A stretch of 47,414 nt of DNA, taken from Dehalococcoidia bacterium (GTDB taxonomy: Bacteria > Chloroflexota > Dehalococcoidia > Lucifugimonadales > UBA2985). Location: positions 1-47,414 of the forward strand of contig JACVQK010000007.1 in the NCBI GenBank assembly GCA_015661155.1, in the 5' to 3' direction. Under the pieces are notes generated by a model that ran no database searches, had not been told where the DNA came from, and saw only the letters and a program-made list of their open reading frames with translations. A program made the translations under genes and the position numbers. Below, piece after piece: positions 1 through 47,414 of the stretch (within the stretch, counting starts at the first letter, position 1; each line of letters opens with the position of its first letter).

Positions 1-28
1 TAGTTCCGAGCACTATGACAACCTTCAT
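1..28 (-). CDS. Start of a leftward gene, possibly UDP-N-acetylglucosamine 2-epimerase (partial)
   Basis: Only nine codons lie inside the window, reading MKVVIVLGT and running off the left edge. They follow an AAAGGAG ribosome binding site seven bases before the ATG, so a real leftward gene start is likely. The peptide resembles the N-terminus of non-hydrolysing UDP-GlcNAc 2-epimerases (WecB/MnaA), which usually begin MKx(3-4)GTRPE and make UDP-ManNAc for cell-surface polysaccharides. That identification rests on nine residues and is weak; any Rossmann-like protein could begin this way. The 240 bases to the right hold a palindrome and promoter elements that may matter to its control. Confidence 0.45.
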
Positions 29-130
29 ATCGTGTCTCCTTTTGCTACCAGCCTATTTTGTGTCTAAAGTCTATCACCACCATGAAGCAAACAGAACCCG
101 AGAAGGTTACAACTTGACATGTTATGAAAA

Positions 131-166
131 TTCATGTACGCTGGATCGCGATCCAGCGTACATGAA
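131..166. repeat. Perfect 36-bp palindrome (candidate operator or cruciform)
   Basis: Bases 131-148 are the exact reverse complement of 149-166, with no spacer. A TTGACA hexamer lies upstream at 114-119. Its best-spaced -10 candidate, TACGCT at 137-142, is buried inside the left arm. A second TTGACA begins five bases after the right arm at 171. The position suggests a dimeric regulator site controlling the rightward promoter at 171-199, the leftward gene at the window edge, or both. No regulator family could be assigned from the sequence. Confidence 0.7.
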
Positions 167-170
167 CCTC

Positions 171-199
171 TTGACATCTCGTAAATAGACGGATATCAT
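171..199 (+). promoter_or_regulatory. Strong sigma-70-type promoter upstream of a short terminated transcript
   Basis: TTGACA at 171-176, a 17-base spacer and TATCAT at 194-199 make a near-consensus promoter pointing right. No rightward coding gene lies within the next 1.2 kb. An intrinsic terminator follows about 70 bases downstream, so this promoter appears to serve a very short RNA. Confidence 0.55.
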
Positions 200-205
200 A
201 GTACT

Positions 206-274
206 TAAGTGGGCTTGGTTTTAACCTGGTCGGCGTGTGGGGCCGTGTCGAAAGACAGGCCCCACAAGCTTTTT
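206..274 (+). ncRNA. Candidate ~70-nt small RNA with its own promoter and terminator
   Basis: The predicted transcript would start near 206, behind the promoter at 171-199, and end at the T-tract of the terminator at 236-274. It contains no start codon with a ribosome binding site and no recognised RNA family. It could instead be the tail of a transcript from outside the window, but the left edge is occupied by a gene reading the other way. Its last bases touch the 3' end of the leftward DUF3800 gene, so an antisense effect on that messenger is possible. The call is inference from the promoter-terminator pair. Confidence 0.3.
236..274 (+). terminator. Intrinsic terminator with GAAA tetraloop
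   Basis: Nine bases at 236-244 pair perfectly with 258-266. The stem continues, after one bulged G, as 246-249 with 254-257, closing a GAAA loop. A run of five T follows at 270-274. The T-tract exists only for rightward transcription; the opposite strand has no U-run after the hairpin. Confidence 0.75.
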
Positions 275-1322
275 ATGCTCCCCAAATCCCATCGTATCGC
301 TCGTCCCAAGGCACAATTTTGAGGCCCAAAATCGAATGGGCTGTTTCCTGTCCTTGACAAAGTTTGGTTCTAAAGACAGACCATCGATCTGGCGTAGTTA
401 GGGGGTTTAGCACTTTTTCACCACAAGGTCTGGCAAGCAGGTCGGTCAGTTGAAGCCCTGTAATATTGTCCTTTTTAATCTTGAAATCTATGCCGGGAGC
501 CAAGGCTTGCCTGAACCATGAGGCAGATATGTATGTGGTTCCTTCAAGAAATAGCCTTGTAAACTCACTTTGTAGGCGAGCGTCTTCAAGAAGCCCTCTA
601 GCCTCAGCTACGACATGAGCACGAGCTCCCCCGAATTGCTGCTCAAGCACCATCACGAGGCGTTCCATAAGGAAGTCCAAGGTCATGAGATAGGGATGTG
701 TGGGCAAACTGTTGTCCAAGGGTTGCAAGCCGACATCGGCAATATATGCTGGGCGATTCATCACACAGACAATTCCCATGAAATCAAGCTCAGATAATAT
801 CTGGCTCAATGATTCTCGTGCCTGGGATTGTCGTAACTTGTTACCTTGAAACCAAAAGGAACCTTTCCCTTTTCGCACATCGGGTTCGTGTACGAGTTTA
901 CTTGCTGCTCCCAACTTTTCAGTTTTCCACTGCCTCCACTGCTCGTCAATCCTCTGGGAATCATCATCACGGATAATTACGGCGCTAAGAACAAAGGCAC
1001 CGAACTCATCCCTACTACTAAGCGAATACTGTCCACATTCATCCAGAAATACTGTGCAGGTATTCGTCATATCGGTGCTCTTTGTGGGGCGACGCCTGGG
1101 AACAATCCGACCTCCCGAACGAGCATGTAAAGCCCATAATTGGGACTCAGCTTCTTTCAATGCATCCTCTAACGCACCAGGTATTTCATGAAACGGTTGC
1201 AACTGCTGCGCCTGCCGCAGTAGAGCCACGTATCTTTCCTGGCGATCCAGATGTTGGGCAGCCACACGAACGTCTCTGCTATTGGTGAGGTCATCAGACA
1301 TAGATGATTGCTTCGAAGCCAT
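273..1322 (-). CDS. DUF3800 domain protein
   Basis: About 349 residues from the ATG at 1322; an open frame extends upstream to 1421 but looks non-conserved, and neither start has a clear ribosome binding site. The core matches DUF3800, a family with an RNase H-like fold found in phages, mobile elements and defence neighbourhoods. The visible signs are an acidic strand reading VFLDECGQYSL about 84 residues in, matching the family's Y/F-x-DExG motif, and a C-terminal segment reading GLQLTDLLARPCGEK, matching the usual LQLADLxA helix. Conserved acidic residues suggest metal-dependent nuclease activity, but no substrate is known. Base composition is visibly less GC-rich than the neighbours, which fits transfer. 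It stands alone between a candidate small RNA and the rightward udg gene. Confidence 0.7.
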   Translation of the reverse strand: MASKQSSMSDDLTNSRDVRVAAQHLDRQERYVALLRQAQQLQPFHEIPGALEDALKEAESQLWALHARSGGRIVPRRRPTKSTDMTNTCTVFLDECGQYSLSSRDEFGAFVLSAVIIRDDDSQRIDEQWRQWKTEKLGAASKLVHEPDVRKGKGSFWFQGNKLRQSQARESLSQILSELDFMGIVCVMNRPAYIADVGLQPLDNSLPTHPYLMTLDFLMERLVMVLEQQFGGARAHVVAEARGLLEDARLQSEFTRLFLEGTTYISASWFRQALAPGIDFKIKKDNITGLQLTDLLARPCGEKVLNPLTTPDRWSVFRTKLCQGQETAHSILGLKIVPWDERYDGIWGA

Positions 1323-1442
1323 GTCAGCATAATACCACATGGAAGAACATACGAATGATGTGACATAATGACAGCCCCCTAAATATGAATAAGGCTCCAA
1401 TTGACGCTCTTGTATCCCCATGCTATCATGCAGCCAGATGTT

Positions 1443-2063
1443 ATGTCGCCAGGGTCGCTGGTAAAGGGGATGGACAGCTTAGCGCAGGTAGACCGGGAGG
1501 TTTCGGTATGCACCGACTGCTCCCTCTTCCAGAATCGGAGCAGGGCGGTTCCAGGGGAGGGACCCGAGAAGGCGGAGGTCATGCTCATCGGGGAGGCTCC
1601 GGGGCTCAACGAGGACAAGCAGGGGCGTCCCTTCGTGGGGGCTGCCGGCCACTTCCTGGAGGGGCTTCTGGCCTCGATTGGGCTTCGCCGTGAGGACGTC
1701 TACATCACCAACACGGTGAAGTGCCGACCCCTCAACAACCGCGATCCCCTGCCGGGGGAGATGGCCGCCTGCCGCAAATACCTCGACCGGCAGATAGAGT
1801 TGATCTCTCCCAGGGTGATAGTAACCCTGGGGCGTCACTCCATGGTCGCCTTCCTGCCCAAGGAGACCATCACCAAAGCCCATGGCAGGGCCAGAAGTGT
1901 AAACGGGGTGACCCTTTTCCCCATGTTTCATCCGGCCGCGGCCCTGCACCAACAGAGCCTTCGTAAAGTCATCGAAGAGGACATCAAAAAGCTGCCCGCT
2001 CTTCTCCAGGAGCTCTCCCCCTCTCGAAAGGAAGGAGCGGGAGAGCAGCTTAGCATGTTCTAG
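1443..2063 (+). CDS. Uracil-DNA glycosylase, family 4 (Fe-S)
   Basis: This enzyme removes uracil from DNA to start base-excision repair. From the ATG at 1443 it is 206 residues. The four Fe-S cysteines are near residues 23 and 26 (VCTDC), 94 (KCRP) and 110 (AACRKYL), the family 4 spacing. The active-site motif GEAPG is near residues 50-54, and the second catalytic motif, HPAA, is near the C-terminus. The start is uncertain: TTG 1401, ATG 1428, ATG 1443 and ATG 1470 are in frame, and family members usually begin about 12 residues before the first cysteine, which favours 1443 or 1470. The stop is followed nine bases later by rnj, so the two are probably co-transcribed. The 5' part overlaps the longest open frame of the leftward DUF3800 gene. 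Confidence 0.9.
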
Positions 2064-2072
2064 AGGTTCTCT

Positions 2073-3728
2073 ATGGCACGATCTTTGAGAGTCATACCCC
2101 TGGGCGGCCTTGGCGAGATAGGCAAGAACATGATGGCCCTGGAGTGCGATGGCGACATAATCGTCATCGATGCCGGGGTCCTCTTCCCTGAGGAGGATAT
2201 GCTGGGGGTGGACCTGGTCATCCCCGACATCGCCTACCTCATGGAGCACCGGGACCGGGTCAGGGGCATCCTGATCACCCACGGCCACGAGGACCACACG
2301 GGGGCCTTGCCCTACGTCCTGCGGGAGCTGAAGGTGCCGGTGTATGCGCCCCGGCTGGCCAAGGGCCTCATAGAGGTGAAGCTACGGGAGCACCACACCC
2401 TTCGCGGGGCCAGGCTGGAAGAGGCGGAGCCAGGGAAGCCCATAAAGCTGGGGTGCTTTCGGGTGGAGTTCTTCCGGGTGTGCCACAGCATCCCCGATGC
2501 CATGGGCCTGGCCATCCGGACCCCTCTGGGCCTGGTGGTTCACACCGGTGATTTCAAGATAGACCACACCCCCGTGGATGGGAAGCCCACGGACTTCGTA
2601 CATCTGGCCGAGCTGGTGCGGGAAGGGGTTTTCCTCCTGCTTTCCGACTCCACCTACGCGGAGCTCCCTGGCTATACACCCTCGGAAACGGTGGTGGGGG
2701 AAGCCCTGGAGCGGGTTATAGCCGCGGCTCCAGGCCGGGTCATGGTGGCCACCTTCGCCTCTCTGATATCCCGGGTGCAGCAGGTGCTGGATGCCGCGCA
2801 GAGGCATGGACGGAGGGTGGCCTTTGTCGGACGCAGCATGGTGAACAACGTGGACATGGCCCTGAAGATGGGCTACCTCTCTGCTGCCCCCGATCTCATT
2901 ACGACCCTCAAGGAGATAAAGAGGCTGCCCCCGGAGAGGGTGGTCATCGTAACCACCGGTAGCCAGGGAGAGCCCACCTCGGCCCTGGTGCGCATCTCCA
3001 GCGGCGACCACCGGGACGTTCAGATCATGCCCGGGGACACGGTGGTGATCTCGGCTACCCCCATTCCGGGCAACGAGAGGGTGGTGAGCAAGACCATAGA
3101 TAACCTCTTCCGCCAGGGAGCCCGGGTGCTCTACGACAAGGTGGCCCTGGTCCACGTCCACGGCCACGCCAGCCAGGAAGAGCTGAAGCTGATGATCAGC
3201 CTCACCAAGCCAAAGTACTTCGTCCCGGTGCACGGACAGCACCGGCATCTGAAGGCCCACGCGGAGCTGGCCCAGGCCCTGGGCGTGCCGCCATCTAACA
3301 CCTTTGTCCTGGAGGATGGCGATGTCCTGGAGCTTGTACCCCAGGGGGGTAAGGTGGTAGACCGGGTGCAGGCGGGCCCGGTATATGTGGACGGCCTGCG
3401 GGTATGGGACATGAAAAACGAGGTCCTGCGCGACAGGCGGCTCCTGGCCAGGGACGGATTTGTGGTGGTGATCATCACCCAGGACAAGAGGACGGGACGG
3501 GTGATCAAGCCCCCGGAGGTGGTCTCCAGCGGCTTTGTGAGCACCCAGGAGCAGAGTGAGATCATGAATGAGGCGGTCCAGGCAGTGATGGAGGCCCTGA
3601 ACCACGGCAGTGAGCAGCTCCTGGAACGGGGCTTCCTCACCAACAAGGTGAAGGACGCCGTGGAGAAGTCCCTCTACCAGCGGACCGGTCGTCGTCCCAT
3701 GGTCATCCCCGAGGTCCTGGAGGTATAA
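2073..3728 (+). CDS. rnj: Ribonuclease J
   Basis: A 551-residue metallo-beta-lactamase/beta-CASP ribonuclease with 5'-3' exonuclease and endonuclease activity, acting in mRNA decay and RNA maturation. The zinc-binding motif HGHEDH has its ligands at residues 70, 72, 74 and 75. Further conserved parts are HTGDFKID, the TGSQGEP motif of the beta-CASP domain and VHVHGHASQEELK before the C-terminal domain. The length is typical for RNase J (about 550). The ATG has an AGAGG site six bases upstream. It lies between udg and ftsK with gaps of 9 and 12 bases, forming one likely operon. In many bacteria lacking RNase E this protein is the main decay nuclease. Confidence 0.95.
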   Translation: MARSLRVIPLGGLGEIGKNMMALECDGDIIVIDAGVLFPEEDMLGVDLVIPDIAYLMEHRDRVRGILITHGHEDHTGALPYVLRELKVPVYAPRLAKGLIEVKLREHHTLRGARLEEAEPGKPIKLGCFRVEFFRVCHSIPDAMGLAIRTPLGLVVHTGDFKIDHTPVDGKPTDFVHLAELVREGVFLLLSDSTYAELPGYTPSETVVGEALERVIAAAPGRVMVATFASLISRVQQVLDAAQRHGRRVAFVGRSMVNNVDMALKMGYLSAAPDLITTLKEIKRLPPERVVIVTTGSQGEPTSALVRISSGDHRDVQIMPGDTVVISATPIPGNERVVSKTIDNLFRQGARVLYDKVALVHVHGHASQEELKLMISLTKPKYFVPVHGQHRHLKAHAELAQALGVPPSNTFVLEDGDVLELVPQGGKVVDRVQAGPVYVDGLRVWDMKNEVLRDRRLLARDGFVVVIITQDKRTGRVIKPPEVVSSGFVSTQEQSEIMNEAVQAVMEALNHGSEQLLERGFLTNKVKDAVEKSLYQRTGRRPMVIPEVLEV

Positions 3729-3740
3729 GGAGGGGAGACG

Positions 3741-6059
3741 ATGTCGCTGCTCGCGATGCTCTGGTATCGACGAAAGCCCCTCCTCTGGGCTTTCATGATC
3801 CTGGTGGCCCTGGTAGTGGTTCTGGCGAGGCTTTCTGAGATTGTCGGGGGCGTCCTCCAGACCAGAGACCTCCTGGTCCGCAGCCTGGCCTTCGGACTCC
3901 TGCCTCCCACCTTGTGGGCCCTGGCCCTGGCGCTGGCGGTGTGGAAGAGGCGCTCTCTTCTCAGGTGGCAGCTCTGGAACCTGTGGCTTGCCGCCTTGCT
4001 GGGGTGCATGGTGGTGTGGGGTGTTTTGGCCTATTTTTCAGACTACACCGGCATCCTGGGCGAGTTCACCCTGGGAGGATGGGTAGGGAAGGGAGTGAAG
4101 GGCTCCTCGGATGTGCTGGGCGTCTTCAGACTGGCGGGTATGGCGCTCATTGTGGCTGCCACGGTCTTCCCTGGCCGGTCTCTACGGCTCATGAAATGGG
4201 TTCTTCCCCGGGTTGGCCGCAGGGTCGGCCGCTTGGGGAAGGCCGTGGCCAGGCTTCTCATCAGGAGGTTTGAGGGGCTCTTGGCCAGGTGGAGAGAAGC
4301 CCACCCTCGGTCTCGCATCACGGTGCAGAGAGCTCCTGCGCCAACGGTGAGGGGCCGTCCCCTGGACATGGGGCTACAGGTGCAGGAGCCCCAGACACCA
4401 GAGCAGATAGAAGAAGCAGGGGTCGTCGAGAGCGGGGTGTCGTCCCAGGAAAAAGCGCCTCCGCGGCCGTCCGTGCCCGCGACGGCAGCCAAGTCACCGA
4501 CGGAATCGGAGAGGGAAGCTACCAATGAGACCAGGGGGGGGTGGGCTTTGCCCGCTCTCTCCCTTCTGTCAGATGCTCATAGGGGGGGCCATGAGCCGGG
4601 CATAGACCAGGAGAAGACGGCTCGCCTCATCGAGAGAACCCTGGGAGAGTACGGCATCGAGGTGAAGGTGGCTGAGATAAAGCCCGGCCCCGCGGTAACC
4701 ATGTTCGGACTGGTGCCTGGCTGGATAAGGCGGTCCCGGGAGGTAAGGGAGAAGAACGCGGAGGGCAACCCCGTGGTAGACGCCATGGGAAGGCCCGTGG
4801 TGCGCGAGGTTGAGGACAAGACCCGGGTCAAGGTGGGCAGCATCGTTGCCAGGGAGAAGGACCTGGCCCTGGCCCTGGCCGCTCCCAGCCTGCGCATCGA
4901 GGCCCCTATCCCCGGGCTCTCCCTGGTGGGAATCGAGGTGCCCAACACCAAGCCATCCATTGTCACCCTGCGCTCCGTCATGGAGAGCGAGGCTTTTCAG
5001 TCCCTCCATTCCAAGTCCAAGCTGGCCCTGGCCCTGGGAAGGGGCAGTGGAGGAGAGGTGGCGATAGCCGACCTGGCCCGAATGCCCCACCTCCTGATCG
5101 CCGGATCCACGGGCAGCGGGAAGAGCGTGTGCATCAACTCCGTCATCGTCTCCATCCTCATGCACAACACTCCCCGGGAGACCCGGCTGCTTCTCATAGA
5201 CCCCAAGCGAGTGGAGCTCACCCCCTACAACGCCATCCCTCACCTCCTGATTCCCGTGGTGGTGGAGGTGGAGATAGCCGTGCAGGCTCTCAAGGGGCTG
5301 ATTGAGGAGATGCAGGATCGGTACAAGCGAATGGAGAAGGCAGAGGTGCGCAATATCGAGGGGTACAACCGGAGTCTCCCCATCGAGCAGAGGATGCCCC
5401 TGATAGTGGTGTGTGTGGACGAGCTGGCAGACCTGATGATGTCCGCTCCCTATGACATAGAGCACTCCATCATAAAGCTGGCCCAGCTGGGAAGGGCCAC
5501 CGGCATTCACCTGGTGGTGGCCACCCAGCGGCCCTCGGTGGACGTGGTAACGGGACTCATAAAAGCCAACTTCCCCAGCCGCATCAGCTTTGCCGTCGCC
5601 TCTCAGGTGGACTCCCGCACCATCCTCGACTCCGTGGGGGCGGAGAAGCTCCTGGGTCGGGGGGACATGCTGTTTCAACCCCAGGATGCCCCCAAGCCCC
5701 GGCGGATTCAGGGGGCCTTTGTCTCCGACAGGGAGATAGGTGACCTGGTGAAATACTGGCGGCGTCAGCAGGGGCCGCTCCCTCCGGAGATACGCCTCCT
5801 GGAGGAGGAAGAGGCCCAGCGAAAGGAGCTGGGAGATGGAGGGTCGGGAGACGAGCTTCTGAAGAAGGCGTACGACCTGGCAACCAACTACAATCGCGTG
5901 TCCGCCTCTCTTCTTCAGAGGAGGCTCCGCATCGGGTACTCCCGGGCAGCCCATCTGATGGACCTCCTGGAGGATGCGGGGGTGATAGCGCCCGGAGACC
6001 CTGGAAAGTCCAGGGAGGTCCTGGTGGCCAGTGACAAGAAGCGGAAGCAGGAAGAGTAG
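3741..6059 (+). CDS. ftsK: DNA translocase FtsK/SpoIIIE
   Basis: A 772-residue membrane-anchored DNA pump that moves chromosome termini through the closing septum. Four hydrophobic segments lie near residues 13-38, 49-69, 77-98 and 125-145. A charged linker with proline-rich parts follows to about residue 270, then the alpha/beta motor. Walker A is GSTGSGKS near 454-461 and Walker B is the VVCVDELADLM stretch near 555. The last ~65 residues form the winged-helix gamma domain that reads KOPS sites (YNRVSASLLQRRLRIGYSRA). AAGGAGG precedes the ATG. The rnj-ftsK order is seen in Gram-positive bacteria, where spoIIIE follows an rnj-like gene. No T-rich terminator follows; a repeat unit fills the next interval. 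Confidence 0.95.
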   Translation: MSLLAMLWYRRKPLLWAFMILVALVVVLARLSEIVGGVLQTRDLLVRSLAFGLLPPTLWALALALAVWKRRSLLRWQLWNLWLAALLGCMVVWGVLAYFSDYTGILGEFTLGGWVGKGVKGSSDVLGVFRLAGMALIVAATVFPGRSLRLMKWVLPRVGRRVGRLGKAVARLLIRRFEGLLARWREAHPRSRITVQRAPAPTVRGRPLDMGLQVQEPQTPEQIEEAGVVESGVSSQEKAPPRPSVPATAAKSPTESEREATNETRGGWALPALSLLSDAHRGGHEPGIDQEKTARLIERTLGEYGIEVKVAEIKPGPAVTMFGLVPGWIRRSREVREKNAEGNPVVDAMGRPVVREVEDKTRVKVGSIVAREKDLALALAAPSLRIEAPIPGLSLVGIEVPNTKPSIVTLRSVMESEAFQSLHSKSKLALALGRGSGGEVAIADLARMPHLLIAGSTGSGKSVCINSVIVSILMHNTPRETRLLLIDPKRVELTPYNAIPHLLIPVVVEVEIAVQALKGLIEEMQDRYKRMEKAEVRNIEGYNRSLPIEQRMPLIVVCVDELADLMMSAPYDIEHSIIKLAQLGRATGIHLVVATQRPSVDVVTGLIKANFPSRISFAVASQVDSRTILDSVGAEKLLGRGDMLFQPQDAPKPRRIQGAFVSDREIGDLVKYWRRQQGPLPPEIRLLEEEEAQRKELGDGGSGDELLKKAYDLATNYNRVSASLLQRRLRIGYSRAAHLMDLLEDAGVIAPGDPGKSREVLVASDKKRKQEE

Positions 6060-6075
6060 GGGGCTACGGGAAAAT

Positions 6076-6178
6076 GGGGAGTGCAGAGGGGGCTTGGCCC
6101 AGACCCACACCTCACAGACCCTGAATTCGGCTTGCCTATGAATGCCTCTGAGGAATGTGGGTGCAGGGCTCGCCCTGC
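6076..6178 (+). repeat. Intergenic hairpin repeat, module B copy
   Basis: This copy runs from the GGGGAGTGCAGAGGGGGC edge to the palindromic GCAGGGCTCGCCCTGC end. In between are the conserved CACAGACCCTGAATTCGGC and ATGAATGCCTCTGAG blocks that recur near 7.6, 35.8 and 41.8 kb. It fills the space between the converging ftsK and mrp genes, and its last base is the first base of the mrp stop codon. The terminal hairpin may help end transcripts from both sides. Confidence 0.8.
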
Positions 6179-6993
6179 TAGCTGGAGGCTTCGGTGGCTG
6201 ACAGCGCTGGCTCCAGGGCCAGGGCAATGACCTCGTACTCCGCAGCGACGGCAGGGCTCACCAGCACCGATGGCTTGGAGGTATCCCTGTAGTCGGGGCG
6301 CATCTCCAGGCGTCCCAGGAAGGGTAGGCCCATCTCCTGGGCCAGCTCCTCGCCGGCGCCCGTGCCGAACATCTCCCCGCTGAAGTTCTCCACCACGCCC
6401 AGCACCTTGACGTTCATCTTGCGTATCATGTTGATGGACCTCTTGGAGTCCAGCTTGGACAGCGCCTGGGGGGTGGTGACAACCACAAAGCCGTCCATAT
6501 TGAGCATCTGCATTACCGTCAGGGGGGCGTCGGAGGTGCCCGGAGGAAGGTCTACCACCAGGCAGTCCAGGTCACCCCAGGCGGTGGTCTCGAGGAACTG
6601 GTTGATGGCGTTGTGGATCATGGGGCCGCGCCAGATGATGGCCTCTTCCTGGTTCTCCTGGAAGAAGGCCATGGAGAGGATTCTCACGCCGTGCTTCTCC
6701 GGAGGGACGATGAGCCCGTCCTGGATCTCCGGCCTGTCGTAGGCCCCCAGGACATTGCTCGCGTTGGGACAGTCCACATCGGTGTCCATCAGCCCCACCC
6801 GGTATCCCTTCCGGGCCAGGGTCACCGCCAGGTTGACAGCGACGGTGGTCTTTCCCACTCCACCCTTGCCGCTGTAGACGCCGATCTTCTTCTTTATGTG
6901 GGAGAGCCTCTCGGTTATTTGACGTTTCTGCTGCCAGCTACGCTTGATGGATTCCAGGCGCGCCTGCTCCTCGGGGGTCTGGGGACGGGTCAT
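6178..6993 (-). CDS. Mrp/NBP35-type Fe-S cluster carrier ATPase lacking the CxxC motif
   Basis: A 271-residue P-loop NTPase of the MinD/Mrp group. The deviant Walker A SGKGGVGKTT is at residues 41-50, followed by DTDVDCPN and LVVDLPPGTSDAPLTVMQ, the Mrp signature. Family members load Fe-S clusters onto apoproteins through a C-terminal CxxC following a GVxEN(M/F)S stretch. Here GVVENFSGEMFGTGAGEEL keeps the stretch but has no cysteine pair, so cluster binding in the usual place looks lost. The N-terminal MIP18-like domain found in many Mrp proteins is absent and is instead encoded next door by 7071-7385. An AGGAG lies about 11 bases before the ATG. Confidence 0.88.
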   Translation of the reverse strand: MTRPQTPEEQARLESIKRSWQQKRQITERLSHIKKKIGVYSGKGGVGKTTVAVNLAVTLARKGYRVGLMDTDVDCPNASNVLGAYDRPEIQDGLIVPPEKHGVRILSMAFFQENQEEAIIWRGPMIHNAINQFLETTAWGDLDCLVVDLPPGTSDAPLTVMQMLNMDGFVVVTTPQALSKLDSKRSINMIRKMNVKVLGVVENFSGEMFGTGAGEELAQEMGLPFLGRLEMRPDYRDTSKPSVLVSPAVAAEYEVIALALEPALSATEASS

Positions 6994-7070
6994 TTAGGCT
7001 CTACTCCTTCTTCCTTCTTCACCGCGGTGAGGAAGGTCATGGACTGCCTGGGAGAGGGAAAGTCAGGGGT

Positions 7071-7385
7071 TCAGTCCATTCCCAGCAGCTTCTTGCCGTC
7101 TTCGGTGATCATCTCGAAGCTCCAGGGGGGGTCGAACACCATCTCCACCTCAACCTCTTCCACCCCCTCTATCTCGCCGATTCGCCACTCGGCGTTCTGG
7201 GCAATGAAGGCGCCCATGGGGCAGCCTGGGGCGGTGAGGGTCATCTTCACGTACACCTGGCCCTCGTTCACCTGGATATCGTAGACCAGGCCCAGGTCCA
7301 GCACGTTTATCGGTATCTCCGGGTCGTAGACATCCTTCAACACTTCTCTGACATCGTCCACACTGACTGTTTTGCTTACTGCCAT
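7071..7385 (-). CDS. MIP18/DUF59 family Fe-S assembly protein
   Basis: A 104-residue protein of the MIP18 (DUF59, SufT/PaaD-like) family, which acts in maturing Fe-S proteins. The opening motif VYDPEIPINVLDLGLVYDI and the TAPGCPMGAFI loop, with the family's conserved cysteine, are both present. The ATG at 7385 is preceded by GGGAGG six bases away; an in-frame TTG two codons upstream is less likely. The gene reads into the mrp ATPase 77 bases downstream. Together they recreate, as two proteins, the DUF59-Mrp fusion found in many bacteria. Confidence 0.9.
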   Translation of the reverse strand: MAVSKTVSVDDVREVLKDVYDPEIPINVLDLGLVYDIQVNEGQVYVKMTLTAPGCPMGAFIAQNAEWRIGEIEGVEEVEVEMVFDPPWSFEMITEDGKKLLGMD

Positions 7386-7472
7386 GCCCAACCTCCCTTG
7401 AAGCTCCGGCTAGATGTAACGTCCAATTCAATTGTAGCAAGGGGCGAAGGGAGGTGTCAATCTCGTGGCAGT

Positions 7473-7703
7473 TTAGCAGGCTGCGGAAAAACCCTTTCGA
7501 CCATCCCCCTGGCCCCCTTCCTGGCCAGGAAGGGGGAAGAATTTGAATCTGGGGGACACCCCCAGACCCCCGCCAGAGGGGGCTTCGCTTCGCCCCCTCT
7601 GCACTCCCCCACTGGGCTTAGCCCAGACCACACATCTCTCAAACCCTGAATTTGGCTCGCCTATGAATACCTCTGAGAAGTGGGGGTGCAGGGCACGCCC
7701 TGC
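7473..7703 (+). repeat. Intergenic hairpin-train repeat, modules A+B (fullest copy)
   Basis: This copy holds five successive hairpins. They are a perfect 24-bp palindrome at 7513-7536 (CCCCCTTCC...GGAAGGGGG), a TCTGGGGG-aca-CCCCCAGA stem, a GAGGGGGC/GCCCCCTC stem, a GGGCTTAGCCC stem and the closing GCAGGGC/GCCCTGC stem. It starts TTAGCAGGCTGCGGAAAAA, close to the inverted terminal sequence of the copy at 35681-35912. Apart from the Mrp-side leader bases it fills nearly all of the 350-bp interval between the divergent DUF59 and ccmA genes; no other gene is visible there. Confidence 0.85.
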
Positions 7704-7735
7704 ATCATTGCGCTCAAATTCACAGGTGATGTATC

Positions 7736-8506
7736 ATGGCAGATAGAGATGGGAATTCACCAGGGGCAGGCATGGTAGAGGCGGATGGCAACGCATCCCT
7801 TGCCATAGCGGTAAGGGGGTTGACCAAGACCTATGGGGCTCAGGTGATACTGCGGGACCTGGACCTGCGGGTGGCCTGGGGGGACTTCCTCACCGTCTTT
7901 GGCCCCAACGGGGCGGGCAAGACCACCCTCATGAAGGTGTTGGCCACCCTCTCCCGCCCTACCAAAGGAGAGGTGAGGGTTGCCGGGTTTGACCTGAGCA
8001 AGAACCCCGCGGCCATCCGGCGGAATATAGGAGTGGTGACCCACCAGCCCCTGCTGTACGGTGACCTCACCGCCTTTGAGAACCTGAGTTTCCAGGGCAG
8101 GATGTTCGGTCTGGAGCAGCTGGAGGAGCGCATTGAGAGGACCGCGGGTCTAATGGGCATCGGCCGCTATCTGGGGCACAAGGTGGACACCCTTTCCCAC
8201 GGTATGCAGAAACGCGTCTCCCTGGCCAGGGCCATCCTGCATGACCCGCCGGTGCTGCTGCTGGATGAGCCGGAGACGGGCCTGGACCAGGAGGCTCTGA
8301 GCATGTTGGCGGAGGTGGTGGTGTCGGGAGAAAGGGGCCGCCGAACGGTGTTGATGGTCACCCACTCTCTGGAGCGGGGGCTTGCCCTGAGCAATCGGGT
8401 GGCTATCCTGACGGGGGGCAAGATAGCGTACCAGGAGGAGAGGGCCCTGGTGGATGAGGCCGGGTTCAAGGTTGCCTACAGCCGGTTCACCGGGGTAACG
8501 CTGTGA
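7736..8506 (+). CDS. ccmA: Heme exporter ATP-binding protein CcmA
   Basis: A 256-residue ABC ATPase. Walker A GPNGAGKTT lies near residues 56-64, the signature is the unusual LSHGMQKRVSLARA, and Walker B is VLLLDEPETGLD. With CcmB and CcmC it forms the complex that releases heme-loaded CcmE during cytochrome c maturation. About 25 residues precede the usual start of the ABC fold; AGGTGA sits about seven bases before the ATG at 7736. The 3' end overlaps ccmB by four bases. On sequence alone the ATPase could belong to another ABC-2 exporter; the following ccmB, ccmC and ccmD genes fix the assignment. Confidence 0.9.
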   Translation: MADRDGNSPGAGMVEADGNASLAIAVRGLTKTYGAQVILRDLDLRVAWGDFLTVFGPNGAGKTTLMKVLATLSRPTKGEVRVAGFDLSKNPAAIRRNIGVVTHQPLLYGDLTAFENLSFQGRMFGLEQLEERIERTAGLMGIGRYLGHKVDTLSHGMQKRVSLARAILHDPPVLLLDEPETGLDQEALSMLAEVVVSGERGRRTVLMVTHSLERGLALSNRVAILTGGKIAYQEERALVDEAGFKVAYSRFTGVTL

Positions 8507-9177
8507 CGGGGTTCTGGGCGACCGTCAGTGCCCTGGTGTGGAAGGACATCCGGGCGGAGCTTCGCACCAAGGACGTGGTCATCTCGGTTCTGACCTTTGC
8601 CCTTCTCTCTCTGGTGATATTCAACTTCGCCCTCAGGCCGTCGCCCCAGGTGATCCCCATCGTCGCTCCCGGGGTCCTGTGGGTCGCCTTCACCTTCGCC
8701 GGGGTTCTGGGTCTGACCCGGACCTTCGTTCTGGAGAAAGACCGGGGCAACCTGGAGGGGCTGCTGCTCACCCCCACCAGCAGGGAGGCCATCTACGTGG
8801 GGAAGATGCTGGGGAGCCTGGTGTTCATGCTGGTGGCAGAGGTGGTTGTCCTGCCCCTCTTTGCCGTGCTGTTCAACCTCTCCCCCTTTCGGCCCGGGTT
8901 GCTCCTGGTCATGCTGCTGACCACCATAGGTTTCACCGCGGTGGGCACCCTCTTCTCCGCCATCGCCATCAACACCCGCTCCCGGGAGATAATGCTGCCC
9001 ATGCTCCTCCTTCCCCTGGTGGTGCCGGTGATCATCGCCGCCGTGGTGGCCTCGGGCACGGCGCTGGAGGGGGGAAGCTGGTCGGAGATGGCCAAGTGGC
9101 TCCAGCTAATCGCCGTCTTCGACGTCCTGGCCCTGGTGTTCTCGGCCTTCGCCTTCGAGCAAGTCCTTCAGGAGTGA
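8503..9177 (+). CDS. ccmB: Heme exporter membrane protein CcmB
   Basis: A 224-residue integral membrane protein starting with GTG inside the ccmA stop (GTGA overlap). Six hydrophobic segments are visible. The family-typical stretch near the middle reads LVFMLVAEVVVLPLFAVLF, followed by TAVGTLFSAIAINTRSREIMLPMLLLP (given in part), with the RSRExMLP motif characteristic of CcmB. It is the permease partner of CcmA in the cytochrome c maturation (system I) complex. The stop at 9177 is four bases before the ccmC start, so translation is probably coupled. Confidence 0.92.
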   Translation: MTGFWATVSALVWKDIRAELRTKDVVISVLTFALLSLVIFNFALRPSPQVIPIVAPGVLWVAFTFAGVLGLTRTFVLEKDRGNLEGLLLTPTSREAIYVGKMLGSLVFMLVAEVVVLPLFAVLFNLSPFRPGLLLVMLLTTIGFTAVGTLFSAIAINTRSREIMLPMLLLPLVVPVIIAAVVASGTALEGGSWSEMAKWLQLIAVFDVLALVFSAFAFEQVLQE

Positions 9178-9181
9178 AATA

Positions 9182-9874
9182 GTGAGTACAAATACGATGG
9201 TTAGAAACGGTCTGTTGGTCCTTAGCGGGGCGATGATGCTCCTGAGCCTGTACCTCATATTCCGTTGGGTTCCCACGGAGAAGAACCTGGGGGTCTCCCA
9301 GAGGATATTCTACTTCCACGTTCCCCTGGCCTGGGCGGGGTTCCTCGCCTTCTTCTTCGTCATGGTGGGAAGCGTGGGATACCTGTGGAAGAGGACTGAC
9401 GGGTGGGACCACATGGCCTACTCCGCGGTGGAGATAGGGGTGCTGTTCACCACCCTCATGCTGATCACGGGGATACTGTGGGCCAAGCCGGTGTGGGAGG
9501 TGTGGTGGACGTGGGACCCCAGGCTCACCACCTCTCTGATACTGTGGCTGATCTACGTGGCCTATCTCATGCTCCGGGCTTACTCCCCCAGGGGGGAGCA
9601 GGGGGCCCGCTACGCCGCCGTTCTGGGTATCGCCGGCTTCTTCGATGTGCCCATCGTCTACCTCTCCATACACTGGTGGCGTACCGTCCACCCTGAGGCC
9701 GTGGTGGGGCCCGCGGCCACCAGCAACCTGTACTCCGCCATGTTCATCACCCTGATGATATCCGTTGTCACCTTTACCCTCCTCTTCATATGCCTCTTGC
9801 TGGAGAGGCTTTCTCTGAGGCGGAGTGAACACGAGCTAGAGGCGGCCCGGGACCTTGTCGAAACCCTGAGATGA
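9182..9874 (+). CDS. ccmC: Heme export/handling protein CcmC (CcsA-type, WWD domain)
   Basis: A 230-residue six-helix membrane protein starting with GTG. The heme-binding tryptophan-rich motif WEVWWTWDPRLT lies near residues 105-116, and conserved histidines occur before and after it (FYFHVPLAW near residue 42, IHWWRTVHP near 163). CcmC places heme on the CcmE chaperone in the periplasm-facing side of the membrane. The gene is tightly packed behind ccmB, and ccmD follows 20 bases after its stop. No ccmE, ccmF or ccmH is in the window, so the rest of the pathway must be elsewhere. Confidence 0.92.
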   Translation: MSTNTMVRNGLLVLSGAMMLLSLYLIFRWVPTEKNLGVSQRIFYFHVPLAWAGFLAFFFVMVGSVGYLWKRTDGWDHMAYSAVEIGVLFTTLMLITGILWAKPVWEVWWTWDPRLTTSLILWLIYVAYLMLRAYSPRGEQGARYAAVLGIAGFFDVPIVYLSIHWWRTVHPEAVVGPAATSNLYSAMFITLMISVVTFTLLFICLLLERLSLRRSEHELEAARDLVETLR

Positions 9875-9894
9875 CCATTTCGTTAGGAGGTAAC

Positions 9895-10173
9895 ATGAAA
9901 TACGCCCTGAAGGCCCTGATGGTAGTGCTAGCTCTGGGCGCGGCCCTTATCCTGGGGACTGCTTCTGCCATGGCGCAGGAGCTGCCTGACGTCGCCGCCG
10001 CCCCGGGGAGCGATCCCGAGGCCAATCTGCCCTACCTGTACGCCGTTTACACCGTTACGTGGGTGGCCTTCTTCGCCTATCTTGTTTACCTGTCCCAGAG
10101 GCAGCGGGACCTGAGAAGGCAGGTGGAGGAGCTGCGGCGGGCCCTGGCGGAGAAAGAGAGCCAGCAGGGCTAG
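9895..10173 (+). CDS. ccmD: CcmD-like protein with an added signal peptide
   Basis: A 92-residue protein starting at the ATG at 9895 behind a perfect TAGGAGG. Residues 1-28 form a signal peptide with an apparent AMA-QE cleavage site. A short exported linker, one membrane helix (about residues 46-67) and a charged coiled-coil tail (QRDLRRQVEELRRALAEKE) follow. CcmD normally is a single-helix protein of about 50-70 residues that helps release heme-CcmE from CcmABC; the helix-plus-basic-coil tail and the position after ccmC fit. The cleavable leader and acidic linker are extra features of this form. Confidence 0.75.
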   Translation: MKYALKALMVVLALGAALILGTASAMAQELPDVAAAPGSDPEANLPYLYAVYTVTWVAFFAYLVYLSQRQRDLRRQVEELRRALAEKESQQG

Positions 10174-10242
10174 CTCAGGATAGGAAGATAGAGAGCAAGC
10201 GGGGATACTGCCTAGTATGGTGTCCTTGAAGTTCACAGCATA

Positions 10243-10342
10243 TGTCATTGCGAGGCCCGACGAAGGAGAGCCGTGGCAATCTGGTGGTGGGGCCACTCCT
10301 CCTCCAGATTGCTTCGTCGGCTATCACCTCCTCGCAATGACA
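10243..10342. repeat. TGTCATTGCGAGG inverted-repeat element (MITE-like)
   Basis: A 100-bp element bounded by perfect 13-bp inverted termini, TGTCATTGCGAGG at 10243 and CCTCGCAATGACA ending at 10342. Inner arms GGCAATCTGG and CCAGATTGC also pair. Closely similar non-coding palindromic elements are widespread between genes in many bacteria. It contains no gene and lies in the 197-bp interval between the converging ccmD and yyaL-type genes. Confidence 0.85.
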
Positions 10343-10370
10343 ATCAGGCTCCTTTTTCTGGGACAGGACG

Positions 10371-12428
10371 CTACAAGCTCCTCTCTATCTGCTGCGCCAG
10401 GGCCGAGGGGTCGGTGACCGGCTGATAGCAGACGTACTTGTGACAGAGATAGGCGGTGGGTGAGCCGCCCATCATAACCTTGTCCTCGAGCAGAGGGATG
10501 TCATCCCATGAGCCGGGTTCCAGGGGGTTGCAGCCAGCGAGGACCTTGTTGGGCATATAGCGGCTGTGGATGGCATCAAGGAGGGCCTGGGTAGCGGATT
10601 GGTCCCTGGGGCCCACCACCGCGATCTCTTGAGGTGAAGAGAGGTGGAGGTCGAGGGCTCCCAGCCAGTGGCCAAACCCAAGGGGGAAGTCGACCATGAG
10701 TTCCCGCACGGAGCCCATGGCGGATGCAGCCCTACGGGCAAAACCCTCCTCTCCTGTGAGAAGAAGGCTGAGGCGCAGGAGAACCTCCGCTGCCATGGAG
10801 CCGCCACAGGGCATGGCGTTGTCTGTGATCTCCCTGGGTCGGACGACCAGGGCCTCGTGGTCAAGCCCTGTATCGTAGAACACGCCCTGCTCCTCGTCCC
10901 AGAACAGCTCCAGCATGGGCCGAGCCAGGGCCTGCGCCTCCCTGAGCCAGGAGATATCCAGGGTGGTCTCGTAGAGGGCGAGAAGGCCGTCCATAAGGCA
11001 GGCGTAGTCCTCCAGATAGCCCTTCAGCCTGGCGTGGCCGTCTCTCCAGGTACGCAGCAGTCGCTGGCCCTCTCGCAGGTTTTCCAGGATGAAAGATGCG
11101 TTGGAGACCGCCGCCTGTAGATAGTCCGCCCTGTGGAGGATGGCGGCGCCCCTGGCCATGCTGCCCATCATGAGGCCGTTCCAGGAGGTGAGGACTTTGG
11201 TATCCTTTGCAGGGGGGATACGGTGGCCGCGCACCTCCAGGAGGCGGTTCTTGCCTCTTTCCACCACGGCCATCATCTCGCCTGGTTCCAGGCCCATACC
11301 CTGGGCTACCTCTGAAACATCCCTGGGCCGATACAGGATGCTTCGTCCATCAAAGTTCCCTTCGTGGGTAACTCCAAAGTATCTCTGAATAACAGGGGCC
11401 TCGTGGGGGCCCAGGGCCTGCTGAATCTCATGGGGTGTCCACAGGTAGTATGTGCCCTCCTCCCCCTGGCTGTCGGCGTCCTGGGTGGAGTAGAAGCCCC
11501 CCTGGGGGTCTGTCATCTCTCGGAGGACGTAGTCCAGGGTCTCCTGGGCGATGCGCCGGTAGAGGGGATTTCCGGTGGCCTGGTATGCGTGAAGATAGAG
11601 ACGGCTGAGGAGGGCGTTGTCGTAGAGCATCTTCTCGAAGTGGGGCACCAGCCAGGAGGGGTCTGTGGAGTAGCGATGGAAGCCTCCTCCCAGCTGGTCG
11701 TAGATTCCCCCCCGGGCCATACGCTCCAGGGTGGTCTCCACCATGGCGAGGGCCTCCGGGTCTCTGGTGCGGTGGTGATAGCGGAGGAGGAAGTCCAGGG
11801 CCATGGCTTGCGGGAACTTGGGCGCTGTTCCAAAGCCTCCCTCCTGGGGGTCGAAGTCGCTCTTCAAGGAGGTGTAGGCCCGGGAAAGGAGGTCTGCGGT
11901 CAGGGGCTCCGGGCTCCCGTGGGGCTGGTCGGTGCGCTGTATGGCGGAAATTATCTGCGCCGCAGACCGGGTCACGTCGCCCTGGCGGGTGGTGTATGCC
12001 TCGGCAACAGCGGTGAGGAGTCGGGGGAATCCGGGCATTCCGTGACGGTCCTCGGGGGGGAAGTAGGTCCCGCCGTAGAAGGGCTCGCCGCCGCTGGTGA
12101 GGAAGACGGAGAGGGGCCAGCCGCCCTGGCCGGTCATGGCCTGCACGGCCTTCATGTAGATGGAGTCCAGGTCGGGGCGCTCTTCCCGGTCAACTTTTAT
12201 ATTGATAAAGCTCTGGTTCATGAGAAGGGCGGTCTGCGGGTCTACAAAGGACTCCCGCTCCATGACATGGCACCAGTGGCAGGCGGAGTACCCGATGCTG
12301 AGGAAAATGGGTTTATCTTCCTCCCGTGCCCTCAGGAGGGCCTCCTCCCCCCAGGGGTACCAGTCCACGGGGTTGTGGGCGTGTTGAAGGAGGTAGGGGC
12401 TGGTCTGATCGATCAGGCGGTTGGCCAT
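10371..12428 (-). CDS. YyaL/DUF255 thioredoxin-domain protein
   Basis: A 685-residue protein of the YyaL/SPATA20 family. The N-terminal DUF255 thioredoxin-like domain carries CHWCHVM with cysteines at residues 50 and 53. The rest forms an (alpha/alpha)6-barrel resembling N-acylglucosamine epimerase and cellulase folds ([16 protein letters not shown] and [24 protein letters not shown] regions, given in part). Function is not established; a redox or carbohydrate role is only inferred. The ATG at 12428 follows GGAG six bases upstream and begins [20 protein letters not shown], the family's normal start. An in-frame extension to 12494 is encoded by an intergenic repeat and is probably not translated. 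Confidence 0.92.
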
Positions 12429-12442
12429 GTCCTCTCCGTTCT

Positions 12443-12612
12443 GCAGGGCGAGCCCTGCACCCACACTCAACTGTCGCTGCTTTGGTCTGACCATGTTCTA
12501 CGTTTCGTAAGGTGTGGGTCTGGGCTAAGCCCAGTCTGGGGACACCCCCAGACCCCCGACAGAAGGGCTTCGCCCCCTCTGCACTCCCTGTTACTGGAGT
12601 TTTCCGACAAGT
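12443..12612 (-). repeat. Intergenic hairpin-train repeat, rearranged copy
   Basis: The left end is the GCAGGGCGAGCCCTGC palindrome, followed in inverted orientation by a GGGCTAAGCCC hairpin. The right part reads in the opposite sense: GGGGACACCCCCAGACCCC, a GGGCTTCGCCC stem and a GTTTTCCGACAAG end shared with the copy at 20570-20720. The middle (ATGAATGCCTCTGAG) block is replaced by unrelated sequence. It lies directly upstream of the yyaL-type start, so it forms part of that gene's leader. The rest of the 12429-12751 interval holds TATAAT hexamers in both directions (12649-12654 leftward, 12703-12708 rightward). Confidence 0.75.
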
Positions 12613-12702
12613 CCGCTGTCTTTTCTTCAATTCTAGCAGTGATTACATATTATAGGGAGACCCTAGACGACGCCCTACCTCACCTTGACCCCGCAGGGGT
12701 TG

Positions 12703-12708
12703 TATAAT
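12703..12708 (+). promoter_or_regulatory. Consensus -10 box upstream of coaE
   Basis: A perfect TATAAT lies 43 bases before the coaE start. The nearest TTGACC (12685-12690) is only 12 bases away, too close for a standard -35, and the correctly spaced hexamer is TCACCT. The promoter is therefore plausible but depends mainly on its -10. Confidence 0.4.
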
Positions 12709-12751
12709 ACAATCAGCGCGCTAGAACCCTGAGGGCCACAAAGGGAGAGAG

Positions 12752-13334
12752 ATGGTAGTCATTGGAGTCGCGGGGGGCATCGGTACGGGCAAGAGCGAGG
12801 TGTCGCGCATCCTGGGAGAGCTGGGAGCGGCGGTGCTGGAGGCGGACAAGATCGGGCACGAGGTGTATCTTCCCCATACCGAGGGTTGGCGAGAGGTGGT
12901 TGCCACCTTTGGTGAAGAGGTTCTCCTTCCCACTGGAGAGGTGGACCGGCGGAAGCTGGGAGGGAAGGTGTTCGGCAACCCCCAGGCCATGGAGAAGCTG
13001 AACGCTATCACGCGTCCCCGCATACGGATTCCAGGTGGTGGTGATAGATGCGGCCATCCTCATAGAGGCGGGGTGGGATGACCTGTGCGACGAGGTGTGG
13101 ATAGCCACCGCTCCCGAGGCCCACGTCATACAGAGGCTAGGGTCCAGGAACAACCTCACCGAGGAGCAGGTCCGGGCCCGCATGGCTTCCCAGATATCCA
13201 CGGAGGAGAGGGTGAAGCACGCCCACGTCATCATAGAGAACGATGGAGACCTGGAGGAGCTGCGCCGCAAGGTCAGAGCGGTGTGGAAGGAGCGCTTGGC
13301 CGGAAGGAACACGGCCGCGAGACATCATGGCTGA
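12752..13334 (+). pseudogene. coaE: Dephospho-CoA kinase, frameshifted with internal deletion
   Basis: CoaE phosphorylates dephospho-CoA in the last step of coenzyme A synthesis. The N-terminal ~91 codons are intact, with Walker A GGIGTGKS at residues 8-15 and the conserved LEADKIGHEVY. After NAITRPRIR, near 13020-13032, the reading frame changes. The C-terminal half continues in another frame as FQVVVIDAAILIEAGWDDL through to the stop at 13334. Comparison with the family layout suggests about 15-17 residues between the two parts are missing, so this is a deletion of about 50 bases, not a one-base slip. The gene is normally essential: either a second copy exists, a split protein works, or the assembly is wrong here. 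Its 3' end overlaps the next start by eight bases. Confidence 0.8.
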
Positions 13335-14211
13335 ACAAGTCACATACAGATCGTACCAGGCAGAGGAGTATGTAATCAGAGAGGAGCCGTTCTACCTGCC
13401 CGTGGGAGACGAGATAGAGCTGTTCGAGGCAGCTTACGCCCAGAAGTTGCCGGTGCTGCTGAAGGGGCCAACGGGCTGTGGGAAGACCCGCTTCATTGAG
13501 TACATGGCCTATCGACTGGGGCGTCCCATGGACAAGGTGCAGGGGCACCAGGGGAATGGGGAGAACACCGGTGGAGGCATACCCCTGATGACCATAGCAT
13601 GCCACGAAGACCTGACCGCCAGCGACCTGGTGGGGCGATATCTCCTGGAGGGGGGTGAAACCCGGTGGGTAGATGGCCCCCTGGCGCGAGCGGTGAAGGC
13701 CGGCGCCATATGCTATCTGGACGAGATCGTGGAGGCGCGGAAGGACACCACCGTCCTTATTCATCCCCTGACCGACCACCGGCGGATTCTTCCCATCGAG
13801 AAGAGGGGAGAGATTCTGGAGGCCCACGAGGGGTTCATGCTGGTCGTGTCCTATAACCCTGGCTATCAGAGCGCTCTCAAGGACCTGAAGCACAGCACCC
13901 GGCAGCGGTTCGTGGCCATGGAGTTCACCCATCCACCCCGGGAGCTGGAGGAGCGAATCCTGGAGCATGAGAGCGGTGTGCCTGGGGATATGGCCAGGGC
14001 CCTGGCAAAGCTGGGAGAGAAGGTGCGCAACCTGAAGGACCACGGGCTACAGGAGGGGGTCAGCACCAGGTTGCTGATATACACGGGCAGGCTGATAGCC
14101 GCGGGCATAGCTCCGAGGCGGGCGTGCCAGGTGGGGGTGAGCTGGGCTCTCACCGACGACCCTCAGATTCAGCGCAGCATAAATGAGGTGATCTACTCCA
14201 TCTTCGAATAG
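13327..14211 (+). CDS. MoxR-type AAA+ ATPase, CbbQ/NirQ/NorQ family
   Basis: A 294-residue AAA+ ATPase starting at the ATG at 13327, whose first bases overlap the coaE stop. Walker A is GPTGCGKT at residues 47-54, Walker [12 protein letters not shown] near 128-138, and the arginine-containing segment [11 protein letters not shown] follows. CbbQ/NorQ proteins work with a VWA-domain partner (CbbO/NorD) to remodel or load metal into an enzyme such as RuBisCO or nitric oxide reductase. The partner is clearly 14840-18052, two genes downstream. No RuBisCO, nitric oxide reductase or gas-vesicle gene is nearby, so the client is unknown. A longer open frame from 13243 overlaps coaE and lacks family similarity. 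Confidence 0.88.
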
Positions 14212-14258
14212 GGCGTGCCTGCGAAGAGCACCCAGGCCGGAAGGGGAGAGCTGATATA

Positions 14259-14831
14259 GTGAAGCTGACTGTCGAATCCATACGGGGGCCCCTGGCCCGA
14301 GCCACCCCTCTTACCCTTGACGATCCAGGTCTGGTCCCTGCTGGAGTGATGCTCCTCCTTTTCCCCAAGAATGGGGAGCTCTGCGCCCTCTTGAACAAGC
14401 GCACCAACCTGGTGGAGCATCACAAGGGGGAAATCTCCTTTCCTGGCGGTGCCCAGGACCCTGAGGATACCACCATTCTGGACACGGCCCTGAGGGAAAC
14501 CCATGAGGAGATGGGGGTCAAGAGGGAGGATGTGGACATCCTGGGCAGGCTGGATCAGGTCTCCACCGGGAGCCGGTTCTCCATTACACCCTTTGTGGGA
14601 GCCATACCAGGGTCTTACGCTTTCAAGGCCAGCAGGATTGAGGTAGCGAAGGTGCTGGAGGTGCCCTTGGCCCTTCTCCTGGACCGGGCCAACTGGCGGG
14701 AAGAGACAAGGTTTGAGCAGCGTGGGTTGGCAACGAGATATGCCTACGCCTTTGGCGACCACCTGATCTATGGCGCCACAGCCAGGATTCTGACCCAGTT
14801 TCTAGGACTCATAGCTCCGGCTTCGAGATAG
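14259..14831 (+). CDS. Nudix hydrolase, CoA-pyrophosphatase type
   Basis: A 190-residue Nudix protein starting with GTG. The segment NKRTNLVEHHKGEISFPGG at residues 47-64 matches the CoA-pyrophosphatase (UPF0035/NudL) signature, and the Nudix catalytic helix follows with R79-E80, E83-E84 and G86. Such enzymes split CoA or its derivatives into 3',5'-ADP and 4'-phosphopantetheine. It sits between the MoxR ATPase (47 bases upstream) and its VWA partner (8 bases downstream), an unusual place for a housekeeping-type hydrolase. The presence of coaE just upstream makes a CoA-related theme possible; this is inference. Confidence 0.85.
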   Translation: MKLTVESIRGPLARATPLTLDDPGLVPAGVMLLLFPKNGELCALLNKRTNLVEHHKGEISFPGGAQDPEDTTILDTALRETHEEMGVKREDVDILGRLDQVSTGSRFSITPFVGAIPGSYAFKASRIEVAKVLEVPLALLLDRANWREETRFEQRGLATRYAYAFGDHLIYGATARILTQFLGLIAPASR

Positions 14832-14839
14832 GTGACAGG

Positions 14840-17800
14840 GTGACCTTTCCGGCTTACGAGAAGGAGACCCAGCCGTTCCCCAGTGAGTTTGCATCGGCCT
14901 TCCGAGAGGCGAGGGATGCAGCCACCGGAGTGCTGACTGAGGAGGAGTTCAAGGCCTGGGCCGACTGCGGCCTGCGCATGGCGAAACGGGCGGGACGGTC
15001 CTGGGAGGCGGCCAGGGAGTACTTCAAGGCAAGCCCCGCACTGCTTCGGACCCTTCCCTTCTCCTACTTCATGGAGTGGGGTTACTGGGGCAATGTGCTC
15101 GTTGAGGAGTCCCCCGTCATTGCCGAGACCTACTTCAGGGTGGGGCCGGAGGTGGTGGGGTCTCTTGATCCCTGGGAGGTGGCGGAGTGGGCCAAGCTTG
15201 GGAGGGGGCTCTACACGGGGAGCAGGCAGTCCAGCGCCCTCTGTATCAGGTTCTTCGAGGCCAGCGGAGACCTGCTCAAGATTCTCACCCTCAGCGAGCT
15301 CCAGCACCTGATGCTTTTGATAGAGAGTGTTGGAGAGAGCTCTGCCGAGGAGGCCGTCGCTCTTCTCTCCCTGTCCCGAGAGGTGCTACCCTCGTTGAAA
15401 GAGGACACCCGAGCCTGCTTGTCTCTCCTCTCCGCCCTGGTGAGGGAGGACTGGCGGCAGGCCAGAGGCTGTCTCGGGGTGGTGAGGGAGGCCTTGCCCC
15501 GGGTGGAGCGGGTTGAGCGTGCTCGGTTTCTGGCCCTGGCAGAGCGCCTCGCTGGGAAAGGCGATACCGACATACCCACCTTTCTCCAGGAGGGTTCCAG
15601 GGCCCTGGGTCACATCGATGGGTATCTGCACATCCATGTTCTGAATCTGGCGGAGGCTCTGGCCGGCATCAACGGCGGGGTTGTCCTGGACTTCCTGCGG
15701 GGTGTCCCCCAGGTCCTCCAGCGGATCAGCGTCAAGCAGCTGGAGACCTGGCACGATGAAGGGGTGACAATTCTGAAGGAGAACCCGGAGGGAGGCAGCG
15801 CTTTCTTCAGGGGCGAGTCCGCCCGCTCGGTGGAGATGCTGGAGAGGCTCTCCACGGGGGTTGAGCTGGGCCGCATCAAGGAGACAATGCGGCTGTATTG
15901 CCGGGCGCTGACGGCTATGGATGTGGGAATCGCCCTCCCGGAGGAGAGGGAGGCTCAGATCAAGGGGTGGGTGGCCCAGGAGAAGGCGATGACGGGGGAG
16001 GCCATGGTGTACCTGCCCCTGGTGGTGGAGCGGTTCAACAACAAGGAGGATAACTTCGACTGGTTCAAGGTGGTGGCCACTCACCAGGTGGCGCACCTGG
16101 AGTTCCAGAGCTTCCTCTTCTCCTTCAACACTCCCGCAGTCCTGTTTCCGAATCTGAGGCCCCAGCTTGCTCTGGGTGAGAACGGGGAGGCCAGGGCCGC
16201 GGGCCCAACGGATATACACCGCTTCTTCGCTCTGTTCCAGGACGGCCCCCTGGCCAGGGACATCTTCACCGCGGTGGAGGACTACCGGCTGGACCATCGG
16301 GTCAAGGTGGAGTATCCCGGCATACGAAAGGCGTATGCCAGGGTGCAGGCCAACGCCCTGGAGGAGCGCCCCCTCATCGAGGAGATGCCTGCCAGGGAGG
16401 CCATGGTAGAGCTCCTGATACGCTTCGGCCTCCAGGTACTGCTCCGGGACCTGACGGTTCCGGAGCAGTACCTGGAGGGCGTGAGGACGCTTGGGGAGAT
16501 AGTGAAGCCTCTATCCCTTCCCCAGGCGTCGGTGGAGGACACCGCGGAGGCCACCATTCGCCTGTACCAGGTCATATCCCAAATCCCCAATGAGGCGGTG
16601 CCCCAGCAGGAGGGAGAGAAGAGCAACCTACCGGAGGAGGAGTTGGGAGGAGAGGACATGGAGAGGATGCTCAAGCGCCTGTTGGAGTCCATGCTGCTCT
16701 CCCAGTCTGGAGAGGAGCAGCCGTACCGTTCTCCTCCCAGGGTGGAGTACCGCGGGGAGTTCAGCCCGGAGCTGATGCAGCTGCTTTCCCGACTCAAGGA
16801 GTCCAGAACGGAGCGGGGCGCAAAGGGTAAACCCATGTCCAAGGAGGACATGGAGCGGCTTCTGGCCAACGCGAACAATCTCGACCTTCAGGCTGAACAG
16901 GGGGAGCTGGACCAGGAGGGTATCTTTGTCACGGAGGTGATGAAAGAGCTGGGATTAGAGGGCACTCCCGACGGGTCACGCCCCTTCAACTTCCCCTACG
17001 ACCCCACCTACGATAAGGAGGTGGAGGGCAATCCCCTGGAGGTCAAGGAGCCTTTCTCCTTCCTCTACGATGAGTGGGACTACAGGATGGCCGACTACAG
17101 GCCGCGCTGGTGTCTGCTGCGGGAGAAGGATATGGGGGAGGGGGATGCCTCTTTCTATGCCACCACCATGGATAGCTATGCCACCCTGGTGGCCCAGATA
17201 AGACGTCAGTTTGAGATGGTGGTGCCCCAGGGGCTCCACAAGAACAAGAAGATGCAGGACGGGGACGAGTTCGATCTGGACTCCGTGATTGAGGCCATGG
17301 TGGATATACGCTCGGGGACCACCCCTGACGATAAGGTGTACTGGCGGCGCAACAAGGTGCAGCGGGATGTGGCGGTGGTCTTCCTCCTGGATATGAGCGC
17401 CTCCACCGCGGAGGCCATCGACGAGTCCCGCCGCACGGCCGATGACTGGGATGCCCCAGAAGACCCCCTGGAGTACATGTTCTGGCTGCGCACCCGCCGG
17501 GGCGAGGGGGTGCGGCGGAGCTACAAGCGGATCATCGACGTGGAGAAGGAGAGCCTGGTCCTCCTCTGCCATGCCCTGGAGACCATCGGGGATACGTACG
17601 GAATCTACGGCTTCAGCGGGTACGGCCGGGAGAACGTGGACTTCTACGTCATCAAGGACATCAAAGAGGCCTTTTCGGAGAGGGTCAAGCGCCGCATAGA
17701 CAAGGCATCACCCCTTCAGGCCACTCGCATGGGGCCGGCCATTCGCCACGCCGTCTCCAAGCTGGAGGGGATTGAGGCTCGCACCAAGTTCTTCTTCCTC

Positions 17801-18052
17801 ATCAGCGACGGGAGGCCCCAGGACCGCGGCTACAGCAGGGAGGGGGTGGAGAAGGAGTACGCCATCCACGATACCAAGATGGCCCTCATCGAGGCCCGTC
17901 AGAAGGGGATCACTCCCTTCTGCCTGACGGTGGACAAGGAGGGCCACGACTACCTGAGGGCTATGTGCCAGGACATGGGGTACGAGGTCCTGGCGGACAT
18001 CTACGCCCTGCCCCGACGCCTGCCCACGCTGTACCGAAACCTGACCAGGTAA
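14840..18052 (+). CDS. Large VWA-domain protein, CbbO/NorD-like
   Basis: A 1070-residue protein starting with GTG. The C-terminal ~230 residues are a von Willebrand factor A domain with an intact MIDAS motif DMSAS near residues 851-855 and the later metal-site region LISDGRPQD. The middle region has the CbbO/NorD hallmarks: helical segments around EDYRLDHRVKVEYPGI and an acidic linker rich in glutamate. Residues 1-400 are repetitive alpha-helical, perhaps HEAT-like. CbbO/NorD proteins bridge the MoxR ATPase ring to its client enzyme. This one is longer than typical CbbO or NorD (about 600-800 residues) because of the helical N-terminal extension, which may bind a different client. Confidence 0.85.
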   Translation: MTFPAYEKETQPFPSEFASAFREARDAATGVLTEEEFKAWADCGLRMAKRAGRSWEAAREYFKASPALLRTLPFSYFMEWGYWGNVLVEESPVIAETYFRVGPEVVGSLDPWEVAEWAKLGRGLYTGSRQSSALCIRFFEASGDLLKILTLSELQHLMLLIESVGESSAEEAVALLSLSREVLPSLKEDTRACLSLLSALVREDWRQARGCLGVVREALPRVERVERARFLALAERLAGKGDTDIPTFLQEGSRALGHIDGYLHIHVLNLAEALAGINGGVVLDFLRGVPQVLQRISVKQLETWHDEGVTILKENPEGGSAFFRGESARSVEMLERLSTGVELGRIKETMRLYCRALTAMDVGIALPEEREAQIKGWVAQEKAMTGEAMVYLPLVVERFNNKEDNFDWFKVVATHQVAHLEFQSFLFSFNTPAVLFPNLRPQLALGENGEARAAGPTDIHRFFALFQDGPLARDIFTAVEDYRLDHRVKVEYPGIRKAYARVQANALEERPLIEEMPAREAMVELLIRFGLQVLLRDLTVPEQYLEGVRTLGEIVKPLSLPQASVEDTAEATIRLYQVISQIPNEAVPQQEGEKSNLPEEELGGEDMERMLKRLLESMLLSQSGEEQPYRSPPRVEYRGEFSPELMQLLSRLKESRTERGAKGKPMSKEDMERLLANANNLDLQAEQGELDQEGIFVTEVMKELGLEGTPDGSRPFNFPYDPTYDKEVEGNPLEVKEPFSFLYDEWDYRMADYRPRWCLLREKDMGEGDASFYATTMDSYATLVAQIRRQFEMVVPQGLHKNKKMQDGDEFDLDSVIEAMVDIRSGTTPDDKVYWRRNKVQRDVAVVFLLDMSASTAEAIDESRRTADDWDAPEDPLEYMFWLRTRRGEGVRRSYKRIIDVEKESLVLLCHALETIGDTYGIYGFSGYGRENVDFYVIKDIKEAFSERVKRRIDKASPLQATRMGPAIRHAVSKLEGIEARTKFFFLISDGRPQDRGYSREGVEKEYAIHDTKMALIEARQKGITPFCLTVDKEGHDYLRAMCQDMGYEVLADIYALPRRLPTLYRNLTR

Positions 18053-18124
18053 GGATAGGCATCTCTGCGGAGGAGTTCATCTACTCTTTGTTTTGGAATA
18101 TCCCCTACCTCACGAGACGCGGTT

Positions 18125-18673
18125 ATGGATAGCTCCCTGAAAAAAGAACGAGCAACCCTGGCAGGCGGATGTTTCTGGTGCCTGGAGGCCGTGTTCGAGC
18201 AGCTGAAAGGGGTGGAGCGGGTCGAATCCGGCTACATAGGCGGTCATCTGCCCAACCCTTCGTACCAACAGGTCTGTAGCGGGACTACAGGGCATGCCGA
18301 AGCGGTAGAGGTCAGTTTTGATCCTGGGATCATCTCTTACCGAGAGCTGCTGGAGGTGTTTTTCGCCATTCACGACCCCACGACCCAGAACCGCCAGGGG
18401 CCAGATGTGGGCACCCAGTACCGGTCGGCGATTTTCTACCATAGCCCCGATCAGGAAACCGTTGCCAGGGAGATCATGGCACGGCTATCAGCGTCGGGCA
18501 GCTGGATGCGTCCAGTTGTGACTGAGGTCGCGCCCTTCACCGCGTTTTACCCAGCCGAGGAGTACCACCGGGAGTACTACCGGCGTAACCCTGGCAACTC
18601 TTACTGTCAGGCAGTGATCGCGCCTAAAGTGTCCAAGTTTCGCAAGGAGCACCTGCCCAGGCTCAAGGCGTAG
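18125..18673 (+). CDS. msrA: Peptide-methionine (S)-S-oxide reductase
   Basis: A 182-residue MsrA repairing oxidised methionine. The catalytic GCFWC has its nucleophile at C16, and the family motifs SGYIGG, TTGHAEAVEV, HDPTTQNRQGPDVGTQYRSA (20 residues) and YHREYYRRNP are all present. The last region contains a further cysteine (NSYCQAVI), the likely resolving residue. It follows the VWA gene by 72 bases with no terminator visible, and may be read from the same transcript or its own. No msrB domain is fused. Confidence 0.95.
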   Translation: MDSSLKKERATLAGGCFWCLEAVFEQLKGVERVESGYIGGHLPNPSYQQVCSGTTGHAEAVEVSFDPGIISYRELLEVFFAIHDPTTQNRQGPDVGTQYRSAIFYHSPDQETVAREIMARLSASGSWMRPVVTEVAPFTAFYPAEEYHREYYRRNPGNSYCQAVIAPKVSKFRKEHLPRLKA

Positions 18674-18745
18674 CCACCACTTCTGGTCAGCAAAGAGCTG
18701 TTGCCCGCCCAAACACCCTTGACCAGCCCAATACCTGCTAGCAGG

Positions 18746-18994
18746 CTAAGAGCGAAATAGCTCTTCCAGTAGAGTTGAGCGGTCAGTCTCTAGATAGCTG
18801 GCAACATCGGCGAGGATGGTGCTGAGGGTCCCGACCTTCAGTGGGGAATGCCTCGGTATGCTGATGTGGTGCTCTTTGCCCTTGATCCTGGAGGTCAGCC
18901 GTAAGTGACTTCCTGTTTGCCTCGTAACATCATATCCGTAATTGTGGAGTAACGCTGCCAACTCCGTGCCCGAAAGGTCACGAGGGAGCTTCAA
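18746..18994 (-). CDS. hicA: HicA-type mRNA interferase toxin
   Basis: An 82-residue protein of the HicA/YcfA family beginning with TTG at 18994. The start is set by overlap with hicB: the hicB stop TGA and the TTG share the sequence TTGA. The protein opens LKLPRDLSGTELAALLHNYG and carries the catalytic GSHLRL histidine motif of the double-stranded-RNA-binding-like fold, and IPRHSPLKVGTL. HicA cleaves mRNA until bound by HicB. A longer frame to 19066 overlaps hicB entirely and would add unrelated residues. Codons after the core (ASYLETDRSTLLEELFRS) form a short helical tail. Confidence 0.85.
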   Translation of the reverse strand: MKLPRDLSGTELAALLHNYGYDVTRQTGSHLRLTSRIKGKEHHISIPRHSPLKVGTLSTILADVASYLETDRSTLLEELFRS

Positions 18995-19203
18995 ACGGCG
19001 ATAACCTCGTCCTTGACAAGGTGCAGGCGAATCACCCGCGGTCGATCCTTCTCTTCGAAATGGCATCGGACGGCGTCCTGGACCATACTCCTCAACTCGT
19101 CCAGCGACTCGGCCTGAGTGAAGATGGAATAGCCAAGGGCCCTGGCCTCATAGCCTCCCTCGGGTGACTCCTCTACTATAAAAATGATTTCACTAGCGCT
19201 CAT
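18991..19203 (-). CDS. hicB: HicB-like antitoxin
   Basis: A 70-residue protein with the HicB half-fold: IIFIVEESPEGGYEARALG followed by SIFTQAESLDELRSMVQDAV. It lacks the C-terminal DNA-binding helix-turn-helix or ribbon-helix-helix of longer HicB antitoxins. The gene order antitoxin-toxin with translational coupling (TTGA) is that of type II systems where antitoxin is made first. The ATG follows GAGAGG, and a perfect TATAAT lies 23 bases upstream. A role in silencing the downstream HicA is inferred from the pairing. Confidence 0.85.
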   Translation of the reverse strand: MSASEIIFIVEESPEGGYEARALGYSIFTQAESLDELRSMVQDAVRCHFEEKDRPRVIRLHLVKDEVIAV

Positions 19204-19225
19204 TTGAGTACCCTCTCAGGTTGAG

Positions 19226-19231
19226 ATTATA
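19226..19231 (-). promoter_or_regulatory. Consensus -10 box upstream of hicBA
   Basis: On the leftward strand a perfect TATAAT lies 23 bases before the hicB ATG. No convincing -35 hexamer occurs at 16-18 bases, which may mean the promoter needs an activator or is weak. Confidence 0.45.
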
Positions 19232-19321
19232 CCTTATCCTCAGATGGATTGCCGAGCTTGTGCTTCCCTGAACTCGCCATGAGCGGTGGCTGTCCCACAA
19301 GGGCACTTTCGCAGAGGCCTG

Positions 19322-20557
19322 CTACCCCCTGAGACGGCACAGGAGACGCCACAGTTCCAGGAGGGCGTGGGTGGTGGCCCTCTGCTTGACCAGAGACCGC
19401 GGCTGGGGATAGCGCCGGCTGAAGGAGAGGATGCCTCCCGGATACGCCAGTCCGATGTGCACCGTGCCCGCGGGCTTTCCCTCCAGCTCCCCGGGCCCGG
19501 CGACTCCGGTGGTGCCTATCCCCAGGTCTGCTCCGGTGCGGTCTCGGGCTGCTCTGGCCATGTCCTCGGCTACCTGGGAGCTGACGGCTCCGTGCTCCCG
19601 TATCAGGGCGGGGTCCACTCCCCAGGCTATCTTGATGTCGTTGGAGTAGGCCACGAGTCCGCCACGGAAGTAGTCGGAGCTGCCTGGCACCTGGGTGATG
19701 GTATGGGCCAAAAGCCCTCCGGTGCACGATTCCATGGTGGCCAGGGTAAGCCCCTGCTCCCTCAGCTCCTTCCCAATCTGCTCCTCCAAGAGCTGCTCGT
19801 CCGCACCCCAGATGTACTCCCCCACGAGGCGTCTTATCTCCGCCTCCACGGGTGAGACCAGCTTCTGGGCCTCGTCGCTGCTGGGGGCCCTGACCCTTAT
19901 TCGCAGCTGGATTCCCTGGGGCTGGGCATAGATTCCCAGGCTGGCGTTGGGGAGGTGGAAGAGGGGGAGGAGCATATCGTTCATGGTCGCCTCCGCCAGG
20001 CCGAAGGTCTTCACGATGCGGGTGAGAATGACCGTCTCTGGAGCGAGGAGGCGCAGATGCGGCTGCACCTCCGTCTGCCACATTGGGTACAGCTCGGTGG
20101 GAGGGCCTGGCATGGCGATGACGATTTTCCCGCCCTTCTCCACCCACCATCCTGGAGCCGTGCCCAGGAGGTTGGGGATGAGGCGTGCGGAGGGGATGAG
20201 GTTGGCCTGTTTGACGTTGCCGCCGGGCATGGGGATGCCCCTTCGTCGAAAGGTCTCCTTCAGACCCTCCAGGGATTGGGGGTCTACGTGGAGGGTTTCG
20301 CCCAGAAGCTGGGCAATGGCCTCTCGGGTGAGGTCATCCTCAGTGGGGCCCAGGCCCCCGGTGGTGAGGATGAGGTCTGAGCGGTGGAACGCCTGCTCCA
20401 GGGCCTGCACCAGGGAGTCCAGGTCATCCGGGGCCTGGGTGATGCGTTGCAACTCAATGCCCATGGGGGGTAGGTGGGCTGCCAGGTAGGGGGCGTTGGT
20501 ATCCACCAGCTCTCCCATGATGAGCTCTGTGCCAATGGAGAGGATGTCTGCTTTCAA
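19322..20557 (-). CDS. cinA: CinA family protein (nicotinamide-nucleotide amidase / ADP-ribose pyrophosphatase)
   Basis: A 411-residue two-domain protein. Residues 1-170 form the molybdopterin-binding-like COG1058 domain (SIGTELIMGELVDTN and TTGGLGPTEDDLT), which has ADP-ribose pyrophosphatase activity in characterised members. The C-terminal ~160 residues form the PncC amidase domain (ATMESCTGGLLAHTIT, GTTGVAGPGELEGKPAGTVH), which recycles NMN by deamidation. Length and domain order are typical. The protein takes part in pyridine nucleotide salvage and in some species in competence. It is followed by the 118-bp gap before hicB and preceded by a repeat copy. Confidence 0.95.
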   Translation of the reverse strand: MKADILSIGTELIMGELVDTNAPYLAAHLPPMGIELQRITQAPDDLDSLVQALEQAFHRSDLILTTGGLGPTEDDLTREAIAQLLGETLHVDPQSLEGLKETFRRRGIPMPGGNVKQANLIPSARLIPNLLGTAPGWWVEKGGKIVIAMPGPPTELYPMWQTEVQPHLRLLAPETVILTRIVKTFGLAEATMNDMLLPLFHLPNASLGIYAQPQGIQLRIRVRAPSSDEAQKLVSPVEAEIRRLVGEYIWGADEQLLEEQIGKELREQGLTLATMESCTGGLLAHTITQVPGSSDYFRGGLVAYSNDIKIAWGVDPALIREHGAVSSQVAEDMARAARDRTGADLGIGTTGVAGPGELEGKPAGTVHIGLAYPGGILSFSRRYPQPRSLVKQRATTHALLELWRLLCRLRG

Positions 20558-20569
20558 GGTTGTCTCTTG

Positions 20570-20720
20570 GCAGGGCGTTGAAAAACCCTTTCGACCATCC
20601 CCCTAGCCCCCTTCCTGGCCAGGAAGGGGGAAGATTTTGAATCTGGGGGACACCCCCAGACCCCCGTCAAAGGGGCTTCGCCCCTCTGCACTCCCCATTA
20701 CGAGAGTTTTCAGACAAGTA
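20570..20720 (+). repeat. Intergenic hairpin-train repeat, module A copy
   Basis: It begins GGCAGGGCGTTGAAAAACCC, includes the perfect 24-bp palindrome at 20607-20630, the TCTGGGGG-aca-CCCCCAGA stem and a GGGGCTTCGCCCC stem, and ends GTTTTCAGACAAG. Module B is absent. It fills most of the 202-bp interval between cinA and the DUF4340 gene, which read in the same leftward direction. Confidence 0.8.
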
Positions 20721-20759
20721 CGTTGTTTCTGACCTTCAGTGCTGGGGGCGATTCCAGAG

Positions 20760-21755
20760 CTAGCCTGCGCTCCCCTGGATGGCAGTATGGGGATAGGAGG
20801 GATTGGCTGCTATGGCCTGGAGGGCCTCCACCCAGGCGGCGTCCACCTGGAAGACGTCCGGGACGCCCTCCGCCTGGAACGCCTGGGCGTAGTACCCCTC
20901 GCCGTCATCGGTGGGCAGGCCGATCTTTATGAGGAGCTCATTGATGACGTTGACGTTGGCCTGCTGAGAATCCTGGGTCCTGAGGAACAGGGAGAGGGAG
21001 GGCTCGTCCAGGCCGTACTTGGAGATGTCGCTGGGGCTGTACGCCACCAGTTTCTGGAAGGAGGGTCTTCTCAGGGAGGCGAATATGGAAGGTAGCTGGG
21101 CTTCATCCACGGGGGTCTTCTCCTCATCGGCGAAGCGCCAGCCATCCTCGGCTTTCGTCAGGGTGACCTTTTGCCCCTCCCTTTGCAGCTCGATGTCTGT
21201 GACTATGGAGGTGTCGACGCTGTAGTACCATAGGGGATAGGGAGGCTCGGAGATGAGGCGCGCCATGATCTCTCCCCAGCTGGTCACGATGGTGAATATC
21301 CGGGGTATGCCCTCAATCTGGGCATAGACGCCGACCCCGTCGGGGGTGAGGGCCCCCAGGAGTATTGGGAGGACCTCGCCGTTCTTCAGGTCCACCTCGA
21401 TGGTTATGGGAGGGAAGTCCAGGCCGTAGGGTGCCAGGTCGGTGGGTTGCTCTTCCAGAAGAAGGCGGGTGACTTTCGGGCCGCTCAGGAGGAGGGTCAC
21501 TCCCCCCCAGCGGTCCATGTTAACGGGCATACCCTCGGGCCGCTCGAAGTACCACCGATTGTCCTCCCTCAGGATGAAGACGGCCTCCTCTCCCAGCCTG
21601 GTGACGGCGATGCGGTTGATGTCGTCCATATCGATGCTGTAGAACCAGGGTGGCTCCTCTTTGGGTTCGGTGGTTTCCCCGATCTGAACAAAGAAGACAT
21701 AGCCTGCTACCAGGGCCAGGACGAGGATGAGGATGACGGAGGTGCGAACGTTCAC
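20760..21755 (-). CDS. DUF4340 domain protein, exporter-associated
   Basis: A 331-residue protein starting with GTG behind GAGG. One N-terminal membrane helix (about residues 7-24, VILILVLALVAGYVFFVQ) anchors two or more repeats of a beta-rich DUF4340 unit outside the membrane. The repeat is seen as paired phrases such as RIAVTRLGEEAVFILREDNRW and VTLTKAEDGWRFADEEKTP (given in part). It is the last gene of a four-gene leftward operon with an ABC ATPase, a permease and a GldG-like protein; DUF4340 commonly follows GldG-like genes. Its biochemical role is unknown. Confidence 0.8.
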   Translation of the reverse strand: MNVRTSVILILVLALVAGYVFFVQIGETTEPKEEPPWFYSIDMDDINRIAVTRLGEEAVFILREDNRWYFERPEGMPVNMDRWGGVTLLLSGPKVTRLLLEEQPTDLAPYGLDFPPITIEVDLKNGEVLPILLGALTPDGVGVYAQIEGIPRIFTIVTSWGEIMARLISEPPYPLWYYSVDTSIVTDIELQREGQKVTLTKAEDGWRFADEEKTPVDEAQLPSIFASLRRPSFQKLVAYSPSDISKYGLDEPSLSLFLRTQDSQQANVNVINELLIKIGLPTDDGEGYYAQAFQAEGVPDVFQVDAAWVEALQAIAANPSYPHTAIQGSAG

Positions 21756-21765
21756 GGCGTCTTCC

Positions 21766-23484
21766 TCACCGTCTCCGCCACCAGGCGATCCCAGCCAGCA
21801 TGAGGACTCCGACAGGCAGAAGGAACCAGCTGGAGTAGCGGATGAAGTCGAACTCCCTCTTGGTGATTATGAGGTCTCGGAAGACCTGGGGTTTGGCCCT
21901 GATGGAGATCAGCTCGTAGCTCTGGGTCAGCCAGTCCACCGCGTTGAGGAAGAGGTCACTGTTGCTGAAGGCGAAGTAGAACTCGTTGGAGGCGAAGTCC
22001 GAGTCTCCGAAGACCACGATGGAGGCGACTTTTGCGTCGGCGGTGAACTCAACGGGGTCTGCTCCCACCGGGGCGAGGGCTTCCACTGCCATGGCAATGA
22101 TGTGCGGGCCGGGCACAGCCTCTTCCCCCGAGCAGTCGGACTGGTCGGCCTTGGTGGTGACGCAGCTGAAGAGCGAGGTGGTTGCCAGGGGTGTGAGGCG
22201 AATGTTCACCTCATCGGGGTTAGGAGGCAACCCCTCGGGGGCCCTCTTTATGACGTCCTGGATGGCGGCGGCCTGGGTGAAGAAGGTGTCGTCCAGGGGT
22301 TGGGTGATGGGGTCGTCGGGGTTGTACTGGCCACGGCGCAGTATGGGGCTTCTGGGATCGCCGCTGGCTGAGCTGTCCGGGTCCACGATGACCCCTTCCA
22401 TCATGTTCATCCCCCAAAGGTTGAAGAGGGTGTTTATGTCCGCCTGGACGGCGTCGTCTACGAGGAACATGACGCTTCCGCCGTTCCTCAGGTAGTCGTT
22501 GATCTTCTCCTCCTCGTCAAGGAGGAAACTCCCCGTGGGGCCGGCGATGATGAGAACAGCGGCCTCCGCCACGCCGCACGGTTGATCCGGGTCTCCCGTT
22601 GGCATGGCCTCTGCCTGTTTTAGGTTGATGGTACACACCCGATAGCTGTCCCCCACCAGGCCCGTCCGAGCGAAGCCGAAACCCTTGCTTCCCACTTCCG
22701 TGTCTTCGGTGTTGCCCTCCCCGTGGCCCGTGGTGAAGTAGACCGTTTTCTGCTTGGTGCCGGTGGTGATGAGGAGGGAGGCCACCAGGTCCTGCTCGGA
22801 GAGTATGAACTCGTCCTCGTACAGGAAGGGGGTTAGCCGAAAGGGGTTGCCCTGGGATTCGGGGGCAGTGAAGACGATAGTGGGGTACTGGGTGACGCCA
22901 TCCTGCCGGGCCAGGGAGGGTTTCAGGTCCGGGTCGATGAACTCGTAGGTGAACTCCCGGTTGAGGCGGTTGAACTCGTAGAAGAAGTCGTCGACACGGC
23001 GCTTGACCAGCTCCTGGCGGCTGTCATCGGGTTTGAAGTAGCCCCTGGCCTCCACGGGCTCCTTCAGCTCCTTGACGACCTCTCTGGTCTGACGTGCCAG
23101 GGTGAACTGCCTGGTGGCGGTGAGGTCCATCCGGTAGGAGTTCTCAAAGGAGATAAAGCCCGCCAGTACCAGTATGGATAGCAAAGACACCACCATCACC
23201 AGGGTGTTGGTGGTGTATCGCCCTGTGCGGGCGGTGACGGCTTTTCTTACGGCGGGGAGGTGAGTGACCAGGGATGTGGCCAGCATCAGGAGGGCGAGGT
23301 ACACCAGGATGAGGGCGGGGGTGCGCAGCTCCCGGATGGTGAGCAGTATCACCAGCCCTCCGGCCAGGATCACCACCCCCGCGAGAGAGAGGATGGAGCC
23401 CGCCTCCACCAGCAAGAGGCCCAGTTTCCTGGGGGTGAGGGGTCTGCTCCCATCGGGCCCTTTCCCCTGGGGTGCCCTTCCCAT
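21766..23484 (-). CDS. GldG-like ABC transporter auxiliary protein
   Basis: A 572-residue protein with an IFT52/GldG-type domain. Membrane helices occur near residues 27-50, 55-75 and 92-112, and again at the C-terminus (about 548-566), with the large soluble part between them outside the membrane. Family features include RMDLTATRQFTLARQTREVV (20 residues), the VYFTTGHGEGN motif near the middle and INDYLRNGGSVMFLVD. In Bacteroidota GldG works with GldA and GldF in gliding; elsewhere the same set occurs without gliding and its substrate is unknown. It follows the permease gene with one base between stop and start, so the operon is tightly coupled. Confidence 0.85.
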   Translation of the reverse strand: MGRAPQGKGPDGSRPLTPRKLGLLLVEAGSILSLAGVVILAGGLVILLTIRELRTPALILVYLALLMLATSLVTHLPAVRKAVTARTGRYTTNTLVMVVSLLSILVLAGFISFENSYRMDLTATRQFTLARQTREVVKELKEPVEARGYFKPDDSRQELVKRRVDDFFYEFNRLNREFTYEFIDPDLKPSLARQDGVTQYPTIVFTAPESQGNPFRLTPFLYEDEFILSEQDLVASLLITTGTKQKTVYFTTGHGEGNTEDTEVGSKGFGFARTGLVGDSYRVCTINLKQAEAMPTGDPDQPCGVAEAAVLIIAGPTGSFLLDEEEKINDYLRNGGSVMFLVDDAVQADINTLFNLWGMNMMEGVIVDPDSSASGDPRSPILRRGQYNPDDPITQPLDDTFFTQAAAIQDVIKRAPEGLPPNPDEVNIRLTPLATTSLFSCVTTKADQSDCSGEEAVPGPHIIAMAVEALAPVGADPVEFTADAKVASIVVFGDSDFASNEFYFAFSNSDLFLNAVDWLTQSYELISIRAKPQVFRDLIITKREFDFIRYSSWFLLPVGVLMLAGIAWWRRR

Positions 23485-23485
23485 G

Positions 23486-24199
23486 CTATCTCCACCTCCT
23501 GGATTCCAGGGAGCGGACGGTGAGGAAGAGCAGGAAGAGGGTAAAGGTGAGGTAGTACACCAGGTCGTGGGTATCTATCACGCCCCGGGCGAAGTCCTCG
23601 AAGTGGTTGGTGATGGAGAGCTGACGGACGATCTCGCCGAAGACGCCGCCCAGGTAGGATTCGGCCTCGCCGATGATGAGCAGGAGGATGAGAATCCCGA
23701 TGGACACCACGGCGGCCACGATCTGGTTTCCCGTGAGGGAGGAGGCCAGTAGCCCCACGGAGATGGCGGCCATGCTGAAGAGGATGAGGCCCAGGTATCC
23801 GCTCAGGATGGGGCCCATGTCCGGGGATCCGAACCACGTGAGAAGAAGGACCAGGTAGAGGGTAGGAACCAGGGTGGACACCAGGCTGGCCAGGGCAGCC
23901 AGGAATTTCCCCAGGACGATCTCGTAGTCGCGCACGGGGGCGGTCATGAGCAGCTCCAGGGTTCCCAGCTTCTGCTCCTCGGCCAGGAGCCGCATGGTGA
24001 TAACGGGAGCCAGGAGGGCGAAGATGAGGGTGCTGGGTAAGAGGAATCCCCGTATGGTGGCTTCGGGCAGGACTCCGCTGATGCTGGAGACGAAGTTGTA
24101 GGAGGCCAGGGCGGTGTAGACGGCGATGATGATGTACGCCATGGGGGAGGCGAAGTAGGTCTTCGTCTCCTTCCATGCGATGGTGAGGGTGTTCTTCAT
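23486..24199 (-). CDS. ABC-2 type permease (GldF-like)
   Basis: A 237-residue membrane protein with six hydrophobic segments. The N-terminal phrase NTLTIAWKETKTYFASPMAY (20 residues) and the central RLLAEEQKLGTLELLMTAPV are hallmarks of ABC-2 permeases linked to GldG/DUF4340. The start overlaps the ATPase stop by four bases. It supplies the membrane pore of the exporter. Confidence 0.88.
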   Translation of the reverse strand: MKNTLTIAWKETKTYFASPMAYIIIAVYTALASYNFVSSISGVLPEATIRGFLLPSTLIFALLAPVITMRLLAEEQKLGTLELLMTAPVRDYEIVLGKFLAALASLVSTLVPTLYLVLLLTWFGSPDMGPILSGYLGLILFSMAAISVGLLASSLTGNQIVAAVVSIGILILLLIIGEAESYLGGVFGEIVRQLSITNHFEDFARGVIDTHDLVYYLTFTLFLLFLTVRSLESRRWR

Positions 24200-25161
24200 G
24201 GCTGGTCCGCCTCTTTAGCGGTGAGGCGCAGGAAGATGTCCTCCAGGCTCATGTATACGGGTTGCAGCCTGAGGAGGCCCCATCCCTTTTGAGCTACCAG
24301 GGTGGCGATTTGCTCCCTCAGGTCGGCGCCGTGAACGGACTCCACGTTGTAGCTCACCACGTCTCCCGATCCGGTGCGGGTCACCTCTCTTACCCCCCGG
24401 ATGTTGCGCAGGGCCGTCATCACCTGGGCGACGGGCCCCCGAATGTCCATCTCGATGCGCTCCGTTCCCCTGAGACGCTCTGAGAGGTTTCCCGGCCGGT
24501 CGATAGCCACCACCCGGCCTTCGTGGATGATGATCACCCGCTCGCAGACCATGCTCACCTCGGGCAGGATGTGGGTGCTGAGGATGACAGTGTGCTCCCC
24601 CCCGAAGCTCTTTATCAGGTTGCGGGTCTCCACCACCTGAATGGGGTCTATTCCAATGGTGGGCTCGTCCAGTATGAGGACGTCGGGCTCGTGGAGGATG
24701 GCCTGGGCAATGCCCACTCGCTGCCTGAACCCTTTGGACAGCTTGCCGATGAGGGAGGACTGGTACTCCTCCAGGTGACATATGCCGATGACCTCGCTGA
24801 CACGCAGCCGGCGCTGTCGCCTGCTCATGCCCCGGATGGCCCCCATGAAGTCCAGGTAGTCCTCAACGGTCATCTCGGTGTACAGGGGCACCGTCTCCGG
24901 GAGATACCCTATGTGCCTGCGGGCATCCAGGGAGTCGTCCACCACGTCGTAGCCCGCTATAGAGGCGGAGCCTGAGGTGGGGGGCATGAACCCCGTGAGG
25001 ATACGCATGGTGGTGGTCTTGCCGGCGGCGTTGGGCCCCAGGAAACCCAGCACCTCGCCCTTGTTCACGGTGAAGCTGATGCCTTCAATGGCGGGGAAGT
25101 CGCCATAGTACTTGGTGAGGTCTCTGACCTCGATCATGGGTGGGGCTGCTGTTTCCTGCAT
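24196..25161 (-). CDS. ABC transporter ATP-binding protein (GldA-like)
   Basis: A 321-residue ATPase starting at the ATG at 25161 behind AAGG. Walker A GPNAAGKTT lies at residues 42-50, the signature LSKGFRQRVGIAQA and Walker B VLILDEPTIGID follow. After the ~220-residue ABC fold comes a C-terminal domain of about 90 residues (RIEMDIRGPVAQVMTALRN) typical of ATPases in exporters with GldG/DUF4340. A GTG ten codons upstream would lengthen the protein but lacks a ribosome binding site. A strong leftward promoter lies at 25209-25237. It is the first gene of the four-gene operon. Confidence 0.9.
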   Translation of the reverse strand: MQETAAPPMIEVRDLTKYYGDFPAIEGISFTVNKGEVLGFLGPNAAGKTTTMRILTGFMPPTSGSASIAGYDVVDDSLDARRHIGYLPETVPLYTEMTVEDYLDFMGAIRGMSRRQRRLRVSEVIGICHLEEYQSSLIGKLSKGFRQRVGIAQAILHEPDVLILDEPTIGIDPIQVVETRNLIKSFGGEHTVILSTHILPEVSMVCERVIIIHEGRVVAIDRPGNLSERLRGTERIEMDIRGPVAQVMTALRNIRGVREVTRTGSGDVVSYNVESVHGADLREQIATLVAQKGWGLLRLQPVYMSLEDIFLRLTAKEADQP

Positions 25162-25208
25162 AGAGTGCCTTTTGGGTGGACGAGGTTTCACCTGGGTGGT
25201 GCTAATGG

Positions 25209-25237
25209 ATTATAGCTATACGGCCCCTCCGCTTCAA
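25209..25237 (-). promoter_or_regulatory. Promoter of the GldA/F/G-like exporter operon
   Basis: On the leftward strand TTGAAG (25237-25232), a 17-base spacer and a perfect TATAAT (25214-25209) lie about 50 bases before the ATPase start. Spacing and match make this a good vegetative promoter. Confidence 0.6.
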
Positions 25238-25329
25238 GGGGGGCAGACATAAACTGGTCGCGTCTATGGGGAGCGGTGTAATATCCAAGGAGAAGTCCCT
25301 CCCAGGCGAGACGGAAACCAGGAGCGATA

Positions 25330-25983
25330 CTACGTAACAAGTCTCTGCTTCCGAATCAGTGGCGGCGTCACTATGCCGCCAGAAAGGACGAACCGCAGAG
25401 CTGTCGGCACAGACAGACTGCAATCGTAGATTTGCTCTAGCGGCAGGATGGTCACCCATCCGGATTGGGGGGTGGGGGCTGTGGGGATGTATACGATGCC
25501 CAGAAGTGCCCCTGTCTCGTCCCTGGCCGTCCCCGTCAGAAACCCTATGGTCCAAGTACCAAGCCTGGGATACTCAATGACGACCACTCGCTTGAACCCG
25601 GTGGTCCGCAGGCCTGAGAAAGACTCGATGAGCTCCTTGGCGCCCGAGTACACGAAGTTGATCATCGGTATCCCGAGAAGGAGGTTCTGGCTCCAGCGAA
25701 TAGCAGTCCTGCCAAGCACGTTAGCCCCGATGTTGCCCAGGAAATACAGGAGGAGCAACAGCAATACCAGCCCCGCTCCCGGAATGGTTCTGTTGAACAT
25801 CCCTTCGAACGCGGGTTGAAGCAGCCCGTCGAGGAGGTTGAAAACCAGGCGCAAGATCCAATAAGTTATTGCCACTGGCACCAGGATGAGGAGACCCCTG
25901 ATGAGGGAGTTCCGAAGGTGTCTTATAAGGCCGCGGGCAACTAAACCTGCATACCCCATCACATTGAGTATGGCCGCTTTCAT
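25330..25983 (-). CDS. DUF502 membrane protein with an argC-like N-terminal extension
   Basis: A 217-residue member of DUF502, membrane proteins of unknown function. The family core starts near residue 19 (RGLIRHLRNSLIRGLLILVP) and includes two hydrophobic segments (about 28-50 and 69-88), the GIPMINFVYSGAKELIE motif and the VVVIEYPRLGTWTIGFLTG region (19 residues). Before this core lie about 18 extra residues reading MKAAILNVMGYAGLVARG, nearly the same as the ArgC start encoded at 37052. The DNA around the start, including 20 identical bases across the ATG, also matches argC. GGAGGGG lies eight bases upstream, so the extension is probably translated. Confidence 0.88.
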   Translation of the reverse strand: MKAAILNVMGYAGLVARGLIRHLRNSLIRGLLILVPVAITYWILRLVFNLLDGLLQPAFEGMFNRTIPGAGLVLLLLLLYFLGNIGANVLGRTAIRWSQNLLLGIPMINFVYSGAKELIESFSGLRTTGFKRVVVIEYPRLGTWTIGFLTGTARDETGALLGIVYIPTAPTPQSGWVTILPLEQIYDCSLSVPTALRFVLSGGIVTPPLIRKQRLVT

Positions 25984-26082
25984 TGCTGTTACCCCTCCGT
26001 TATTGCGCAGGCCACAAGCATACCAGGATTTCCCCTTTGGGCTACCCCTGGCCCTTCAGCAGGGTCCGAACGGGGTGGTTGG

Positions 26083-26112
26083 AGTTTATCATCGGTCTTC
26101 GATGCTTGGCAA
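26083..26112 (-). promoter_or_regulatory. Candidate promoter for the DUF502 gene
   Basis: Leftward TTGCCA (26112-26107), an 18-base spacer and TAAACT (26088-26083), about 100 bases before the DUF502 start. The match is moderate. It diverges from the acyl-CoA dehydrogenase promoter at 26208-26236. Confidence 0.35.
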
Positions 26113-26207
26113 CCTTCTCTCGCTCCGGCGTGGGATACGCTTTCCGCCGTGAAGATCGACTGTGGGTATTACAGATGGGTTGCGAAGGAAACACTTCCCG
26201 CCCCTTA

Positions 26208-26236
26208 TTGACCCTGTTTCAAGATTATAGTATATT
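26208..26236 (+). promoter_or_regulatory. Promoter of the acyl-CoA dehydrogenase gene
   Basis: TTGACC (26208-26213), a 17-base spacer and TATATT (26231-26236) lie about 50 bases before the ATG at 26288. This is a close match to a vegetative promoter. Confidence 0.65.
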
Positions 26237-26287
26237 GTCACTGTTTCGTGGGCAGCCAAGACGGCGAAAACAGTCGAGGAGAGGGCA

Positions 26288-27490
26288 ATGGAATTCGAGA
26301 TCACGCTTACAACGGGGCAAGAGGGGTTCCGCAAGGAAGTACAGGCGTGGCTGGAGGCAAACGCCAGGATGCCCGCGGCGCTGGGGAAGATGCCCCTGGA
26401 GAACAAGGACGTTACGCGCGCCCAGTGGCAGTGGGGGAATCAGTTCACCCGCAAGCTGGGGGCAAAGGGCTGGTTGGCCCCTACGTTGCCCAAGGAGTAC
26501 GGCGGTGGCGGTCTGAGTGTAGACCAGGCGTCGATCCTCCAGGAGGAGATGGCCCGGCATGACGTGAGCGGTGGTCAGCTCCCCCATGTGGTGGGCCCTC
26601 TCATAATCCACGGCACCGAGGAGCAAAAGCGGGAGCTGCTCGCCCCTATGCTGAGGGGAGAGTGGCGCGTCTGGCAGCTCTGGACGGAGCCGGAGGCAGG
26701 CAGCGACCTGGCCTCCCTGAAGACCCAGGCGGTGAGAGATGGGGACGACTTCATCGTCACCGGCACGAAGATATTCATCAGCGGGACCTTTGAGCCTGAC
26801 TACATGTATGTCCTGGCGGTGACGGACCCCAACGCCCCTCGCCATCAGAACATGGGGGCCTTCTGCTTCCCTGCCACCCTTCCCGGGATCAGTTGGACAG
26901 TCCAGGACCTCATCACAAGGGAAGGACAGAACCTGATCCATCTGGATGGGGTGCGAGTGTCCCGGCGATACCTGATTGGGGAAGAGACCAGTGGCTGGCG
27001 GGTAAACCAGTCCGCCGCGGAGACGGAGCACGGCGCCCGGGGAGCCATTGTATCCAGGGACACCCTGATCCCGGACCTCATCCAGTACTGCAAGGAGACC
27101 CTCCGCAACGGACAGCCCCTTAGCAAGGACCCCGACATCCAGGGGCACCTTGTCCAGGCCTACATTGACGAGAACGTGATAAGGCTTCTTGGGCTGCGCA
27201 ACTACTGGATGTTCAACCACCACCAGCCCATGACCTACCACGGCACCCAGTACCGTGCGGTAAGGCGGGATCTGGCGACGCGGACAGCCTCGGATGTCCT
27301 GGCGGTCCTGGGACCCTACGCCCTGTGCACAGACCAGGAGCATGGCTTGCTGGAGAAGCGGGCAGAGCTGCAGCAGCGCTGGTCCATAAGAGCCCAACAC
27401 GGCGGTGGAACCTCCGACGTGGACAGGGTGATGATCGCGCGGCGACTGGGAATGAGCAGAACGCGAGAGCGGGCCGGAGTGACCTACTGA
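26288..27490 (+). CDS. Acyl-CoA dehydrogenase family protein
   Basis: A 400-residue flavoprotein of the acyl-CoA dehydrogenase superfamily, which oxidises acyl-CoA thioesters using FAD and passes electrons to ETF. The N-terminal helical domain (GWLAPTLPKEYGGGG), the middle beta-domain motif WQLWTEPEAGSDLASLKTQA (20 residues), the FIVTGTKIFISG flavin-contact region and the C-terminal helical domain (YHGTQYRAVRRDLATRTASD, 20 residues) are in normal order. The substrate cannot be told from sequence. GAGAGGG lies just before the ATG. It appears to be a single-gene transcript, with its own promoter and a large hairpin after the stop. Confidence 0.9.
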   Translation: MEFEITLTTGQEGFRKEVQAWLEANARMPAALGKMPLENKDVTRAQWQWGNQFTRKLGAKGWLAPTLPKEYGGGGLSVDQASILQEEMARHDVSGGQLPHVVGPLIIHGTEEQKRELLAPMLRGEWRVWQLWTEPEAGSDLASLKTQAVRDGDDFIVTGTKIFISGTFEPDYMYVLAVTDPNAPRHQNMGAFCFPATLPGISWTVQDLITREGQNLIHLDGVRVSRRYLIGEETSGWRVNQSAAETEHGARGAIVSRDTLIPDLIQYCKETLRNGQPLSKDPDIQGHLVQAYIDENVIRLLGLRNYWMFNHHQPMTYHGTQYRAVRRDLATRTASDVLAVLGPYALCTDQEHGLLEKRAELQQRWSIRAQHGGGTSDVDRVMIARRLGMSRTRERAGVTY

Positions 27491-27526
27491 GGCTGTACGA
27501 GATAGCCTGGACAGGGAACAGGTAGC

Positions 27527-27584
27527 TTGGCCCTTGCCCCCAGGGGTTCCCTTAAGGGGCTACGAGGAGTGGGGCAAGGGCCAA
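27527..27584 (+). terminator. Large hairpin after the acyl-CoA dehydrogenase gene
   Basis: Fourteen bases at 27527-27540 (TTGGCCCTTGCCCC) pair perfectly with 27571-27584, enclosing a 30-base loop. No T-run follows, so it may be a Rho-independent terminator of poor type, an RNA-stabilising hairpin or an unrelated repeat. It begins 37 bases after the stop codon. Confidence 0.45.
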
Positions 27585-27725
27585 CTCTAGGCCGTGGCTC
27601 GTCGTATCCTCGGTTTCCCTCGACGGGCGCGCTTTCTCCCTGAAGGGTGGGCCCTCGCGTGAGCCGGCCCAGGGGGTCTGTGCCCAGGAGGGGCTAAGGG
27701 GTCGTCGCGTCCTCAAACAGCCTCC

Positions 27726-27795
27726 GGCAGTGGTTCAGTTTGGGATTATCGAAGAGGTGGTTTCACCCTTGGACAATCGAAGCTGAACCACTACC
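27726..27795. repeat. 70-bp palindromic MITE-like element
   Basis: Ends GGCAGTGGTTCAG (27726-27738) and CTGAACCACTACC (27783-27795) are inverted repeats matching at 12 of 13 bases. An inner ATTATCGAAG/CAATCGAAG pair is in direct orientation, and a central GGTGGTTTCACC can fold on itself. The element lies just upstream of the gyrB promoter. The interval 27585-27725 between it and the preceding hairpin is GC-rich and shows no gene I can recognise. Confidence 0.55.
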
Positions 27796-27810
27796 CAGCC
27801 TCCCGGGTTT

Positions 27811-27839
27811 TTGACTTTTTCTTAAACTTGTGTTAGCAT
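27811..27839 (+). promoter_or_regulatory. Promoter of gyrB
   Basis: TTGACT (27811-27816), a 17-base spacer rich in T and A, and TAGCAT (27834-27839). The predicted transcript begins near 27846, giving gyrB an unusually long leader of about 230 bases. Confidence 0.6.
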
Positions 27840-27845
27840 TTCGCG

Positions 27846-30006
<2,161 letters not shown>

Positions 30007-30100
30007 GCAGGGCGAGGCCCTGCACCCACACTCTTCGCAGGCAGCTACAGGCGAGCCCAACGCGGGACTGCTGAATATGAGTCTGGGCCTTGGCCCAGCT
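30007..30100 (-). repeat. Intergenic hairpin repeat, diverged module B copy
   Basis: It begins GCAGGGCGAGGCCCTGC, the closing palindrome of module B in inverted orientation, continues with CACCCACACTCTTC and ends near GTCTGGGCCTTGGCCCAG, another self-pairing stem. The middle has drifted. It fills the whole space between the converging gyrB and pyrE genes and could act as a two-way terminator. Confidence 0.65.
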
Positions 30101-30101
30101 G

Positions 30102-30665
30102 CTACCCCGCCACCCGCACCGTGCCTTCGGCATCCGCCTCCAGCAGCGCCTGGAAGTCGTAGCCCCGGCGTCGAAGCTCCTCGCTGCCGCCCTGGTGGCG
30201 GTCCAGGATAGTCAGAATCTTCATCACCTGGCAACCCTCACTCTCCACCGCTTCGATGGCACCAAAGAGGGAGCTCCCGGTGGTGCATACATCATCCACA
30301 ACCGCCACCCGGCTGCCCTGCACAAGTCTGCCCTCGACCCGCTGGCCGGTGCCGTAGGCCTTGGCCTCGGCGCGCACGAAGAAGGCTTCGATGGGTTTCC
30401 CTTCAAGGTGGCTCACCAGGGCAATCGCGGTCACAAGGGGTATCGCGGCGGTGGCCGGGCCGCCTACGGCAGCTACATCATAGCTTCCAAGGCTCTCGAG
30501 AAAGACCTTGCCCAGGTAGTATGCTCCCTCAGGATGCAGGCTGATCAGGCGGCCATCAAAGTAGTAGCTGCTGGGAGCACCAGAGGCCAGGGTGAACTCC
30601 CCGTACTTGAGGGCCCCCACCCTTCCAGAGAGATCCAGAATTCTTTGGCAAAGCTCCTCAATCAC
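30102..30665 (-). CDS. pyrE: Orotate phosphoribosyltransferase
   Basis: A 187-residue enzyme converting orotate and PRPP to OMP in pyrimidine synthesis. The PRPP motif VAVVDDVCTTGSS and the catalytic-loop FFVRAEAKAYGTGQRVEG region (18 residues) are clear; the N-terminal GALKYGEFTLASGAPSSYYF (20 residues) binds substrate. I chose GTG at 30665 because AGGAG lies four to five bases upstream and the start overlaps the nadD stop (GTGATTGA). The ATG at 30689 has no ribosome binding site and overlaps nadD by 32 bases. It is the last gene of the obgE-nadD-pyrE run. Confidence 0.93.
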   Translation of the reverse strand: MIEELCQRILDLSGRVGALKYGEFTLASGAPSSYYFDGRLISLHPEGAYYLGKVFLESLGSYDVAAVGGPATAAIPLVTAIALVSHLEGKPIEAFFVRAEAKAYGTGQRVEGRLVQGSRVAVVDDVCTTGSSLFGAIEAVESEGCQVMKILTILDRHQGGSEELRRRGYDFQALLEADAEGTVRVAG

Positions 30666-31272
30666 CGGACTCCTCTCGATAAAGCCCATTTTCGTAGATG
30701 TATTGCTTCACAGGACGAGGCACCCAGTAGGTTATGGGAAGTCCCTGGGACACTCGGCGGCGGATCTCAGTCCCGCTGATGCCTATATTCGGACCCTCAA
30801 TGCGGATGACCTTCTCGGAAACCCCGCGGCGTATCTTCTCCAGAGATGCCATGTCGAAGTCCCCATATCCCGGCCTGGATACCGCTACCAGGGTACACAG
30901 GTCAAAGAGACGCGACGGTTGGTGCCAGCGGTGCAGAGTCTCCAGGGAGTCCATCCCGAGGATGACAAAGGGCGATGCTCCTTTGGCATCTCCCTCTTGC
31001 AAAGCAGACAGGGTATCCACGGTATAAGAGGGCCCTGGCCGGTCTATCTCGATGGAGGAAACCTTGAAATGGGGATTGCACTCCAGCGCCAGTTTCACCA
31101 TCTCTCTTCGATGATGTGCGGCAGATATACTAGTTTTCGCCTTCATCCATGGCTGGCCGGTGGGGATAAACCACACCTCATCCAGACCCACTCTGGAAGC
31201 AGCCTCCTGGGCTATGATGAGATGCCCGATATGGATTGGGTCGAAGGTTCCTCCCAAGATACCTAGATTCAC
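30658..31272 (-). CDS. nadD: Nicotinate-nucleotide adenylyltransferase
   Basis: A 204-residue nucleotidyltransferase making deamido-NAD from NaMN and ATP. The opening MNLGILGGTFDPIHIGHLII (20 residues) includes the HxGH nucleotide motif (HIGH), and ISGTEIRRR near residue 165 is the second signature. Only one base separates the obgE stop from the region where this gene begins, and it overlaps pyrE, so all three are co-translated. The obgE-nadD order is common in bacteria. Confidence 0.96.
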   Translation of the reverse strand: MNLGILGGTFDPIHIGHLIIAQEAASRVGLDEVWFIPTGQPWMKAKTSISAAHHRREMVKLALECNPHFKVSSIEIDRPGPSYTVDTLSALQEGDAKGASPFVILGMDSLETLHRWHQPSRLFDLCTLVAVSRPGYGDFDMASLEKIRRGVSEKVIRIEGPNIGISGTEIRRRVSQGLPITYWVPRPVKQYIYENGLYREESGD

Positions 31273-31273
31273 A

Positions 31274-32539
31274 CTACTTCCACTCCAGTTCGTAGTTTCC
31301 TATTCTGACCATCATGCCGGACTTGGCTCCTGCTCGCTCCAGGGCCCGGACTACTCCTGTCCGTTGAAACTCACGCCACAGCTGTGCCTGCACTCGCTCA
31401 TCTCCCAGGTCTACTCGTCTTACCAACCGCTCAGCATGGGGTGATGATAGCACAAATACCTCTCCCTCTCTCCGAACAGAGGGCTTTCCTTCTCTCGATC
31501 TAGGATGCAGTGCAGGCATTGTCTCTGATGGGACTTTCATCTTGCTCCGTTGTTCGTCCACTATATCCGATGCTCGGTCCAGGACATCCTCAACTTCTTC
31601 TCCTGTCAGGGCAGATATAAAGAGACCTCTCAAGCCATTTTTCTGGAGAGTCTCTCTCAGAGTGGAAAGCCGTTCCCTCACCTCTGGCAGGTCAATCTTA
31701 TTGATTACCACCACCTCCGGCTTCTCCAATAAGGCCTCATCATACAGGCGCATCTCCTCTCTCACCTGTCGGTAGTCCTTCACCACATCTGCTGACGAGC
31801 CATCCAGAAGGTGAATGATTCCCCTGGTTCTTCCCATGTGTCTCAGGAACTCATCTCCCAGGCCCGCTCCTCCGTGAGCTCCTTCGATCAACCCCGGTAT
31901 CTCAACAGCCACGAACACTCTTCTCTTTCTCTCCACCAAGCCCAGAACTGGCTCCAGGGTAGTAAAGGGATAAGCCGCGACGTCTGGCCTTGCTCTCGAG
32001 CAGGCTCGCAGAAGTGAAGACTTGCCCACACTCGGCAATCCTACAATGCCGATATCGGCAAGCAGCTTCACCTCAAGCTCTAGCTCGACTTCCTCTCCAA
32101 ACTCACCACCCTCTGCCAGAAGAGGAACCCTGTTCTCCGAGAATGTGAAGTGAGTGTTTCCTCTTCCTCCTCTGCCTCCCCTGGCCACAACCATCCTACA
32201 GCCGTCGTCTACCAGGTCTCCCAACAGCTCCTTGCTTCCATCGTCTCTGACTTTCCACACCAGCGTTCCCACGGGCACATTGACCACCAGGTCCTTTGCT
32301 CCACGCCCGGACTTCTTCTTCCCCAGTCCTTTCCCTCCATCCTCTGCTTCAAACATCCGCTTGAACTGAAATGCCCTGAGTAAGTGCTCTCCCTCACTTC
32401 CTCTCAGTATCCCATCTCCCCCCTTGCCTCCATCTCCCCCATCAGGTCCTCCCTGGGGAACAAACTTCTCTCTACGGAAGCTCACACTACCATCTCCCCC
32501 ATTTCCGCTTCTTACATGTATTCTTACTTTGTCAATCAT
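31274..32539 (-). CDS. obgE: GTPase Obg
   Basis: A 421-residue GTPase of the Obg family, involved in ribosome assembly and stress control. The glycine-rich N-terminal Obg fold (SGNGGDGSVSFRREKFVPQGG region, given in part) covers residues 1-155. The G domain follows with GLPSVGKSSLLRA and NKID, and a C-terminal OCT-type domain ends the protein. The codons are visibly more AT-rich than in the genes around it. No ribosome binding site lies before the ATG, and the predicted -10 box is only nine bases upstream, so the messenger may be nearly leaderless. It heads the obgE-nadD-pyrE operon. Confidence 0.96.
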   Translation of the reverse strand: MIDKVRIHVRSGNGGDGSVSFRREKFVPQGGPDGGDGGKGGDGILRGSEGEHLLRAFQFKRMFEAEDGGKGLGKKKSGRGAKDLVVNVPVGTLVWKVRDDGSKELLGDLVDDGCRMVVARGGRGGRGNTHFTFSENRVPLLAEGGEFGEEVELELEVKLLADIGIVGLPSVGKSSLLRACSRARPDVAAYPFTTLEPVLGLVERKRRVFVAVEIPGLIEGAHGGAGLGDEFLRHMGRTRGIIHLLDGSSADVVKDYRQVREEMRLYDEALLEKPEVVVINKIDLPEVRERLSTLRETLQKNGLRGLFISALTGEEVEDVLDRASDIVDEQRSKMKVPSETMPALHPRSREGKPSVRREGEVFVLSSPHAERLVRRVDLGDERVQAQLWREFQRTGVVRALERAGAKSGMMVRIGNYELEWK

Positions 32540-32548
32540 GGTCTGTAT

Positions 32549-32578
32549 AGCATATTAGTAGAATCGTAGTAATAACAA
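32549..32578 (-). promoter_or_regulatory. Promoter of the obgE-nadD-pyrE operon, implying a leaderless mRNA
   Basis: Leftward TTGTTA (32578-32573), an 18-base spacer and TATGCT (32554-32549). The expected transcription start near 32542 is about three bases from the obgE ATG at 32539. No Shine-Dalgarno sequence is present, which agrees with leaderless initiation. Confidence 0.5.
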
Positions 32579-32731
32579 TATAATCATAGTGTGGGAGTAG
32601 TGGGAGAAAGAGCGGCCGGTGTAATTTGCATTGTGAGGGGCAAGAAGATCCTCGTGACTCTGTATAGAATAGCGGCTCAAGTGTATGATGATGGGACTTA
32701 TTTGTCTACCGTGAGGTGCTTGTAGATACCA

Positions 32732-33994
32732 ATGACAGCACAGAGAGAGCCTGCACCACCGACTTCAAGGGCAAATGAGATGCTCGAAGGCCAAGACATT
32801 ATCTGCATTGCTCCCAATCCCTGGGACGATATCTGGAGAAGACGTCATCAACTCATGTCCCGGTTTGCCAGAGGCAACAGGGTGCTGTATGTTGAGCCAG
32901 CAAGGTTCATCCTTTTTGCCCTCTTGAATCGGAAGGGATTGGTAAGCCTGCTTAAAGGGAGGTTCTATTCTCGCCAGGAGGGGGACAATCTCTTCATCCT
33001 GAGCCAGTACCTGATGCTGCCCTTCGAGCAGACGGGTTTGCGAAGAGGGAGCAGCGTGATAAAGAGAATCAACGACTGGTTCTGCATAGCAATGCTCAAG
33101 GGAACTCTGAGAAGGTTGAAGTTCAAGAAACCGATCCTGTGGGTCTACTACACCTCTAGAAGCGGAGACTTCGTTGGGAAATGTGGCGAGAAATTGGTGA
33201 TCTGCGATGTTTTCGACCGCTACGCAGCCTTCCCTTATAACAGGAACGATCCGTGGCTGAAACAGTTCATAGACCGGGAGGATGCCAACCTGATAGAGAG
33301 AGCCGATGTGGTCTTTGCCAGCTCCGAGCTTCTCCACACCCACTGCCAGGGTTTCAGTGAGAATGTTCACCTGGTCTCCAATGGCGCGGATACGGTCCTT
33401 GCAGATAGCGTACCGGTCAGTCCAGCGGATACGGCCAATATCCCGCACCCGGTCCTGGGGTACGTTGGGGGCATCTTCGACAAGCTCGATTTTGACCTCC
33501 TGAGACACCTGGCAGAGGAGCATCCGAAGTGGTCTATACTGATGGTCGGACCAACAGGCGCTGCCTCCGAGGAGGACGAGAAACGAATCTCCTCGCTGCG
33601 AGAGAAGGGCAACGTCTTCTTCGTGGGTTCCAAGCATCGAAAGGAGCTGCCAGGGTACTACGAGACCATCGACGTAGCCCTGATGCCCTATGAGCTCACA
33701 GAGCACACCGATCACATATTCCCCCTGAAGATGTTTGAGTACATGGCCTTCCGGAAGCCCATCGTCTCTACCGATATCCCCGCCGCGAGACAGTTCCCTG
33801 GCATCATATCCATTGCCCACAGCCGGGAGCAGTTTGCTGAAACCGTTTCCCAGCTGCTAGGCGACGATAACGGCTCGCGTATCCAGCAGGGGGTCGCGAT
33901 CGCCCAGCAGAACTCCTGGGACCAGAAGGTGAAGGATATCTCTCAGGTCATTCGTGATTGCCTCCACGAGAGAGGCATCTCCCTCAGTCCATGA
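32732..33994 (+). CDS. Glycosyltransferase, family 4-like (TuaH-like)
   Basis: A 420-residue GT-B fold glycosyltransferase. The N-terminal half begins DIICIAPNPWDDIWRRRHQL (20 residues), as in TuaH-like enzymes of surface polysaccharide synthesis. The C-terminal half carries the nucleotide-sugar part: VLGYVGGIFDKLDFDLL, ILMVGPTG, VFFVGSKHRKELPGYYETID (20 residues) and FPLKMFEYMAFRKPIVSTDIP, with the conserved E of the EYMA motif. The start could be ATG 32732 or ATG 32780; neither has a good ribosome binding site. It stands alone between obgE, which diverges, and the rsmD cluster. The sugar and acceptor are unknown. Confidence 0.85.
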   Translation: MTAQREPAPPTSRANEMLEGQDIICIAPNPWDDIWRRRHQLMSRFARGNRVLYVEPARFILFALLNRKGLVSLLKGRFYSRQEGDNLFILSQYLMLPFEQTGLRRGSSVIKRINDWFCIAMLKGTLRRLKFKKPILWVYYTSRSGDFVGKCGEKLVICDVFDRYAAFPYNRNDPWLKQFIDREDANLIERADVVFASSELLHTHCQGFSENVHLVSNGADTVLADSVPVSPADTANIPHPVLGYVGGIFDKLDFDLLRHLAEEHPKWSILMVGPTGAASEEDEKRISSLREKGNVFFVGSKHRKELPGYYETIDVALMPYELTEHTDHIFPLKMFEYMAFRKPIVSTDIPAARQFPGIISIAHSREQFAETVSQLLGDDNGSRIQQGVAIAQQNSWDQKVKDISQVIRDCLHERGISLSP

Positions 33995-34020
33995 GATTGA
34001 GATTATGCAAGACGCTCAAC

Positions 34021-34049
34021 TTTACACATATTGAGGCCTATGATAGAAT
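34021..34049 (+). promoter_or_regulatory. Promoter of the rsmD-coaD cluster
   Basis: TTTACA (34021-34026), a 17-base spacer and TAGAAT (34044-34049) with an extended -10 TG at 34041-34042. It lies about 50 bases before the rsmD start. Confidence 0.6.
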
Positions 34050-34097
34050 TGCCCCCGAAGCAGCACTGGAGGGGCTGGTGTCAAGAGGGTGGAAGCT

Positions 34098-34646
34098 GTG
34101 CGAGTGATTGCCGGTGAGGCCAGGGGAAGGCGCATTGGAAGCCTGAAAAGATTAGGGGCGCGCCCCACCACCGCGAGGGTTCGCTCAGCGCTATTCTCCA
34201 TTCTGGAGTCCTTTGGTCTGGAGGGGAAGCGAGTGGTGGACCTGTACGCTGGTACTGGTACCCTGGGCATTGAGGCCCTGAGCCGGGGGGCCCTCTGGGC
34301 CGATTTCGTAGAGGCCAGTCCAAAGAGGTGTGCCCTCTTGCGAGAAACCCTCAACTCCCTTGGGTTCTCCGATAGGGCACGGGTGCACTGCATGAAGGTG
34401 GAAAGGGCCATCGAATCCCTGGACGGGTCCTATAACCTGATTCTAATGGATCCCCCATACACCCTGGGGCCGGTGCATGATATCCTGGACAGGGTAGGGG
34501 CCCTGGCAGCGGATGGAGCCGTGGTAGCGGCAGGACACTCCCGGCATCACCCCCTGGAACCCAGGTACAACAGGCTGGGGCTTATAACGGAACGCAGGTA
34601 CGGGGACACGGTGTGCTCTATCTATCGCGAAGGGGGGAATCCATGA
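34098..34646 (+). CDS. rsmD: 16S rRNA (guanine966-N2)-methyltransferase RsmD
   Basis: A 182-residue methyltransferase modifying 16S rRNA. The SAM-binding motif VVDLYAGTGTLGIEAL and the catalytic DPPY motif (LILMDPPYTLGP) are intact, and RPTTARVRSALFSIL is the family N-terminal signature. GTG at 34098 is chosen because it gives MRVIAGEARGRRIG, the usual opening, with AGAGGG eight bases upstream; GTG at 34089 is an alternative. The stop overlaps the coaD start (ATGA). The rsmD-coaD pair is a conserved arrangement. Confidence 0.95.
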   Translation: MRVIAGEARGRRIGSLKRLGARPTTARVRSALFSILESFGLEGKRVVDLYAGTGTLGIEALSRGALWADFVEASPKRCALLRETLNSLGFSDRARVHCMKVERAIESLDGSYNLILMDPPYTLGPVHDILDRVGALAADGAVVAAGHSRHHPLEPRYNRLGLITERRYGDTVCSIYREGGNP

Positions 34647-35131
34647 TGGTCGCCATATACCCCGGGAGCTTCGATCCCATCACGTATGGGCACATGGACA
34701 TAGCAGTCCGGGCAGCCGAGGTCTTCGACAAGGTCTATGTTGCGGTGGTGTACACCAAGCAATCCAAGTCCTTCTGGTTCGGCACAGAGGAGCGATTGAA
34801 GCTCTGTAAAGAGGCCCTGTGCCACATTCCCAACGTGGAGGTGATCTCCTACATGGGCCTGACCGTGGACCTGGCCCACAAGTTGGGAGCCCAGGTCATG
34901 GTGAGAGGACTGCGAATGGGCTCTGACTTCGATTACGAGTGCGAGATGGCGCTGAACAACCGGAAACTTGCCCCGGATGTGGACACGATATACTTCATGG
35001 CCAGCCTGGAGCACATATACGTCAAGTCCAGCCTGCTAAGGGAGATTGCCGATAGCAATGGCGAGATAAGCCATCTCGTCCCAGATAGCGTGGCAGCAGC
35101 CCTGAGGGAGAGGATCAACTCCCGGGTGTAA
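34643..35131 (+). CDS. coaD: Pantetheine-phosphate adenylyltransferase
   Basis: A 162-residue enzyme of the fourth step of CoA synthesis from pantothenate. The nucleotidyltransferase motif YPGSFDPITYGHMDIAVRA (19 residues) includes TxGH (TYGH). VRGLRMGSDFDYECEMALNN (20 residues) and YVKSSLLREI are the other hallmarks. Two ATG codons follow each other at 34643 and 34646; AAGGGGGG upstream fits either. It overlaps rsmD by four bases. It is a second CoA-pathway gene in this window, far from the broken coaE. Confidence 0.96.
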   Translation: MMVAIYPGSFDPITYGHMDIAVRAAEVFDKVYVAVVYTKQSKSFWFGTEERLKLCKEALCHIPNVEVISYMGLTVDLAHKLGAQVMVRGLRMGSDFDYECEMALNNRKLAPDVDTIYFMASLEHIYVKSSLLREIADSNGEISHLVPDSVAAALRERINSRV

Positions 35132-35156
35132 GGGCTACTTCGAAAGGGAGTGCAGC

Positions 35157-35648
35157 ATGGAGTTCTCCAGTCTCATAGACCAGCTGGAAGCGGTGATCAG
35201 CTCAGGTACGGGTGTACCGGCAACCAGGAGAGTGCTGCTGGAGCGCGATAAGCTGACGGACCTGGTGGCCCAAATGCGCGAGGCCATGCCCTCAGACATC
35301 CAGGAGGCGCAGGAGCTTCTTCAAATGCGAGAGAACCTGATAAACCAGGCCCTTATGGAGGCCAGGCGTATCAAGACCATCGCTGAGGGAGAGGCCAAGG
35401 CCCGAGTCAATGAGAGCGAGATCACCAAAGCGGCCCTCAAGAGCTCCGACGAGATGGTCGCGGAGGCGCAGCGCAGGGCTCAGCGGATTCTGGACGAGGC
35501 GAACGCCCAGGCCAACGCTCGCCGCGCGGGGGCGAACGAGTACGCTCAGGCCACCATGCAACAGCTGGAGGGAGAGCTGCTAGAGGTCCTCAGCACCGTG
35601 CGCCGGGGCCTCGATGTCCTGGATGGGGGAAAGAAGCCTTCGGCCTGA
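35157..35648 (+). CDS. Coiled-coil protein downstream of coaD
   Basis: A 163-residue acidic, almost fully alpha-helical protein with no signal peptide or membrane segment. Residues 30-140 are heptad-rich with runs of Glu, Ala and Arg (for example EAQRRAQRILDEANAQANAR, 20 residues), like the stalk subunits of rotary ATPases or DivIVA-type coiled coils. No catalytic motif is visible. It follows coaD by 25 bases with AAAGGGAG before the ATG, so it is probably co-transcribed. Annotation pipelines may label such proteins ATP synthase subunit B-like; there is no support here for a role in ATP synthase. Confidence 0.75.
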   Translation: MEFSSLIDQLEAVISSGTGVPATRRVLLERDKLTDLVAQMREAMPSDIQEAQELLQMRENLINQALMEARRIKTIAEGEAKARVNESEITKAALKSSDEMVAEAQRRAQRILDEANAQANARRAGANEYAQATMQQLEGELLEVLSTVRRGLDVLDGGKKPSA

Positions 35649-35680
35649 GCAGGGCTTGCCCTTCGACCTGGAGCAACTCT

Positions 35681-35912
35681 TTAGCAGGGTGCGGAAGAAG
35701 GGGGGTCCAGAAGGGCAACGCCCCTCCGTCGGGGGTCTGGGGGTGTCCCCCACTGGGCGCGGCTCAGATCCACATATCACAAACCCTGAATTCAGCCTGC
35801 CCATGAATGCCTCTGAAGAGTGTGGGTGCAGGGCTTGCCCTGCCTTCCCCCTTCCTGGCCAGGAAGGGGGAAGGCAGGGGGATGGTCGAAAGGGTTTTTC
35901 AGCACCCTGTTA
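35681..35912. repeat. Composite intergenic repeat with inverted termini (B inside A)
   Basis: The left end TTAGCAGGGTGCGGAAGAA and the right end, read inverted, TAACAGGGTGCTGAAAAA form imperfect terminal inverted repeats. Inside are a GGGTCTGGGGGTGTCCCCC hairpin, module B with CACAAACCCTGAATTCAG and ATGAATGCCTCTGAAGAG, the GCAGGGCTTGCCCTGC palindrome and the 24-bp CCCCCTTCC...GGAAGGGGG palindrome at 35847-35870. This copy best shows that the family could be a non-autonomous transposable element. It lies between the coiled-coil gene and tRNA-Glu. Confidence 0.8.
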
Positions 35913-35923
35913 GACGACGGGTA

Positions 35924-35999
35924 TGCCCCCAAGGGGATTCGAACCCCTGATCTCCACCTTGAAAGGGTGGCGTCCTGGGCCGGCTAGACGATGAGGGCA
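35924..35999 (-). tRNA. tRNA-Glu (anticodon UUC)
   Basis: Read leftward, 76 bases fold into a complete cloverleaf. The acceptor stem TGCCCTC pairs with GGGGGCA (one T-G pair), the anticodon stem CCACC/GGTGG holds the loop CTTTCAA with anticodon TTC, and the T-arm loop is TTCGAAT. CCA is not encoded. It lies 18 bases after the argC stop on the same strand and 11 bases from a transposon-like repeat. Confidence 0.95.
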
Positions 36000-36017
36000 T
36001 GTTCGGGGGACCGACCT

Positions 36018-37052
36018 CTAGGGATAGAGGGCAAGCTGCTCCAGGCCCGCCGTTTCCGGCAGGCCGAACATCAGGTTCATGTTCTGTATCGCCTGCCCCG
36101 CGGCACCCTTCACCAGGTTGTCCAGGCAGCTTATCACCACCAGGCGGTTGGTGCGCAGGTCCACGGTGGGGAATACGATGCAGCTGTTGTTGCCCAGGGT
36201 GTGCTTGGTCATGGGGGATTCCTCCACCACCCGCACAAAGGGCTCGCCCCGGTAGAAATCCCTGTAAAGAGCCCTCACCTCCTTCAACCCCGCGGCGCCC
36301 GATGCCACGGCTCCATCCTTCAGGAGGACGTAGCAGGAGCTGAGGATGCCCCGGGTCATGGGTATGAGGTGAGGCAGGAAGGTAAGGCGCGGCTCAAAGC
36401 CCCGGCGAAGGCGGCGCAGCTCCTGAACTATCTCCGGCAGGTGGCGATGCCCCTCCACCGAGTAGGCGGAGACGTTCTCGTTCACCTCCGAGAAGTGGCT
36501 GGAGAGGCTCAGCCCCCGGCCGGCGCCGGAGACGCCGGATTTGCTGTCGATGACCATGTCCTCCAGGACAATCCCCGCCCGGATCGCGGGGGCCAGGGCC
36601 AGGATCGCCCCCGTGGGATAGCAGCCGGGATTGGCCACAAGGGCGGAGCCCCTTATCTCTCCCCGGTTCAGCTCCGTGAGGCCGTAGACCGCCTCCTCCA
36701 GGAGCGATGGCCTGGGATGGGCCACGCCGTACCACTGCTCGTACTGGGAGGCGTCCTTGAGTCGGAAGTCGGCGCTGATGTCCACCACCTTGATGCCCCT
36801 CTCCAGCAGGGGGATCACCGCCTCGGCACTGGCGATCTGGGGAAGGGCGGAGAACACCACGTCCACGCTGCCCGACACCTCCGCCTCAATCACCAGGTCT
36901 ATGTCGGCCAGGTGAGGGAAGGCATCGCCCAGCCTCTGGCCCACCGCGCTCCTGCCGGTGACCTGGGTGAGCTGCACCTCCGGGTGGCGGTGAAGGAGGC
37001 GGGCCAGCTCTACTCCCGCGTATCCCGTGACGTTGACGATGGCCGCTTTCAT
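36018..37052 (-). CDS. argC: N-acetyl-gamma-glutamyl-phosphate reductase
   Basis: A 344-residue NADPH-dependent reductase of arginine synthesis. The nucleotide-binding opening MKAAIVNVTGYAGVELARLL (20 residues), the catalytic-cysteine motif NPGCYPTGAILALAP and KSGVSGAGRG are all intact, and the C-terminal dimerisation part ends normally. GAAGGGA precedes the ATG, and a good promoter lies at 37086-37114. No other arg gene is adjacent. Its start region has a diverged copy in front of the DUF502 gene at 25983. Confidence 0.96.
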   Translation of the reverse strand: MKAAIVNVTGYAGVELARLLHRHPEVQLTQVTGRSAVGQRLGDAFPHLADIDLVIEAEVSGSVDVVFSALPQIASAEAVIPLLERGIKVVDISADFRLKDASQYEQWYGVAHPRPSLLEEAVYGLTELNRGEIRGSALVANPGCYPTGAILALAPAIRAGIVLEDMVIDSKSGVSGAGRGLSLSSHFSEVNENVSAYSVEGHRHLPEIVQELRRLRRGFEPRLTFLPHLIPMTRGILSSCYVLLKDGAVASGAAGLKEVRALYRDFYRGEPFVRVVEESPMTKHTLGNNSCIVFPTVDLRTNRLVVISCLDNLVKGAAGQAIQNMNLMFGLPETAGLEQLALYP

Positions 37053-37085
37053 TGCTGTAGTCCCTTCGGCGTAGCGTAGGCTCCC

Positions 37086-37114
37086 AGTATAACGCCTGCT
37101 TATACCAGGGGCAA
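37086..37114 (-). promoter_or_regulatory. Promoter of argC
   Basis: Leftward TTGCCC (37114-37109), a 17-base spacer and TATACT (37091-37086), about 34 bases before the argC ATG. Confidence 0.6.
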
Positions 37115-37165
37115 CCTCCCCTTATTCTCTCATGACATGTAGTACAGGGCGTGTACAATGAGCTG

Positions 37166-37194
37166 TTGACCTTGACCATGCCCCCAGCTAATAA
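37166..37194 (+). promoter_or_regulatory. Candidate promoter of the lipoprotein gene
   Basis: TTGACC (37166-37171), a 17-base spacer and TAATAA (37189-37194), about 50 bases before the GTG start at 37243. A second TTGACC follows directly at 37172 but has no better -10. Confidence 0.4.
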
Positions 37195-37242
37195 GGGGGT
37201 AATCCCAGTGAAACGAGAATTCCTGCCGAGGAGGTGCTTCAC

Positions 37243-39492
37243 GTGACCGAGGATCGTGTCAAAGTGACCATCATGTCCATCCTGGCAGCCGTCGTCCTGA
37301 TTGCCGCCCTGGCCGCCTGTAGCAGCGCGAAACAGGGTGGCACGCCAGCGGCGACCAAGCCAGCGCCGACGGCGACCTCCTCCGCAATGTCCTGGCAGAG
37401 CGAGAGGCCCATCAAGGAGCCGCTAACGGCCACCGTCTCCATCACCCAGGCCGTCACCCTGGGTGACCTGGCGACTCAGCAGGTGAAGGTCGTGATTCCC
37501 CCGGGGACGTTGAGCGCCGGCACCGTGGTCACGGTGACCAATCTGGAGAATCCGCCTTCTATGGACAGCAGCGTTGGAATCCCGGTGGGCTCTCCAGTGA
37601 GCATCTCGGTCGGAGACAAACCCGTGCGTCTCAACGAGCTGATGACCGTCGCCCTGAAGTTCGACCAGAGCAAGCTGCCCTCGGGCACCCGGGCTGAAGA
37701 GCTCTGGGCGGCGTTCTATGACGGCACTGCATGGCAGCTCTTCAGACCAGACAGCGTGGATCTTGGGGCGGGGACCATGACCTTTGCGACCGACCACCTG
37801 ACCGGGTTCGGCACAGTCAAGATCGACGTTGAGGAGCATATCGCACAGATCATCCACAGCAAGGTTGCCGCCGAGGTGGTGCAGAAGGACGTGCTGAACA
37901 ACATAACCGACCAGCTTGCCGGACAGGCGATAGACCACATCCTTGTGGACAGGCTGGGCATGAGTGAGGAAGGCTGGAAGACCAAGGTCCTCCAGAGCCT
38001 GCTCAAGGATGACGAGTGGGGGGACATTGTCGCTCAGATGAAGGAGAAGGGCTTCGACGGGGTCAAGGTGGCGGAGACCATCAACGTCTTCGTGGGCAAG
38101 AAGATCGTCGAGAACGTGGAGGAGTCGGCGCTCTCCGGGGCCCTGGGACGTGTGACTGAAGGGACCGGGTTGGTGAAGGCGGGGTCCGAGGCGGCAGCCT
38201 ACGTGGCGGAAGGAAGGTACGCCGACGCTGCTCGCATCATCGGGGAGGAGATCGCCAGCGACACCGTGGTGTACAAGGCGGTTACCGCAGCCAGTGAGGT
38301 CATCAACTGGCGGATAGAGCTGTGGAAAGACGGCAAGATGGAGGCGGCCTACAAGGCCTATCGGAATGGGGCAAGCACTGACAACCCCAACGGCTACGAC
38401 TTGGCCCCAAGGGACTTTGAGGCGCTATGGAACCAGGTGAAAGGCATTGACACACGGCTGGAGAGTGAGGCCGTCGCCAGGGAGGAGACCCGCCGTCAGC
38501 AAGAGGGCCTGAAACCCCTCACCGAGGCAGAAGCGAACAGCATACGTGCCGGGGTGAAGACGGACATGAAGAAGCAGTTCGAAGACCGGGCCAAGCTGGA
38601 CGACCAGATAGCCAAGGAAGAGGCGGAAGCCAAGAAGCTGCTGGCCTACCCCGATATGAGGCGTTTGATGGACCAAACCATCTACTTCGATTCCTCCTAT
38701 ACCATGGAGCGCAAGGTGAACGTCATCCTGCGCGTGCGTGACACAATCCTTCACGACACCGCGGGCAAGACCCTCAAGAACGAAGAGGGCAAGGTCGTGA
38801 GCGTCACCAGCCAGGACATCGTGGACCTGATCAGGGCCCATCGCGGTCAGGCAAGTGCAGCGGAGGGCGTGAAAGCCTACCGGGCGCTCTTGAAGAAGAA
38901 GTTCGGTGTTGACCTGAACGCTACCCCGACACCCGCAGCGGCCCAGGGCACCTGGGTGTTTGTCGAGCGTAAAGAGGAGCCCTTCGTTGCTTGGGAGGGC
39001 GCACAAGGGGTTGGGCGCGCCGGCATCTCAGGCCGCAGCATAACGGCCACCGTGGCCTGGAGACAGAACACATCCGCGTGGACGTGCGGCTGGCCAGAGC
39101 CGCCGCAACAGATGAAGGCGGGGGGTAAGTGGAGCGGCACCCTCAACCTGGCAGATGCTGGGTCAGGCCAGACAGCCGTACTGGTAGGTGAGGACCTCAT
39201 AGGTAAAGAAAAGGTCGCAGGTAAGATACAAGGCACTGCCTTGCTCACTACATGGATCGAAACGGGGGGGACCCCTGAGAGTTGGGTGAGGCCACCCGAC
39301 CTCAATGCCAGCGCCGACGCCGACGCGGCCCGATCTCAGAGTTTCTCGTGGACGGTCCCAGATCCAAATCTGCCGAATGCAAGGCCACAGTTGGTGGTCA
39401 CCGCGTATTGCAGCGCAAGCATCTACTTCGACCAGGGTGGGACCGAGGGTGCCTCTGCGGGAGTAAAATATACGTACAAGTGGCAGCCGTAG
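37243..39492 (+). CDS. Large secreted lipoprotein with a ZU5-like domain
   Basis: About 749 residues from the GTG at 37243, which has AGGAGG eight bases upstream. The signal peptide ends in a lipobox LAAC with the lipidated cysteine near residue 26, followed by a Thr/Pro/Ala-rich spacer. Residues ~60-190 resemble a ZU5 domain (KVVIPPGTLSAGTVVTVTNL, 20 residues; TMTFATDHLTGFGTVKI). A long helical region with many charged residues follows to about 560. The C-terminal ~180 residues look beta-rich and contain several tryptophans. No enzyme motif was recognised, so a cell-surface or envelope scaffolding role is only inferred. The end (YTYKWQP) is not truncated, and no partner gene is adjacent. Confidence 0.75.
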   Translation: MTEDRVKVTIMSILAAVVLIAALAACSSAKQGGTPAATKPAPTATSSAMSWQSERPIKEPLTATVSITQAVTLGDLATQQVKVVIPPGTLSAGTVVTVTNLENPPSMDSSVGIPVGSPVSISVGDKPVRLNELMTVALKFDQSKLPSGTRAEELWAAFYDGTAWQLFRPDSVDLGAGTMTFATDHLTGFGTVKIDVEEHIAQIIHSKVAAEVVQKDVLNNITDQLAGQAIDHILVDRLGMSEEGWKTKVLQSLLKDDEWGDIVAQMKEKGFDGVKVAETINVFVGKKIVENVEESALSGALGRVTEGTGLVKAGSEAAAYVAEGRYADAARIIGEEIASDTVVYKAVTAASEVINWRIELWKDGKMEAAYKAYRNGASTDNPNGYDLAPRDFEALWNQVKGIDTRLESEAVAREETRRQQEGLKPLTEAEANSIRAGVKTDMKKQFEDRAKLDDQIAKEEAEAKKLLAYPDMRRLMDQTIYFDSSYTMERKVNVILRVRDTILHDTAGKTLKNEEGKVVSVTSQDIVDLIRAHRGQASAAEGVKAYRALLKKKFGVDLNATPTPAAAQGTWVFVERKEEPFVAWEGAQGVGRAGISGRSITATVAWRQNTSAWTCGWPEPPQQMKAGGKWSGTLNLADAGSGQTAVLVGEDLIGKEKVAGKIQGTALLTTWIETGGTPESWVRPPDLNASADADAARSQSFSWTVPDPNLPNARPQLVVTAYCSASIYFDQGGTEGASAGVKYTYKWQP

Positions 39493-39538
39493 CCCCTGGT
39501 AGAGGGGGTGGGGAGCAACCCGCGGTGCCCCGCTGGGT

Positions 39539-40132
39539 TCACATCACCGTCACCGTCACGACGAACTCCCCCTCGTTGTGCTCGTAGGAGTCGTCGCTGA
39601 CGGCCAGGTACAGGCGTCCCTTCTCGGAGGTCGGCAGGAAGCCGGAGTTGGTCACCGGCTCCACGCTGCCGAGTTCCCCTACCATGGCTACCAGGCTGCC
39701 CGACGGCAGCTCCTCGCCTATGGCGGGGTTAAGGGCCAGGTTCTCAGGATGCCCCTCAGGCCCTACCAACTCCCCAGAGGACTCCCGGACCTCTCCACTG
39801 ATGGTGAACGAAATGCCTGCGCTGTCCTCCACCACATCCACCCCTGTATCCACCCAACCGCGTACCCCAGGGTCATCCCTCGCGGACATCCTCACCATGG
39901 CGTAGGCCAAGGGGACCGGTGGCGGGGCCACGCGGGTGGCAGAGGCCACCTCCTGGAGGCTCTCCCTTGCCGAGGGGGAATTCATCCTCTCCCTTTTGAG
40001 ATATGCTCGCGGCTCGATGTCCTGGGTTGCAATGGCTACCAGCTCCCACCTGTTCTCCCCCAGGGAGTTCAGCAGCTCTTCCTGGTCGGGGTGGGTTCCA
40101 AGCCTTATGACCCTGTACTCCCATATGGCCAT
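39539..40132 (-). CDS. DUF4177-like plus LecA-like domain protein
   Basis: About 197 residues from the ATG at 40132, which has AAGGGGG six bases upstream. Residues 1-45 (WEYRVIRLGTH, LLNSLGENRWELVAIATQD) resemble the DUF4177 fold found in small bacterial proteins. The C-terminal ~120 residues resemble the PA-I galactophilic lectin (LecA) fold: a WVDTGVDVVEDSAGISFTIS start (20 residues), LVAMVGELG, and an SEKGRLYLAVSDDSYEHNEG end with the calcium-site-like DDSYEHN. No signal peptide is visible, so it may act inside the cell. A frame extension to 40210 is encoded by a repeat and is unlikely to be real. The pairing of the two domains is unusual. Confidence 0.65.
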   Translation of the reverse strand: MAIWEYRVIRLGTHPDQEELLNSLGENRWELVAIATQDIEPRAYLKRERMNSPSARESLQEVASATRVAPPPVPLAYAMVRMSARDDPGVRGWVDTGVDVVEDSAGISFTISGEVRESSGELVGPEGHPENLALNPAIGEELPSGSLVAMVGELGSVEPVTNSGFLPTSEKGRLYLAVSDDSYEHNEGEFVVTVTVM

Positions 40133-40172
40133 TCCATACCCCCTTCCATGCGATTCCTCGTCAGGGTTGCTA

Positions 40173-40258
40173 GGCAGGGCGAGCCCTGCACCCACACTCT
40201 TCAGAGGCATTCATGGGCAGGCTGAGTTCAAGGTTTGCGGGATGAGGGTTGTGCCCAG
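40173..40258 (-). repeat. Intergenic hairpin repeat, module B copy (inverted)
   Basis: Starts with GCAGGGCGAGCCCTGC and contains, in inverted orientation, CACCCACACTCTTCAGAGG, ATTCATGGGCAGGCTGA and TTCAAGGTTTGCGGG, i.e. the whole module B in reverse. It lies between the lectin-like gene's leader and the 3' end of the frameshifted acyl-CoA synthetase-type gene. Confidence 0.8.
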
Positions 40259-40281
40259 TGGTGGTGTGGTCTTCCTGGGCT

Positions 40282-41660
40282 CTACTCCCCCATATAACCT
40301 CTAAGGGTGTAGTAGTTCACCACGTTTCTGAGGGCCCGGGCACCGTTTTGAAAGCCGTGAAAGGCGGGAATGCCCTCCTGAGCAAACCTTTTGTCTATGG
40401 CCTCCCGGGCGGCGGGTTCGAGCCGCGGGATGGAGGCGTAGACGATCGCGGCGATGGGTTTGTGGGACTCTGCCTGGGCATCCTTGATGATCTTTATCCG
40501 TTCGTCGAAGAACTTCGCGTTGTTACCCAGGCGAGAGCCCGGGAACTCCACCACCACCAGGTTCAGGTTCTCGTCCTTGCTGAGGATGCTCACAATCTTG
40601 TCCTGGTGTTCGGGGCTGCCCTGAACGGGGTTGACGTAGTTCCCCCCTATCATGTTGAAGAAGGAGCCCATCTCCCGGTAGGAGTGCTCCGTGAGGGGAG
40701 CCACCTTGAAGCCAGCCTTGGAGAAGACGTTGGCCATGTCTGTAGAGTGGCCTCCAGAGCCCGCCAGAAGGCCCACGTTGTACCCCGCAACCGGGGGAAA
40801 GTGGGAGAGGGCCTTGACGGTGTCGATCATCTCCTCCTGGCTTTCGATGGGTGTAGCGCCGCACCGGGTTATCAGGGAGTTCCAGATATCCTCTCGGATA
40901 TAGGGGGTGCCGGTGTGGGCCGCCGTGGCCCTGGCAGCGTCCTCGGTGGTTCCCACCTTCCATACCAGGACGGGCTTCTTCTTGCACGCCTCCCGAAGGC
41001 TCTGGAAGAACCTCTGGGGATTCCGCAGTCCCTCGACGTACATCCCGATCACCTTGGTATCGGCATCCTCCACCAGGTAGTCGATGTAGTCGGGCACATC
41101 CAGGACCATGCCATTGCCCATGCTTATGCACTTGCTCATCTTGATGCCGTTGACGCTGGCCTCCATGACCAGGCCGGTGGACATGGAGCCGCTCTGGGAG
41201 ATGTACCCGAAGCTGCCACTCTCTCCGTAGGGCTCGCCCTCTGTATGCCTTATCCCCACGGCGGGGTTATACAACCCCATGCAGTTGGGCCCCATGATGA
41301 GGATCCCATACCTCGCGGCCAATTCGCTGACCGCGTGGTCCAGCCTGATCCCCTCTGGGCGCAGTCCGGTAAGAGCCTGGGGACCACCTGGCGTGGAACG
41401 GAGATGCAGACGTAGTCTATGGGTTCGGGAATATCCAGGAGGCTCTTGAAGTTCTTGACTCCCAGGGCCTCGGCTCCGGGCCACTCGTTCTCGTCGATGT
41501 TCACGTGGAAGACCTTGCCGTGGTTTTGATGAAAGGGAAGGTGCGCTTTGATCCATCGGAATTCGTTATGCCGGGCTGCTCCTATCACAGCCACGTTGCG
41601 GGGATTGAACCCCCGCTCTATTCTGGCCAGGGTTTCGGATTGCTTCATGACGTCGACCAT
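40282..41660 (-). pseudogene. Acyl-CoA synthetase (NDP-forming) alpha-type gene, frameshifted
   Basis: The 5' part starts at the ATG at 41660 behind AAAAGGAG and encodes the CoA-binding domain (FNPRNVAVIGAARHNEF, DYVCISVPRQVVPRLLPDCA, 20 residues). Near 41345-41375 the frame changes. The rest continues as PEGIRLDHAVSELAARYGIL and MGPNCMGLYNP to the stop at 40282, including the phosphorylated-histidine motif TAAHTG. About 17-19 residues that normally link the two parts (the VxxxAGF region) are missing. The full protein would be an alpha subunit of ADP-forming acyl-CoA synthetase; no ATP-grasp beta subunit is adjacent. Everything except the missing block is well preserved, so either the break is recent or it is an assembly fault. 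Confidence 0.82.
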
Positions 41661-41765
41661 GTATCTCCTTTTCTAACCGAAGACTCGGGATTATCTGTTG
41701 GAAACCCCGTCTCACGGCGCTCCCGGCGAGTAGCCTGAATATAATAGCAAGTACCGGGTCTGTCA

Positions 41766-41848
41766 ACTGGGCACGGCCCAGACCCATATCTCACAGACCC
41801 TGATTTCAGCTTGTCTACGAATGCCTCTGAGGGATTAGGGTGCAGGGC
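41766..41848 (+). repeat. Intergenic hairpin repeat, module B copy (truncated)
   Basis: Contains GGGCACGGCCCAGACCCATA, CACAGACCCTGATTTCAGC and ACGAATGCCTCTGAGGG in order, then stops in GGTGCAGGGCG without the closing palindrome arm. It lies in the 233-bp interval between the acyl-CoA synthetase-type gene and tRNA-Asn. Confidence 0.75.
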
Positions 41849-41893
41849 GTAAGGGTTTCAGATAAGTGCGGACACCCTCGTTTATGGGAAAGC

Positions 41894-41968
41894 TGGCTCC
41901 CCGAGTAGGATTCGAACCTACGACCTAGCGGTTAACAGCCGCCCGCTCTACCGTTGAGCTATCGGGGA
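41894..41968 (-). tRNA. tRNA-Asn (anticodon GUU)
   Basis: Read leftward, the acceptor stem TCCCCGA pairs with TCGGGGA. The anticodon loop CTGTTAA gives anticodon GTT, the D-arm has GCTCAACGGTAGAGC, and the T-arm loop is TTCGAAT. The discriminator G is followed by an encoded CCA at 41896-41894. Confidence 0.95.
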
Positions 41969-42061
41969 ACGGGAATCCACATTGGTGGTGGTGGTCTTCT
42001 TGCCGGAAATGGGCTTTGCCCTCTGCCCTCCCGCGAGGTGCTCTAGCAGCCCGACGCGACG

Positions 42062-43108
<1,047 letters not shown>

Positions 43109-44794
43109 TTAGATTTGCCAGATTTCATTTGCCAGTTTGGCAAAGCGCTGCTGTCTCTGCTCGATTGTATCTTCGTTCCACTCGTTAAAATCAGTCATCA
43201 ACTCTCTAGTAATATGTATTTCTGACTTCTTGTAGTGTGACTCACACTTCTCGCCGAAGCTTCTATTTGAAGCCGCTTTGTTTAAGGGCTTGCTTAGGAG
43301 TGTGAGGTTCCCAAGTCTAGCAGACAATTGCCCAATGTCTTGGGGAGGTAAGCCAGTCGTAGCGATCCATTCTTTCGAAGGGGTTTGAGGTAAGATATGT
43401 TCAACATCAACTCGCCCCCATGCTATGGTTAACTCCTTGGATGTCTTGTGCTCCTCAAGTTTGCGCAATATGTACCGAACATGAGCAATTGGTGAGTCTG
43501 TCAGTGCCTGAAACCCATCCACGAAATCAGGAGCCTGAGCTAGTAGCATCTTTGCCTTATCCTGAAGCCCCTCTAACGAACGGTTGTTCCTTAGCTGGAT
43601 TGCCCATTCGGAATAGCTACGTTCAAGCCTGTTGGGATTCAAGTTCCCGACTATCGAGTATCTCATTGTCAGGCTCTCAACAAGTCCCACAACTTTGCTA
43701 AACTCCTTCGGCACAACTCTACTGGCTGCCATGAGCAGAGGCAAATGCTGAGTTATCCCCATCAACGCAAGGTCTCGGAGGGTAAGAGCTTGTGGGTCCC
43801 CTTGCTTTGGTGAGACGAGTTGAACGTAGATTTGGGCGTCGCTTATCAGTTCGTCCAAGAAAGTCCTGGGGTTCTTTTTGGAACTCACGAGATACGCCTT
43901 GATGGTTCCATACAGCTTCCTTTGGGTGACAACTCTGTAGTGAGACAGCCAATAATGCCTGAGAAACCTAGGTATAGACACGCCTTCCAGCGTTGTTGCC
44001 AACTGTTGCCACAGAACCGTTACACTGTCCAATTCCCCAGACACCCGTTTGGCCGCTAGAGAAAAGAGGTGGTTCTTAAGGAGATCGGCTATAGACAGGT
44101 CAAGACCACGGTCGTTCAAGGTTTCGAAGATTATGTATGCCTGATCGTCAGACGTAACTAGTGTCGAAATAAGCGTTACTTTCCTAGTAACGAATGAAGC
44201 GATGCTGATTAGATTCTCTATAGCCTCTTCTTCCGACTGTCCATTTATCTTCTCCTCGATCCGCCGCGACAGAAGGTCATAGGCATTTCTAACGTAGTTC
44301 TTCTGGGGTCTGCCCCGTCTGCCTGCTGGTCTTCTTATACCGGGAGCTTCCCTGTCGGGATCTGTAAGGGGCAATTGCACATAGTTATGAAAATCGTCAG
44401 CGTCAGCTGGGCCCAATGTAACAACGGGAGTTCTTGTACCGCGGAGGTCAGGGCGAAGGATATAATCATGGAGCTTATTCGCAACATCTTCGCGTTTGTG
44501 CTGAACGAGATGGTCTCGTAGCACAGATAATAAGATGGTGAGTGTAGCTAGGCGCTGTTGGCCATCGATCGTTTCTACGGCGTCGTCATCTGTTTTGCTA
44601 AGTACGAGTGCCCCTAGAAAGTAATCTTCCTCCCCTGATTCTGATGCCTCGAGGATATCTGTCCAAAGTTGGTCCACTTGCTGATAATCCCAGGAGTATC
44701 TACGCTGGTATTGGGGCACTCTGAAACGATTTGTGGCAGTGCCAAACAATTCCGCAATCGAGACATCATCAACAACAAATCTAGGATTTGCCAT
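43109..44794 (-). CDS. DUF262-DUF1524 (GmrSD-like) restriction-type protein
   Basis: A 561-residue protein starting at the ATG at 44794 behind GAGGAGGGG. The N-terminal DUF262 (ParB-like fold) has FRVPQYQRRYSWD and ETIDGQQRLATLTILLSVLR (20 residues), with the NTP-binding IDGQQR motif. The C-terminal DUF1524 carries the His-Me/HNH nuclease motif VEHILPQ and LGNLTLLSKPLNKAASNRSF (20 residues). GmrSD proteins of this type are type IV restriction enzymes attacking modified phage DNA, here in single-chain form. The substrate is not known. Base composition is clearly AT-richer than its neighbours, and the gene lies between direct copies of the gap start, both signs of insertion. Its start overlaps the upstream HicB-like gene by 14 bases. 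Confidence 0.9.
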   Translation of the reverse strand: MANPRFVVDDVSIAELFGTATNRFRVPQYQRRYSWDYQQVDQLWTDILEASESGEEDYFLGALVLSKTDDDAVETIDGQQRLATLTILLSVLRDHLVQHKREDVANKLHDYILRPDLRGTRTPVVTLGPADADDFHNYVQLPLTDPDREAPGIRRPAGRRGRPQKNYVRNAYDLLSRRIEEKINGQSEEEAIENLISIASFVTRKVTLISTLVTSDDQAYIIFETLNDRGLDLSIADLLKNHLFSLAAKRVSGELDSVTVLWQQLATTLEGVSIPRFLRHYWLSHYRVVTQRKLYGTIKAYLVSSKKNPRTFLDELISDAQIYVQLVSPKQGDPQALTLRDLALMGITQHLPLLMAASRVVPKEFSKVVGLVESLTMRYSIVGNLNPNRLERSYSEWAIQLRNNRSLEGLQDKAKMLLAQAPDFVDGFQALTDSPIAHVRYILRKLEEHKTSKELTIAWGRVDVEHILPQTPSKEWIATTGLPPQDIGQLSARLGNLTLLSKPLNKAASNRSFGEKCESHYKKSEIHITRELMTDFNEWNEDTIEQRQQRFAKLANEIWQI

Positions 44795-44960
44795 TTCCCC
44801 TCCTCTGAACCTCAAGGCAAAGGAGGATAGCCTCCTTTATCCGCTCAGTAAGCTCATCTAATGACCTGGCCTGGGTATGACAGCCCTTGAGCTGGGGAAC
44901 GGAGGCCGCAAAAAAGCCATCCTCGTCCTTTTCGATTATGACCGTGAACTCTTTAGCCAT
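44781..44960 (-). CDS. HicB-like protein coupled to the DUF262 gene
   Basis: A 59-residue protein of the HicB/UPF0150 type: FTVIIEKDEDGFFAASVPQL (20 residues) followed by GCHTQARSLDELTERIKEAI. It is the partial RNase H-like fold of HicB antitoxins without a DNA-binding tail. No hicA gene is adjacent; the following gene is the DUF262-DUF1524 nuclease, whose start it overlaps. It begins two bases after the stop of a 17-codon mini-ORF carrying the gap ribosome binding site. It may restrain or sense for the nuclease, or be the relic of a hicBA pair; neither is shown. Confidence 0.8.
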   Translation of the reverse strand: MAKEFTVIIEKDEDGFFAASVPQLKGCHTQARSLDELTERIKEAILLCLEVQRRGNGKS

Positions 44961-44962
44961 AG

Positions 44963-45016
44963 CTAACACCTTGCCGTGCTTGTCCGCAGTTCCTGCATGC
45001 CTATGCGTGTGGTCAT
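44963..45016 (-). CDS. 17-codon mini-ORF starting with a copy of the gap start
   Basis: Read leftward this encodes MTTRIGMQELRTSTARC and stops. The first six codons give the same residues as gap (MTTRIG), and AAGGAGGCACACC upstream is the gap ribosome binding site. The stop TAG is two bases before the HicB-like ATG, so ribosomes loading here could reinitiate on that gene. It is probably a leftover gap 5' end acting as a translational leader; a functional peptide is unlikely. Confidence 0.5.
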   Translation of the reverse strand: MTTRIGMQELRTSTARC

Positions 45017-45028
45017 GGTGTGCCTCCT
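44997..45028. repeat. Direct repeat, right copy (second gap start)
   Basis: Matches 43056-43087 at 31 of 32 positions (A to G at 45005). Beyond the repeat, similarity to gap falls away, so only the start region was duplicated. Confidence 0.9.
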
Positions 45029-45423
45029 TAAGGTATGCGCGATGAGAATCTTAGATCGTTGCACATGGTGTCAAGGTACTCGCCTACCGTCTCGCCCCGT
45101 CGGGAGAGGGCGACACCTGGTGAAACGCCCTCAAAGCTGTTTTTTGTGATGAACCGGGGGATTGTCTCGGGGGCTGCGTAGCACTTGGCGGCAAAACGCA
45201 CATCCCACGTGGTGAGCCTGGCCGCATCCTCCAGAGAAGCCCCCTCCGACCAGTGATAGGCGGTGATCGCAGGGAAGGCAAGGATCAGCGCTGCGACAGC
45301 CAGCTTCAGGAGCCACTTGAGAAGCCTCCTGGCGAGGCTATCCCCCGAGGAGCCTGTGTCCTGGATATTCGCGCGGCCTTTTGATCTGCTCTTGCGGGGC
45401 TTGGGCTTGGCGCTCCGACTCAT
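45028..45423 (-). CDS. Small single-pass membrane protein, unknown function
   Basis: A 131-residue protein not assigned to a family. Residues 1-20 are very basic (SRSAKPKPRKSRSKGR), one hydrophobic helix lies near 35-56 (LLKWLLKLAVAALILAFPAI), and the rest (~75 residues) would be outside the membrane if positive-inside applies. Two cysteines (AAKCYAA, DTMCNDL) could form a disulfide. AGGAGG lies before the ATG. The stop TAA is part of the TAAGGAGG that forms the second gap-like ribosome binding site, so this gene may originally have been directly upstream of gap. Confidence 0.65.
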   Translation of the reverse strand: MSRSAKPKPRKSRSKGRANIQDTGSSGDSLARRLLKWLLKLAVAALILAFPAITAYHWSEGASLEDAARLTTWDVRFAAKCYAAPETIPRFITKNSFEGVSPGVALSRRGETVGEYLDTMCNDLRFSSRIP

Positions 45424-45467
45424 CTCGTCCTCCTTGTGATGCCGACGCGCGGGGCGGCTTCAGGTTC

Positions 45468-47251
<1,784 letters not shown>

Positions 47252-47271
47252 AGTGGCCCTCCGTATCCAGG

Positions 47272-47299
47272 ATTATACCATCTGGCGAGGGATGGGCAA
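47272..47299 (-). promoter_or_regulatory. Promoter of the TIGR00725-eno operon
   Basis: Leftward TTGCCC (47299-47294), a 16-base spacer and a perfect TATAAT (47277-47272), about 20 bases before the TTG start. Confidence 0.55.
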
Positions 47300-47377
47300 A
47301 GGCAGGGCAGGCCCTGGTTCTGTTTGCTTTAGCGGGGTAAGCGAGACAGAGAGTCTAAAAAGAAGGAGTCATTATAA

Positions 47378-47414
47378 ATGACCTATGCGGCATGGATATT
47401 CGCTGTCATCTCTC
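47378..47414 (+). CDS. Start of a rightward gene, probable membrane protein (partial)
   Basis: Twelve codons, MTYAAWIFAVIS, run off the right edge after an AAGGAG about nine bases upstream of the ATG. The hydrophobic character suggests a membrane segment or signal peptide. No family can be named from this length. Confidence 0.5.
   Translation, partial: MTYAAWIFAVIS

Follow-up and report, generated by a model that had tools for sequence, protein, structure and literature searches.

A short open reading frame (ORF) resembling the antitoxin HicB, followed by a nuclease gene where hicA would be expected, raises the question of whether the two genes form a defense unit or have come to lie side by side by chance. 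The initial annotation of this DNA left three readings standing: the HicB-like protein as a control or immunity partner of the nuclease, the pair as an undescribed two-gene defense system, and the ORF as the relic left when the toxin gene of a hicBA pair was replaced. The window analyzed here is a 47,414-nucleotide stretch of contig JACVQK010000007.1 from a Dehalococcoidia bacterium, and among named relatives a Chloroflexi metagenome-assembled genome (MAG; L072) is nearest at this locus. Within the window, we confirmed that a 59-residue HicB-like ORF overlaps the start of a DUF262-DUF1524 gene by 14 bases (44781 to 44794). The gene order is eno, a small ORF, the HicB-like ORF (the hicB stump), the nuclease gene, and gapdh:

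45468 to 46745, minus strand: eno (enolase), the left-hand landmark; ORF whose protein has an 84% identical counterpart in this position in genome G403
45028 to 45423, minus strand: 131-residue ORF separating eno from the hicB stump; assigned to no Pfam family and present once in the genome
44997 to 45028, minus strand: 32-bp repeat upstream of the hicB stump, found by repeat search; duplicates the start of gapdh together with its ribosome-binding site, 31 of 32 bases identical
44960 (ATG) to 44781 (stop), minus strand: hicB stump, 59 residues plus stop; from the ORF list, PF15919, and alignment with hicB of the same family
44795 to 44805, minus strand: junction where hicB homology ends, with AGGAGGGGAA as the putative nuclease ribosome-binding site; from pairwise alignment with L066 (G403)
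44794 (ATG) to 43109 (stop), minus strand: GmrSD-type (DUF262-DUF1524) nuclease of the HEC-06 family, 561 residues; from PF03235, PF07510, PADLOC HEC-06, and invariant columns
43056 to 43087, minus strand: other copy of the 32-bp repeat, found by the same search; here it forms the actual ribosome-binding site and first codons of gapdh
42062 to 43075, minus strand: gapdh (glyceraldehyde-3-phosphate dehydrogenase), the right-hand landmark; ORF whose protein has an 85% identical counterpart in this position in G403

Elsewhere in the window, a CoA-binding/succinyl-CoA-ligase-like gene (40282 to 41660, minus strand) is split over two frames, with PF13380 in 41660 to 41253 and PF13607 in 41556 to 40285, reflecting either a frameshift or a sequencing error.

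A full-length HEC-06 nuclease gene follows a truncated hicB

Of the two domains found in the type IV restriction enzymes GmrSD, BrxU, and SspE, DUF262 is expected to sense DNA and to use a nucleotide, and DUF1524 to make the nick or cut. The window nuclease carries both domains in the same order on a single chain, each over the Pfam cut-off (PF03235 GmrSD_N, E = 1.6e-34; PF07510 GmrSD_C, E = 3.9e-25), and conserves DGQQR (residues 77 to 81) in the N-terminal DUF262 domain and an HNH-type motif (VEHILPQ around H466) in the C-terminal DUF1524 domain. Among 13 aligned sequences, D77 to R81, N496, and N505 were invariant and H466 nearly so. The PADLOC HEC-06 model (PDLC04155) matched residues 11 to 560 (550 of 561 residues; E = 6.3e-125) and ranked above Orf5, SspE, and the type IV enzymes; SspE is among the solved relatives of the nuclease but only distant by sequence. 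The N terminus lies at the expected place and the alignment with relatives runs the full length, so that the gene, judged by its sequence, looks intact. At 48%, the G+C content of the nuclease gene is lower than that of the window (60%) and of eno and gapdh (66%). HEC-06 (Hma-embedded candidate 6) is one of the guilt-by-embedding candidates with reported antiviral activity and is presented together with single-gene systems (PMC12988326, citing the preprint of Payne et al. 2024). The match to HEC-06 is full length and nothing notable differs in the protein; however, the window gene lies behind a hicB stump in a slot between glycolytic genes rather than in a defense island.

The HicB fold initially ascribed to the 59-residue ORF is present in its core but not at its end. 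The beta-beta-beta-alpha core is retained, and PF15919 (HicB_lk_antitox) matched over the cut-off (E = 7.8e-8) but only across profile positions 1 to 47 of 123. The ORF is related to the short HicBs (about 70 residues) of HicBA modules such as TTHA1756 (PDB 2yzt), which matched residues 2 to 53 (E = 2e-11). Missing is the C-terminal segment of the type F-V-G-V-Q-R-V (G-[VIL]-Q type), which is kept in 72 of 80 close HicB relatives; besides the window's, about five of these relatives are shortened to 54 to 62 residues. AlphaFold2 predicted the same three strands and helix for the stump and a full-length relative (mean pLDDT of 82 and 84, respectively), suggesting that the stump could still fold. 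In these models the C-terminal segment did not appear as part of the sheet but was predicted at low confidence and without a strand; a loss of folding therefore cannot be claimed. In two genomes, the HicB antitoxin is the C-terminal part of an in-frame fusion (L066 7225 to 7827 and L071 6952 to 7500); its N-terminal domain, roughly 130 residues long, contains YLPEGLP and has no convincing Pfam match.

Related genomes carry an intact hicBA module at the same locus

Genome G403, which shares its family with the window's genome, carries eno, hicB, hicA, and gapdh in that order; hicA begins on the hicB stop, and gapdh follows 36 bp further. The G403 HicB is 92% identical to that of the window over residues 3 to 52 and has about 18 additional C-terminal residues. 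The six closest HicBs of the order (G403, G424, G404, G415, G429, and G428) are all full length, at about 70 residues or more, and in all six cases hicA overlaps hicB or lies directly 3′ of it. Five further HicB-like genes occur in the window's own genome, and a hicA-like ORF comes after every one of them. At the window locus, the end of hicB and the entire hicA are gone: consistent with the initial annotation, no hicA-like stretch was found between the stump and gapdh, where a search for hicA remnants returned only chance matches, and none in the whole window was convincing (best E = 0.001; 27 residues at 18976 to 18896, 48% identity).

Alignment with G403 places the end of hicB homology exactly at the predicted nuclease ribosome-binding site. 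The window gene tracks G403 hicB to codon 52 (...LCLEVQ), so that hicB homology comprises codons 1 to 52 of the stump. Past this point the window reads AGG AGG GGA AAT GGC AAA TCC TAG, which is the nuclease ribosome-binding site AGGAGGGG, its ATG, and the next codons in another frame; the last seven residues of the stump (RRGNGKS) and its stop thus come from nuclease sequence. The 14-base overlap is thus an incidental result of the join and does not reflect a designed coupling. G403 at the break point has AGGAAAGGAAATATCTGAAGAATCC, followed by ...LEFVGIQRVMV and hicA. The likeness of AGGAAAGGAAAT and AGGAGGGGAAAT suggests that the join may have formed at a short stretch of similarity. At the other end, the gapdh ribosome-binding site lies 21 bases past the nuclease stop.

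Together, the eno-hicB-hicA-gapdh arrangement with its 92% identical HicB and the position of the break bear out the relic reading. We consider it very likely that the locus was a hicBA module in the eno-gapdh gap in which a HEC-06 nuclease gene has replaced hicA and the last ~18 codons of hicB. The part of hicB that remains shows no decay: across the 50 codons homologous to G403 hicB there were 14 synonymous and 4 nonsynonymous changes (dN = 0.035, dS = 0.77), and two of the four amino acid differences look, by consensus, like changes on the G403 side. The truncation is thus either recent or tolerated, or the stump is still being maintained in some way. The synteny, the break point, the intact nuclease, and the non-recurrence of the pair described below are observed here; the counterpoint to the relic reading is that the stump is undecayed and its core, as modeled, could still fold.

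The hicB-nuclease pair does not recur among relatives of either gene

Conserved adjacency of the two genes was sought from both sides, its absence having been named beforehand as evidence against a two-gene unit. The nuclease set comprised 109 relatives (29 chromosomal within the phylum, at 27 to 35% identity, and 80 on viral contigs) and the HicB set 80 relatives spread over many bacterial and archaeal phyla. The flanks covered were 1.5 kb for chromosomal nucleases, 3 kb for nucleases on viral contigs, and 4 kb for HicB relatives, often shortened by contig ends, so that a more distant partner would be missed. Within these flanks, profile searches found HicB or HicA beside 0 of 109 nucleases, the sole match being the window itself, and the nuclease beside 0 of 80 HicBs. 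By comparison, hicA lay directly downstream of 52 of the 80 HicB relatives by the same kind of search, and some of the other 28 have hicA by tblastn. None of the papers covered by our literature search treats HicB together with DUF262. Neither the partnership nor the undescribed defense unit that had been proposed is upheld by these counts. In one cyanobacterial MAG, a 62-residue, C-terminally shortened HicB (L081 2334 to 2522) lies directly 5′ of an apparent type I restriction specificity subunit and is possibly another antitoxin stump before a defense gene.

It is accordingly improbable that the stump now serves the nuclease as regulator or immunity protein, whether by binding through its core or by translational coupling through the overlap. 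The two genes do overlap on one strand, the core fold is kept in prediction without decay, and AAGGTG six bases 5′ of the stump ATG could act as a ribosome-binding site. However, the pair is confined to this locus among the relatives surveyed, the overlap consists of nuclease sequence read in another frame, the nuclease has a strong ribosome-binding site of its own, the conserved HicB C-terminal segment is gone, and HEC-06 is presented together with single-gene candidates (PMC12988326). A recruitment limited to this lineage, in which a truncated HicB that still folds has recently become a leader or regulator of the HEC-06 nuclease, is likewise improbable; if true, it would mark the birth of a new antitoxin-nuclease unit. 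It is also improbable that the join is an assembly artifact and that the real genome has an intact hicBA: the genome is a 1.8-Mb draft in 101 contigs with 3.65% estimated contamination, but both flanks match the G403 locus in the same order with the gapdh ribosome-binding site intact, and the nuclease is a complete ORF from ribosome-binding site to stop, so that an artifact would take two independent misjoins, one on either side of an entire gene.

The eno-gapdh gap is a recurrent landing site

Of 30 gapdh loci in the order, 21 have eno upstream and no hicBA, and in most of these the gap is short; G402, G400, and G401 are among the genomes in which eno is near gapdh and hicBA is absent, and the gap in G402 is 46 bp. 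The same gap holds hicBA in four other genomes (G403, G424, G415, and G428; loci L152, L154, L161, and L162), with an extra UPF0150 protein in G424. It holds a HEPN protein in G412 (L160) and a nucleotidyltransferase-HEPN pair in G430 (L165). In JACPQD010000092 (L090 3914 to 4582), a full-length HicB comes after eno, and a weak HEPN match below the cut-off occupies the position where hicA would be expected. In this bacterial order, the space between eno and gapdh is a site at which toxin-antitoxin modules land repeatedly.

Two of the insertions are bordered by direct duplications of the target, resembling long target-site duplications: in the window, the 32-bp repeat of the gapdh start, and in G424, a 49-bp direct duplication of the end of eno (94% identical; L067 7590 to 7638 and 8099 to 8147). 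No recombinase was seen with these duplication-flanked insertions between eno and gapdh.

Origin of the hicB-nuclease neighborhood

Returning to the replacement of hicA by the nuclease gene, we propose that the eno-gapdh slot first held hicBA and then took up the HEC-06 nuclease, an event that would have removed the toxin gene. What remained of hicB would be a stump whose stop codon falls inside the nuclease gene by accident, and we infer that the stump has lost its function. Because the nuclease gene most likely landed in the hicBA spot at the cost of the toxin gene, the stump and the nuclease are probably neighbors by accident and not a new defense unit. Transcription of the nuclease gene would probably be part of an operon running from eno to gapdh, and translation would start from the gene's own ribosome-binding site. 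The nuclease probably works alone, with its DUF262 domain expected to bind and hydrolyze a nucleotide and to sense DNA, possibly modified, and its DUF1524 HNH domain expected to cut; no step in this scheme needs HicB.

For the order, it is a minor finding in its own right that hicBA, HEPN-nucleotidyltransferase, and nuclease genes have repeatedly come to occupy the eno-gapdh gap. For the pair, the comparison keeps a chance neighborhood from being taken for a new defense system, and it points to how such chance pairs may originate: a defense gene lands in a toxin-antitoxin slot and an antitoxin stump is left in front of it.
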